Virus record (IMG/VR): IMGVR_UViG_3300012925_000005
Span: 1-41,096 of that record
From: a virus
Direction: 5' to 3' (one strand)
DNA: 41,096 bases
This document shows positions 1-41,096 of the stretch, piece after piece (positions within the stretch are counted from its first letter, which is position 1; each line of letters starts with the position of its first letter). The position numbers and the translations under genes were made by a program. The notes below the pieces were generated by a model, which did not search any database, was not told the DNA's origin, and saw only the letters and a list, made by a program, of their open reading frames with translations.

Positions 1-123
1 CGAGGGTTTTCGGAATTATGGGTAAATTACCAACTGGAATAATAGGCAATTGAGTTGTCGGAACTTTTCCCGTTGCATCCAATGATGCCGCGCCGTTCGG
101 AACTCCGAGTGGGATATACGTCA
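1..123. repeat. Terminal direct repeat, left copy
   Basis: These 123 bases are identical to the last 123 bases of the window. Such an exact overlap is usual for an assembled circular or circularly permuted phage genome. A true short terminal repeat on the virion DNA is the alternative. The tail-fibre reading frame continues through the join, which supports circular continuity. Confidence 0.95.
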
Positions 124-132
124 TAAAAAATA

Positions 133-1443
133 TTAATAAATAAACCACTTGCTGACTCCGTCGGAATACAAACTTAACGATCCAAAGTTGGCATTGATCA
201 TCGCGCTCACTCCGCCATCAATGGTGTCCGCTCCGGAACGATTGACTGAAATATTATTAACCAACGCTCCCCCGCTTTCGTCTTTAATCGTATAGACTCT
301 TCCTGAACCGGCTGATGCCGCCAGCGGCAAAACAATATGGGCGGTAACCGCGGTTGAAGTCACGCCGATAATCTGAATCGGACTCGCGAACGAAATAGTA
401 GTCGTTCCTCCGCCGACCGCTAAGCGCGAAATATTGAGACTGCTGTTCAGGGTTGCGGTGCTCGTAACAACCAGATTCCCGAATGTTCCCGTGGTGGCGG
501 TAATTCCGGCAAAGATCGGCGAAGAAATCCTGCCGATATCTTGAGGCAGTGAAACTACCACGGGACCGGTAGCGGTGGTAACCATAACCTGATTCGGTGT
601 TCCGGCAATCGAAGTCACGCCGATATTGGTAATAACTCCCGTAGAAGTATTAAAAGAAATCCCGGTTCCTCCTGAAATCGATCCGAGAATCGTTGACGTA
701 GCCAAGCCGTTGAGCGTATTGCCGCTCCATGAAAGATTAGTTCCGGCGGTAATCCGCGAAGACGGAGTCTGAAAGAATGAATCCCAATTGGAAGTTGAAG
801 CCGTCAGCGGAATGTTATATCCGGCAGTCAGGCTCAGAATTCCCGTACTCGAGGTATACGTTAATCCGGTGGCGGTCGTAGAGAATAATCCGCGAACGGT
901 GGTCGTACTGAGAGCGGGAATTGTCTGCCAAGTTCCATTACCACTGGCATCTGAGGTCAGAACATACCCATTCGTTGGCGAAGTATTGAGACGAAAATTA
1001 GACGTATTAACTGTTCCAGTAACATTCAAGGAAAATAAAGAATCATTCCAAAAAAACTTGGAATTATTCTGACTGATTTGACCGCCGGGTCCGGCGAATA
1101 AAACCGATCCGGAGGTAAAACTCGGAATAGATAAGGAAGTAATCGTTGTGGTAGCGAGTGTTGAAGTTCCCGTCACCGTTAAATTAACAAAGGTTCCTTG
1201 ATTAGCCGAAACAGAGTTAGCTGTAATTGACGTAAAAGTAGAAGGTCCATTAAAGACATTAGGACCGTTAAAGGTGGTACTACTGTTGAACGTCACCGGC
1301 GCATTAAAAATCGTGCTCGTTACTACGACAACGGCCGGAGGCGGAAAAATAACCGGTCCGGAATAAGCCTCCGCGAAGAAAGGCAGGGCAAGTATCCCGC
1401 CAAGAATCGTTCCGGCAATCCACCACAAAATATTTTTTTTCAT
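133..1443 (-). CDS. Tail fibre/appendage protein with N-terminal signal-like segment
   Basis: A 436-residue protein, probably a trimeric receptor-binding appendage. Residues 1-26 form a basic n-region and hydrophobic stretch ending in AEA, like a Sec signal peptide. A Thr/Ser/Asn-rich beta-repeat body follows, with phrases such as VTGTSTLATTT that recall surface proteins of Parcubacteria. The C-terminus (DESGGALVNNISV, GADTIDGG, SLYSDGVSKWFIY) matches the tip region of many phage fibres. It lies 3 bp downstream of the next gene in the late operon, and its stop is followed 8 bp later by the ATG of the wrap-around fibre gene. Function by family resemblance; receptor unknown. Confidence 0.7.
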   Translation of the reverse strand: MKKNILWWIAGTILGGILALPFFAEAYSGPVIFPPPAVVVVTSTIFNAPVTFNSSTTFNGPNVFNGPSTFTSITANSVSANQGTFVNLTVTGTSTLATTTITSLSIPSFTSGSVLFAGPGGQISQNNSKFFWNDSLFSLNVTGTVNTSNFRLNTSPTNGYVLTSDASGNGTWQTIPALSTTTVRGLFSTTATGLTYTSSTGILSLTAGYNIPLTASTSNWDSFFQTPSSRITAGTNLSWSGNTLNGLATSTILGSISGGTGISFNTSTGVITNIGVTSIAGTPNQVMVTTATGPVVVSLPQDIGRISSPIFAGITATTGTFGNLVVTSTATLNSSLNISRLAVGGGTTTISFASPIQIIGVTSTAVTAHIVLPLAASAGSGRVYTIKDESGGALVNNISVNRSGADTIDGGVSAMINANFGSLSLYSDGVSKWFIY

Positions 1444-1446
1444 ACA

Positions 1447-1962
1447 TTATTGGTTATTGGTAAATGAAGTTCTCATAAAGAGGTTTCCGCCCCCCATTTT
1501 TTCTTTGGCCGAAAGTCGAATCCAGTCGGCCTGCAAAGGGCCGGCTTGCAAATTAAGCGCATACAAATGTCCTATTAACCCGTTTTTAGTTCCGGGAATC
1601 AAAAAGGGATTACCGTCATTAGTATCAAGGTCAGTTGCATAGACATCAGTCTCCGTGGCAATTTCGAGTTTATTAACATACTTAACATAACTTCTTCCGT
1701 TATCATTAGAGACTTCAAGGAGAAGATATAAATAATCTCCCGCCTGAGACGGAGTATAAAAAATATCAAAAGCGATATTGTCTAGATATTTACAAAAATG
1801 GACTACACGGTTATCGGTATAATTTGTAGTGAGAACAATCGGAGTTCGAGAAGCACCCCCGCCGCCACCATCAACACCTTCAACACCACCAACAATATTC
1901 ACCAAAACAAAGTTAGTTGTTTCGCTCCCGAAACTGATATACGAAGTTTTTTCTTTCCACAT
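1447..1962 (-). CDS. Putative virion protein, beta-rich
   Basis: A 171-residue protein of unrecognised family. The sequence is beta-rich with a short glycine run (VDGGGGGASR, residues 31-40) and no membrane segment. It sits between the capsid-proximal 234-residue protein and the fibre gene, and all are transcribed together, so a structural role such as minor tail or decoration protein is likely. The start is ATG after an A/T-rich leader with no Shine-Dalgarno sequence. A function beyond 'late structural' cannot be assigned. Confidence 0.6.
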   Translation of the reverse strand: MWKEKTSYISFGSETTNFVLVNIVGGVEGVDGGGGGASRTPIVLTTNYTDNRVVHFCKYLDNIAFDIFYTPSQAGDYLYLLLEVSNDNGRSYVKYVNKLEIATETDVYATDLDTNDGNPFLIPGTKNGLIGHLYALNLQAGPLQADWIRLSAKEKMGGGNLFMRTSFTNNQ

Positions 1963-2022
1963 AAAATTAAATTAGTAATGAAATATAACCTGCCGCTTGA
2001 AGTAAGCGACAGAAATAGTCCG

Positions 2023-2727
2023 TTAGACTCCTAAAATGAATGACCAAGGACGTTCCTTTTCAAGAATTGCCGTTATGTAGATGGCTCCCAATCCCACTCC
2101 CGGAGCAACAGTACCGTTGAATTGTAGTTTCTTGCCGTTACGCAAGATGGTGCGTTGTTTAACGACGCTTGCCGAAAACAAATCAACTGTTTTGTTGGGG
2201 CCGAGATTGGCTACGGTTTCAACCAACACTTGCGGCTGTCCGACTGTATCAGTCGAGATAATCTGGAAATTAGTCGGACCGAGTAATCCGGTGTTGTCAG
2301 TTTCGGCAATGATATTGTTGATATAAAAATCGCCGAAAGCCAGCGAAGTCAAATCCTGAAAAGCAACGGTAATCGTACCTGACACAATGGTCTTACGAAC
2401 AATTACCTGGCTGCCCATATTCGCCGAAGAAGCATCCTGAGCAATGATGGCGTCAGGTGCCGCAGCTGCCAGACCAGTAGTCGTAACCAGTTCAACCGGA
2501 CAAACGATAATGTCGTGACGATTGGTTACCGTTTGCAGAGCCGCTTCGAGGAATGTTCCGTAGACGCGGTTGATTCCATCCTCCGGAGGAAATTCATATG
2601 TAATATCAGTATAATCAGGATCAGTTTTAGCTTTAACAATGAATATTTTTCCCGTGGCAAAGGGTAGTGAACGAGCGATAGCACCATAACGCTCAAATTG
2701 GAACCCGTTATTCTGTTGAGATGACAT
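2023..2727 (-). CDS. Putative virion structural protein downstream of capsid
   Basis: A 234-residue protein, 18 bp downstream of the major capsid gene. Residues 25-75 (TGKIFIVKAK, then YGTFLEAALQTVTNRHDIIVCP) resemble a stretch seen in phage head or tail proteins with a right-handed beta fold. The rest is a beta-rich body ending in ERPWSFILGV. No enzyme motif is visible. The position suggests a head-decoration or head-tail completion protein; a fibre-base protein is an alternative. Confidence 0.6.
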   Translation of the reverse strand: MSSQQNNGFQFERYGAIARSLPFATGKIFIVKAKTDPDYTDITYEFPPEDGINRVYGTFLEAALQTVTNRHDIIVCPVELVTTTGLAAAAPDAIIAQDASSANMGSQVIVRKTIVSGTITVAFQDLTSLAFGDFYINNIIAETDNTGLLGPTNFQIISTDTVGQPQVLVETVANLGPNKTVDLFSASVVKQRTILRNGKKLQFNGTVAPGVGLGAIYITAILEKERPWSFILGV

Positions 2728-2745
2728 AAGTCAATAAGTTATGGA

Positions 2746-3768
2746 TTAATTAAGAGGCGTGGACATGATCAGACCGCGGCCTGATAAGGCAACGATGCCG
2801 TAAGAACAGCGTGAACCATAGGTCCAGTTGTCGTTGTGAGCATCTTCAGCGTTATTGCCGATTTCCGGAGTGATAAGGTGTGGGGTTTCCCAGACTCCCA
2901 AATATGCCTGCCATCCGGCAACACTCTGTCCGGCAGCCATAAGTCCCCACCAGCGACGTTTAGTAGCATCAAATTGTCCAAGAGCATTCGTAGCCATATG
3001 ACGCAAAATGACATGATCATATTTAGCGCGGTAGACATTGATAACTCCGGAATTAGGAGCCGCAGGAGCAGCAGTTGACTCCAAGAATTCACGAACCGTA
3101 TTAGTCGTTGAAGGATCATCGGAAGTGATAATAGTGTTGAAGTTGATAATACGACGTTCACCAAAGTTAGAAAGAATGTCAGTATTAGTGATAGCTTCGG
3201 CAGCCTCGAGAGAGCCTCTGCTAAAGGCCGGCGCTCCGGGAACGAGATTGTTCCAGGTCGTGGGTGAAAACTTGAGCGTGTGGGTTGTATTAAGAATCGA
3301 CAGACCGTCACCGCCGGCAATATTCTGAGTAACACCGTCAGCATCCACATATGAAGCGGCGTTGCCAAAGGTGAAACGATGCGTTAGATCAAGTTCCATG
3401 CGCTGCGGACAGAAATGACCAAGCGAAGTCAACATGCCGATAACTTCCGGCTCCTTGTTGAAGCGACGCATTTCCCAGGTGATCTGGATCTCTTTGCCGA
3501 TGCGTTTGGAAACCATTGTGACGTTATAGCCAACGCCAACTTTTGCGAGGGTGGCGTTCATGCCTTCCGGTTTGAGCGATCCGTAGGTCTCGGTGTCAAC
3601 TTCATCATAACGACGAGTATTACCGGTATGCTCGGCAAGATTGTTATAAATGAAGAGCTTGCGAGCCACTTCAGGAACCATCATCTGAGTTTGAATGAAT
3701 TTTTTATCAACTAAATCGGTAAATTCCGATAAGGTGACGGTATTGAGTAATGACGTGGGGAATCCCAT
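2746..3768 (-). CDS. Major capsid protein (HK97-like fold)
   Basis: A 340-residue protein that builds the icosahedral shell. Diagnostic stretches include FTDLVDKKFIQTQMMVPEVA near the start, KRIGKEIQITWEMRRFNK around 110, and the C-terminal block KRRWWGLMAAG, AYLGVWETPHL and HNDNWTYGSR. These are typical of capsid proteins of podovirus-like and unclassified metagenomic phages. It is preceded by a decoration-type gene and probable scaffold genes and followed by virion proteins, the normal head-module order. No N-terminal protease or fused scaffold is present. The family is assigned from sequence feel, not from a search. Confidence 0.85.
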   Translation of the reverse strand: MGFPTSLLNTVTLSEFTDLVDKKFIQTQMMVPEVARKLFIYNNLAEHTGNTRRYDEVDTETYGSLKPEGMNATLAKVGVGYNVTMVSKRIGKEIQITWEMRRFNKEPEVIGMLTSLGHFCPQRMELDLTHRFTFGNAASYVDADGVTQNIAGGDGLSILNTTHTLKFSPTTWNNLVPGAPAFSRGSLEAAEAITNTDILSNFGERRIINFNTIITSDDPSTTNTVREFLESTAAPAAPNSGVINVYRAKYDHVILRHMATNALGQFDATKRRWWGLMAAGQSVAGWQAYLGVWETPHLITPEIGNNAEDAHNDNWTYGSRCSYGIVALSGRGLIMSTPLN

Positions 3769-3790
3769 ATAATTTTAAGAAGATTAAAAA

Positions 3791-4222
3791 TTAAGTACCG
3801 AACTGCGTGAAGAGTGAAGAGTTCAATTTAACGATAACTTTCGTCGCGGAAATGAACTGTGTAATCGTCACCACCTTGTGCATGGAAGCGGTCACGTCAA
3901 TACTATCGGCGTTGAAAAGATCAAATTGCAGACCAACCATTGCCGGAGTTGCCACACCATTACCTACATCAGCAATAAATTCAGCATGCTGATCAGGAAT
4001 AATAACGAATAGTGGAGTATTCTGAGCGTAATCTGGATCAGCAGCAGTAATATTTCTAAAATTAACGCCGATTAATTGATCAGCGGCAACAGTTGCCGGC
4101 TGCACGTTTCCGGCGCCGTCGGGAAAAACAATGCCACCAGAATTAAAGACCGTACTAGCCTTTTTCTTCCAAAGACTTTCCACCTGAAGGCTGGGCCCTT
4201 TGGATCGATAAGGAATAAACAT
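3791..4222 (-). CDS. Capsid decoration protein (DUF2190-like)
   Basis: A 143-residue small beta protein directly upstream of the major capsid gene in transcription order. It opens MFIPYRSKGPSLQVESLWKK and continues VVFPDGAGNVQPATVAADQL-like, resembling capsid-cementing proteins that often pair with the major capsid gene. I chose the ATG at 4222; an upstream in-frame TTG at 4237 would add five residues. The gap to the capsid gene is 22 bp. A minor tail protein is a less likely alternative. Confidence 0.6.
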   Translation of the reverse strand: MFIPYRSKGPSLQVESLWKKKASTVFNSGGIVFPDGAGNVQPATVAADQLIGVNFRNITAADPDYAQNTPLFVIIPDQHAEFIADVGNGVATPAMVGLQFDLFNADSIDVTASMHKVVTITQFISATKVIVKLNSSLFTQFGT

Positions 4223-4223
4223 A

Positions 4224-4458
4224 AATTTTGAATACAAAAAAATAAATTAAAATGTGCCTAATATTAGCCAACGAAGTATTCGCGTAGTGAAGATACGAAT
4301 ACAAAAAAACACCTTATTGAAGATGTTGTTTTACAGGGTTCGACTCCCGATAGAGTTGTGTCTCTCCTAAATGACCTTAGACAGGGTTGGTCTCCCGAAT
4401 TTTTTCCTACGCTAACAGGGGTAGGCCCGAAGATTATTCTCCGTCAAACACTCGACAG
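4224..4458. other. Gap with T-arm-like direct repeats and a hairpin
   Basis: No gene is seen between the decoration gene and the terminator. Two near-identical 18-base segments lie 48 bp apart on the plus strand (4333-4350 and 4381-4398, 16 of 18 equal). Each contains GGGTTNGNCTCCC, which resembles a tRNA T-arm, but no acceptor or anticodon arm can be built around either. An inverted repeat GTATTCG/CGAATAC lies near 4274-4300. The promoter for the capsid genes may be here but I could not identify it. Confidence 0.4.
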
Positions 4459-4506
4459 AAAAAGGTTCAGTAGTCCGATCAAGAAGGATCGGGCTACCAT
4501 AACCTT
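4459..4506 (-). terminator. Intrinsic terminator within the head operon
   Basis: On the minus strand a long imperfect hairpin pairs AGGTT..GTAG..CCGATC with GATCGG..CTAC..ACCT and is followed by five T. It lies just after the stop of the 165-residue gene at 4516, separating it from the decoration and capsid genes. This would let the capsid be transcribed separately. Confidence 0.7.
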
Positions 4507-4515
4507 ACATCTAGA

Positions 4516-5013
4516 TTATTGTTTTGATACCTTATTTATATCACTTATTTGAAGTTCCGTCAAAGTTTTTCCCCATAATTTAGTGTCACAAGTTTCTTTG
4601 GTGTGGTTATACGAACGAACCACGAGATACTGCGAATTGATATAGGCTTGCTGTGCGAGCGTAAAGATATAATCAATCTCGCCGACGAAGACATTCTGGT
4701 CAAGGAATAACGCCAAGATCTTTTCGGCAATCGAAGCATTGGAATCAATCAAGTCTTGAGAATTCATTGAACCTAACTTAAGGTCACTGTCGGCAATCAG
4801 TTTCAAGATTAACTTGGCAACCGGAATACAACGGTCATCGCGTTCCTTGGTTAAGTCAGGTTTTGATTCCTCGGACTGATTAACTTCTTCAGCTGGCGGA
4901 GTCTCGACAGGAGCAACTGGTGTAGCTTCAGGAGCGGTAATTCCACTTAATTGCTGATCAAGATGTTCAGCTACCTGCTGATCAGTTGGTTGTTCTTGGT
5001 TTGGAGTATCCAT
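4516..5013 (-). CDS. Late protein with Pro/Glu/Gln-rich N-terminus
   Basis: A 165-residue protein. Residues 1-55 are rich in Gln, Pro and Glu (disordered). The remainder is predicted helical (CIPVAKLILKLIADSD, SIAEKILALFLDQN). It lies between the coiled-coil head proteins and the capsid and is closed by a terminator. An assembly-chaperone or scaffold-like role would fit, but I recognise no family. Confidence 0.55.
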   Translation of the reverse strand: MDTPNQEQPTDQQVAEHLDQQLSGITAPEATPVAPVETPPAEEVNQSEESKPDLTKERDDRCIPVAKLILKLIADSDLKLGSMNSQDLIDSNASIAEKILALFLDQNVFVGEIDYIFTLAQQAYINSQYLVVRSYNHTKETCDTKLWGKTLTELQISDINKVSKQ

Positions 5014-5023
5014 AGATATGAGA

Positions 5024-5593
5024 TTACATGTTTAAAAATTTATGATTAATAGTGATTTCACGTCCATCAGGAAGTTCAATGACCGATTCCTTGTCCTCGT
5101 AAATAACTTCCATCGGAACTCTAATTCCGGTGTTATAGGGCATGCCGGTTGTCTTATTCTCATCAATGAGATTGGTATATCCTTGACTAAGTTTTTTCAT
5201 CTTAATTTTAGTTTCTTTTATCTTAACTTCGATTTGAATTCCTTTACGGATAAATTCAAGATAATTTACTTCTTCCTCAACAATTTTATCTCCCTTAAGA
5301 ATTTGAAGAGTAATATAATCTTTTTCTTCACCGGTATCTGGATCACGAACCGTCCAAACATTGCTCTCATACTTTGGATTCAAGACATACCCGACTACAT
5401 ATCCTTCATTAAATTTTCGAATGCGCGCTTTATATTCCAAAGGAGCTTCCAACGTAATCCCCTCCCCGCGTTCCAGTTTATTAATACGATCTAAAATTTC
5501 GTTAAGTTTAGATTTTGAAACGGTAACTTTATCATCATCGGTTTGTTTTTTTATTTCTTCCTCTGTAGAATCAGTTTTTAGTTCTTTAGTCAT
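5024..5593 (-). CDS. Putative head-assembly protein with N-terminal coiled coil
   Basis: A 189-residue protein. Residues 1-45 are charged and include a short heptad region (SKLNEILDRINKLERGE). The rest is a beta-rich domain with VVGYVLNPKYESN and ITLQILKGDKIVEEEVNYLE. It ends 10 bp before the next gene and follows the scaffold-like gene by 3 bp. Similar proteins accompany head genes in other phages, but the exact job is unknown. Confidence 0.55.
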   Translation of the reverse strand: MTKELKTDSTEEEIKKQTDDDKVTVSKSKLNEILDRINKLERGEGITLEAPLEYKARIRKFNEGYVVGYVLNPKYESNVWTVRDPDTGEEKDYITLQILKGDKIVEEEVNYLEFIRKGIQIEVKIKETKIKMKKLSQGYTNLIDENKTTGMPYNTGIRVPMEVIYEDKESVIELPDGREITINHKFLNM

Positions 5594-5596
5594 AGA

Positions 5597-6226
5597 TTAT
5601 TTATCATCTAAATTAATTTCCAGTCGTCGAGCCAGTTCCTGGCCGCGTTCAGTATTAGCAAAATTTTCTTTCTTTCGAGAAATCTGAGGCGGTCTACCCG
5701 ACACGTAGACAGCTTTCTGTTCTTTGATTCCGAATCCCATGACTGATTCTACATCCTTCATAATTCGTTTGGCGTTAGTTAAGGTGCGATCTTCTCCGGT
5801 CATTAATTTATCAAAATATACTTGGGCGGCATCGCGCTGGTCGCCGAACTGATCGAACGATTCACCGAGATATTCACCGATCATTTGTTCTCGAATCTCT
5901 TGCTGGGCGGTCTCGCGTACCCGTTTAATATCCATCGGTTGTTCATCAATCGGATTACCTTCGGCATCAACCTTTACTCCTTTGCGCTCTAACGCGCTCT
6001 GTAAACGTTTCTCGCGTTCCCGAACTGCTTTCCAGTTCGGATTGACGGACTGTTCAAGTTCGGCTTTCTCAAGCTGCCACTGGTCTTTGCTTTTACGTAA
6101 TTCTTCAGCTTCAGTTAACCGAGAGCTAATCTCATCTAAGGGAACTTCTTTGGAAATCGGAATACGTACCTCATTCCCCTCTTCATCATAAAGTACACGC
6201 CCTTCCAATAATTGTTCTTCTGGCAT
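5597..6226 (-). CDS. Putative scaffolding protein
   Basis: A 209-residue, highly charged and mostly helical protein upstream of the capsid genes. It has an N-terminal beta piece (EGRVLYDEEGNEVRIPI), a central coiled coil (residues 33-80), and a basic C-terminus with NTERGQELARRLEINLDD. Capsid scaffolds of short-tailed phages share this location, charge and helical content. An internal head protein is an alternative. Confidence 0.5.
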   Translation of the reverse strand: MPEEQLLEGRVLYDEEGNEVRIPISKEVPLDEISSRLTEAEELRKSKDQWQLEKAELEQSVNPNWKAVREREKRLQSALERKGVKVDAEGNPIDEQPMDIKRVRETAQQEIREQMIGEYLGESFDQFGDQRDAAQVYFDKLMTGEDRTLTNAKRIMKDVESVMGFGIKEQKAVYVSGRPPQISRKKENFANTERGQELARRLEINLDDK

Positions 6227-6374
6227 AAGTTAAATTTCTTGCCCCACACTCACTCCCGCATACTGCAGGTAACAGGTTGTGAGAAAACCGATGGGCTGAT
6301 TAAAATGGTTTTATTTTATTTTTTTAATAACTTTTTTAAAAATTTCTTGATCAAGATCAAGAGCTTTCAACTTA
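6227..6374 (+). terminator. Gap with plus-strand terminator-like hairpin
   Basis: No gene is seen. On the plus strand an AAAACC/GGTTTT hairpin at about 6295-6327 is followed by a T-rich tract. An upstream CTCAC/GTGAG pair flanks 25 bases. No plus-strand promoter is evident, so the purpose is unclear; it may simply insulate the opposing strand. Confidence 0.3.
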
Positions 6375-7019
6375 TTAATCGTAAATATCTTCTTCGGTAA
6401 GCGCTTTATCGGGATTATATGAAGCAATTCTTTTCAACCGCTCTTCAAGCAGCTTATATCCGTTCCAGGTCATACGCAGATCACGCAACACTTCCACACT
6501 CGGCGCAAGCTCTAACATTTCTTCCAACGAACGGGCGCGTAATCCTTTAAGTTCATTCTGGAATACTTCATTTTCAAGGATTGATTGCGCCTTGTAACAA
6601 TAATCTCTTCGGCGCTCTTGAGGAATATCAGTGATCTCATACCATCCGGTCGGTTCTTGAATGATTTGCTTGATTACATTTTCCGCCGTACAGATATGGT
6701 CTTTAAATTCTTTCAAAGAATTATGTAACACCCAAATTTGTTCGTCTTTCTTTTTCGATTCCGAGGAAATCTTATCAAGATCATTCATGATTCTTTCCTG
6801 GACTTCCCCAAATTGATTATTAATTTCTTGAAGTTGTTGATTTTCAAGTGTAAGTTTTTTAATTTGCTTTTGTGATTTTTCCGCTGTAGTTGCAGGTGGA
6901 CATAAATGTTGTTTATGAATATGAATAATTTCTCTGGCTGTTTTTAATTCATTTTTAAGTCGTTTAACTTCCTGAGGAGCATCAAGCAATCTTTTAATTT
7001 TATCAATTATTTTTATCAT
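6375..7019 (-). CDS. Coiled-coil protein downstream of portal
   Basis: A 214-residue protein starting 2 bp after the portal gene stop. Residues 1-110 are a long coiled coil with heptads (LKNELKTAREIIHIHKQH, KKLTLENQQLQEINNQF). The C-terminal half is helical with ITDIPQERRRDYCYKAQS. It is probably an internal head, scaffold or portal-associated protein. No catalytic motif is present. Confidence 0.6.
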   Translation of the reverse strand: MIKIIDKIKRLLDAPQEVKRLKNELKTAREIIHIHKQHLCPPATTAEKSQKQIKKLTLENQQLQEINNQFGEVQERIMNDLDKISSESKKKDEQIWVLHNSLKEFKDHICTAENVIKQIIQEPTGWYEITDIPQERRRDYCYKAQSILENEVFQNELKGLRARSLEEMLELAPSVEVLRDLRMTWNGYKLLEERLKRIASYNPDKALTEEDIYD

Positions 7020-7021
7020 AT

Positions 7022-9109
7022 TTATTGTCCTTGAAGACTTGCTGCCCCTTGCGAAGCTCCGAGCACCTGCTTCAGCGAAGGACGATTCAATTGTCCGATT
7101 CCCTGCGCCATTCCCTGCGCCGCTCCGCTTTGACCTTGGGGTTGTCCTCCACCGCCTTCCATGCCCGCTAATTGTTTCATCATTTCCTGCGCTTGGCTCG
7201 ATACGCCACTGTCTTGTCCGCCCTGATCCCCTTGTCCGCCACCCGGTCCTCCTTGAGGCTGCTGAGGAGGCTGGGGTTTCTGAAATAAATCTTTATCGCG
7301 CCACGTTGATTCAAATCGTTCAATCCATTTATCGGCATTGAGCGGACGCTGGGTCACCTGCGATAATCCCTGCGCCTGGCCAAGCATGTCTTGGAACATC
7401 ACTTTGTTGAGAGCCGATCCGTCGCGTTCTTTCTGGATGACGGAACATTTCCAGAAGATGGGAATATTTTTGAGCTTCTTAATGTTGACCGTCTTATATC
7501 GAATGTTATTTCCGACATCAGCTTGGTCTTTCTCGAACTGGTGGATCCCCTGCTCTTCCTGCGACTGGAGATCGCGGTTCATGAATTCGATTACTTTTGT
7601 TCCGCTTTGGTCATTCTCCAGCTTAGCATCGAGTACCGTGAATCTTCGATAAACATCTTGAATCTTATGCGTCACCGGATCGGCTTTTTTGGCTACCGGA
7701 CTCATGAAGTTGTCAATCAGATTATAAATGCGCAGATAGGTGCAATCGCGGATCGTTCGCATCCAGGCATAGACCGCCAGACCAAGCATCTTGATCGCCT
7801 GCTTCTGCATTTCGTTCATTTGGGTGGCGGTGATTTTTCCCGTCTTCCCGGGAGCGGCATCGGTTTGGCCGATGAATTCTTCGGTCTTCGAAGTGATCAG
7901 CTGATACATCTTCATCTCGGATGTGGTGACACCGTTATGATCAATGAGCGGGAAGATCTCACCCTTCTTCATTCCCTGAGTCATTGCTCCCGGCGCCCAG
8001 ATATCGCGGCTGTAGATTGAACCGGTCGGAAGTCCCATCGGCGGTTCAATCGCCTGGCGCATTTTGCGAACCATAACGCGCAGCGTTTCGTTGTCCAAGG
8101 CTTGCAGTGTTTTAGAAGAAGAAATTAATGATTTTCCATATGCGAAATTACCCGCGATTCGTTTTAAAACAATCATCTTGATGTTATATCCCTCATGTTC
8201 CCACGGCAGCGGCTCGCCGGGTTCGAACATCATGACACCGTTAATTATGATCTGATATTCGTCATCGGGATAACTCATGTACGTCAGAATCTCAACTTCA
8301 TCCTTCATGACTGTGCCGAAACGAAACTTGAAATTGGTTCCATAGTAATCCGATCCCGGCATGCCGGCTTTGACGAATTCCCAGTTCGGATAATCGCCGA
8401 ACATCGTTAACGCTTCCCAATAACTGACCCGATCATACTTCAAGATATACGGTTGAGTATCAAAAAGATAAGCCGGAATCGAGATATCGCCCAGAAAAAC
8501 CTGTAGTCCGCTGAGGACGCGCTTTTCGGGACGATGGATGTTCAAGGTATCCATCTCATATTTGGCGGCATTAGTTTTCTTGTTGCGTTTTTTCTGGCGA
8601 ATCTTATGATCTACCGTGCGATCAACTTCAATCTCTTCGACAAACAATGCTCGCTGCGTCAATAATTCTTGTAAAGCCTCTATTCTCCAATCTTCATCGT
8701 GTTCAATCTCATTGGTCTGACGAACGAGATCGGCCATGTCATCGCCGAGTTCTTTAATTTCAAGATTATCTTTGTCAAACGCGGTTAATTCCGGCTGGAA
8801 GTTCATAGCTAAGAGATCATTCATCACCGCTTCCACCTTTTTCTCTTGCGTTCCGGTATTGATGCGCACTTCATCGTCATTCTTCTTTTTGCGTAGATAT
8901 GAAAAACCGGCTTTGCGATTCAGTTCATAATCTTCATCGTAGGAAAGATCGTCGAATTCAGTGCGCACCGAACTACGCTGGTCGCGGGCTTTGGTGAAGC
9001 GGGAAAAATAAAAGCGTTGCGCTTCCTGCTGTTCCTTGGTCAGGGGCGGCTGATGTTTTTTATCGTTCAGTTCTTTGGATTTTTCGTAACCGTTAGATTC
9101 AGTTTTCAT
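7022..9109 (-). CDS. Portal protein
   Basis: A 695-residue protein forming the ring through which DNA is packaged and ejected. It follows the large terminase and a 75-residue protein. Features that fit a portal are the charged helical N-terminus, the central helical and clip region (ALDNETLRVMVRKMRQAIEP, MNEMQKQAIKMLGLAVYAWM), and a Gln/Gly-rich tail (residues about 615-695). A weak Shine-Dalgarno (GGAG) lies 5 bp before the ATG, one of few in the late block. Assignment rests on size, position and composition. Confidence 0.8.
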   Translation of the reverse strand: MKTESNGYEKSKELNDKKHQPPLTKEQQEAQRFYFSRFTKARDQRSSVRTEFDDLSYDEDYELNRKAGFSYLRKKKNDDEVRINTGTQEKKVEAVMNDLLAMNFQPELTAFDKDNLEIKELGDDMADLVRQTNEIEHDEDWRIEALQELLTQRALFVEEIEVDRTVDHKIRQKKRNKKTNAAKYEMDTLNIHRPEKRVLSGLQVFLGDISIPAYLFDTQPYILKYDRVSYWEALTMFGDYPNWEFVKAGMPGSDYYGTNFKFRFGTVMKDEVEILTYMSYPDDEYQIIINGVMMFEPGEPLPWEHEGYNIKMIVLKRIAGNFAYGKSLISSSKTLQALDNETLRVMVRKMRQAIEPPMGLPTGSIYSRDIWAPGAMTQGMKKGEIFPLIDHNGVTTSEMKMYQLITSKTEEFIGQTDAAPGKTGKITATQMNEMQKQAIKMLGLAVYAWMRTIRDCTYLRIYNLIDNFMSPVAKKADPVTHKIQDVYRRFTVLDAKLENDQSGTKVIEFMNRDLQSQEEQGIHQFEKDQADVGNNIRYKTVNIKKLKNIPIFWKCSVIQKERDGSALNKVMFQDMLGQAQGLSQVTQRPLNADKWIERFESTWRDKDLFQKPQPPQQPQGGPGGGQGDQGGQDSGVSSQAQEMMKQLAGMEGGGGQPQGQSGAAQGMAQGIGQLNRPSLKQVLGASQGAASLQGQ

Positions 9110-9169
9110 AAAATCTCCGTTTGATAAATAATAATCTATATAAAAACAATTTGGTTTTTTAATTTATTT

Positions 9170-9397
9170 TTAATTCTTTCCCTTTGTTTTTTTATGAAAA
9201 TCAATTCCTTTCATAAAAAATTTTTGAGCTTTTTTTAAATCTTCTACTTCCCCGGTTAAAAACGCTTTTTTTGCATATTCTTTAGCTAATATAATATATT
9301 TATTACTTATATTATGAAGAAATGGGAAGCTGGAAATTATCTTTTTTGTTTTTTCTTCAATCTCATCCCATTGTTCTTTAGTGATATGTTGTTTCAT
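9170..9397 (-). CDS. Small helical protein between terminase and portal
   Basis: A 75-residue Lys-rich helical protein (MKQHITKEQWDEIEEKTKK, then FFMKGIDFHKKTKGKN). Its ATG overlaps the terminase stop by 4 bp, a translationally coupled ATGA arrangement. The family is not recognised. The location suggests a packaging or head accessory protein. Confidence 0.55.
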   Translation of the reverse strand: MKQHITKEQWDEIEEKTKKIISSFPFLHNISNKYIILAKEYAKKAFLTGEVEDLKKAQKFFMKGIDFHKKTKGKN

Positions 9398-10644
9398 ATT
9401 GCGGCGTGTAAATCATTCATGGTAACCGGTCTAGACGTTCTCATCCCCCGTTGCGGTTCAAATATCTTATAGACTGCCAGAGCCAGACTCATCACCCGAT
9501 CATCATGCGGAGCAACGCTCTCAATCTTGATCTTCCCGTTCTTTCCGAGCTTATATTGAAATCCCTGCAATTCAGTTATGAGTTCAGGATCTTTGGCGAA
9601 GCGAATCGTTTGTTGCTCGATGAGTAACGCCAGATGGTTCAGCAAATCCATCCGGCTTTGTTCGGTAAATGTAAACGGTTCAATGTTAACTCCTTCGTTT
9701 TGTAGATCTTCACACACCGGATCTCCCACTCCGGTCTTATCAATCTTAATTTTGGCATTGTTGAACTTGTATGACATCGCCTGAATGCGCGCTTTCTGAA
9801 GATTCCAGTCAATCTGATTAAATCTCAACTGTAATCCTGATTGCATGGTCGTCGCGTCAAACGGTGTCAGCACCGTCCAGTCCTGATATTTCGCCAAATC
9901 GACGCCGAGCGTATACACATGATCGGGTTGGTTAATAATATTTCCTTCAAACGTACAGTAATCAATTCCCCTGAAGAATGAGGTAGCATCATCAATGAAT
10001 GAACACAAGAATTCCTGATTGAACAACGCCTCGGGCATGCTCTTCTTCGACTCGATGATCTCTTCGGACGAATGAGATTTCGTGTCATAGACATTCTTAA
10101 TCGAGTAAAACCATTCCTCGGGATTCTGTTTGGCGTATTCTATTAATCTCCAAGCATGATTTCGTCCTTTGGGGGTAAAAATGAAAGTAGCTCGTCCGCT
10201 ATTCTCACGCAATACCGGCTGGATGATCGTTGTCCAGATCAGCTCATCCATCTCTGCGTACTCATCGAACACCACATCAATCGGATTAATGCCGCGATGC
10301 TTGTCGATATCTTCGCAACCGACGAATCGCTGGATCGAACCGTTGGTGTAATAAATCGCCAGTTCGCTTTCATTCATCTTCTTCACGATCTGTTTCGGAA
10401 CATGTTCGTGGATCAGTCCGTCCCAGATGACTTGTTTCGCCTGCTTATACGTCGGGAGAATATAATAATAAATCCCTGGCTTATTCATCAGCCGGTTGAT
10501 CTGCTGGTTCAACGCCGTCTTGCTCTTCCCCGCCCGACGATTGAACACTGCTATCTTGAACCGCTTGTTCGATTCGAGCAATTCCTCCTGATACGGTCTC
10601 TCCTTGGGGCTGTAATTGTGCGGGATCTTGAGAAGTTCGCTCAT
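9394..10644 (-). CDS. terL: Terminase large subunit
   Basis: A 416-residue packaging motor and headful or cos nuclease. The ATPase domain shows Walker A NRRAGKSKT (residues 35-43), Walker B IDVVFDEYAEM (122-132, Asp127/Glu128), and a coupling stretch FIFTPKGRNHAW. The C-terminal RNase H-like nuclease begins LGVDLAKYQDWTV (246-258), where Asp249 is the first acidic ligand. Its 5' end overlaps the small terminase out of frame by 164 bp, unusually long. The ATG is retained because the region before Walker A is well formed. Confidence 0.93.
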   Translation of the reverse strand: MSELLKIPHNYSPKERPYQEELLESNKRFKIAVFNRRAGKSKTALNQQINRLMNKPGIYYYILPTYKQAKQVIWDGLIHEHVPKQIVKKMNESELAIYYTNGSIQRFVGCEDIDKHRGINPIDVVFDEYAEMDELIWTTIIQPVLRENSGRATFIFTPKGRNHAWRLIEYAKQNPEEWFYSIKNVYDTKSHSSEEIIESKKSMPEALFNQEFLCSFIDDATSFFRGIDYCTFEGNIINQPDHVYTLGVDLAKYQDWTVLTPFDATTMQSGLQLRFNQIDWNLQKARIQAMSYKFNNAKIKIDKTGVGDPVCEDLQNEGVNIEPFTFTEQSRMDLLNHLALLIEQQTIRFAKDPELITELQGFQYKLGKNGKIKIESVAPHDDRVMSLALAVYKIFEPQRGMRTSRPVTMNDLHAAI

Positions 10645-11041
10645 AGTTGGTGGTCTGGATTACTTGGTTGAATTTGGCTTCTTTCTCTTCAATTCGTTTC
10701 TTGAGCTTGTTGTATTCTTTGATCGCTCCAAGCTTCGAACTGAAGTCGGCATGCTGATGAATAAGAAACGATAATTGCTTGTCAATCGCGACATCATTAA
10801 ACCCGGTTTCTTCGAGAAGATCGTTGATTCTATTGATAATCTTCGCATTACTCAACAGTCGCGAGGCGCTCTGACAGGCGACCTGATACCAGTTCGGTTT
10901 CTTCTTGTCAATGTTATAAACTTCAACATACGTTTCAACGCCATTACCGAAAAACTCTCGGTCAGTGGCATACAATTTACAAAATCTCTCTTGTACGAGA
11001 TTGAGGTTCTTATGAGTTTTCTTATCTTTTTCGGGTAACAT
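10481..11041 (-). CDS. terS: Terminase small subunit
   Basis: A 186-residue DNA-recognition subunit. The N-terminal part is helical with LNLVQERFCKLYATDREFFG and a helix-turn-helix-like segment around AYVEVYNIDK to QSASRLLSNAKIINRIN, the usual Terminase_2 pattern. A coiled coil (LGAIKEYNKLKKRIEEKEAK) would drive oligomerisation. The last 54 residues are acidic and low-complexity and are encoded inside the start of terL. I chose the ATG at 11041; an upstream TTG adds three residues. Confidence 0.8.
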   Translation of the reverse strand: MLPEKDKKTHKNLNLVQERFCKLYATDREFFGNGVETYVEVYNIDKKKPNWYQVACQSASRLLSNAKIINRINDLLEETGFNDVAIDKQLSFLIHQHADFSSKLGAIKEYNKLKKRIEEKEAKFNQVIQTTNYERTSQDPAQLQPQGETVSGGIARIEQAVQDSSVQSSGGEEQDGVEPADQPADE

Positions 11042-11393
11042 ATCTAACAATTATTTTTTTCACCTTTTCTAAAACTTCATCCAGATAATGACGGTTCGCA
11101 AAAACTACACTGTGAAAGTCCATGCCGACACCATCGGGTAAGAGAACTTTTTCTGTTTCTTGGTGACAAAATAGTTTATAAATTTCTTCTTTTTTATCAC
11201 CAAAAATTTTTAAAACTTTTTCTAAAATATCTTGCTCATTTTGTTTCCATCCATTTTCTACGACATCCTTAATTTCTAAAAATTCCGGCCTTTCAGAACT
11301 AAGTGAAACTGTAATTTCATTACCAACTTCATTAAATAAACGATCAGGTATTTTAATTTCATTTCCTTCTTCATCAAAGATTCTATTTGTCAT
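11022..11393 (-). CDS. Hypothetical protein upstream of terminase
   Basis: A 123-residue protein opening MTNRIFDEEGNEIKIPDRLF, with a DEEGNE repeat-like start similar to the scaffold protein's DEEGNEVRIP. A helical C-terminus includes HYLDEVLEKVKKIIVRY. It overlaps terS by 20 bp. Function unknown; the shared N-terminal phrase may reflect a common short beta-hairpin module. Confidence 0.55.
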   Translation of the reverse strand: MTNRIFDEEGNEIKIPDRLFNEVGNEITVSLSSERPEFLEIKDVVENGWKQNEQDILEKVLKIFGDKKEEIYKLFCHQETEKVLLPDGVGMDFHSVVFANRHYLDEVLEKVKKIIVRYVTRKR

Positions 11394-11412
11394 AAAATAA
11401 AAGTAAGAATAC

Positions 11413-11649
11413 TTATCCGCGATTTTTTAACGTAGTTATCAATTCAAAAAATTCTTTTTCGGAAAGATAAAATAGTTTATTCCACCGATATTTTATTTTC
11501 GGATACCAATGTTTTATCGGAACAACAATCTTAAACTTATAAAATTTATGCAGATTATGGTAAATCGGACAAGAAGTAATATAATATCTCCACGACGGAG
11601 CTCCTCCAACGGGAATCCCATACTTCCACCATATCTCTAAATCATTCAT
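11413..11649 (-). CDS. Hypothetical protein, Trp/Tyr-rich
   Basis: A 78-residue protein beginning MNDLEIWWKYGIPVGGAP with many aromatic and Lys residues. The ATG at 11649 overlaps the upstream gene by 8 bp. A TTG farther upstream would be a weaker start. No family recognised. Confidence 0.5.
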   Translation of the reverse strand: MNDLEIWWKYGIPVGGAPSWRYYITSCPIYHNLHKFYKFKIVVPIKHWYPKIKYRWNKLFYLSEKEFFELITTLKNRG

Positions 11650-11893
11650 ACTTTTCGCAATATTCAACAGACTTTTTTAAACTATCAATAAAAAATTTTG
11701 TTTCCTTTAAATTTTTTCTGTCTCCTTGTTCCCAGTTTATCTCCCAACCTAAATCTTCAACTTCTAAATTTTGAATTTCTTCTTCATTGTCTATCTCTTT
11801 CCAAATAATATTACAGCGTCGACACACAAAGACTCTTCCAAATTTTCCAAATCTTTTAAAAGGAAACTTGTTTTGAAATTCTTTTAATTTCAT
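11642..11893 (-). CDS. Hypothetical protein with one CxxC motif
   Basis: An 83-residue protein. A basic N-terminus (MKLKEFQNKFPFKRFGK) leads into VFVCRRCNIIWKE (CxxC near residue 24), then an acidic helical region. One CxxC pair and a late Cys could bind zinc. Unrecognised; transcribed with the neighbouring small genes. Confidence 0.55.
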   Translation of the reverse strand: MKLKEFQNKFPFKRFGKFGRVFVCRRCNIIWKEIDNEEEIQNLEVEDLGWEINWEQGDRKNLKETKFFIDSLKKSVEYCEKYE

Positions 11894-11916
11894 TTCTTAT
11901 CTTATTAAAAAATAAA

Positions 11917-12081
11917 TTAATACCCCATTTTCTTGCCTTTACCCGCTTTCGCCTTCATCATGAATCCAGCGCCTTTCTTAACCGGTTTTAACTTCTTCGC
12001 GCCCATTTTAGGCATCTTAATACCCAACTGCTTACCGAGCTTGTTCATGACTCCTTTTCGTTTTGGCATTGCTTTTTTCAT
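11917..12081 (-). CDS. Lysine-rich microprotein 1
   Basis: A 54-residue extremely basic protein (about one third Lys/Arg) with MPKRKGVMNKLGKQLG, GAKKLKPVKKGAGF and many Met. Its start MKKAMPKRKGVMNKL is similar to the neighbour at 12106-12246 (RKGV(M/I)N.L), suggesting an old duplication. A nucleic-acid-binding or virion-packed basic peptide is possible. The upstream region is A/T-rich and lacks a Shine-Dalgarno. Confidence 0.6.
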   Translation of the reverse strand: MKKAMPKRKGVMNKLGKQLGIKMPKMGAKKLKPVKKGAGFMMKAKAGKGKKMGY

Positions 12082-12105
12082 AAAATATTCAATTAAAATT
12101 ATTAA

Positions 12106-12246
12106 TTATTTTGACATAATTCCTTTTTTATCAGCCATTTTCATCATTCCTTTTGGCACTGGCTTTTTTATTCCTCCAACTCCAAAACGTTTATCAAGTG
12201 CATTTATTACTCCTTTACGCTTAGTGAACTTTGTGACTTTTCTCAT
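12106..12246 (-). CDS. Lysine-rich microprotein 2
   Basis: A 46-residue basic protein beginning MRKVTKFTKRKGVINALDKR, then GVGGIKKPVPKGMMKMADKK. It shares the KRKGV(I/M)N.L start and the KKP(V)PK style with the 54-residue neighbour. Both are separated only by short A/T-rich leaders, so they look like a twin pair. Function unknown. Confidence 0.6.
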   Translation of the reverse strand: MRKVTKFTKRKGVINALDKRFGVGGIKKPVPKGMMKMADKKGIMSK

Positions 12247-12255
12247 AAATTTAAA

Positions 12256-12525
12256 TTAAAAATTAATTCTCATTATACTCACACTTCCTCCACAACCAAA
12301 ACCATTTTTAATTCTTAGTGGTTCAACCAATTCCCATCCGCACTTCTTCTCAATAAACTCTTTCATATCATCAGATTCTTCGATGGTTTCTTTGATCACT
12401 ATCTTTCCTTGATTATTACAAACAAAACAATTCTCATTTGTACTTCCATTAGCATGATTTTTCATCAAAATTCCTGCTCCATTACATCTTGGACACACAC
12501 CAAATTCTCGAATAGTTTTTTTCAT
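12256..12525 (-). CDS. Zinc-finger-like protein with DnaJ-type CxxCxG motifs
   Basis: An 89-residue protein. GVCPRCNGAG (residues 9-18) and CFVCNNQGK (33-41) are the two halves of a DnaJ-like CxxCxG zinc module. The C-terminus includes KCGWELVEP and GFGCGG. The gene next upstream ends with the related GVCPQCKGEG. It is probably a small zinc protein; substrate unknown. Confidence 0.6.
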   Translation of the reverse strand: MKKTIREFGVCPRCNGAGILMKNHANGSTNENCFVCNNQGKIVIKETIEESDDMKEFIEKKCGWELVEPLRIKNGFGCGGSVSIMRINF

Positions 12526-12537
12526 AAAATAACTAAT

Positions 12538-12819
12538 TTACTTTTCAAAATGGATTCTTCCTTCTCCCTTACACTGTGGACAAACGCCGTGTTTAAATGG
12601 ATTCCACTCTGGTAATTCTTTTAATACTTTTTTTAAAAATGATTGATTTTTATATAAATCTACCTCTAAAGCAATTAGTTTTTTTATTTCATGTATAGCT
12701 TGAGATTTATCAACACCATAATCTTGAATATTTTTTGAAGCATGCTCTTCTTGACAGGTAGAAAAATCTTCTAAAATACTCCCCCAATCGTGCTGTAAGT
12801 TATCAACAGTTCTTTTCAT
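12538..12819 (-). CDS. Helical protein with C-terminal CxxCxG
   Basis: A 93-residue protein starting at the ATG at 12819 (MKRTVDNLQHDWGSILEDF); a GTG at 12825 would add two residues. It is mainly helical, and the last 16 residues, HGVCPQCKGEGRIHFEK-like, carry one CxxCxG half-module that matches the downstream gene. It is the first gene after the attenuated leader region at 12.9-13.3 kb, so its expression is probably controlled there. Confidence 0.55.
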   Translation of the reverse strand: MKRTVDNLQHDWGSILEDFSTCQEEHASKNIQDYGVDKSQAIHEIKKLIALEVDLYKNQSFLKKVLKELPEWNPFKHGVCPQCKGEGRIHFEK

Positions 12820-12885
12820 AAACACAATTTTTAATGGATTAGGTTTACAATCCTAGAATTTAGGGGTTACAATGTTTATAGTCAT

Positions 12886-13048
12886 AAAAACGTGAATGGG
12901 AGTTATTTACCCAGATAACTCGTTGTCGTCCACTCACGCGATCCATCCGGATAGGCCGGTACCTTCTCATACGCAGTCAGGGATCGACTTCGTGCGTATC
13001 AGCTCCGTGAGGATAATCAGGAGCGGGTTTAAAAAGCTAATATAAAGC
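12886..13048 (-). ncRNA. Structured leader RNA with competing terminator
   Basis: On the minus strand, CGTGAGTGG (12930-12938) pairs with CCATTCACG (12891-12899), followed by five T (12886-12890), a terminator that encloses a GAGTTAT/ATAACTC hairpin. An earlier CCTCACG (13006-13012) can pair with the same CGTGAG instead, freeing the downstream strand. ATACGCA/TGCGTAT (12969-12999) forms a further stable hairpin. This is the classic antiterminator versus terminator layout, placed just before the 12,819 gene. Confidence 0.5.
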
Positions 13049-13267
13049 AAAAAAGCCCACACCTTGAGGAAGGTATGGGCTATTGAGTATACAAACATCA
13101 CTAAGTATCTCAAAAACGATTAATCTGTCCTCAAGGTGTGATGTTCTAATGGATTGTAAAACTACCCTATCCGCTAACCAGCCAGAAGCGAATCAGCGGA
13201 ATCAAAGTATTGGACGTGATTACTGACCAACGGATAGAACACAAAATGTATTCGCATTTTATTTCTG
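13049..13267 (-). ncRNA. Leader/small RNA with interlocked helices and terminator
   Basis: Predicted transcript from the promoter at 13273-13299. A 5' AAAATG/CATTTT hairpin is followed by A = 13129-13139 and A' = 13059-13069 (11 bp perfect). B = 13072-13081 pairs with B' = 13054-13063 to give a terminator followed by T6. A' and B' overlap, so the two helices exclude each other. Another helix, AACATCAC (13138-13145) with GTGATGTT (13094-13101), competes for the edge of A. A possible 27-codon leader frame, MRIHFVFYPL.., runs 13257 to 13174 over a third competing pair, CTATCCG/CGGATAG. Identity unknown. Confidence 0.6.
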
Positions 13268-13272
13268 GATTC

Positions 13273-13299
13273 ATTATACACTATTCTTCGCGCTGTCAA
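13273..13299 (-). promoter_or_regulatory. Minus-strand sigma70-type promoter
   Basis: Read on the minus strand: TTGACA, then 15 bases, then TATAAT (or TAATGA at spacing 17), preceded by TG. Expected start near 13266. It lies at the end of the 63-residue zinc gene and drives the structured leader toward the genes at 12.8-11.9 kb. Confidence 0.65.
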
Positions 13300-13465
13300 C
13301 AGTATTTATGTGGATTGTTTTGTGGATGAGTGGATGTTTTGTTTTCCAATACTTTGCCACCCTTCTCTGTTTGCAATCAAAACATTTGAAACCTTTATTA
13401 GGTGATGTTCGGTAACGAATGATGAGAGTGTTACAACCATCACAGGCTACTTGGAAAGAAGTCAT
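13274..13465 (-). CDS. Small zinc-ribbon protein
   Basis: A 63-residue protein with CDGCNTLI (residues 8-15) and FKCFDCKQRR (about 26-35), two CxxC knuckles forming a zinc ribbon, followed by a basic tail. It lies 10 bp after rusA. Such ribbons often bind nucleic acid, and a helper in recombination or regulation is possible. Confidence 0.6.
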   Translation of the reverse strand: MTSFQVACDGCNTLIIRYRTSPNKGFKCFDCKQRRVAKYWKTKHPLIHKTIHINTVDSAKNSV

Positions 13466-13475
13466 AGTAATAAAC

Positions 13476-13826
13476 TTAGGATTTAATATCGATTTCTATC
13501 CGAGGATTTTTCTTATCAATGAACTTTTCAACCGTGGCTTTACGTATTTGTTGATCATCTTTCCAAACTATACCACTCAGAGAGTCCATACTGATTTTGT
13601 GCCAGTTATCCCAATCTCTCCGTCTATTATCAGTAAAGTACAGTCTGATAGTAACCTCCAAATCACCAATAATTATTGGTTTGTGCCACTGTTCACGAGC
13701 CTGAAACTGATAAAGCGCCTTAGTTATCTTTCCGTCCCCAGTCATATACACGATCACTCGGTTATTACGACTGGCAGTGCGATAGAGATTGTTAGTCGAT
13801 TGTGGTTTTCCTTCGAGAATTATCAT
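13476..13826 (-). CDS. rusA: Holliday junction resolvase RusA
   Basis: A 116-residue endonuclease that cuts four-way DNA junctions, useful for resolving recombination and packaging intermediates. The family signature is clear: RRRDWDNWHKISMDSLSG gives the catalytic Asp71, Asp73, Lys77 and Asp81 set, and WKDDQQI (Asp90/91) completes it. The length matches RusA (about 120). The N-terminal GKPQSTNNLYR is also typical. It probably acts with the Bet/RecT annealing protein encoded at 22.1 kb. Confidence 0.9.
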   Translation of the reverse strand: MIILEGKPQSTNNLYRTASRNNRVIVYMTGDGKITKALYQFQAREQWHKPIIIGDLEVTIRLYFTDNRRRDWDNWHKISMDSLSGIVWKDDQQIRKATVEKFIDKKNPRIEIDIKS

Positions 13827-13906
13827 AAAATTTACTTCTTTTGATTTTGACTCATGGAAAAAATGAGTTCGTTGATCATAAAAATTTACTTATAATTTCT
13901 CAAGAA

Positions 13907-14381
<475 letters not shown>

Positions 14382-14389
14382 TTAGAAAA

Positions 14390-14486
14390 TGTCATTCCGA
14401 CCGAGCGAAGCGAGCGGAGGAATCCCTTAGTTTGCGTCTCGAAAAAGGGATTTCTCGACTCGGCTGTGGCCTCGCTCGAAATGACA
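14390..14486. repeat. Palindromic host-type repeat between groES and groEL
   Basis: A 97-bp imperfect inverted repeat with TGTCATT/AATGACA ends, an inner AATCCCTT/AAGGGATT pair, and the core CGAGCGAAGCGAGCGG. Elements of this TGTCATTCCGA..GCGAAGCGAG style are scattered in many bacterial chromosomes as REP-like repeats. Its presence inside the groES-groEL unit suggests that the whole segment was copied from a bacterial chromosome. Confidence 0.7.
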
Positions 14487-14507
14487 GCGTTTTAAATGCA
14501 AAGTATT

Positions 14508-14798
14508 TTACTTTTCAACCACCGCCAGGATATCATCCTGAGACACAATCTTATATTCTTCCTTATCAAGCTCAACTTTATCACCACCCCAGCTCTTGAG
14601 AATCACGTGGTCCCCTACTTTTACATACATAGGAGCAAGCTTACCGTCTTCCATAAGTTTACCGGGACCAACCGCAATAATTTCACCTTCCGATTTTTCT
14701 TTTTTATCTCCTGAAAGAATGAGGCCGAAGGAGGTTACCTCATCTTCTTTTTTTTGTTTAACCAAGACATTATCTCCAAGTGGTTTGATAGTTGGCAT
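14508..14798 (-). CDS. groES: Co-chaperonin GroES
   Basis: A 96-residue protein of normal GroES length. It has IKPLGDNVLVKQ at the start, a mobile-loop region (EVTSFGLILSGD), GEIIAVGPGKLMEDGK, VKVGDHVILKSWGG, and the closing EYKIVSQDDILAVVE. It would cap a host GroEL ring during folding of phage proteins such as capsid. The style is close to that of Parcubacteria-type GroES. No complete groEL partner is present, so it must work with the host chaperonin. Confidence 0.92.
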   Translation of the reverse strand: MPTIKPLGDNVLVKQKKEDEVTSFGLILSGDKKEKSEGEIIAVGPGKLMEDGKLAPMYVKVGDHVILKSWGGDKVELDKEEYKIVSQDDILAVVEK

Positions 14799-14863
14799 AT
14801 ATAAAAATTAAAGATTAAATATCAAAATATAAAATGAATACTCTATTCTCCCTTAAAGGCTTA

Positions 14864-14938
14864 CTATTTATCACTCAAAATCTCTGGAAGTTCTACAATT
14901 CCTTGGTATATTTTAGCTTCTCCTTTTTTATATGACAT
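14864..14938 (-). CDS. Possible microprotein (24 residues)
   Basis: A short frame, MSYKKGEAKIYQGIVELPEI.., starts with ATG after an A/T-rich leader like that of the other genes. It sits in an otherwise empty stretch between groES and the 68-residue gene. Too short to be sure. Confidence 0.3.
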   Translation of the reverse strand: MSYKKGEAKIYQGIVELPEILSDK

Positions 14939-14956
14939 ACTAAATAGATTATTAAC

Positions 14957-15022
14957 TTATAATTTCTTCTTCTCCTCATCTTCAATTTTCCAATCAATAT
15001 GTTCCAACAATGTATCCTTCAT
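14957..15022 (-). CDS. Possible microprotein (21 residues)
   Basis: The frame MKDTLLEHIDWKIEDEEKKK is acidic and helical, between the 24-residue frame and the 68-residue gene. The A/T-rich leader resembles those of neighbours. Weak evidence. Confidence 0.3.
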   Translation of the reverse strand: MKDTLLEHIDWKIEDEEKKKL

Positions 15023-15032
15023 TATAATTATC

Positions 15033-15239
15033 TTAAATATCTTTTATTTTAACAAGAATTCTCGCTCCGTCTTTTGATCTCATACAATTATCCACTACCT
15101 TCTGAAGCTTTTCCTCTGACTTGATCAACCAATCTATATAGTCACGACGTTGTCTATCCAATTGACAATACTCTTCGTATGTTTTCGCATCCTTCATCTT
15201 CTTAAGAATATCTTTTAATTTTAATGCTTTTATTTTCAT
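15033..15239 (-). CDS. Small helical hypothetical protein
   Basis: A 68-residue charged helical protein (MKIKALKLKDILKKMKDAKT, then LDRQRRDYIDWLIKSEEKL). No recognised family. It is in the same direction as the Tad2-like gene, 59 bp downstream of it. Confidence 0.55.
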   Translation of the reverse strand: MKIKALKLKDILKKMKDAKTYEEYCQLDRQRRDYIDWLIKSEEKLQKVVDNCMRSKDGARILVKIKDI

Positions 15240-15298
15240 ACACCCTATTATTAAATAACCTCATTCCACTCTCTAAGATGGTTAGGGAGTGGGAAAAA

Positions 15299-15550
15299 TT
15301 ACTCAACGATTTCCCAGTCTTCAGAAAGTAAACATGTTTGAGAAGCAACCCAGGGAATCAAATACCCTTCTGCTGTACTCATATATAGGTACGGTCTACC
15401 CATCTTTGAATTTTCGTCAGGAATCTGTAGCGCAATCCACATTCCTTTGCCATTCCATCCTGTACGAGCGACCTTTTTACCATTACGAAGTGCCGCTAAC
15501 GCACCTCCAAAATCGTTACTAAACTGCTGTCCTGTTTCTTGGTTTTCCAT
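15299..15550 (-). CDS. tad2: Tad2-like anti-Thoeris protein (DUF2829)
   Basis: An 83-residue protein with the full DUF2829 pattern: FGGALAALRNGKKVARTGWN (residues 14-33), KGMWIALQ, PYLYMSTAEG, and LIPWVASQTCLLSEDWEIVE at the end. Known family members (Tad2) bind and sequester the cyclic ADP-ribose signal of Thoeris, blocking abortive defence. The core, including GWNGKGMW and the SQTD/C..EDW end, is intact and the length is normal. Assignment is by motif recognition; activity is inferred. Confidence 0.85.
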   Translation of the reverse strand: MENQETGQQFSNDFGGALAALRNGKKVARTGWNGKGMWIALQIPDENSKMGRPYLYMSTAEGYLIPWVASQTCLLSEDWEIVE

Positions 15551-15620
15551 ATATTATATGATTAAGAATAAAACACATTAATGAATTAGTGGCGGTTTTT
15601 TTTCAGTCCGCCAACTGGAC
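15551..15620. other. Hairpin-containing gap
   Basis: Between the Tad2-like gene and the small SD-led frames, the sequence GGCGG..CCGCC brackets an A8 run on the minus strand (T8 on plus). It lacks the trailing T-tract of a terminator. Function unclear. Confidence 0.25.
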
Positions 15621-15622
15621 TC

Positions 15623-15706
15623 CTACGCTGTCGCAGTTGCCGCCTCACCACATCCGGTCAGGATTGAAACCAAGTTTCTCCACCATCGTTTTACTCGAGC
15701 GGTCAT
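15623..15706 (-). CDS. Possible lipoprotein-like micropeptide
   Basis: A 27-residue frame MTARVKRWWRNLVSILTGCG.., with a basic start, a short hydrophobic run and Cys in a lipobox-like LTGC. It begins 14 bp after the stop of the upstream 50-residue frame and has AAAGGA placed correctly before the ATG. The hydrophobic stretch is short for a signal peptide, so this is tentative. Confidence 0.3.
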   Translation of the reverse strand: MTARVKRWWRNLVSILTGCGEAATATA

Positions 15707-15720
15707 GATTGGTTCCTTTG

Positions 15721-15873
15721 TTAAGACGTTCCGTCAGGGCTGAGAGTCCGCCGACCGTCTCTTTCCATAAGCTCACTCGGAGTGATCTGCTCCTTGGCAG
15801 GCGGAAGGTACGTTGGATTCGTTGTCGGGGCATGGGTTAGATCTCCTTCGTGGTGGGGGTTGACAGTGAGCAT
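15721..15873 (-). CDS. Small protein with strong ribosome-binding site
   Basis: A 50-residue frame, MLTVNPHHEGDLTHAPTTNP to RTLSPDGTS, rich in Pro and Thr. GAGGAGT lies 5 bp before the ATG, a genuine Shine-Dalgarno, unlike most genes here. A 62-residue frame in another phase (15645-15833) overlaps it. I prefer this one because it is tandem with the SD-led frame at 15706. Function unknown. Confidence 0.42.
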   Translation of the reverse strand: MLTVNPHHEGDLTHAPTTNPTYLPPAKEQITPSELMERDGRRTLSPDGTS

Positions 15874-15887
15874 GATTACTCCTCTAT

Positions 15888-15916
15888 TTGATTTTACAAT
15901 TTAAAAATGGTAGTAT
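15888..15916 (+). promoter_or_regulatory. Plus-strand promoter of the 15.9-kb RNA
   Basis: TTGATT (15888-15893), a 17-base spacer, and TAGTAT (15911-15916) with a TGG extended -10. Expected start near 15923. It points away from the minus-strand SD-led frames into the structured RNA. Confidence 0.6.
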
Positions 15917-15921
15917 TGTTC

Positions 15922-16025
15922 TGCTCATTATGAGCCAGAATGCAGTAAAGTACTTAGAACACTTACAAAGTGCTGCCTCACCAGTAGTAATACTGGCTGA
16001 GGCTGCATTCTGCAAGTGTTTTTTT
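15922..16025 (+). ncRNA. Interlocked-helix small RNA with terminator
   Basis: About 100 nt. A 5' CTCAT/ATGAG hairpin comes first. A (15936-15945) pairs perfectly with A' (16003-16012, 10 bp). B (15958-15964) pairs with B' (16014-16020, 7 bp) and is followed by T7, giving a terminator. Between B and A' is a hairpin of GCCTC..CCAGTA with TACTGG..GAGGC. The order A-B-A'-B' makes the helices either a pseudoknot or alternatives. A 35-codon frame from 15930 (MSQNAVKYLEHLQ..) spans it and might be a leader peptide. Confidence 0.62.
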
Positions 16026-16027
16026 AC

Positions 16028-16348
16028 AACAAGCTAACGGGGTAAGGAGGGATTTGAATAATATTTTCCTACTTTATAAGCCTCCGTGAGAATCTACATA
16101 CTGGATTCTTTCGGGAGGCTAGCATAAAGGTCGGGTCTCTATTGTTCACGTTAACTTCGTAACATATGCTTAAACCTATTAAGCGTTATGTTCCAGCTAT
16201 AAATCCTTTGGCCAAGACTATATACGTAAGACCCACAGTCACACGTACTGGCATTGTGCGCAAAGCTTCTATTCGCCGACCGAAATTCCGTCATGGAATA
16301 ACGATGGGCTATAGAATGATGTAGTTTGGTAAACCCCGTTAGCTTGTT
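16028..16348. other. 321-bp element closed by 16-bp inverted repeats
   Basis: AACAAGCTAACGGGGT (16028-16043) recurs inverted and exact at 16333-16348. Inside, AGCCTCC/GGAGGCT with an inner AGAATC/GATTCT (about 16079-16120), GGTCGG/CCGACC, GGGTCT/AGACCC, and a hairpin over an ATG at 16166 add more pairing. It could be a large folded RNA or a MITE-like insertion. No target-site duplication is visible just outside the repeats. Confidence 0.55.
16166..16324 (+). CDS. Possible basic protein inside the inverted-repeat element
   Basis: A 52-residue plus-strand frame, MLKPIKRYVPAINPLAKTIY to HGITMGYRMM, strongly basic with plausible composition. Its ATG lies in the stem of a 12-bp hairpin (16161-16193) with no Shine-Dalgarno, so translation would be restrained. 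It may instead be chance within a structured RNA. Confidence 0.35.
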   Translation: MLKPIKRYVPAINPLAKTIYVRPTVTRTGIVRKASIRRPKFRHGITMGYRMM

Positions 16349-16364
16349 ATAAATAATTCTTCAA

Positions 16365-16727
16365 CTAAATCTCTCTAGAATTAATCTCATCAATCTTCTT
16401 TTGACATTCTTGACGAGTTTGAAAAACATTATTACACTTAAGACGAAATTCAAAGAATTCTTTTCCGTGAAAACTATTTTCTTCAGCAATTCCTAATGAA
16501 TTTATAAAAAAATAATTCTCATTTTCTTCATCGGGTACCCAACGAGGAGATGATACTAATTTATAACCTAAATCATCTAATTCTTCTTGAGTGAAACATG
16601 TTATAGTTCTTCCGTTATATTCCTGTTTAGTTAAAGCTAAATATTCATTTTTTGAAACATCAATAATTATTATTGTCCAACTACTATTTCCAATTTTACT
16701 CCCCACTGGATATTTTATTTTTTGCAT
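16365..16727 (-). CDS. Hypothetical protein with C-terminal helix
   Basis: A 120-residue protein starting MQKIKYPVGSKIGNSSWTII, with an Ile-rich beta N-terminus and RTITCFTQEELDDLGYK in the middle. An in-frame ATG at 16736 would add three residues. It overlaps the preceding gene's stop. No family recognised. Confidence 0.55.
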   Translation of the reverse strand: MQKIKYPVGSKIGNSSWTIIIIDVSKNEYLALTKQEYNGRTITCFTQEELDDLGYKLVSSPRWVPDEENENYFFINSLGIAEENSFHGKEFFEFRLKCNNVFQTRQECQKKIDEINSREI

Positions 16728-16900
16728 ACTGTACAAATATTAGTTTTTAAAAACTCATTATTCTTTATCTTAGCTATCAAATCAAAAATACTTTCTACCG
16801 CTCGATTCAACTTCTCTTCATTAGGATTAACATCACCCAAAGCATACCAAAGTCGTGTACTAATCTCTATCCGTAATTTTTCTTTTTGTTTTTCAGTCAT
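16715..16900 (-). CDS. Hypothetical helical protein with terminal CxxC
   Basis: A 61-residue protein, MTEKQKEKLRIEISTRLWYA.., ending ICTVCKK. The body is helical. It is coupled by overlap to the gene at 16727. Similar small phage proteins with YALGDVNPNEEKL-like centres are of unknown function. Confidence 0.55.
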   Translation of the reverse strand: MTEKQKEKLRIEISTRLWYALGDVNPNEEKLNRAVESIFDLIAKIKNNEFLKTNICTVCKK

Positions 16901-16906
16901 AGTTCA

Positions 16907-17005
16907 TTAGTTAACAAGTTTAAAAATCAATACCAAAGTTATCGCCAGAAATATTTGCATCGTTATCAGTCTGAAGGCTTGCTGCTGAGTGGGAGTGACG
17001 GTCAT
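16907..17005 (-). CDS. Small single-span membrane peptide
   Basis: A 32-residue frame MTVTPTQQQAFRLITMQIFL.. whose second half is a hydrophobic helix (FLAITLVLIFKLV). It sits 7 bp after the next gene's start side and 1 bp from the adjacent reading frame, within a co-directional cluster. A membrane micropeptide seems plausible. Confidence 0.45.
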   Translation of the reverse strand: MTVTPTQQQAFRLITMQIFLAITLVLIFKLVN

Positions 17006-17006
17006 A

Positions 17007-17366
17007 TCAATTTAGTTTATCTTTAATTTCCTGAATTTTCCGTTCCATCCATGATGAATAAAAAGTGTTGAAGTCTGGGTTCTTACTGGTATGATCTCTC
17101 CAAAAAATAAATAAACAATTTTTTAATCGTTTCGAGGGTGATACTTCATCACGAAACTCTGGAGCATTCTCTTTGGGAATTTCTTCTTCTTTAAATGAAT
17201 TAACTGAAAATACCAGCCAGCCCTGCTTATTGCTATGCTGTGTCACTGTTACAAGATCTTCAGGAGTTACTTCGTTCAGATAGAACATGAGTTTTCGTGT
17301 TCCATCAGCCATCTGACCTTTATCTATAAGGGTAGCAGGAAGTTTAATAATTTCTTTATTTTTCAT
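17007..17366 (-). CDS. Phage hypothetical protein, SPSKRL type
   Basis: A 119-residue protein with an N-terminal beta domain (LMFYLNEVTPEDLVTVTQHS) and a helical C-terminus, SPSKRLKNCLFIFWRDH..FNTFYSSWMERKIQEIKDKL. The C-terminal (S/T)PSxRLRxxLF pattern recurs in hypothetical proteins from early regions of many phages and might touch replication proteins. No direct evidence. Confidence 0.6.
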   Translation of the reverse strand: MKNKEIIKLPATLIDKGQMADGTRKLMFYLNEVTPEDLVTVTQHSNKQGWLVFSVNSFKEEEIPKENAPEFRDEVSPSKRLKNCLFIFWRDHTSKNPDFNTFYSSWMERKIQEIKDKLN

Positions 17367-17367
17367 A

Positions 17368-17487
17368 CTACTTAAACATTACATACCCCCAACCCCCCAA
17401 TGCTGCCAGAGAGACGATAATAAAAAGGATAGACCAAAAAGGGAGAACGTATTTTTGGAAGAGATGATCAAAGGTGGAAGGGGTCAT
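17368..17487 (-). CDS. Small membrane protein
   Basis: A 39-residue protein MTPSTFDHLFQKYVLPFWSI.. with one transmembrane helix (SILFIIVSLAALGGWGYVMF). It overlaps neither neighbour and is 2 bp from the next gene. An accessory membrane peptide of unknown role. Confidence 0.5.
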   Translation of the reverse strand: MTPSTFDHLFQKYVLPFWSILFIIVSLAALGGWGYVMFK

Positions 17488-17502
17488 AAAATTTATTTGA
17501 AA

Positions 17503-17733
17503 TTATAAAATATTTTTTTCTACTTCGTGAGTTATAAATTCTTTAAAACTTTTTCCATCATTCAAAAACTTATTTACTCCTTTCACATCATCATCTGGAA
17601 TATTATATTCATAACAATCGCATTCCGAAAGACCTCCATCAAGAAAAAATTTGCACATTAGCCCATGCCGAACATCACGTCCAATTTTAAGTAATTCTTT
17701 TCTAAATTGTTTTTTACTTTTTATTATTCTCAT
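17503..17733 (-). CDS. Small hypothetical protein
   Basis: A 76-residue protein, MRIIKSKKQFRKELLKIGRD.., with a Cys cluster CECDCYEYN-like (SECDCYEYN) near the middle. Its ATG overlaps the upstream gene's stop (ATGA). Unrecognised. Confidence 0.55.
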   Translation of the reverse strand: MRIIKSKKQFRKELLKIGRDVRHGLMCKFFLDGGLSECDCYEYNIPDDDVKGVNKFLNDGKSFKEFITHEVEKNIL

Positions 17734-17864
17734 AAATTTTTATAATTTAGTAAAGTAAATATTTCACCTAATTCTTTATGCTGGGTGGACTTACAAATAA
17801 CACACGTTTTCATGTATGGGTCAGCGTTGAGGATCTTTCTAATTTTCAGAGGAATCGGACTCAT
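17730..17864 (-). CDS. Small CxxC protein
   Basis: A 44-residue protein, MSPIPLKIRKILNADPYMKT, then CVICKSTQHKEL. The CVIC knuckle and HK could be part of an HNH-like or zinc-ribbon site, but the protein is too short for a nuclease. It overlaps both neighbours by 4 bp, a tightly coupled operon. Confidence 0.55.
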   Translation of the reverse strand: MSPIPLKIRKILNADPYMKTCVICKSTQHKELGEIFTLLNYKNL

Positions 17865-18541
17865 ACTCCACAACCTTTACAATGATTAGCTTGGCATAAA
17901 ACACTACAGACATGTCCTCTCCCACCTTTTCTATCTATTTCTTTATTACATATTTTACAAATTTCAATTGGGTCAATGTTATGAGGATAAATAGTATCTC
18001 CGAGAGATATAGCACAATTAGCTTTACCTATAGCTTTATCTCTTGATAGATCAACATCATACTCTTTCAAAGAACTTATAATCTTTTTCGCTGCTATAAT
18101 AATCCACATTTCATCAGGTAAGAGTTCACTGTGTTTTTCGTACTCACTTCTGATTCTATTGCTGATTATATTTTCAATATAAAACCATTTATTTTGATCT
18201 TTTCCAAAATATTCTTTAAGATTTTTAATACTTGGTGGAACGTATTTCTGTTCTCCAGCGAATCTTAACTCCTCAAACTTATGATCGATTTTGTTTTTGA
18301 CTTGTTCAATCCTCTCAAATACTTTGACTATATCCCCCTCATAAATCTCCTTGCTATTCTTGTCTTTGATATCGGTATATTGAGTTTTAGTATTTTCTTT
18401 TTTTTTGTTAAGAGGATCGTATAAAAAAGCACTTACATTTTCTGGTAGTCCATATTCAAAACCCAATTGATGAGTTATTTCATCTAAAGTTGCATAATAC
18501 CACTTACCATCATTCAGAATTCTGAATTTAATTTCGCGCAT
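17861..18541 (-). CDS. YopX-domain protein with a C-terminal zinc-binding extension
   Basis: A 226-residue protein starting at the ATG at 18541 (an upstream GTG or ATG would add 12). Residues 1-75 follow the YopX pattern (MREIKFRILNDGKWYYAT, TQYTDIKDKNSKEIYEGDIV) but the normal remainder of YopX is missing. It is replaced by a helical region and a C-terminal ICKICNKEID..HVCSVLCQANHCKGCG cluster of eight Cys/His, likely zinc-binding. A mosaic gene; compare the complete YopX at 24881. Confidence 0.7.
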   Translation of the reverse strand: MREIKFRILNDGKWYYATLDEITHQLGFEYGLPENVSAFLYDPLNKKKENTKTQYTDIKDKNSKEIYEGDIVKVFERIEQVKNKIDHKFEELRFAGEQKYVPPSIKNLKEYFGKDQNKWFYIENIISNRIRSEYEKHSELLPDEMWIIIAAKKIISSLKEYDVDLSRDKAIGKANCAISLGDTIYPHNIDPIEICKICNKEIDRKGGRGHVCSVLCQANHCKGCGV

Positions 18542-18543
18542 AT

Positions 18544-19008
18544 TTATTTTTGAATTACGAAAAGACCATACCCACATTTCATTTCTTCTTTAAGCCATCC
18601 AAAAACTAAAGTCCATTTTCCTTGAATTAAATGAAGCCCTGTAATGCGAATATCTCCTTTCGAATCGCGCAGCAGAGTCCCGGGAAATACTAAATATTTA
18701 TCTTTTGAAACGTCAGATAAAAATTCCTGATGTTCTAAAAAATATTGTGCTCCAGAAAGACCGACATTCCCTTTGCGTCTAGTAGCTCTGCGAAGCATCT
18801 CTTTTGTGGCAATAGATTTTTCTCCTTTTTCTAAAATACTCTCAAATTTAAAATTATTTTTATGAAAATAATAAAAGGGAGCATCTTTAATTATTTTCCA
18901 TCCTTCTGGAATTTGATAAAATTTTTTTGGAATCTTTTTGCCGTTAAATTTTTTAAGGCAATAATCTTCATAAATTTCTTGAGATATTTCAACTTTAATT
19001 TTTCGCAT
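18544..19008 (-). CDS. Hypothetical early protein
   Basis: A 154-residue protein beginning MRKIKVEISQEIYEDYCLKK. A GTG at 19029 would add seven residues. It is basic, with RRATRRKGNVGLSGAQYFL near the middle and a beta C-terminus (GLHLIQGKWTLVFGWLKEE). The gap to the next gene is 2 bp. Family not recognised. Confidence 0.55.
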   Translation of the reverse strand: MRKIKVEISQEIYEDYCLKKFNGKKIPKKFYQIPEGWKIIKDAPFYYFHKNNFKFESILEKGEKSIATKEMLRRATRRKGNVGLSGAQYFLEHQEFLSDVSKDKYLVFPGTLLRDSKGDIRITGLHLIQGKWTLVFGWLKEEMKCGYGLFVIQK

Positions 19009-19047
19009 ATGAACACAATTATTATTCACTGGATTGAGTAAAAAAAT

Positions 19048-19572
19048 TTATTTCTTAGCTTTTAAAGTTTCTTTGACCGATTCGAATCCGTGATCAATTC
19101 TTGCTTCGTGTTTACGGTTATTCACACCTGTGGATAAGTTTTCTTTAAAACCACTATATATATTCTTTTCATTCTTATCATTATTGACATTATTGTATGT
19201 GGCATTTTGTTGTTCATTTGATGTTATTTTGCTGTTATTCTGTTGTCCATCACCTTGGTATAAATTCCACCCTTTAATCTTAACTATGCTGAATTTATTG
19301 GTGGATTTGATGTCCAAATTTCCAAATTCACTCAGTTTAGCTAGACAATTTCTGACTGTCGATGCACTCATTTTAAGTTCTTCTGCGGCAGAAAAACGCC
19401 CGTAGACGAACTCACCTGGATTGAGGGTTACTTTCTGAAAGCCAAGCACGATTTGCTGTTTCCGATGACTGGCTTTTAAAAGCGTCCACATCCAAACTTT
19501 CAATATCTTTTCATTGTCAAAGGTGGGACTATCCAAGAGTTTACGGTGGACTTTGATCCATCCTTCGCTCAT
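19048..19572 (-). CDS. Replication protein with DnaD-like winged-helix N-terminus
   Basis: A 174-residue protein. The first 95 residues follow the phage replisome-organiser pattern: GWIKVHRKLLDSPTFDNEKI, KVWMWTLLKASHRKQQIVLG, NPGEFVYGRFSAAEEL, and STVRNCLAKLSEFGNL as the winged helix. The C-terminus is Asn/Gln-rich and disordered and lacks a DnaD tail. It would recruit host replication proteins to the phage origin, as no polymerase or helicase is encoded. Confidence 0.75.
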   Translation of the reverse strand: MSEGWIKVHRKLLDSPTFDNEKILKVWMWTLLKASHRKQQIVLGFQKVTLNPGEFVYGRFSAAEELKMSASTVRNCLAKLSEFGNLDIKSTNKFSIVKIKGWNLYQGDGQQNNSKITSNEQQNATYNNVNNDKNEKNIYSGFKENLSTGVNNRKHEARIDHGFESVKETLKAKK

Positions 19573-19635
19573 AGGAATAGGGGATTAGGAGAAGTATTTA
19601 TAGTTTGATAAGCACTGAAACCATTAAATACAACT

Positions 19636-19980
19636 CTATCTTTCAAAATAAAACTTAAACTCTTTTATTTTTCTCACTCGTTTAAATCCAAAATAAAAGT
19701 TAATTTCATCAATATGTTTATTGAGTTTTTCAATAACCTTTATTCTGAATTGTTCTAAATTTCTTGGCCCTTTAGCATTATTACAAGGGAAACAACAGGC
19801 ACGTAAATTTTCTTCTTTTCCTCCACCACCTTGTGATTTAGGATTAATATGATCAAAACAAATTATTTTAGTATCTTTAGTTAGGATAGTTCCACAATAT
19901 TGGCATTTATAACTATCTCTTTTAAGAACTCTAGATTTTATTGTATTACCTTCCCAGAATTTTGAATTTAGAAAACCCAT
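19636..19980 (-). CDS. HNH endonuclease
   Basis: A 114-residue protein starting at the ATG at 19980 (MGFLNSKFWEGNTIKSRVLK). A zinc knuckle CQYCG and FDHINPKSQGGGG supply the DH catalytic pair, with LRACCFPCNNAKGPRN closing the HNH fold. These are the standard McrA/HNH features. Upstream open reading continues to 20202 but into the tRNA and operator region and is not coding. Could aid packaging or act as a mobile nuclease. Confidence 0.85.
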   Translation of the reverse strand: MGFLNSKFWEGNTIKSRVLKRDSYKCQYCGTILTKDTKIICFDHINPKSQGGGGKEENLRACCFPCNNAKGPRNLEQFRIKVIEKLNKHIDEINFYFGFKRVRKIKEFKFYFER

Positions 19981-19998
19981 ATAATATGAATTAAGTTT

Positions 19999-20070
19999 TA
20001 CGATAGTATCGTAGTACTGAAGTTCTGAACTCGTCCTGTCGGGGTGGGGGAACGGTACGATTTTATCGTA
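19999..20070. promoter_or_regulatory. Two operator-like palindromes upstream of HNH gene
   Basis: TACGATAGTATCGTA (19999-20013) and TACGATTTTATCGTA (20056-20070) share perfect TACGAT/ATCGTA half-sites with a 3-base spacer, centres 57 bp apart. A further half-site, TTACGATC, follows near 20075. This is the pattern of a dimeric repressor operator controlling the minus-strand genes downstream. Confidence 0.5.
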
Positions 20071-20103
20071 TTGTTTACGATCATTATGCGAGAGACTATG
20101 AGC

Positions 20104-20123
20104 CAGTGAAGGAGGGGGCACTG
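20104..20123. ncRNA. Hairpin displaying AAGGAGGGGG loop, copy 1
   Basis: CAGTG (20104-20108) and CACTG (20119-20123) pair around AAGGAGGGGG. On the minus strand the loop reads CCCCCTCCTT, like the 16S anti-Shine-Dalgarno. A second copy at 21151-21170 has the same loop and a compensated closing pair. Confidence 0.5.
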
Positions 20124-20163
20124 ACCGATTAACATGATGAAAGATGGGCGTAAGTGGTTTTAG

Positions 20164-20236
20164 TGGGATAGAAGAGAGTCGAACTCTTGCTGAGACCTCC
20201 ACAAAGTCTCGTGCTGACCCTTACACTACTATCCCC
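20164..20236 (-). tRNA. tRNA-His (GTG)
   Basis: On the minus strand the acceptor GGGATAG pairs with CTATCCC, with an extra G at -1 (20236) as in tRNA-His. The D arm is GTGT..GCAC, the anticodon stem AGACT/GGTCT with loop TTGTGGA (anticodon GTG), and the T arm AAGAG-TTCGACT-CTCTT. The discriminator is A and no CCA is encoded. All arms close correctly. It could supply histidine codon reading late in infection or act as an integration or recombination landmark. Confidence 0.92.
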
Positions 20237-20250
20237 ATGATAACTATCTT

Positions 20251-20357
20251 AGTGTAGAGAGTAAGGACTCATGCCTCGATCCCTACAAGAGGGGATATAC
20301 CCAACTCCCTAGGCATGTATATTGGGGTTGGTCTTAACCTTACAATTTCTCTACACT
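20251..20357. ncRNA. Pseudoknot-like structured element beside tRNA-His
   Basis: Outer stem: 20251-20266 pairs with 20338-20357 (16 bp, one 4-base bulge). Inside, CATGCCT (20270-20276) pairs with AGGCATG (20311-20317), enclosing the hairpin ATCCC/GGGAT (20279-20296). CCAAC (20301-20305) can pair outward with GTTGG (20327-20331), giving an interlocked fold. The strand is unknown; it lies immediately upstream of tRNA-His on the minus strand. A second set of weaker pairs fills 20386-20455. Confidence 0.5.
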
Positions 20358-20464
20358 TAAATAACTATCTGATTCCTCCCCACCGTACTTCATGTAGTTG
20401 TCCTAAACTTGCAAGGATGGGATAACTGTATGCCATGGAAATACCAATGGGGGAGAGCAGAGAA

Positions 20465-20782
20465 CTATTCGGCTTTTGGTTCTTCTTTTGGTTGGTTATT
20501 TTTACCTTCATTTTCGATTCTCGAAATCACTTCCCAATCTCCTGATCTTATCTTATTAATCTTTTCCTGAACTTGTTTGAGATTTTCTTTTTTCTTATTT
20601 AATTCTGCTTCATTTTTTTTGATGTCTACTAATATCCCGTTCATCTTGCTAAACTGGTTTAAAAGTAATTTTGACACTTCATCACGACGCTGCACAATGA
20701 AATTTCGAGAAACTTCCGAAACCAAAATAGAAAGGTCTATTTCTTTTTGAATATCCTCTTTTTGAAAGATTGGATCTTCCAT
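20465..20782 (-). CDS. Helical hypothetical protein
   Basis: A 105-residue protein with coiled-coil content (FSKMNGILVDIKKNEAELNK, then KKENLKQVQEKINKIR) and an acidic disordered tail (KNNQPKEEPKAE). Proteins of this type often neighbour annealing or single-strand-binding genes in phages. No direct function. Confidence 0.55.
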   Translation of the reverse strand: MEDPIFQKEDIQKEIDLSILVSEVSRNFIVQRRDEVSKLLLNQFSKMNGILVDIKKNEAELNKKKENLKQVQEKINKIRSGDWEVISRIENEGKNNQPKEEPKAE

Positions 20783-20803
20783 AAATATATGGTTAAAAAT
20801 AAA

Positions 20804-21109
20804 CTATTTCTTTTTACTCGTTTTCTTTACCGGCTTTTTATTCATCTGTTTGGGATGTTTTTTCTTTTGCATAGTAGATTTATTAGACGCCTTAAGTGGC
20901 GAAGTTTCATTTTCCATAAAAATTACTAGATTATTATCAATATTCTGTATAGCTTTAATTTGCCATCCGGTTTTTCCAGAAAGATTTAAATTATTCTCTA
21001 CCTCTAAAATTTTCATCTCAATTTCAAAAATTTTATCATTAGTTTTTTTTGTTACATCTTCAAAAGCATTTTTTGAAATTAAAAATATTTTATATTCAAA
21101 TTTTTTCAT
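20804..21109 (-). CDS. DUF4177-like small protein with basic tail
   Basis: A 101-residue protein. KKFEYKIFLISKN.., NLNLSGKTGWQIKAIQNI and NLVIFMENE follow the DUF4177 pattern (short beta-alpha-beta, Gly-x-x-GW). The last 25 residues are Lys-rich and disordered, an extension not usual for the family. It is separated from the downstream gene by 21 bp. Confidence 0.6.
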   Translation of the reverse strand: MKKFEYKIFLISKNAFEDVTKKTNDKIFEIEMKILEVENNLNLSGKTGWQIKAIQNIDNNLVIFMENETSPLKASNKSTMQKKKHPKQMNKKPVKKTSKKK

Positions 21110-21150
21110 ATAATAAATTATTATTTAGCCACGACTGCCGTCCAGGCAAG

Positions 21151-21170
21151 GAGTGAAGGAGGGGGCACTC
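21151..21170. ncRNA. Hairpin displaying AAGGAGGGGG loop, copy 2
   Basis: GAGTG (21151-21155) and CACTC (21166-21170) pair around the same AAGGAGGGGG loop as copy 1. The closing pair is G-C here and C-G there, a compensatory change. A larger GCCACG/CGTGGC stem (21128-21192) encloses it. Confidence 0.5.
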
Positions 21171-21222
21171 TCACCTGAAGGGCATGCGTGGCTGGTCGTA
21201 CAGCTCGCGACTGCACCACCAG

Positions 21223-21531
21223 TTATGAAATTACGCGATTATTCCTGCTCCAGCTCCTGCTCCAGCTCCAGCTCCTGTTCCCGCTCCCGCTCCTGTTCCC
21301 GCTCCCGCTCCTGTTCCCGCTCCCGCTCCTGTTCCCGCTCCCGCTCCAGCTCCTGTTCCCGCTCCCGCTCCTGTTCCCGCTCCCGCTCCAGCTCCTGCTC
21401 CCGCTCCCGCTCCCGCTCCTGCTCCTGTTCCCGCTCCCGCTCCCGCTCCCGCTCCTGCTCCAGCTCCAGCTCCAGCTCCTGCTCCAGCTATTTTCGTAAC
21501 CAACTCTTAAAAATGTTTGGTTAACTAACAT
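21223..21531 (-). CDS. Serine-dipeptide repeat protein
   Basis: A 102-residue protein. MLVNQTFLRVGYENSW leads into about 80 residues of Ser or Asn alternating with Trp, Arg or Gly (SRSGSGSGNRSRSGSG style), then RNNRVIS. The ATG at 21531 lies one base from the stop of the upstream gene and has the local A/T-rich leader, so this phase is the likely real one. Encoded by hexanucleotide repeats; all other phases are also open. Confidence 0.5.
   Translation of the reverse strand: MLVNQTFLRVGYENSWSRSWSWSWSRSGSGSGSGNRSRSGSGSGSRSWSGSGNRSGSGNRSWSGSGNRSGSGNRSGSGNRSGSGNRSWSWSRSWSRNNRVIS
21236..21490. repeat. Hexanucleotide tandem repeat tract
   Basis: About 250 bp of degenerate 6-base units (GGAGCN or GGAACA on the minus strand, the inverse on plus). 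It creates long open frames in several phases and encodes the Ser-rich repeats. Length changes by slipped replication are expected. Confidence 0.85.
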
Positions 21532-21532
21532 A

Positions 21533-21859
21533 TTATTTTTGTTTATCAAATAAAGGATGACTCCAATCAAATATATCAACAATACTTCCGACAGCTACAC
21601 GATACAAGCCTTTCACGGGTTCAATTTCATTGGCCTCACCAGTCTTAAGGAAATCGGAGAAACGTCCTGTATCTGGAATCCATGAAGCATTTGAAAAAAC
21701 TAAGAAGTTTCCTTTAATGTCATCCAATTTTCCAACAACATAATGAGTTACGGTACGAATAAAATATTTTTCTCCGATTTGAACAGGTAATTCTTGTTCG
21801 GATGAATTTTCTTTCTTCATCAACAAAGTGATAAGTTCTAAAAGCGTGTCTTTTTGCAT
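21533..21859 (-). CDS. Conserved phage protein of unknown function
   Basis: A 108-residue protein. KYFIRTVTHYVVGKLDDIKG, FLVFSNASWIPDTGRFSDFL and GSIVDIFDWSHPLFDKQK follow a pattern I recognise from many phage hypotheticals, a small beta domain with a conserved ASW..DTGRFSD core. Function has not been established. It is located in the recombination gene cluster. Confidence 0.65.
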   Translation of the reverse strand: MQKDTLLELITLLMKKENSSEQELPVQIGEKYFIRTVTHYVVGKLDDIKGNFLVFSNASWIPDTGRFSDFLKTGEANEIEPVKGLYRVAVGSIVDIFDWSHPLFDKQK

Positions 21860-21881
21860 ATTTTTTAGTTAAAATAAATAA

Positions 21882-22028
21882 TTACGCAATTGGTTCTAAG
21901 ATGTGATCTTCATGTTGTTTTTCTTCTTGAATATTCTTCTGGATTATTTCGTTATAGTGTTCCATATATAGACAAATGAAAGGTACTTCTTTACAATTGT
22001 CAGTAGAACATTCTAATTTTTCTTCCAT
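21882..22028 (-). CDS. Small acidic protein
   Basis: A 48-residue protein MEEKLECSTDNCKEVPFICL.. with four Cys early in the chain (LECSTDNC, FIC). A/T-rich leader, no Shine-Dalgarno. Could bind zinc; otherwise unknown. Confidence 0.5.
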   Translation of the reverse strand: MEEKLECSTDNCKEVPFICLYMEHYNEIIQKNIQEEKQHEDHILEPIA

Positions 22029-22108
22029 ATAATTTATTTAAACGGCACTTCAATTTGCGCCTTAAGCTTATCTTTGGCGGCTTGCAAGTGCGGGTTTAGT
22101 AATTTTTT

Positions 22109-22945
22109 TTATTCTTTTTTCGGAGGTTCGACTACGACTTCACCACCGAATGATTTGGCACCTTCTTCGATTGTTTGGGCTTCTTCTTGTTTGAATTTTA
22201 TTCGTTCCTCGAGAAGAGTGATAACTTCATCAGCCTGCTTCTGAGACAGTTCGTACATACCGACTTTTTTTTTGGTAATGATGAAGCGGTTAACTTCCTC
22301 GAACTCGGCTTCCAATTGCTTGATCAGTCCGAGTAATCGGTCAACTTGTTCTCGATTAATTAATTCTTTGGGAGGTTCTACAGGAGCATCGATCACTTCA
22401 GCTTCCTTGGATTCGGGCGGGGGATCAGCCTGAGCCATCTCTTCGTTCGTGTAGAGGCCGCTCAGATCGTTCGGAAAGGCCTTCCTGAGAGCCAGTGACT
22501 CGGCACACTTGCCAAGCATGAGGAAGGGCATCTTCTTCCACACGAATCCGCTTGGTTGATTATATTCATTCCAGCGCGCGGAAGCGGTGAAGGAGACCTT
22601 CTGACCGCCAACGAGGCGATAGACCGTAACAGATGCCTTATTGGGGTGAATTCCTTTATCGTCGTCGTAGATGGCATCATCTATGCCGGCCAGTGTTCCG
22701 GTACGCTCTGCGATCGCCCTGTAGCCATCTATGCCCGTCTGGATGGTCATCTGACCGCCACGCTTAACGAAGTGGATTTGTTTGGCCATCGGATCCAGTC
22801 CCACACGAGTAGCAGTGTAGATGAAGAGCTTCAACTCATCGTCGGTAGCATCCTTGGCGATCGTGCTCTTGATCAGATCGATCTGCTCGGCTGATAATTG
22901 ATTCTTAATGTTCTGCGATAAGGCAGCAGAAGTTTTAGGAGCCAT
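22109..22945 (-). CDS. bet: Single-strand annealing protein (Bet/RecT family)
   Basis: A 278-residue recombinase that anneals complementary DNA strands. The start at 22945 (MAPKTSAALSQNIKNQLSAE) is preferred because the 30 residues farther upstream overlap the neighbouring gene. Family features include LKLFIYTATRVGLDPMAKQI, MTIQTGIDGYRAIAERTG, and FLMLGKCAESLALRKAFPND..GLYTNEEM. The C-terminus is acidic and coiled coil. It pairs functionally with RusA; no exonuclease partner was found. Confidence 0.9.
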   Translation of the reverse strand: MAPKTSAALSQNIKNQLSAEQIDLIKSTIAKDATDDELKLFIYTATRVGLDPMAKQIHFVKRGGQMTIQTGIDGYRAIAERTGTLAGIDDAIYDDDKGIHPNKASVTVYRLVGGQKVSFTASARWNEYNQPSGFVWKKMPFLMLGKCAESLALRKAFPNDLSGLYTNEEMAQADPPPESKEAEVIDAPVEPPKELINREQVDRLLGLIKQLEAEFEEVNRFIITKKKVGMYELSQKQADEVITLLEERIKFKQEEAQTIEEGAKSFGGEVVVEPPKKE

Positions 22946-22946
22946 A

Positions 22947-23303
22947 TTATTTATGTTGACAATCCATACATTTGACGGATTCTTCAAAATTACAGAATTT
23001 GTAAACCGCAAAGTTAATTTTGTGACCTGTTCCACAACCGAGACAAACTAAGCCATACATGTAGAGGTCTTTCATCATTGAATATTTATTTTCAGGATGG
23101 AAATCTTCGACATCACTGAGTTTTCCGTAGGTTCTTTCGGCCTTCTGAATGGCGAGGCGATTGAACTGTCGACGCTGATATTCCACGCCAGTATTTTGGT
23201 TTAGACGATTTTCTAATTCAGAAATTATTCTTTGTCGTTCATCCTCCATAGTAGGCTGATCAAACTCACCTTGTTCGATGAGTAATTCTTTAGTCATTGA
23301 CAT
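22947..23303 (-). CDS. Hypothetical protein with C-terminal zinc site
   Basis: A 118-residue protein. The helical N-terminus (ERQRIISELENRLNQNTG, RRQFNRLAIQKAERTYG) precedes a Cys-rich end, CLGCGTGH..FCNFEESVKCMDC. It is the gene just before Bet in transcription order and ends a base short of Bet's start. It is probably a recombination accessory; unproven. Confidence 0.55.
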   Translation of the reverse strand: MSMTKELLIEQGEFDQPTMEDERQRIISELENRLNQNTGVEYQRRQFNRLAIQKAERTYGKLSDVEDFHPENKYSMMKDLYMYGLVCLGCGTGHKINFAVYKFCNFEESVKCMDCQHK

Positions 23304-23326
23304 ATATTAATTAAACGTGGTATTAT
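23297..23326 (+). promoter_or_regulatory. Plus-strand promoter of the 23.3-kb RNA
   Basis: TTGACA (23297-23302), 18-base spacer, TATTAT (23321-23326); start near 23333. Its -35 overlaps the start codon of the minus-strand gene at 23303, so the two may interfere. Confidence 0.6.
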
Positions 23327-23332
23327 GGGTGA

Positions 23333-23396
23333 ATTAAGTGTGGTAACTTAGTTGCTAGACTCCTTTGACCTGTAAGTTAAGAGGGGTCTTTTTTGT
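23333..23396 (+). ncRNA. Short interlocked-helix RNA with terminator
   Basis: About 64 nt. TAAGT/ACTTA forms a 5' hairpin. A (23344-23350, TAACTTA) pairs with A' (23373-23379). B (23357-23364, AGACTCCT) pairs with B' (23382-23389, AGGGGTCT), followed by T8. This is the A-B-A'-B' order again, so terminator and antiterminator can exchange. Confidence 0.58.
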
Positions 23397-23408
23397 TTTT
23401 ATGAGATT

Positions 23409-23555
23409 ATGAGCGACGGCTTTGATGATAAAGAGAAAACTGGTCGTGATACTGAGTGCTTTCAGGCGACGGTTCTCTTTCCATCCGGTGGAGTATTTGA
23501 TCATATATTAGTATTATGTAGTAGGGGATGTGCCCTTTTGGTATTCGACCTTTGA
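23409..23555 (+). CDS. Possible plus-strand micropeptide behind attenuator
   Basis: A 48-residue frame MSDGFDDKEKTGRDTECFQA to SRGCALLVFDL, 13 bp after the attenuator's T-tract. Composition is plausible. It would be expressed only if the terminator is bypassed. No Shine-Dalgarno, so uncertain. Confidence 0.3.
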   Translation: MSDGFDDKEKTGRDTECFQATVLFPSGGVFDHILVLCSRGCALLVFDL

Positions 23556-23560
23556 GAAAT

Positions 23561-23593
23561 AAAAAACCTTGAATACTTTCTGTATCCAAGGTT
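23561..23593 (-). terminator. Terminator with a competing upstream partner
   Basis: On the minus strand AACCTTGGATAC pairs with GTATTCAAGGTT and is followed by six T. The upstream segment GTATCCAAGG (23694-23703) can pair perfectly with CCTTGGATAC instead, an antiterminator layout. It follows the 45-residue gene; a TATAAT box near 23632 may start a separate short transcript. Confidence 0.6.
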
Positions 23594-23712
23594 ATGGTTC
23601 TGCAATTGTTACTCAGGCACTAGGGTTATTATACTCAGTCTCTGAAAGAAAATTTTTTAGGACTTTTGTAAGTCCTGATCCCCCGATAAACCACCTTGGA
23701 TACATTTGATTG

Positions 23713-23850
23713 TTAAAGTGCTTTTTTCTTAGCTTTAGCCCATCTTGCTTTAGCTGCCTTAGAGCCAATTTTAGAACGTTGTTCTGGTGAAACATCTATC
23801 CATCTTTTTCTACCCAGAGCAACAGCTGCTGGATTTTTTTTCTTTTTCAT
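23713..23850 (-). CDS. Small basic AAKARW-type protein
   Basis: A 45-residue protein, MKKKKNPAAVALGRKRW.. to SKAAKARWAKAKKKAL. The (K/R)AAxARWxK end is common in small phage and plasmid proteins, likely DNA-binding. Leader without Shine-Dalgarno. Confidence 0.6.
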   Translation of the reverse strand: MKKKKNPAAVALGRKRWIDVSPEQRSKIGSKAAKARWAKAKKKAL

Positions 23851-23921
23851 ATTTGTTTTGATCATGATTATATTATATGCCTGCGCTTGCATTACGTCAA
23901 GTGGACTTATCCACAGATGAG

Positions 23922-24200
23922 CTAGGGTAGGGGAGTAGTGCTATTTTTTATTAAATTATTGTAATGATCTACACAAAGAACTGCGAAGACTGAACCCTCA
24001 CAATCATCTTTTACAGTACATTTAAACTGTGGTTTTCCAATAGGTTCAAATTCTGATATAAAACTCTCAATATCATTTATTTCAAATTTAGGCATTGCTA
24101 ATCTTGCTCCGGCAAGAAATGCCTTATAAACCATATCTCTAGCTTGTTCTTTAGTATATAAATCTGGTGATAATATTTTTTTAGTAATTTCAGCATCCAT
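23922..24200 (-). CDS. Hypothetical protein behind structured leader
   Basis: A 92-residue protein from the ATG at 24200, MDAEITKKILSPDLYTKEQA... It contains RDMVYKAFLAGARLAMPK and a Cys pair (KCTVKDDCEG, AVLCVDHYNNL). The longer frame reaching 24284 reads through the terminator stem and is not credible. Expression probably depends on the attenuator just upstream. Confidence 0.55.
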   Translation of the reverse strand: MDAEITKKILSPDLYTKEQARDMVYKAFLAGARLAMPKFEINDIESFISEFEPIGKPQFKCTVKDDCEGSVFAVLCVDHYNNLIKNSTTPLP

Positions 24201-24214
24201 AAAATTTATTTTAT

Positions 24215-24359
24215 AATAAAAAAGGTCTATGGCAATGCGGTTGTAGACCCTTTCAAATAAATGAATGGGAAACACACAAACCACATTACCACAAACCTTT
24301 TACATATTATTAGGTTATAATGTTTTTTGTGTGTGCTTGCATTGCCGCTCTTGAGAGCA
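24215..24359 (-). ncRNA. Leader RNA with interlocked helices and terminator
   Basis: On the minus strand, 5' GCTCT/AGAGC (24347-24358) is a small hairpin. A (GGCAATGC, 24339-24346) pairs with A' (24231-24238). B (GGTCTA, 24244-24249) pairs with B' (24224-24229), followed by T7. Between them CACACACAAA (about 24324-24335) can pair with TTTGTGTGTTT (24270-24280). It directly precedes the gene at 24200; a 10-codon frame from the ATG inside A may be a leader peptide. Confidence 0.6.
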
Positions 24360-24364
24360 TTAAA

Positions 24365-24393
24365 AGTATACCATATCTTTTAAAACTTTAAAA
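24365..24393 (-). promoter_or_regulatory. Minus-strand promoter with extended -10
   Basis: On the minus strand TGGTATACT (extended -10 box, 24365-24373) stands 17 bases after a weak TTTTAA -35. Expected start near 24358, at the base of the leader hairpin. It is back to back with the plus-strand promoter at 24433. Confidence 0.5.
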
Positions 24394-24432
24394 ATAGAAA
24401 CAGGGGATAAGTACTATTCACACATCTATATC

Positions 24433-24461
24433 TTGACAAATAATTACTGATAGAGTAGTAT
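24433..24461 (+). promoter_or_regulatory. Plus-strand promoter of the 66-residue gene
   Basis: TTGACA (24433-24438), 17-base spacer, TAGTAT (24456-24461). The start codon is 26 bp downstream. The same -10 TAGTAT is used at 15911. Confidence 0.7.
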
Positions 24462-24486
24462 GATCCGTTATCTTTAACGTTACTTT

Positions 24487-24687
24487 ATGCCTATCAGAAC
24501 AACGAATAATTATACCAAGGTAGTGAGCCAGCAGGAACCATGGTGGGATAAATACGAAAGTAATGCCGACAAAGCCCGTAAAGATTTTACTATTTCTGAG
24601 GAAGATTTAAAATTTCTAAAACAATTTGGCGCGATTAATATTAGTATTGCCGGTATGTATGCCATGAATAAACTGTGGAAAAGATAA
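24487..24687 (+). CDS. Small hypothetical protein in own transcription unit
   Basis: A 66-residue protein, MPIRTTNNYTKVVSQQEPWW, then a charged middle (SNADKARKDFTISEEDLK) and a C-terminal helix (GAINISIAGMYAMNKLW). It is bracketed by its own promoter and terminator, diverging from the minus-strand leader unit. It could be an early regulator or inhibitor; family unknown. Confidence 0.65.
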   Translation: MPIRTTNNYTKVVSQQEPWWDKYESNADKARKDFTISEEDLKFLKQFGAINISIAGMYAMNKLWKR

Positions 24688-24705
24688 ATTCAATCAAATA
24701 ATTGA

Positions 24706-24738
24706 AAATACAACGTTTTTCACACGTTGTATTTTTTT
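24706..24738 (+). terminator. Intrinsic terminator
   Basis: AAATACAACG (24706-24715) pairs with CGTTGTATTT (24725-24734) and runs into T7, right after the 66-residue gene. Confidence 0.85.
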
Positions 24739-24825
24739 ATCTAATTTAAGCCATTTTTAAGGTTAATATGAGTGTAAGCAATATTATACTCAGTTCTTCG
24801 TAAGAGTCTTGACAAAGTCAAAAAC

Positions 24826-24862
24826 ACTTCCCTACTTGGTTTTTGTGGTATACTTATATAAT
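24826..24862 (+). promoter_or_regulatory. Probable promoter of yopX-like gene
   Basis: TATACT (24849-24854) with TGG extended -10, and TATAAT at 24857-24862, about 20-30 bp before the ATG. The -35 region is weak; TTGACA at 24809 is too far for normal spacing. Confidence 0.4.
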
Positions 24863-24880
24863 TACTTTTAAATATTAATT

Positions 24881-25255
24881 ATGTTGCGAGAGTTTAAATT
24901 TAGGGCTTGGGATAAAACTAATAATGGAATGTTGTATGAAGGTTTTGGAATATTGTCTATTGGTCTTATATTCGGACATACTAATCTTGAAAAAATTGTC
25001 GATTATAAAAACCTTGAAATCATGCAATTCACCGGCTTCCTCGACAAGAATGGTAAGGATATTTATGAGGGGGATATTGTAAAAAGTAAAGATCGTTATT
25101 TATATAGTGGAGGATATGAAATTTACGTAGTTGAGTGGCAAGAAAAAGTAAAAAATCATAACGATTATCCAAATGAAATTTCAGGTTATTTAATTGGTAG
25201 GGATGCAGAAATTATCGGAAATATTTACGAAAATCCAGAACTTCTAACTACTTAA
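24881..25255 (+). CDS. YopX family protein
   Basis: A 124-residue protein. REFKFRAWDKTNNGMLYEGF, EIMQFTGFLDKNGKDIYEGD and EIIGNIYENPELL follow the complete YopX domain. Known members occur widely in phages; their function is not settled. It stands as a separate plus-strand unit with its own terminator, unlike the truncated homologue at 18541. Confidence 0.88.
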   Translation: MLREFKFRAWDKTNNGMLYEGFGILSIGLIFGHTNLEKIVDYKNLEIMQFTGFLDKNGKDIYEGDIVKSKDRYLYSGGYEIYVVEWQEKVKNHNDYPNEISGYLIGRDAEIIGNIYENPELLTT

Positions 25256-25281
25256 TAATTATTTAATATTTTAAATAGAAC

Positions 25282-25306
25282 ACACCGCCTTGTCCAAGGG
25301 CGGTGT
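25282..25306. terminator. Shared terminator between converging genes
   Basis: ACACCGCC/GGCGGTGT hairpin between the YopX gene and the minus-strand lipoprotein gene. The T-tract is weak on both sides; it may serve both directions. Confidence 0.65.
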
Positions 25307-25311
25307 TATTG

Positions 25312-26031
25312 TTAGATATCAGTCATAGCAATGAGCAAACCGCTCGTTTTTTTGTTACCGTCTATAGTTATTCCCGACGGTATGGCTGAGATATCTGTTG
25401 ACTTAGTGGCAGCAGTACCTTTTCTGGGTACATTGTTGACGTAACCTCCAAAGATTATCCCGTTCCCGTTAGAACCACATCCTTCAAAAAAGATGTGGGT
25501 TACAGAAACGGGATCAAAGTCTCTGACAATACTCATTTGGAGTACTATAGCAGGAACAATTGACGAGTAGTTGTTTGATCCCGCGGGAGCGTTTTCTTTG
25601 AGCAGGTAAGCCGTACAGGTGTTCAGTAAGGTGCTGTAAAATTGCAGGCTGTAGGGGTTACGGGATTTGAAGACCAAACCTTTGTAATTTCCCTGATTTT
25701 TGAAACCATCGGGAAAACCGCACCATGAACCATAGGGCGGATTGGCGGGATTGTCAGGGTCATCCGGATATTGGGAACACGGATCGCCCAGCTTGGTTGG
25801 CACGGTTATTCCTCCGTCAGTTTTTTGTCCTCCTCCATCTAAGTTCAAACACACCTGAGCGGGCATCTCTCGGTTATAACAGAGGGACAAAGCGACGTCA
25901 CACTGATAACCGCACTGGCTGTCGTCAGTGCAGGATTCGCACAGACGATATTCCCGGGTAGAAGGGTAAGAGTCGAAACAGCCGTTAAGCATTACAACTT
26001 CTAAAAGAAAATAAAACAGTCTGGTATTCAT
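25312..26031 (-). CDS. Cys-rich secreted lipoprotein with strong ribosome-binding site
   Basis: A 239-residue protein. A short hydrophobic start (LFYFLLEVVMLNGCF) with a lipobox-like LNGC at residues 15-18 is followed by a disulfide-rich N-terminal domain (LCESCTDDSQCGYQCDVALS, then YNREMPAQVCLN) and a beta C-terminal domain (THIFFEGCGSNGNGIIFGGY). AAAGGAGG lies 6 bp before the ATG, unlike nearly every other gene here, suggesting recent transfer from an SD-using bacterium. It may alter the host surface (superinfection exclusion); that is a guess. Confidence 0.7.
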   Translation of the reverse strand: MNTRLFYFLLEVVMLNGCFDSYPSTREYRLCESCTDDSQCGYQCDVALSLCYNREMPAQVCLNLDGGGQKTDGGITVPTKLGDPCSQYPDDPDNPANPPYGSWCGFPDGFKNQGNYKGLVFKSRNPYSLQFYSTLLNTCTAYLLKENAPAGSNNYSSIVPAIVLQMSIVRDFDPVSVTHIFFEGCGSNGNGIIFGGYVNNVPRKGTAATKSTDISAIPSGITIDGNKKTSGLLIAMTDI

Positions 26032-26053
26032 GGTTGTCCTCCTTTTGGGTTTG

Positions 26054-26416
26054 CTAGCTGAGTACCTTTAGACAATCTTCTTCATACTTCCCCCACTCTA
26101 TTCCTAATTCTTTAGCCACTAGTCGTTCTATAATTGACGCAAAGACATGGGGTTGATGATAAGGAGCAGTAGCTTGATCTCCCGGCTCTTCATCATTATC
26201 TGGCTTTCGATTTCTTTCAAATTCAATATCGAATTTGTTTACTTCTTCCTCAGTAATTCCTTGTTTTTTACAGATATACCATTCGCAAATTTCATGAAGA
26301 TAGACCAAAAATTGATAATCTTCGTTATTAAGATCAGCCACAACGACTTCCCCGTTTTCTTTCCAATCACCGAGAGTCTTATAACGCATTTGAGATAGGG
26401 GTAGGACTTGAAACAT
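26054..26416 (-). CDS. Conserved phage protein with HEICEW motif
   Basis: A 120-residue protein of a family I have seen in many phages: DYQFLVYLHEICEWYICKKQ, GITEEEVNKFD, then EPGDQATAPYHQPHVFASIIE and a final ELGIEW. The His-Glu-x-x-Glu helix and later Pro-Tyr-His could form a metal site, but no activity is known to me. The gene overlaps nothing and begins 2 bp after the ATP-grasp gene's stop. Confidence 0.7.
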   Translation of the reverse strand: MFQVLPLSQMRYKTLGDWKENGEVVVADLNNEDYQFLVYLHEICEWYICKKQGITEEEVNKFDIEFERNRKPDNDEEPGDQATAPYHQPHVFASIIERLVAKELGIEWGKYEEDCLKVLS

Positions 26417-26418
26417 AT

Positions 26419-27882
26419 TTAAGAGCTATGTTCTTCTAAAAATATTTCGACTCGTTTACCAATATCCTGACGATACTTCATGCCACTGATATAGATATTT
26501 TCTTTGACATATTCACGAAGGTTGTGACGAACATCGTGGAGATTTTCACCGTCTTTTCCGGTAATAGTCAACAGATATCCGTTTTTGGTGACCACTTTAT
26601 AGCACAACTCCCCTGTTTTCTCGTCTTCTTTGCGTTCGAAGTTGAATAAATGGATATGTTTTTTCTGTTCTTTGGAAAAATCATTGACCGGGCTGCCATT
26701 CTTGAGAATCCAGAGTTTTTCGCCTATACTGGTTGCCTCGTCTTCAAGGTCGACTTCAATGGGATACGGTCGGGCGGTAACGACCAGTACCTGTCCCCAA
26801 CCTTGATAGATATCGATCGGGGTATCTAATCCTTTGGCGGTTGCTTCAATTAATTCACCAGGATCGCTTAGTAATCCTTCCATCATCGCATAACTGGTCG
26901 CCGGTATCCCCCATCGCTGGGTTGGTTCGAGGGCAACAATACCTTCATCGGTGACGATGCAATTGATATCGAACACTCCCCTGAAGTTCATCTTCTGGAG
27001 ACGATTAATAATCTCCGGTTTGAGCAGTATTTCTTTGAACAGTTCATTGTCTTCATCGACTCCGAGGAAGGTCGTGCCGGTTTCTCCGGTTGTTTGTCCG
27101 AGTCCGCCATCGCATTCTTTCTTCTCTTCGAAATTCAGATAGCCGACGACTTTACCTTCTTTATTTTTTAAATAATTATGGCCGTTGAAGAATGCCGAGG
27201 CGGCAACTTCTAGTCCTTCGACTACTTCCATGAGATCGCAATCGAAATCACCATATTGCTGAGTATTCCAACCTTTTTTAAGCTCTTCAAGATGGAAAAT
27301 CATATCTTCTCCGCCTTCGAACTTGCCAATATGATTGAGTGCTTTGGGGGCCTCCCCGTTTTGTTTCAGGATTAATCTTTTTCCATTATTTTTAGCATAC
27401 CAGTCTTCGGCGAAGGCTATGCATTCATCAATATCTTTAAAGTTTTGAGAAAAGGGTTGATAAAATCCAGCTTCTTGGAACCATTCTTGATTCATTTGCC
27501 GTTCATTCTCCAGATCATCCCCTTCTTGAGTGCCACCACAAACCGCTTCACCTTTTTCGCGCAGCCAATCCTGCATGTCGCCGTGATCGCACCCGTCGAA
27601 GACCCAGATGTATCCCTTACTCAAATACCGATACCATTGTTTCTCTTTCTGAATCATGCCGTTGCCTACTTTTTCGTAGTCTTTATCGGGTATGTATACC
27701 ACTACTTCATAGCCTTCATCATGAACAGCCAAAGCCAGGTCAATTATTTCTCCGTAGACGCTAAAAAAGAAGAATTTTCGTTCGCTGGAATAGATAATTT
27801 CAGTTTTTTTTTCTGGAATTGGAAGGGTAAAAATCCCTTTCTTCTCCATGATTTTTTGTTTTACCTCTTCTTTAGTAGGCAT
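26419..27882 (-). CDS. ATP-grasp ligase, PurD-like
   Basis: A 487-residue enzyme with GAR-synthetase (phosphoribosylamine-glycine ligase) style: an N-terminal Rossmann-like piece (GEIIDLALAVHDEGYEVVVY), an ATP-grasp core (KRLILKQNGEAPKALN, CDLMEVVEGLEVAASAFFNG) and a metal/ATP end (MNFRGVFDINCIV..ALEPTQRWG). Glycine-ligase residues GD/E in PurD are not all visible, so it may act on another amine or peptide. Co-transcribed with the HEICEW protein. Phage versions exist with unknown substrate. Confidence 0.75.
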   Translation of the reverse strand: MPTKEEVKQKIMEKKGIFTLPIPEKKTEIIYSSERKFFFFSVYGEIIDLALAVHDEGYEVVVYIPDKDYEKVGNGMIQKEKQWYRYLSKGYIWVFDGCDHGDMQDWLREKGEAVCGGTQEGDDLENERQMNQEWFQEAGFYQPFSQNFKDIDECIAFAEDWYAKNNGKRLILKQNGEAPKALNHIGKFEGGEDMIFHLEELKKGWNTQQYGDFDCDLMEVVEGLEVAASAFFNGHNYLKNKEGKVVGYLNFEEKKECDGGLGQTTGETGTTFLGVDEDNELFKEILLKPEIINRLQKMNFRGVFDINCIVTDEGIVALEPTQRWGIPATSYAMMEGLLSDPGELIEATAKGLDTPIDIYQGWGQVLVVTARPYPIEVDLEDEATSIGEKLWILKNGSPVNDFSKEQKKHIHLFNFERKEDEKTGELCYKVVTKNGYLLTITGKDGENLHDVRHNLREYVKENIYISGMKYRQDIGKRVEIFLEEHSS

Positions 27883-27889
27883 AAGATAT

Positions 27890-27919
27890 TTGACAAAGTG
27901 GATAAGAGTATAGTATGGT
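27890..27919 (+). promoter_or_regulatory. Plus-strand promoter of the 27.9-kb RNA
   Basis: TTGACA (27890-27895), 18-base spacer, TATGGT (27914-27919), with TATAGT overlapping at 27909. Start near 27926, at the foot of a hairpin. It diverges from the ATP-grasp gene. Confidence 0.5.
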
Positions 27920-27925
27920 AATAAG

Positions 27926-28049
27926 TATCTTCTATATTGAAGATCACTTAACGGAATTTAACAAAATCTGCCATTGGAATCCCTTCACAATGCGGGTTTT
28001 GAATACTGAACACGTTTCAGTCAAAATCCGTTAAGTGAAGGGATTTTTT
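27926..28049 (+). ncRNA. Interlocked-helix small RNA with long stems and terminator
   Basis: About 124 nt. 5' ATCTTC/GAAGAT hairpin. A (27944-27955) pairs perfectly with A' (28027-28038), 12 bp. B (27978-27988, AATCCCTTCAC) pairs with B' (28035-28045), 11 bp, followed by T6. The pairs overlap in GTGA, so they compete. Between them TTTTGA/TCAAAA and CTGAA/TTCAG (27997-28026) form an inner hairpin. It converges on the minus-strand gene at 28048, with no gene immediately downstream, so a free small RNA is favoured. Confidence 0.68.
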
Positions 28050-28332
28050 ATATATTATTCCAGGGAACGGTGGCAGGAATCGGATGAACGGTGAGAGCGC
28101 CTTTGATGTCGATGGCCTGAATATTAACATGAACCATCGGAGTTTCAACGAAAATTTTCGATCCGGGTTCTGTTTCATCATATTCAACTCGTTTGACTTG
28201 ATACGTCCATATATTTGGCGCCGGATCATACGAAGCCGAAACTATAATTCCTTGAAATATAGAAAAATCATCCGGATCAACGAACCAGACGAATGTTCCG
28301 ATAATGTAATCGGGGGCGGAGATAGCGGGCAT
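28048..28332 (-). CDS. Hypothetical protein, beta-rich
   Basis: A 94-residue beta protein (YIIGTFVWFVDPDDFSIFQG, YQVKRVEYDETEP..). Its end abuts the terminator of the opposing small RNA. Unrecognised. Confidence 0.55.
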   Translation of the reverse strand: MPAISAPDYIIGTFVWFVDPDDFSIFQGIIVSASYDPAPNIWTYQVKRVEYDETEPGSKIFVETPMVHVNIQAIDIKGALTVHPIPATVPWNNI

Positions 28333-28370
28333 ATGGTAAGAGTTAATAATTTACTTTTAATTCATTTCGT

Positions 28371-28571
28371 ATGAAAAAACTTATCGTAGGTTTTGTGGGG
28401 GTTTTAAGTCTGGTGGTAAGTATGGGGACTATTGTTCCAACAGCACAGGCACGAAGTTATCAGTTTACTTATCCGACTGCTAAATGTAAGGATGGGACAT
28501 ATAGTTATAGTATGCATCGTCGGGGTACGTGTTCGGGGCATCATGGGGTGAGACAGTGGTTGAATCAGTAA
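28371..28571 (+). CDS. Secreted DUF3761 peptide
   Basis: A 66-residue protein with a clear signal peptide (MKKLIVGFVGVLSLVVSMGT to AQA) and the DUF3761 core AKCKDGTYSYSMHRRGTCSG, then HHGVRQWL. The two Cys and His-rich centre are conserved in bacterial exported proteins. An unusual phage cargo; no promoter is evident. The function of the domain is unknown. Confidence 0.82.
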   Translation: MKKLIVGFVGVLSLVVSMGTIVPTAQARSYQFTYPTAKCKDGTYSYSMHRRGTCSGHHGVRQWLNQ

Positions 28572-28795
28572 AAAAACAATAATTTAATACTCAACAGTGT
28601 TCCTAAAATCAGGACTAGTAGAGAAAAAACTCTATAGAGTAGATTTATTCGATAATTACGATGCACACGCTCAGGAGCGTTAGGTAGCGGGTATCCCATA
28701 TTGACAAAGGTTTTGAACGGCAGTATAATATTTTTATATACTGATTTCATAATCGAAGTCATATTGATACCCTCGCTGGAACCGGGGGTTTTCAT
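28565..28795 (-). CDS. Small membrane protein
   Basis: A 76-residue protein with a C-terminal transmembrane helix (FSLLVLILGTLLSIKLLFF). A second ATG at 28762 (MTSIMKSVYKNI) is possible. It overlaps the end of the DUF3761 gene by 7 bp on the opposite strand. Confidence 0.5.
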   Translation of the reverse strand: MKTPGSSEGINMTSIMKSVYKNIILPFKTFVNMGYPLPNAPERVHRNYRINLLYRVFSLLVLILGTLLSIKLLFFY

Positions 28796-28837
28796 ATTTT
28801 AGATTAAAAAATTAGGGGGGAGAAAGTACTTGATAAT

Positions 28838-28975
28838 ATGTTTTTTGTTCAAACTATTTTGGAAATATTCGGATTTATTTTGATACCATTTTTACTTTTA
28901 GCAATAGTAGGTTCTATCACAGAACATTATTCCTACAAAAATTATAAGAAAAATCAACAAAAATTATCTCAATAG
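28838..28975 (+). CDS. Small membrane micropeptide
   Basis: A 45-residue plus-strand frame, MFFVQTILEIFGFILIPFLL.. with one transmembrane helix and a polar Lys-rich tail (HYSYKNYKKNQQKLSQ). It ends one base before the stop of the 588-residue late gene on the other strand. Plausible but unproven. Confidence 0.45.
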   Translation: MFFVQTILEIFGFILIPFLLLAIVGSITEHYSYKNYKKNQQKLSQ

Positions 28976-30742
28976 TTATTGATTGATTTCTTTATTAATT
29001 TGTCTAGTTGCAAATTTCGTAACTGGTTGAAAAGCTGGTTTTAATCTTCCAGCCACTCTTGCAGCAGTTCCAACTAATCTAGGAGATGATAAACCTAAAG
29101 GAATAAGACCAGCTGGATGTGCTGCGGCGGTCCCCATTAATGCCTGTCCGGCAACTTCAATACCACCTAACAATTTACCTGCTATCCCCCGTGGCAACCA
29201 ATCAGTCATTGCAACACCGGCAATCTCATTTAAAAGATCACTGCCGGTTTTTTGTCCTAACTCATCAATAATTCTTTGTCGTTCCTGACTATTAGGTTTA
29301 AAAACATTCAAAATTTTGTTAATCTTGGTTTGATCTTTTACCTTATCACTTCCTAATTCCTTTTTAATTTCATCAAGAAAATCACTAGCTTGAGCGTAAC
29401 CAGAGTTCATTTCTCCAATTTCGGGAACCTTTTCGTTAATATGACTTACCAAATCAGTTCTTACTTTTCCAACTATAGCATTATATCTTCCACCCTCCAT
29501 GTGTGATTTATATGAATCAATTATTTGACGAAGGTCGTTTAATCCAGTAGGAGTAACATCATCCCAAGTATTAACTCGATCCACCATTTCTTTAATTTTA
29601 TTAGTTTGATCTTTGGTAAGAGGAGATTTTTTAAAATCATACTCCCCTTCCGGCGTTTTATTAATTTTAAAATCAGATAAAGTTTTATCTATTGTTTGTT
29701 TCACCCCATCAAGAGAAAGATCAGATTTAACAAAATTACCACTTTGGTCTTGAATAAACACCTGTCCATTTTTAGTTAATACCTTATCCTCCACTCCTTT
29801 TAATGCAGCTTCATACTGATCACCACGAGTTTTCTTTAATTTACCAATAGCAACTTTTACCTTATTCAATAATTTGTTTGCTCCTTCTTCCCCATGGTAT
29901 TCTTTAACAGCAGTAGCCACAGCTTCGGGATTTTCAAAGGCACGCTGGATAGCTTCGCGAGGTACGCCGCTAAATATACTCGCTACATTTTTGAAAGCTC
30001 GCGCCGCTCCTTCGGTTACTGCTGGCAACCCCGCTCCCAATGCCGCTCCCACAGCTGCTCCTTTGGCGGTTTCTCCGATCGTTTCTCCAAATCCTTTCTC
30101 TTTTTGTAAGGCTCCCGAAGCCCCAAATAATCCACCATAAGCAGCACCTGACTTTGCTGCCGGAGCAAGACCTTTTACAAATTGAGGAATTTTTGATCCA
30201 ACTTTTTCAGCAATTCCGCCAAGAGCTTCACCAGCACGGGCAACTCCGGGAATTGCTTTTGTCAAACCCGAAATTGCCTCTCCCGCTCTTGCTACTCCCG
30301 GGATTGCTTTTAAAGCCCCTCCTCCCATAAAAGGAAGGGTTTCCCCCGCCACCCCAAGCACAGTTCCCGCTGCTTTCTCTGGAGTACCAAGTAATTCATT
30401 GGCCTCAGAAGTAAATCGTCGTTGTGATGGCTTTCCTGTTGCTAACTCATAAGCACTTTCTGCTCCTGCGCCAATAACACTGCCTGCTGCCTTGGCAGTC
30501 GTTCCAAATAAAGCGTTTGCTGCTCTACCAACAGTCGCGTTTGCTAAATTAGCCATCTTTTCTAATCCTCCACCTCTTTGTAAAAATGTTGGTTGAGGTT
30601 TTGGAGGACCAAAATCAACCTGATCTTTATATACCGGATGTTTATCAACAATCTTTTGAGCTAATTGATCATCAGGAATATCTTTGTATTGGGGATATTT
30701 AGCTTTAATTTTTGCGCTGAAATCTTGTACTGAAAGTGCCAT
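28976..30742 (-). CDS. Putative internal virion/ejection protein
   Basis: A 588-residue protein, last in the late operon. Residues 5-40 (QDFSAKIKAKYPQYKDIPDD, then KIVDKHPVYKDQVDF) are a motif shared by ejection proteins of short-tailed phages. Residues 60-250 are Gly/Ala-rich hydrophobic, with two 17-residue repeats KAIPGVARAGEA (from 145 and 162). The rest is helical. Such proteins leave the head with the DNA and form a channel through the envelope. Confidence 0.65.
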   Translation of the reverse strand: MALSVQDFSAKIKAKYPQYKDIPDDQLAQKIVDKHPVYKDQVDFGPPKPQPTFLQRGGGLEKMANLANATVGRAANALFGTTAKAAGSVIGAGAESAYELATGKPSQRRFTSEANELLGTPEKAAGTVLGVAGETLPFMGGGALKAIPGVARAGEAISGLTKAIPGVARAGEALGGIAEKVGSKIPQFVKGLAPAAKSGAAYGGLFGASGALQKEKGFGETIGETAKGAAVGAALGAGLPAVTEGAARAFKNVASIFSGVPREAIQRAFENPEAVATAVKEYHGEEGANKLLNKVKVAIGKLKKTRGDQYEAALKGVEDKVLTKNGQVFIQDQSGNFVKSDLSLDGVKQTIDKTLSDFKINKTPEGEYDFKKSPLTKDQTNKIKEMVDRVNTWDDVTPTGLNDLRQIIDSYKSHMEGGRYNAIVGKVRTDLVSHINEKVPEIGEMNSGYAQASDFLDEIKKELGSDKVKDQTKINKILNVFKPNSQERQRIIDELGQKTGSDLLNEIAGVAMTDWLPRGIAGKLLGGIEVAGQALMGTAAAHPAGLIPLGLSSPRLVGTAARVAGRLKPAFQPVTKFATRQINKEINQ

Positions 30743-30752
30743 ATGAACTAGA

Positions 30753-32984
30753 TTAAAATAGACCTAATGGATCATCGCCCGTTCCTCCTCCAGAACTATC
30801 CGTACTTCCTAAATCTCCTCCTTCACTTGTTTTACTCTCTAATTGATCTTGAATGCTCTTTATTTGATCTTTAGAACCTTGAATTACGATATCACCTTGA
30901 GCTTGCAGTTGTTGTTGAATTTTCTTGAGATCAGTAATGCTAATATTACCGCTTAAAATTCTTTCGGCATCGGCTCGTGTTGCTTCTGAAGTAGAACCCC
31001 CACGACTGAATACCTGAGAATATTCATTGGCAACTTCTTGCAGAGAAGCATCGAAAGCTCTCTGATCTCCACCAGAAAGATTTCTCTTAAAGTCATTAAC
31101 CCATTTATTAGCAATGGCACTTTGGGAAGTGTTAATACCAGATTTATCAAAAGTTTTAAGAAGCTGTTTAAAAGCATTATCAGCATTCTTAACTGAACGC
31201 TCAGTTGAATTGGCATATTTAGTCTGTTCAGAAAGTGCTGCCCCAAGAGCTTTATTGTTATATTTCGTAGCCTGTGATCCTGGCTGATCGCTAAATAATA
31301 ACGCCGCACGATTAGTGACCGCCGCTCTCACTGCCTGGGCAGCTTTACTGGTACCAAGTCCTTGCATTTGTCCAGTTTCATGAAAATTTTTAGCTAACAA
31401 ATCAATTGCATTAGCATTATATCCACCGACATCTTTTCCCGGAGGAAAGTGTGGAGGTAAAGGTGAGTCAGTCAAAGGCTTGCCTGATAACACACTTAAT
31501 CCTCCGACTCCTCCTGATTTTCCAGCAGCAATTAATCCTAGTGGATCATTAATTCCGGGCTGTTGTTGACCACCTGCTCCGCCTATTGTACTAATTCCAC
31601 CAGTTCCACCAGTTCCTCCCCTACTCCTTCCTCCCGCAGCACCTCCCCCACCTTTGCCTAATGGGGTAAACTGACCAGTCGCCGGATTAAAATATCCTGC
31701 CGGATTATATTTCGTCGCGGCATGATATTGAAGTTTAGTAGTTCCTCCTCCCGCACCTGTGCCGGCAACACCCGCCTGTTTATTCGCCAGCGCTTCTTTC
31801 TGGCGATCAACGGCGTTCATCTGAAGCAGAGAGTCATATCGTTCATTAACGCCCGCTTTCAGAGTGTTGAAATCAACTCCTTGTTCCTGGGAAATTTGTT
31901 GTAACTGTTCATCTGTCGGTTTATTAATATTACCTTCCGCATCAATATCAACTGCGCCGGTAGCAATATTTTGTGCTTGAACCTGACCCTGAGCAAGGTA
32001 TTGTTGCTGAACAGTTTGAAGTTGTTTCAGCACATTAATTTTATCCTGCGCCATCTGGTTAGCTCGTTCATTATGTTGCTGCGCTTGAGCGAATAAATCT
32101 TGGGCAATTTGCAAATTCTGAGATTTACCGGTGCGAATGGCTTCCTGAGCGGCTGCTTTAGCGGCCTGAATCGACTGAGTTTTAGCGGATTGAAGCTGAG
32201 AAATATTAGCATCATAAGCACTGCGCACTTCTTCAAGTCTGCCGCCAGCTCCAAAAAAATCTCCTCCTTGAGTTTTGCTTATTGCTGCCTGACCGGCAAG
32301 TTGGGAGTTCATAAGCCCTCCCGCTTGTCCAGCTGATACCAATGAAGTTCCTTCACCCTGACTTTTTTCTTCATTAGCTTTTGAAATTAAAGGATCAAAC
32401 GCCGCTCCCGCCGCCTGCGCCTGCTGATCAATCTGTTGTTGCTCTTGCGGAGTATATGAACCAAGCATGGAACGAGCCTGATCAATCAGACCTTGATTAT
32501 TTTTATATTCATCAGTTTGTTCATACGGCGTGGCGTTTTGTAACTGTCCGAACAAATCGGTGGTTGCCTTGGTTATCTGGTCATTCAAATTCGTATAAGC
32601 ATTAATATTACCAAGCGCATTAGTCCCTTGTGCTTTAGTCTGAGATTCCTGATCACGCAGATTGCTGCTTCCGCCGACAATATTAGTCGGTGAAGTAACC
32701 GTTGGTGTGAACGGTTGCGGAGCTTGCGTCGGAGTTTGTACCGGAGATGCTGGTGAAGAAGCGGGAAATGGAGTCTGGGAAGGGTTTGCCGGCGTTCCGC
32801 CAAAACCATTTCCCGCGGCAGCGTTAGAATAGAGTGGACGACCCCAGATATCTTTACCTATTTCCGGTCCTCCGGTATTAGCTTGAGCAGGAGGAATGGC
32901 GGACGAGGGAGAAGGAGCGGAAGTCTGGACGGGCTTAAACGGTGTTTGTTTTTTTTGTCGCGGGTCCTGGAGATTAATAGCCAT
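30753..32984 (-). CDS. Putative internal virion protein, Gln/Ala-rich
   Basis: A 743-residue protein. Residues 1-110 are Pro/Ser/Thr-rich and disordered. 150-380 are Gln/Ala-rich coiled coil (QEQQQIDQQAQAAGAAFDPL). A Gly-rich linker around 405-470 and a helical C-terminal domain follow. It is separated from the ejection-like gene by 10 bp. It is probably a companion inner-core protein; a tail-needle role is less likely. Confidence 0.55.
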   Translation of the reverse strand: MAINLQDPRQKKQTPFKPVQTSAPSPSSAIPPAQANTGGPEIGKDIWGRPLYSNAAAGNGFGGTPANPSQTPFPASSPASPVQTPTQAPQPFTPTVTSPTNIVGGSSNLRDQESQTKAQGTNALGNINAYTNLNDQITKATTDLFGQLQNATPYEQTDEYKNNQGLIDQARSMLGSYTPQEQQQIDQQAQAAGAAFDPLISKANEEKSQGEGTSLVSAGQAGGLMNSQLAGQAAISKTQGGDFFGAGGRLEEVRSAYDANISQLQSAKTQSIQAAKAAAQEAIRTGKSQNLQIAQDLFAQAQQHNERANQMAQDKINVLKQLQTVQQQYLAQGQVQAQNIATGAVDIDAEGNINKPTDEQLQQISQEQGVDFNTLKAGVNERYDSLLQMNAVDRQKEALANKQAGVAGTGAGGGTTKLQYHAATKYNPAGYFNPATGQFTPLGKGGGGAAGGRSRGGTGGTGGISTIGGAGGQQQPGINDPLGLIAAGKSGGVGGLSVLSGKPLTDSPLPPHFPPGKDVGGYNANAIDLLAKNFHETGQMQGLGTSKAAQAVRAAVTNRAALLFSDQPGSQATKYNNKALGAALSEQTKYANSTERSVKNADNAFKQLLKTFDKSGINTSQSAIANKWVNDFKRNLSGGDQRAFDASLQEVANEYSQVFSRGGSTSEATRADAERILSGNISITDLKKIQQQLQAQGDIVIQGSKDQIKSIQDQLESKTSEGGDLGSTDSSGGGTGDDPLGLF

Positions 32985-32993
32985 ATAAATAGA

Positions 32994-34832
32994 TTATTGA
33001 AACTTACGGAATAATGAACGACGCATACCTTGTTCCACCATCGCATAATGGAAAGCAAACAAAATTATTTCCCATGCCTGATTCTCACCGTCGGAAGCGA
33101 ATTCAATTTGCGCGGTATAGAAGGGAACATACCTGAAATTTTTATTCAAATATATCCGAAACGGTTTCTTGCCACTTTGGTCGGCATTGCTGCCGAACCG
33201 TTCCGTACCGAACATATTAAATCCGAAAACATTATATGATGCTTGATTGAAAATGAATCCAGTTTCAGTGCCAAGAATCGTGGTCACATACTTTTGGGTG
33301 AATCCGTTATTATCAAGCAGAAGTGATACGGTTAATTGAGTATTCGGCGCGATGAAACCGTACAAAAAAACATTATCAATCACTTTTTCAAGAAACGGAT
33401 TATCAAAATCGATTTCTTTGCTACGCCAGTTAGCTTTCACTGGGAAAATATAATCGAGCGGGGTGGAATTTACTTGAAAAACATTGTTGGAAACAGCGTC
33501 AGCGAAGTATAGCTGATCGCCATTGCCGTCTCCGGCATCATAAATCGTCCAGTCTGCTACGTTCCAGCCGACAATCGGACTGTCCCACGCTTTGGTGTTA
33601 AGGTTATAAACAAAAACCACATCATTCACACTCGATTGCGAAGAAGATTTTGCTGCCAGAAATATCCGGTTGTTAAAAACTACACCAGCCGAAGTATCAA
33701 AAACGGCGTTCTCAATTGTGAATTTTATGTTATACGAAATTGGGATATTCTGTGGGTAATCAACCTGCTCAACACGCGTCAAATACATAATTTGCTTGTC
33801 AGGCGTGACAAATACAATTCCGTTTCCGCCCGCGAATGTTGAACGTTTATTGACCGCTCCGACGGTCTGCGACTTGTCATCAAAAGTTTTAAGCGGTTGT
33901 AAGCTATAAATCGAATCAGTCAACGTTGCTCGATAAATAATCGAACGTTTAAAAATATAAATAGAATTTTCTTCGGTAGTCATGCGCACTACTCCGCCTC
34001 CGCCTTCGGCCAGGTTAAAAATACCAGGGGAAGCGGCGGTATTTGATGCTACGAGAGCAGCGCCGGTATAGAGGGTGGCATCCCCATATTTTGAGAAATA
34101 AATTTGTTGAAATTTGGGAACGCCCGCTTCATTAATTCCGGCAATGAATAATCGGTTATCAACATTCAGGTAAATATTACCTTTCGGATTCATGGGAAAT
34201 TCTTCAATAGCCTGTGCGACACCGCTCCCGAGCGGTACCGGTCCGACGATAGGAGTCGAAATGGTAAAAGAAGTCGGAGTCAGAGCGATATAAGTGTAGG
34301 TTACGCCATTGATGACAATCTTAGCGGGAGGGGTAACAAAATCAGCTGTGCTGACAACAGGGATAACTGTCTCACCACCAACGAGAGCGATGGTAAGCGT
34401 GGTATGCGAACCGTTCCAACGGCTGAAATTATCGACCGCGTTGCCGAAATAGGTATACGAACTCTGGTCAGTGTTAATATTGTAATCGCTGAAACCAAAA
34501 TCCGATGACTTATATCCTGACTGCAACACTGTCCATGTTTGGTTGCCGCTTTCGAAATATTTTAAAACTCCGCCTGACGCTTGCATCATGATATTTTCTC
34601 CGGCACGTTTGCGGAAGGTATGAATCGATGTTGTCGGATTTACTCCGGTATCAAGAGTACTTTTGGTGGGAAATATATCAGTGCCAAATTGGCGTACTGA
34701 AATACGGTCTCCTTCATTGACCGTCGAATTCTGTCCCTGAGAATTGGCGCCGATATCAACTTTCGTCGGATCAAGGTTGGTATTGAATCCGGTGAATTTG
34801 CTGATCGGAAACCATTGATAATTAACGGGCAT
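32994..34832 (-). CDS. Putative tail nozzle/stopper, beta-propeller-like
   Basis: A 612-residue protein. FKGFNTNLDP-like start (SKFTGFNTNLDPTKVDIG), a long beta body with repeated blades (TTEENSIYIFKRSIIYRA, IVFVTPDKQIMYLTRVEQ, NRIFLAAKSSSQSSV) and a beta C-terminus FRYVPFYTAQIEFASDG. Tail-tube end proteins of podovirus-like phages have this architecture and sit beside a connector gene, here the 403-residue protein 2 bp away. Assigned by architecture. Confidence 0.6.
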   Translation of the reverse strand: MPVNYQWFPISKFTGFNTNLDPTKVDIGANSQGQNSTVNEGDRISVRQFGTDIFPTKSTLDTGVNPTTSIHTFRKRAGENIMMQASGGVLKYFESGNQTWTVLQSGYKSSDFGFSDYNINTDQSSYTYFGNAVDNFSRWNGSHTTLTIALVGGETVIPVVSTADFVTPPAKIVINGVTYTYIALTPTSFTISTPIVGPVPLGSGVAQAIEEFPMNPKGNIYLNVDNRLFIAGINEAGVPKFQQIYFSKYGDATLYTGAALVASNTAASPGIFNLAEGGGGVVRMTTEENSIYIFKRSIIYRATLTDSIYSLQPLKTFDDKSQTVGAVNKRSTFAGGNGIVFVTPDKQIMYLTRVEQVDYPQNIPISYNIKFTIENAVFDTSAGVVFNNRIFLAAKSSSQSSVNDVVFVYNLNTKAWDSPIVGWNVADWTIYDAGDGNGDQLYFADAVSNNVFQVNSTPLDYIFPVKANWRSKEIDFDNPFLEKVIDNVFLYGFIAPNTQLTVSLLLDNNGFTQKYVTTILGTETGFIFNQASYNVFGFNMFGTERFGSNADQSGKKPFRIYLNKNFRYVPFYTAQIEFASDGENQAWEIILFAFHYAMVEQGMRRSLFRKFQ

Positions 34833-34834
34833 AC

Positions 34835-36046
34835 TTATACATCGCGATTAAAATCCGTTAAGAATTTATATTTCATGGTCGTTACCTTAGGACGCATACT
34901 CGGATAACGCATAAACATTTTTTCCCACGCTTCCTGACGTTCTTGGGCAATTAGTTGCACAATTTTATTGTTTTCAAGATCGTTCGCAGTTGTGAGCATT
35001 GCATCGAACATCACGACATCAGCCCATTGCTTATCCCCTACCAATTGACTATCAATCGCATAATTGCCATTATCATCCATGAAAAATTCCTGATTGGCGA
35101 TTGAAGAAGTGATGGTTTGTACATCGAATCGGGAATAGTACCAATAATCAATTAACTGCCATTGTCGAAGCCACGATGTATCAATGTTATACAGTCCGCT
35201 TGGGGCGTTAATGAGATTCACGGCGTAATACGCGAAAGAATTCGGATTAATGGTGCCGACGGTTGAAGCGGTATTGAGATCAAACGCCAGAAGATTCCTT
35301 TGATTGGCCCGGAAGGCCTGTCCGCTGAATTGGGTCGTTACATTCGTAAATAAATAATTAGTATTATTATTACCGAAACGGAGTTGTACTGAAGTTGGAA
35401 CTGAACTGAATAAAACTTTAATGAAGAAAAATTTTCTCTGGTATAATGTATCGGAAATAGTCAATCCGGTCGCCGCCAAATTTTTTTCGACTAACGCAGT
35501 ATTCAACGCCTGAGTAACGGTAAAACGAATGCTGGCATTATTGGGTTCGGTAGAATTATCATCCTGATCAAACATGACAAAATCAACAAGAATATTACTG
35601 GCATCACCGGAAGCGGTGAACCCCGCAGTACTTTCCGCCGTATCAACTAAAACAGCAGGCGGGATAATATAATCATTGATTCCGTTCAGACGAACGCCCA
35701 GATAGCGTGTGCCATTGTCCCAGATATCAGTCAGAAGATTTCTGATTTCATCGTAATTTTCGAAGAATTGTTGAAGAGAAGTTTCTTTGAAACGTAAACG
35801 ATCCTCATATACCTGGCCGCGTGTATCAAGATACGCCACCTCATCATGATCGGACGCAGTGGGGTATACTAGTACACCATCAAATACTCGCAATGATCCG
35901 CGCTGCATCGTCCAGGGAAGCTGAAAATCACGACGAATATCACGGATTGCTTCATCGATATCATGAACTTTGAATTGTTCTTCGACAGTCGATAATGCCT
36001 GATATCGATTCATGCGATTCAGCAATGTTGAAAGAGGAGTTCCCAT
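34835..36046 (-). CDS. Putative tail tube/connector protein
   Basis: A 403-residue protein. The N-terminus is helical (LNRMNRYQALSTVEEQFKVH, IDEAIRDIRRDFQLPWTM) then RVFDGVLVYPTASDHDEVAY, a pattern I associate with phage head-tail or tail-tube adaptors. The C-terminus is helical (QLIAQERQEAWEKMFMRYP). It lies directly before the nozzle-like gene. The exact role is uncertain. Confidence 0.6.
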   Translation of the reverse strand: MGTPLSTLLNRMNRYQALSTVEEQFKVHDIDEAIRDIRRDFQLPWTMQRGSLRVFDGVLVYPTASDHDEVAYLDTRGQVYEDRLRFKETSLQQFFENYDEIRNLLTDIWDNGTRYLGVRLNGINDYIIPPAVLVDTAESTAGFTASGDASNILVDFVMFDQDDNSTEPNNASIRFTVTQALNTALVEKNLAATGLTISDTLYQRKFFFIKVLFSSVPTSVQLRFGNNNTNYLFTNVTTQFSGQAFRANQRNLLAFDLNTASTVGTINPNSFAYYAVNLINAPSGLYNIDTSWLRQWQLIDYWYYSRFDVQTITSSIANQEFFMDDNGNYAIDSQLVGDKQWADVVMFDAMLTTANDLENNKIVQLIAQERQEAWEKMFMRYPSMRPKVTTMKYKFLTDFNRDV

Positions 36047-36050
36047 AAAA

Positions 36051-37976
36051 TTAATTACTCATTTGAATTTCGAATTCAAATCCGGTATCGCCCGCTGTCG
36101 CGGCACCAGCGGGGTTTCCGTCGCCTCCCGTGCCGCTATGTGTCCCCGGAGTTCCCGGAGCGCCGGCGCTTCCTCCGGCGACGCTAAAAGTAATTGTCGC
36201 TGATTTATTTTTATACACCGCTACGATAAGCCCGCCACCGCCGCCAGACCCTCCCGCTCCCGGACCGCCGCCGCCGGCATTACCGGCAGTGGCATTTCCG
36301 CCATTTCCGCCATTTCCGCCATTTCCGCCGATCGATTCTAAAAGATTACCCCCGCCGGAGAGTACGATATTTTTAGCAAACAGAACAATTCCTCCCCCAT
36401 CTGATCCTGATCCCCCTCCTCCTCCGCCGCTCCCGGCAGTATCACCACCGCCAGGTTCTCCTCCCGGAGATCCCCCTCCTCCGCCGCCAGGCTGACCATT
36501 GGGAACAATGGAATACCATGTTCCAGCCGTAAACATTCCCATACTTCTTGCCAGAGATGGGTCAGTAATTCGTGTTTTAAGTTGATTGGTTATTGATCCT
36601 CCGGTTCCCGTACCGCCATTTCCGACGATAATTATTCCCGCATTTCCTCCCTTACCACCAGTACCGCCATTAGATCCGGCAACTCCCAAACCGGCGGGAA
36701 TAGTAGTTCCGTTAGCATTACCTCCGGGAATATTATTACCTCCGTTCATTCGAGTTCCTCCCATACCTCCGGTTACTCCGGCATTGCCGCCAAATAAGGT
36801 ATTGGTAATCAAGGCTGCCCCCGCGCTTCCTCCGGTTCCGGCAGTCACGGTTACCGAATTAGTTCCATTCCCGCCGTTATTTCCATTGCGAGCAATTTTA
36901 CCGTTGCCTTGCTGGGTAAGAGTTCCTTTAACGAAAACATAATAGCCATTTGGATCAAGAATTGATCCGTTTGGAATCGTTAGATTGTTATAAAAAGTAT
37001 CTCGAGTAAGCACTGTTGTCCCGGCACCCAAAGTAACATTTCCGTCGCTTGCGTCTCCATAAATTTGATTATAATTAATCCAGCTCATCCCTATTTCACC
37101 TGTCGAACTGGCAATCGGAATAGCATTCGGCGAAGCCGTTGTTGAAGCCGAAGCCGGATTTTGAACAACGAGTGTGCTGGTGTTAAGAGTGGCAAGACTA
37201 TTGGCTATTCCTCCAAAACCGGCATCAAGCGTGCTCGACGGCCCGAGCACCGGAAAGAATCCTTGAAATGTTGAGGTAGGCGTGGAAGTCGTTCGAGCAA
37301 GACCCGCCGGCATCGCGTAAAAATATGTTCCGTCATTGTCGATTCCGTTAATAGTTTCAAGCGTGGTCGCTTTTTTAACGATGCCGGGATTGGCATGAGT
37401 TGCCGGAGTAACCCCCGCAAAAGAAGTTCGCGCCAGTTGTCCAAAGGTAACTAAGTCGGTGTTAGTAAGCGTATTAATATCAATCGTCAAAGTCGGACGA
37501 TTAACATTATCTCCTAAAAAAGTTTTTTTACCGCCAATGCTTTGATTGTCTTCCAGATTAACGAACTGGTTATACACGTAATGCACGTTCGACATGATTA
37601 CCACGCCGCCAGCGTTATGAGCGAAAGCATTCGTCGGAACCGTTACGACTGATTTGCCGTAGAACGCTAACCCGCGAATACACCCGCTGAATTGCGGCAA
37701 AGGAGTGCTTGTAACCGCAGTACACTCCACTACTTCTTCTTTCGATCCGCCGGTTTCAATATCCAAAAATACTTCGTTTCCCAAATCACTCATGGCAATC
37801 GGATGACCGTCAAAGGTAGTCACCGAAGATACGGGGATGGTCGTCTGATTTGAAGTCATCGAACTGCGCAGCGTAGTTTGGTACCGAGTGATAACCGAAA
37901 ACCCATCGGTTCGAAAAGGAACAAGTAGCAGAGTGAGAATCGAAATTAAGGATAAAAATTTTAAATATTTTTTCAT
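36051..37976 (-). CDS. Glycine-rich tail fibre with signal peptide
   Basis: A 641-residue protein. Residues 1-26 (MKKYLKFLSLISILTLLLVP) form a classical signal peptide. Next is a base domain (SSMTSNQTTIPVSSVTTFDG, CIRGLAFYGKS). The body from about 370 is dominated by Gly-Gly-Asn repeats (GGNGGNGGN, GGGGPGAGGSGGGGG) like the polyglycine sandwiches of T-even-type gp38 adhesins. It is likely the receptor-binding tip. The signal peptide is unusual for a virion protein. Confidence 0.72.
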   Translation of the reverse strand: MKKYLKFLSLISILTLLLVPFRTDGFSVITRYQTTLRSSMTSNQTTIPVSSVTTFDGHPIAMSDLGNEVFLDIETGGSKEEVVECTAVTSTPLPQFSGCIRGLAFYGKSVVTVPTNAFAHNAGGVVIMSNVHYVYNQFVNLEDNQSIGGKKTFLGDNVNRPTLTIDINTLTNTDLVTFGQLARTSFAGVTPATHANPGIVKKATTLETINGIDNDGTYFYAMPAGLARTTSTPTSTFQGFFPVLGPSSTLDAGFGGIANSLATLNTSTLVVQNPASASTTASPNAIPIASSTGEIGMSWINYNQIYGDASDGNVTLGAGTTVLTRDTFYNNLTIPNGSILDPNGYYVFVKGTLTQQGNGKIARNGNNGGNGTNSVTVTAGTGGSAGAALITNTLFGGNAGVTGGMGGTRMNGGNNIPGGNANGTTIPAGLGVAGSNGGTGGKGGNAGIIIVGNGGTGTGGSITNQLKTRITDPSLARSMGMFTAGTWYSIVPNGQPGGGGGGSPGGEPGGGDTAGSGGGGGGSGSDGGGIVLFAKNIVLSGGGNLLESIGGNGGNGGNGGNATAGNAGGGGPGAGGSGGGGGLIVAVYKNKSATITFSVAGGSAGAPGTPGTHSGTGGDGNPAGAATAGDTGFEFEIQMSN

Positions 37977-37981
37977 ACTAA

Positions 37982-38260
37982 TTAAGAAATAATGGTAGGA
38001 TTTGAAAATTGCTTATAAATCGCATAAGCATTTTTAATAACGAGTTCATAGGTCGTAATACTCACCGAAAATACTTTGACGATGAATGCGACCGATTGCT
38101 CACTTACCAGATGAGACTGTGTCACTATCGTTCCGGCCATGATGAGTAAGAATAATCCTCCCAAGATAATTCCCTCTGTCAGGGTCTTACCGAATTTAAC
38201 GGATATTTTTTTGAATAATTCCATGGCGCAGGAAACTAAAATACCGAGTACTATTTCCAT
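37982..38260 (-). CDS. Holin-like membrane protein
   Basis: A 92-residue protein with about two to three hydrophobic spans (IVLGILVSCAMELF, IILGGLFLLIMAGTIV, VAFIVKVFSVSITTYE). It is located 4 bp after the endolysin gene, the usual lysis cassette partner. Likely opens the membrane for the endolysin. Confidence 0.65.
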   Translation of the reverse strand: MEIVLGILVSCAMELFKKISVKFGKTLTEGIILGGLFLLIMAGTIVTQSHLVSEQSVAFIVKVFSVSITTYELVIKNAYAIYKQFSNPTIIS

Positions 38261-38264
38261 ATGA

Positions 38265-38888
38265 TTAAGATTTATGAATTAATTCTTGGCTGAGCGGTCG
38301 GCTCCATTCGGGTACCTGATTTATTTTTACGTTGGCATAATCGCCGTAAAACATCTTGAAAACATTGCCGTCAGCGAATCCGACCATCATGTCCTGATCG
38401 GGATCATAGAGGGCGATTCCTGCTTGACCAATTTTTTGTTCCAGATACGGAACACTTAATTCGGTAGTCATATCAGCTTTCGGATTGACGTAACCGCCAT
38501 ATCCGTTGTTAGGATTAAAATTAGGTGGACGATACCCAAAATGTAGGTGTGGAGCATCGGTGAATCCGGTATCTCCAGTGATCCCGATTTTCTGTCCGAT
38601 GAATACGGAATGATTTTTCTCAACACACAGCTCGTTCAGATGTCCGTAGATAGTTTGCGAACCGTCGGCATGATGCAACTTTACGAATTTACCGTAAGAT
38701 TGTTTTCCGTCATCCCCTGTCTCGACCATCCCTGAAGCGGCGGCATAGACCGGGCGGTTGCCTTCCGGAGAATCTTCCCACATCGTACGGAAATCAATCC
38801 CATTATGGCCGAGCAAAGGAGCATACACCTGCGGACGTTCGCCGAAATTTTGAGTGATCTTAATAATATCAAGCGGATAACGAAGCAT
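38265..38888 (-). CDS. M23-family endopeptidase endolysin
   Basis: A 207-residue peptidoglycan hydrolase. Zinc ligands are His28 and Asp32 (GHNGID), His83 (YGHL) and His114/His116 (APHLHFGY). The G-rich M23 core lies between. The extra C-terminal 70 residues (LYDPDQDMMVGFADGNVF) may be a wall-binding part. It cleaves cross-bridges at lysis; cargo for wall entry during infection is also possible. Confidence 0.88.
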   Translation of the reverse strand: MLRYPLDIIKITQNFGERPQVYAPLLGHNGIDFRTMWEDSPEGNRPVYAAASGMVETGDDGKQSYGKFVKLHHADGSQTIYGHLNELCVEKNHSVFIGQKIGITGDTGFTDAPHLHFGYRPPNFNPNNGYGGYVNPKADMTTELSVPYLEQKIGQAGIALYDPDQDMMVGFADGNVFKMFYGDYANVKINQVPEWSRPLSQELIHKS

Positions 38889-38889
38889 A

Positions 38890-39132
38890 TTAAGCGGCGG
38901 TATCTGGTTTTACGGCAGATGAATTAGTCAGCGACAGATCGGGTGAAGCATTGCTCGTAACCGGTTCAGGAGCGGGATGCTCAGGCTTGTCGCAGTAATC
39001 AGTCAGGGCGACCCATTTTTTGTGGGGCGGAAAATTTCGCGGAAAAAATTTATCTCCCGCGGCGCAGGCCAGACAATCGGCGGCGCAAATCTGATCTTCA
39101 GTCTCTGGTTTGACGATTAATTCTTCGGACAT
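38890..39132 (-). CDS. Small Cys/Pro-rich late protein
   Basis: An 80-residue protein with AADCLACAAGD and CDKPEHPAPEPV, then a Ser/Thr-rich disordered tail. It precedes the endolysin by 1 bp. Perhaps a lysis accessory; unknown family. Confidence 0.55.
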   Translation of the reverse strand: MSEELIVKPETEDQICAADCLACAAGDKFFPRNFPPHKKWVALTDYCDKPEHPAPEPVTSNASPDLSLTNSSAVKPDTAA

Positions 39133-39136
39133 ATGA

Positions 39137-39319
39137 TTATTCTTTAGCGTTAGTAATTAAAATTGAATTATTGATGATTGAAATGGCGGACGGACTCTTG
39201 ATTACTTTATTTATTTTTTCAACGCTGTTCATCACGACCGCAAAAACAGTGATCAATGACAACACCATCAGTACTCCCAAAAAAATCAGAATTATTTTAT
39301 ATTTTAATTTTTCATCCAT
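39137..39319 (-). CDS. Single-span membrane protein of lysis region
   Basis: A 60-residue protein with one helix (IILIFLGVLMVLSLITVF) near the N-terminus. It overlaps the next gene by 16 bp. Spanin- or pinholin-like role possible; no lipobox. Confidence 0.55.
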   Translation of the reverse strand: MDEKLKYKIILIFLGVLMVLSLITVFAVVMNSVEKINKVIKSPSAISIINNSILITNAKE

Positions 39320-39639
39320 ATTATTTTTATTAATTTCCCGATAAAATCAGGCACCTGATTGGCCGCCGCAATGGCAGCAATAACCCCGAGCACCACTTTG
39401 AACGCCGTGTCTTTGATCCGGCGATAGCGATCCACCGCAATTTTATGCTCGTCCTCTTCGGAATCCCGAATCGTCAAAAGATAGTTGTCGTGATCTTCTA
39501 CTTTCGTTTCGAGTGCCGTAACCCGGCCGTTGGTTTTCAGGGTTTGTTCTTTGGTGATTTTAAGGTCGACCTTCATTTCCGAAAGTTCCTGACGGATATA
39601 ATCGAATTGGATTTCGAGAACTTCGTTGGAGGGAGGCAT
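39304..39639 (-). CDS. Coiled-coil membrane protein, holin/hemolysin-like
   Basis: A 111-residue protein. Residues 1-60 form a coiled coil (LEIQFDYIRQELSEMKVDLK) resembling XhlA-type phage proteins. Residues 78-105 are a hydrophobic segment (VVLGVIAAIAAANQVP). It is grouped with the other lysis genes. Confidence 0.6.
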   Translation of the reverse strand: MPPSNEVLEIQFDYIRQELSEMKVDLKITKEQTLKTNGRVTALETKVEDHDNYLLTIRDSEEDEHKIAVDRYRRIKDTAFKVVLGVIAAIAAANQVPDFIGKLIKIIWMKN

Positions 39640-39651
39640 ACAATTAAATAG

Positions 39652-41096
39652 TTATAACCGTACTTCCATGACCGTGATTGAAGCGTGTTCCGCATTCGGA
39701 GCTGCTACTGGACGACACTGAGCGGTGCTGCCGGAGGTATCCCATTGCAACTTGAAGGTATGGCTGCCCGCCGCGAGTCCGGTTACCAACCGACAAAATG
39801 CCCCGCCCTGAGCGGCAGCCGATAACGCCGGTAGCGCCTGAGTACACCCGGAATCCACAGCCCCATCAACTACCAGAACAATGGTATTATTCGCACCGAG
39901 AGTTGCATTGTTAGAGGTGGCGAAAGAGGCATTAACTAAGACCTTGCTTCCGGTAATAGTCGTAATCGTTACTGTCGCTCCCGTAAGATCAACCAGTGTG
40001 GCAGATGTTGTCGTCTGATTAGCGGTTACTCGTCCCGCGGCAGTCTGAAGCACCACGTCTTGATGGACATGATCAGTACGCGCCAGAGCGGTTGAAACTC
40101 CGGCGGAATTAGTCGTGCCCGTCGATACGGGAGTTCCGTATACGAAAGTGTTGGAAAGGCCATCGATAGTTTTATTGGTGAGAGTCTGGGTAGCATCAAC
40201 ACTGACCAGATTTCCCGTTCCGGTCGGAAAAGCATGCTGCGAAGCCGAAGCCGTCCCTGCCGAAGGGCCAATCCAAGCGCCATCCTGTTGCACAGCGGCT
40301 TTTTGAATTCCCGCATTCTCAAGCGATAAAAGCTGAGCCGTTCCCGTAAGGGTGGTAACATTATTAATTTCCATCGCCTGAGCGGCCGCTCCGTCAACTA
40401 CATTCGATTCCAAAGACAACATGGCCGTTCCGGATTGAATATTTTGAACTCCCAAATTAATTAACCGTGCGGCTGTAGATCCAAACGAAATGCTGTTATC
40501 AATTGCCGGCAGAAGATTAACCGCCCAAAAAGCCGAAGTATCGGTCAGAGAAAATCTGATAACGTTATTGGTGGTTATTTCTGCTACTCCTCCCGCACCT
40601 GGCACGTTGATGTTAATGGTTCCACCGCTGGTTGCCGCGTTTAATTTTGGGGTGGTCAGTGAATTGGTCGCTACCAGATCCCCCGTTGCCGAATTAGTTC
40701 CGCCGCGGGCAATCGGAAGAATGCCGGTCGTAACATTGCCGGCATTAAGGTTGGTAAGATTGGTTCCGTCAGTCGAACTTCCCGCTAAGGTCAACCGCCC
40801 ATCAGCCCCAACCGTGAACGTCGGAAGACTTCCCGCGGTAGGATAAGCTCCAGCGGTAACGGCGGTATTAGGAATAGACGCGGCCGGAAGATTGTCAATC
40901 GTAATCGCTCCCCCGCTCACGACCGCTACCTGATTATTAGTCAGTCCGGTGGAGACATCTTGACCGAACCCGCCGAGGGTTTTCGGAATTATGGGTAAAT
41001 TACCAACTGGAATAATAGGCAATTGAGTTGTCGGAACTTTTCCCGTTGCATCCAATGATGCCGCGCCGTTCGGAACTCCGAGTGGGATATACGTCA
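39652..41096 (-). CDS. Tail fibre protein spanning the circle junction
   Basis: A 481-residue protein when joined to 1-124; the first codon lies at 122-124, so the window shows all but the final base of the ATG at its right end. It opens MTYIPLGVPNGAASLDATGK, a common tail-fibre opening, followed by Thr/Asn/Gly-rich beta repeats, TALARTDHVHQ and a C-terminal beta domain (SHTFKLQWDTSGSTAQCRPV). It forms the fibre or its distal shaft with the 436-residue protein. Confidence 0.8.
   Translation of the reverse strand, partial: TYIPLGVPNGAASLDATGKVPTTQLPIIPVGNLPIIPKTLGGFGQDVSTGLTNNQVAVVSGGAITIDNLPAASIPNTAVTAGAYPTAGSLPTFTVGADGRLTLAGSSTDGTNLTNLNAGNVTTGILPIARGGTNSATGDLVATNSLTTPKLNAATSGGTININVPGAGGVAEITTNNVIRFSLTDTSAFWAVNLLPAIDNSISFGSTAARLINLGVQNIQSGTAMLSLESNVVDGAAAQAMEINNVTTLTGTAQLLSLENAGIQKAAVQQDGAWIGPSAGTASASQHAFPTGTGNLVSVDATQTLTNKTIDGLSNTFVYGTPVSTGTTNSAGVSTALARTDHVHQDVVLQTAAGRVTANQTTTSATLVDLTGATVTITTITGSKVLVNASFATSNNATLGANNTIVLVVDGAVDSGCTQALPALSAAAQGGAFCRLVTGLAAGSHTFKLQWDTSGSTAQCRPVAAPNAEHASITVMEVRL
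40974..41096. repeat. Terminal direct repeat, right copy
   Basis: Exact second copy of bases 1-123. The copy ends inside the start codon of the tail-fibre gene, whose last base is found at position 124. The unique genome length is therefore about 40,973 bp. Confidence 0.95.

Follow-up and report, generated by a model that had tools for sequence, protein, structure and literature searches.

The segment at positions 16028-16348 of the window, the window being the whole stretch of viral DNA analyzed (41,096 bases), is tentatively read here as a structured RNA domain in which a long stem, with 16 perfect bp and up to 21 bp when extended, clamps the two ends together, and is grouped by architecture, not by sequence, with intergenic end-clamped units of ~118 to 404 nt in this group of phages; we give this reading a probability of about 0.45. 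Computation supports the fold and its clamp, the excess of clamps among related phages, and the combination of promoter, clamp, and open reading frame (ORF) in two of the related sequences, designated L043 and L016. The layout in the window is best read as a mini-mRNA of the L043 and L016 kind if its 52-codon ORF is real, and otherwise as a clamped noncoding RNA of the sort present in three further relatives, L029, L019, and L004.

The closing stem and the fold it encloses

The virus contig encodes terminase, RecT, RusA, a DnaD-like helicase loader, and tail genes. The genes around the element are all on the minus strand, and the element is intergenic between them, directly after a run of seven T's on the plus strand. 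The features of the locus are the following.

15645-15873, minus strand: small ORFs to the left of the element
15927-16025, plus strand: adjacent hairpin together with its upstream segment, CAGAATGCAG, which is complementary to the hairpin's 3' arm
15951-16025, plus strand: the long hairpin proper, ending in seven T's (T-tract at 16019-16025) and terminator-like on this strand
16028-16043, plus strand: 5' arm of the closing stem P1, AACAAGCTAACGGGGT, extendable to 16020
16055-16148, plus strand: Arm I, a long hairpin with an AGCCTCC/GGAGGCT helix (-35.5 kcal/mol, z -6.2)
16161-16192, plus strand: Arm II, a short hairpin in which the 52-codon frame has its ATG (z -4.5)
16193-16329, either strand: Arm III, weaker, with two branches (z -2.5 on both strands)
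16333-16348, plus strand: 3' arm of P1, ACCCCGTTAGCTTGTT, extendable to 16356
16365-16736, minus strand: gene to the right, its end 17 nt from the element

The perfect 16-bp inverted ends described in an earlier note on this DNA are present, the two arms of P1 being exact reverse complements, and they form the window's longest perfect inverted repeat at spacings of 60 to 700 nt. The repeat extends to 16020-16356 (24 positions at 92%), which gives a P1 of 21 bp with one G.U pair on the minus strand and one C.A mismatch on the plus strand. The dense internal pairing that the same note reported is far above chance, with a minimum free energy (MFE) of -116.3 kcal/mol and a z score of -8.2 on the plus strand, and of -107.2 kcal/mol and -6.6 on the minus strand. 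On the plus strand the model is a three-arm junction closed by P1, and the fold is unchanged when the element is placed in a 474-nt context. The internal helices proposed earlier fared unequally: AGCCTCC/GGAGGCT is predicted with a mean probability of 0.86, and GGTCGG/CCGACC and GGGTCT/AGACCC are unsupported, being absent from the MFE structure and costing ~12 and ~18 kcal/mol, respectively, when forced.

Taken alone, the 16-bp repeat is only moderately rare: when the window was shuffled 400 times with its composition preserved, an inverted repeat of at least 16 bp appeared in 10 cases (2.5%). This frequency, and the fact that the boundaries were picked by a reader after looking, would suit an inverted repeat that arose by chance next to ordinary hairpins, the segment as a whole being without function. 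We consider that account improbable, since by folding the element comes first, with a wide margin, among 171 sliding windows of 321 nt; its interior without the closing stem (z -4.6) and Arm I are each significant in the absence of P1; and clamps are enriched in relatives, as described below.

The perfect ends, together with a size within the expected range and a unique place in the accessory region, not syntenic with relatives, could also mark a DNA-level inverted-repeat element, either a MITE-like non-autonomous transposable element, as the earlier note had suggested, or an inverton flipped by a recombinase. The element is, however, present in a single copy in the genome, and the covariance model detected none in 50 related records; its left flank (TTTTTTTAC) and right flank (ATAAATAAT) share no direct repeat that could be a target-site duplication; and Pfam matches among 35 window proteins include neither a transposase nor a recombinase. 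These negative results weigh against a transposable or an invertible segment, and an interior z score of -4.6 is unexpected for a simple segment flanked by inverted repeats; we regard this origin as quite improbable. Inverted repeats of nearly equal span in two related sequences, L016 (6318-6638, 321 nt) and L017 (7825-8147, 323 nt), were considered and rejected because they lie inside coding sequence.

No homologue of the element, which the earlier note had proposed to seek in related phages and hosts, was found by blastn, tblastn, exact-pattern searches, Rfam, or a covariance model. In particular, blastn against phages and plasmids gave none, a single-sequence covariance model had no match in the related loci or in 50 whole related phage records, and exact searches of IMG/VR with the P1 16-mer and two 15-mers matched only at chance level, in different contexts that were mostly coding. 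The closest phages have only 60% of the terminase protein in common, and their accessory region is non-syntenic. At the gathering score, the sole Rfam match in the window is a tRNA-His (20164-20235), and a permissive Rfam search of 15600-16400 gave only chance-level miRNA and CRISPR matches. A tmRNA was rejected, since ARAGORN reports the tRNA-His only, and so was a retron noncoding RNA, since the Pfam matches of the 35 window proteins include no reverse transcriptase.

The earlier suggestion of a large ornate RNA is thus retained in part: folding statistics, intergenic position, and the recurrence of the architecture in relatives favor a structured RNA, but not one of the known large kinds. 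GOLLD and ROOL are large phage-carried RNAs that form conserved Rfam families and often occur near tRNA islands (PMC12286853). The element resembles them in being phage encoded and strongly structured, but both are much larger than its 321 nt, and it has no Rfam match, no relatives that we could find, and no tRNA island beside it.

Strand, promoter, and the 52-codon frame

The 52-codon frame noted earlier does exist (16166-16324, plus strand), with its ATG inside the Arm II hairpin, and it is basic as described, with 14 Lys or Arg and zero acidic residues. Its stop is followed, after 8 nt, by the 3' arm of P1. The ATG is preceded by T, as are about 44 of the 50 listed starts of this phage, whose genes mostly lack Shine-Dalgarno sites. 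By codon usage, 15% of noncoding open frames reach its score, and just 2.5% of coding segments fall to that level. The frame has no match to a protein family, and no relative of the predicted 52-residue product was found by tblastn against phages and plasmids or in scans of IMG/VR and genomes. Nor does the product look like a hydrophobic small toxin, being basic with a longest charge-free run of ~9 to 10 residues.

The signs of strand conflict, and the transcribed strand predicted for the unit is ambiguous. Arm I folds better on the plus strand by 9.6 kcal/mol (-25.9 kcal/mol and z -3.9 on the minus strand), whereas the P1 extension, with its G.U pair in place of a mismatch, and the adjacent hairpin both pair better on the minus strand; folding of the whole locus is equal on the two strands (-175.0 and -175.3 kcal/mol). 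We infer that the window copy is transcribed, as we do its strand and all of the functional steps proposed below, and the likely strand is plus, to judge from Arm I and the ORF, though the P1 extension favors minus.

A noncoding structured RNA read from either strand, acting in trans or binding a protein or host factor, with the 52-codon frame accidental, is a possible alternative that we hold somewhat doubtful. One form of it would be an intercistronic RNA in a minus-strand operon, between the gene at 16365-16736 and the ORFs at 15645-15873. The strong folding on both strands, the better minus-strand pairing of the P1 extension and adjacent hairpin, and the minus-strand orientation of all neighboring genes agree with it, as do the clamped units of L029, L019, and L004, which are gene-free. 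The far better pairing of Arm I on the plus strand, and a start context and stop position that suit a minigene layout, speak against it.

No good promoter adjoins P1 on either strand, the best scores, 5 and 6, being ordinary for random positions. Because no promoter stands right beside the unit, the window copy would be made by read-through of a longer transcript. Inspection of the sequence shows TTGATT-17-TAGTAT upstream of the adjacent hairpin on the plus strand, weakly resembling a promoter (8 of 12 matches); it falls below the threshold of the promoter scan and is absent from its listing.

Stem-clamped units in related phages and end-paired mRNAs

Stems closing 90 to 520 nt were sought with a G.U-tolerant scan (score of at least 44, counted per strand) and compared with shuffles; this comparison is the decisive test of enrichment. 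The 79 terminase- or capsid-related sequences (982 kb, window included) yielded 21 strand-hits, and their shuffled counterparts 1.83. A control of 39 unrelated IMG/VR contigs (351 kb), a small set differing in composition from the related one, gave 1 against 3.5 in shuffles. Spans of 500 to 2,000 nt showed no excess (7 against 7.25). Raw counts of inverted repeats of at least 16 bp, 6 in 940 kb of related sequence against 0 in 350 kb of control, are non-significant alone.

The strong units are those of L007 (333 nt), L029 (147 nt), L016 (372 nt), L052 (118 nt), L043 (404 nt), L004 (122 nt), and the window (337 nt), and that of L019 (253 nt) is slightly weaker. In all of these the arms lie outside long ORFs, whereas control or chance-like stems fall within coding sequence. 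The units share no sequence, and the architecture by which they are classed together was defined after the data had been seen. The L007 unit stands in a region (1353-2003) where its 39-nt closing stem is built of GCCACACA repeats and further clamped repeats lie alongside. Two units have the organization of a mini-mRNA.

L043, 3470-3950, plus strand: sigma70-type promoter TTGACA-17-TATACT, 27-bp clamp, 106-residue ORF, and intrinsic terminator
L016, 2785-3187, minus strand: promoter TTGACT-16-TATACT, 29-bp clamp (8+8+13), and 63-residue ORF inside

In L043 the ORF stops ~13 nt before the 3' arm, the unit has a z score of -6.2, and the inverted repeat in the DNA takes in the -10 region (GCTATACTGTT / AACAGTATAGC). 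In L016 the promoter lies 3 nt before the clamp and the unit has a z score of -5.2. An extended -10 promoter lies 8 nt ahead of the stem of the L029 unit, which like those of L019 and L004 encloses no gene. The promoter score of L043 was reached by none of ~3,200 random positions, and that of L016 and L029 by 1.25%. In L043, L016, and L029, the strand that carries the promoter is the one on which the stem forms more pairing when G.U is allowed, as expected if RNA, not DNA, is selected.

These observations suggest a shared way of making closed, stable RNAs across the phage group. The likeliest mechanism for the window unit is that its transcript would fold co-transcriptionally into Arms I to III, after which P1 would pair both ends to give a closed, nuclease-resistant RNA. 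Should the 52-codon frame be translated, the clamp and the hairpin over the ATG would keep the mRNA in a state of low translation, which would last until the ends had been processed, either trimmed back or cleaved, perhaps by an RNase III-type enzyme.

End-to-end pairing is, to our knowledge, known in few bacterial mRNAs only, and the element may, by analogy, be a mini-mRNA kept shut in the manner of hok, AapA, or icaR; membership in the hok/AapA or icaR families is not claimed. In such end-paired mRNAs the pairing either prevents translation or provides a substrate for RNase III. The type I toxin mRNAs of hok/Sok and AapA/IsoA have a 5'-3' long-distance interaction (PMC6733600). The element would resemble them in being a small-ORF mRNA, short and structured, with predicted long-range pairing of its ends and a start region in a hairpin, and the need for end processing before translation, as is thought for those mRNAs, is proposed here as well. 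It differs in that its peptide is basic and has no membrane-spanning stretch, in having no adjacent promoter, and in showing no sequence relation, and an antisense RNA antitoxin is a feature of that kind. In the icaR mRNA of Staphylococcus aureus, the 5'-UTR and 3'-UTR pair to form a double-stranded RNA able to control translation and cleavage by RNase III (PMC3868564). The predicted likeness is that a single mRNA has its two ends paired, but in icaR this is a short interaction between the Shine-Dalgarno sequence and UCCCCUG across a long mRNA, whereas the phage units have a stem of 16 to 29 bp over 320 to 400 nt, and most phage genes lack a Shine-Dalgarno site.

A wider proposal, which we consider unlikely as it stands, is that this uncultured phage group carries many sequence-unrelated intergenic RNA units with end clamps of 16 to 39 bp, some of them complete mini-mRNAs. 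If true, there would be a convergent or fast-evolving route to closed, stable, or switchable phage transcripts, and the clamped units would offer many natural test cases. If a phage lineage reuses the clamp while the sequence changes, end closure would be a general strategy for the control or protection of phage genes.

Neighboring features of the window

As the earlier note had it, the element adjoins an interlocked RNA, since it abuts a pseudoknot-capable hairpin that ends in the T-tract at 16019-16025. The 10- to 12-bp attenuator-like pairing there was considered as a possible regulator of the element. Attenuator-like hairpins occur at five places in the window, each with a T-tract at its end and an upstream segment of 10 to 13 nt complementary to part of the hairpin, and several stand just 5' of an ORF; these are possible antiterminator/terminator switches or pseudoknots.

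15927-16025, plus strand: attenuator-like hairpin beside the element
27944-28058, plus strand: attenuator-like hairpin
13140-13050, minus strand: attenuator-like hairpin
23704-23581, minus strand: attenuator-like hairpin
24400-24215, minus strand: attenuator-like hairpin

Left of this locus, a patch of 52% GC on the minus strand (15580-15880) holds tiny overlapping ORFs (50 and 62 residues) with strong Shine-Dalgarno sites, in contrast to the rest of the phage; a Microviridae-like insert was considered and rejected, as searches gave no relatives. The minus-strand gene at 15299-15550 encodes a Tad2-like protein of a Thoeris anti-defense family (PF11195, E = 7.6e-24). Farther left on the same strand, what we take, by inspection, to be two GroEL fragments (13907-14369) lie next to an intact gene for GroES (14508-14798), seemingly the remains of a degraded groEL carried by the phage. 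The minus-strand gene at 25312-26031 encodes a cysteine-rich protein and looks acquired; it has a strong Shine-Dalgarno site, contrary to the usual start context of the phage. At 21153-21582 there is a low-complexity Ser/Arg repeat region with open frames on both strands.
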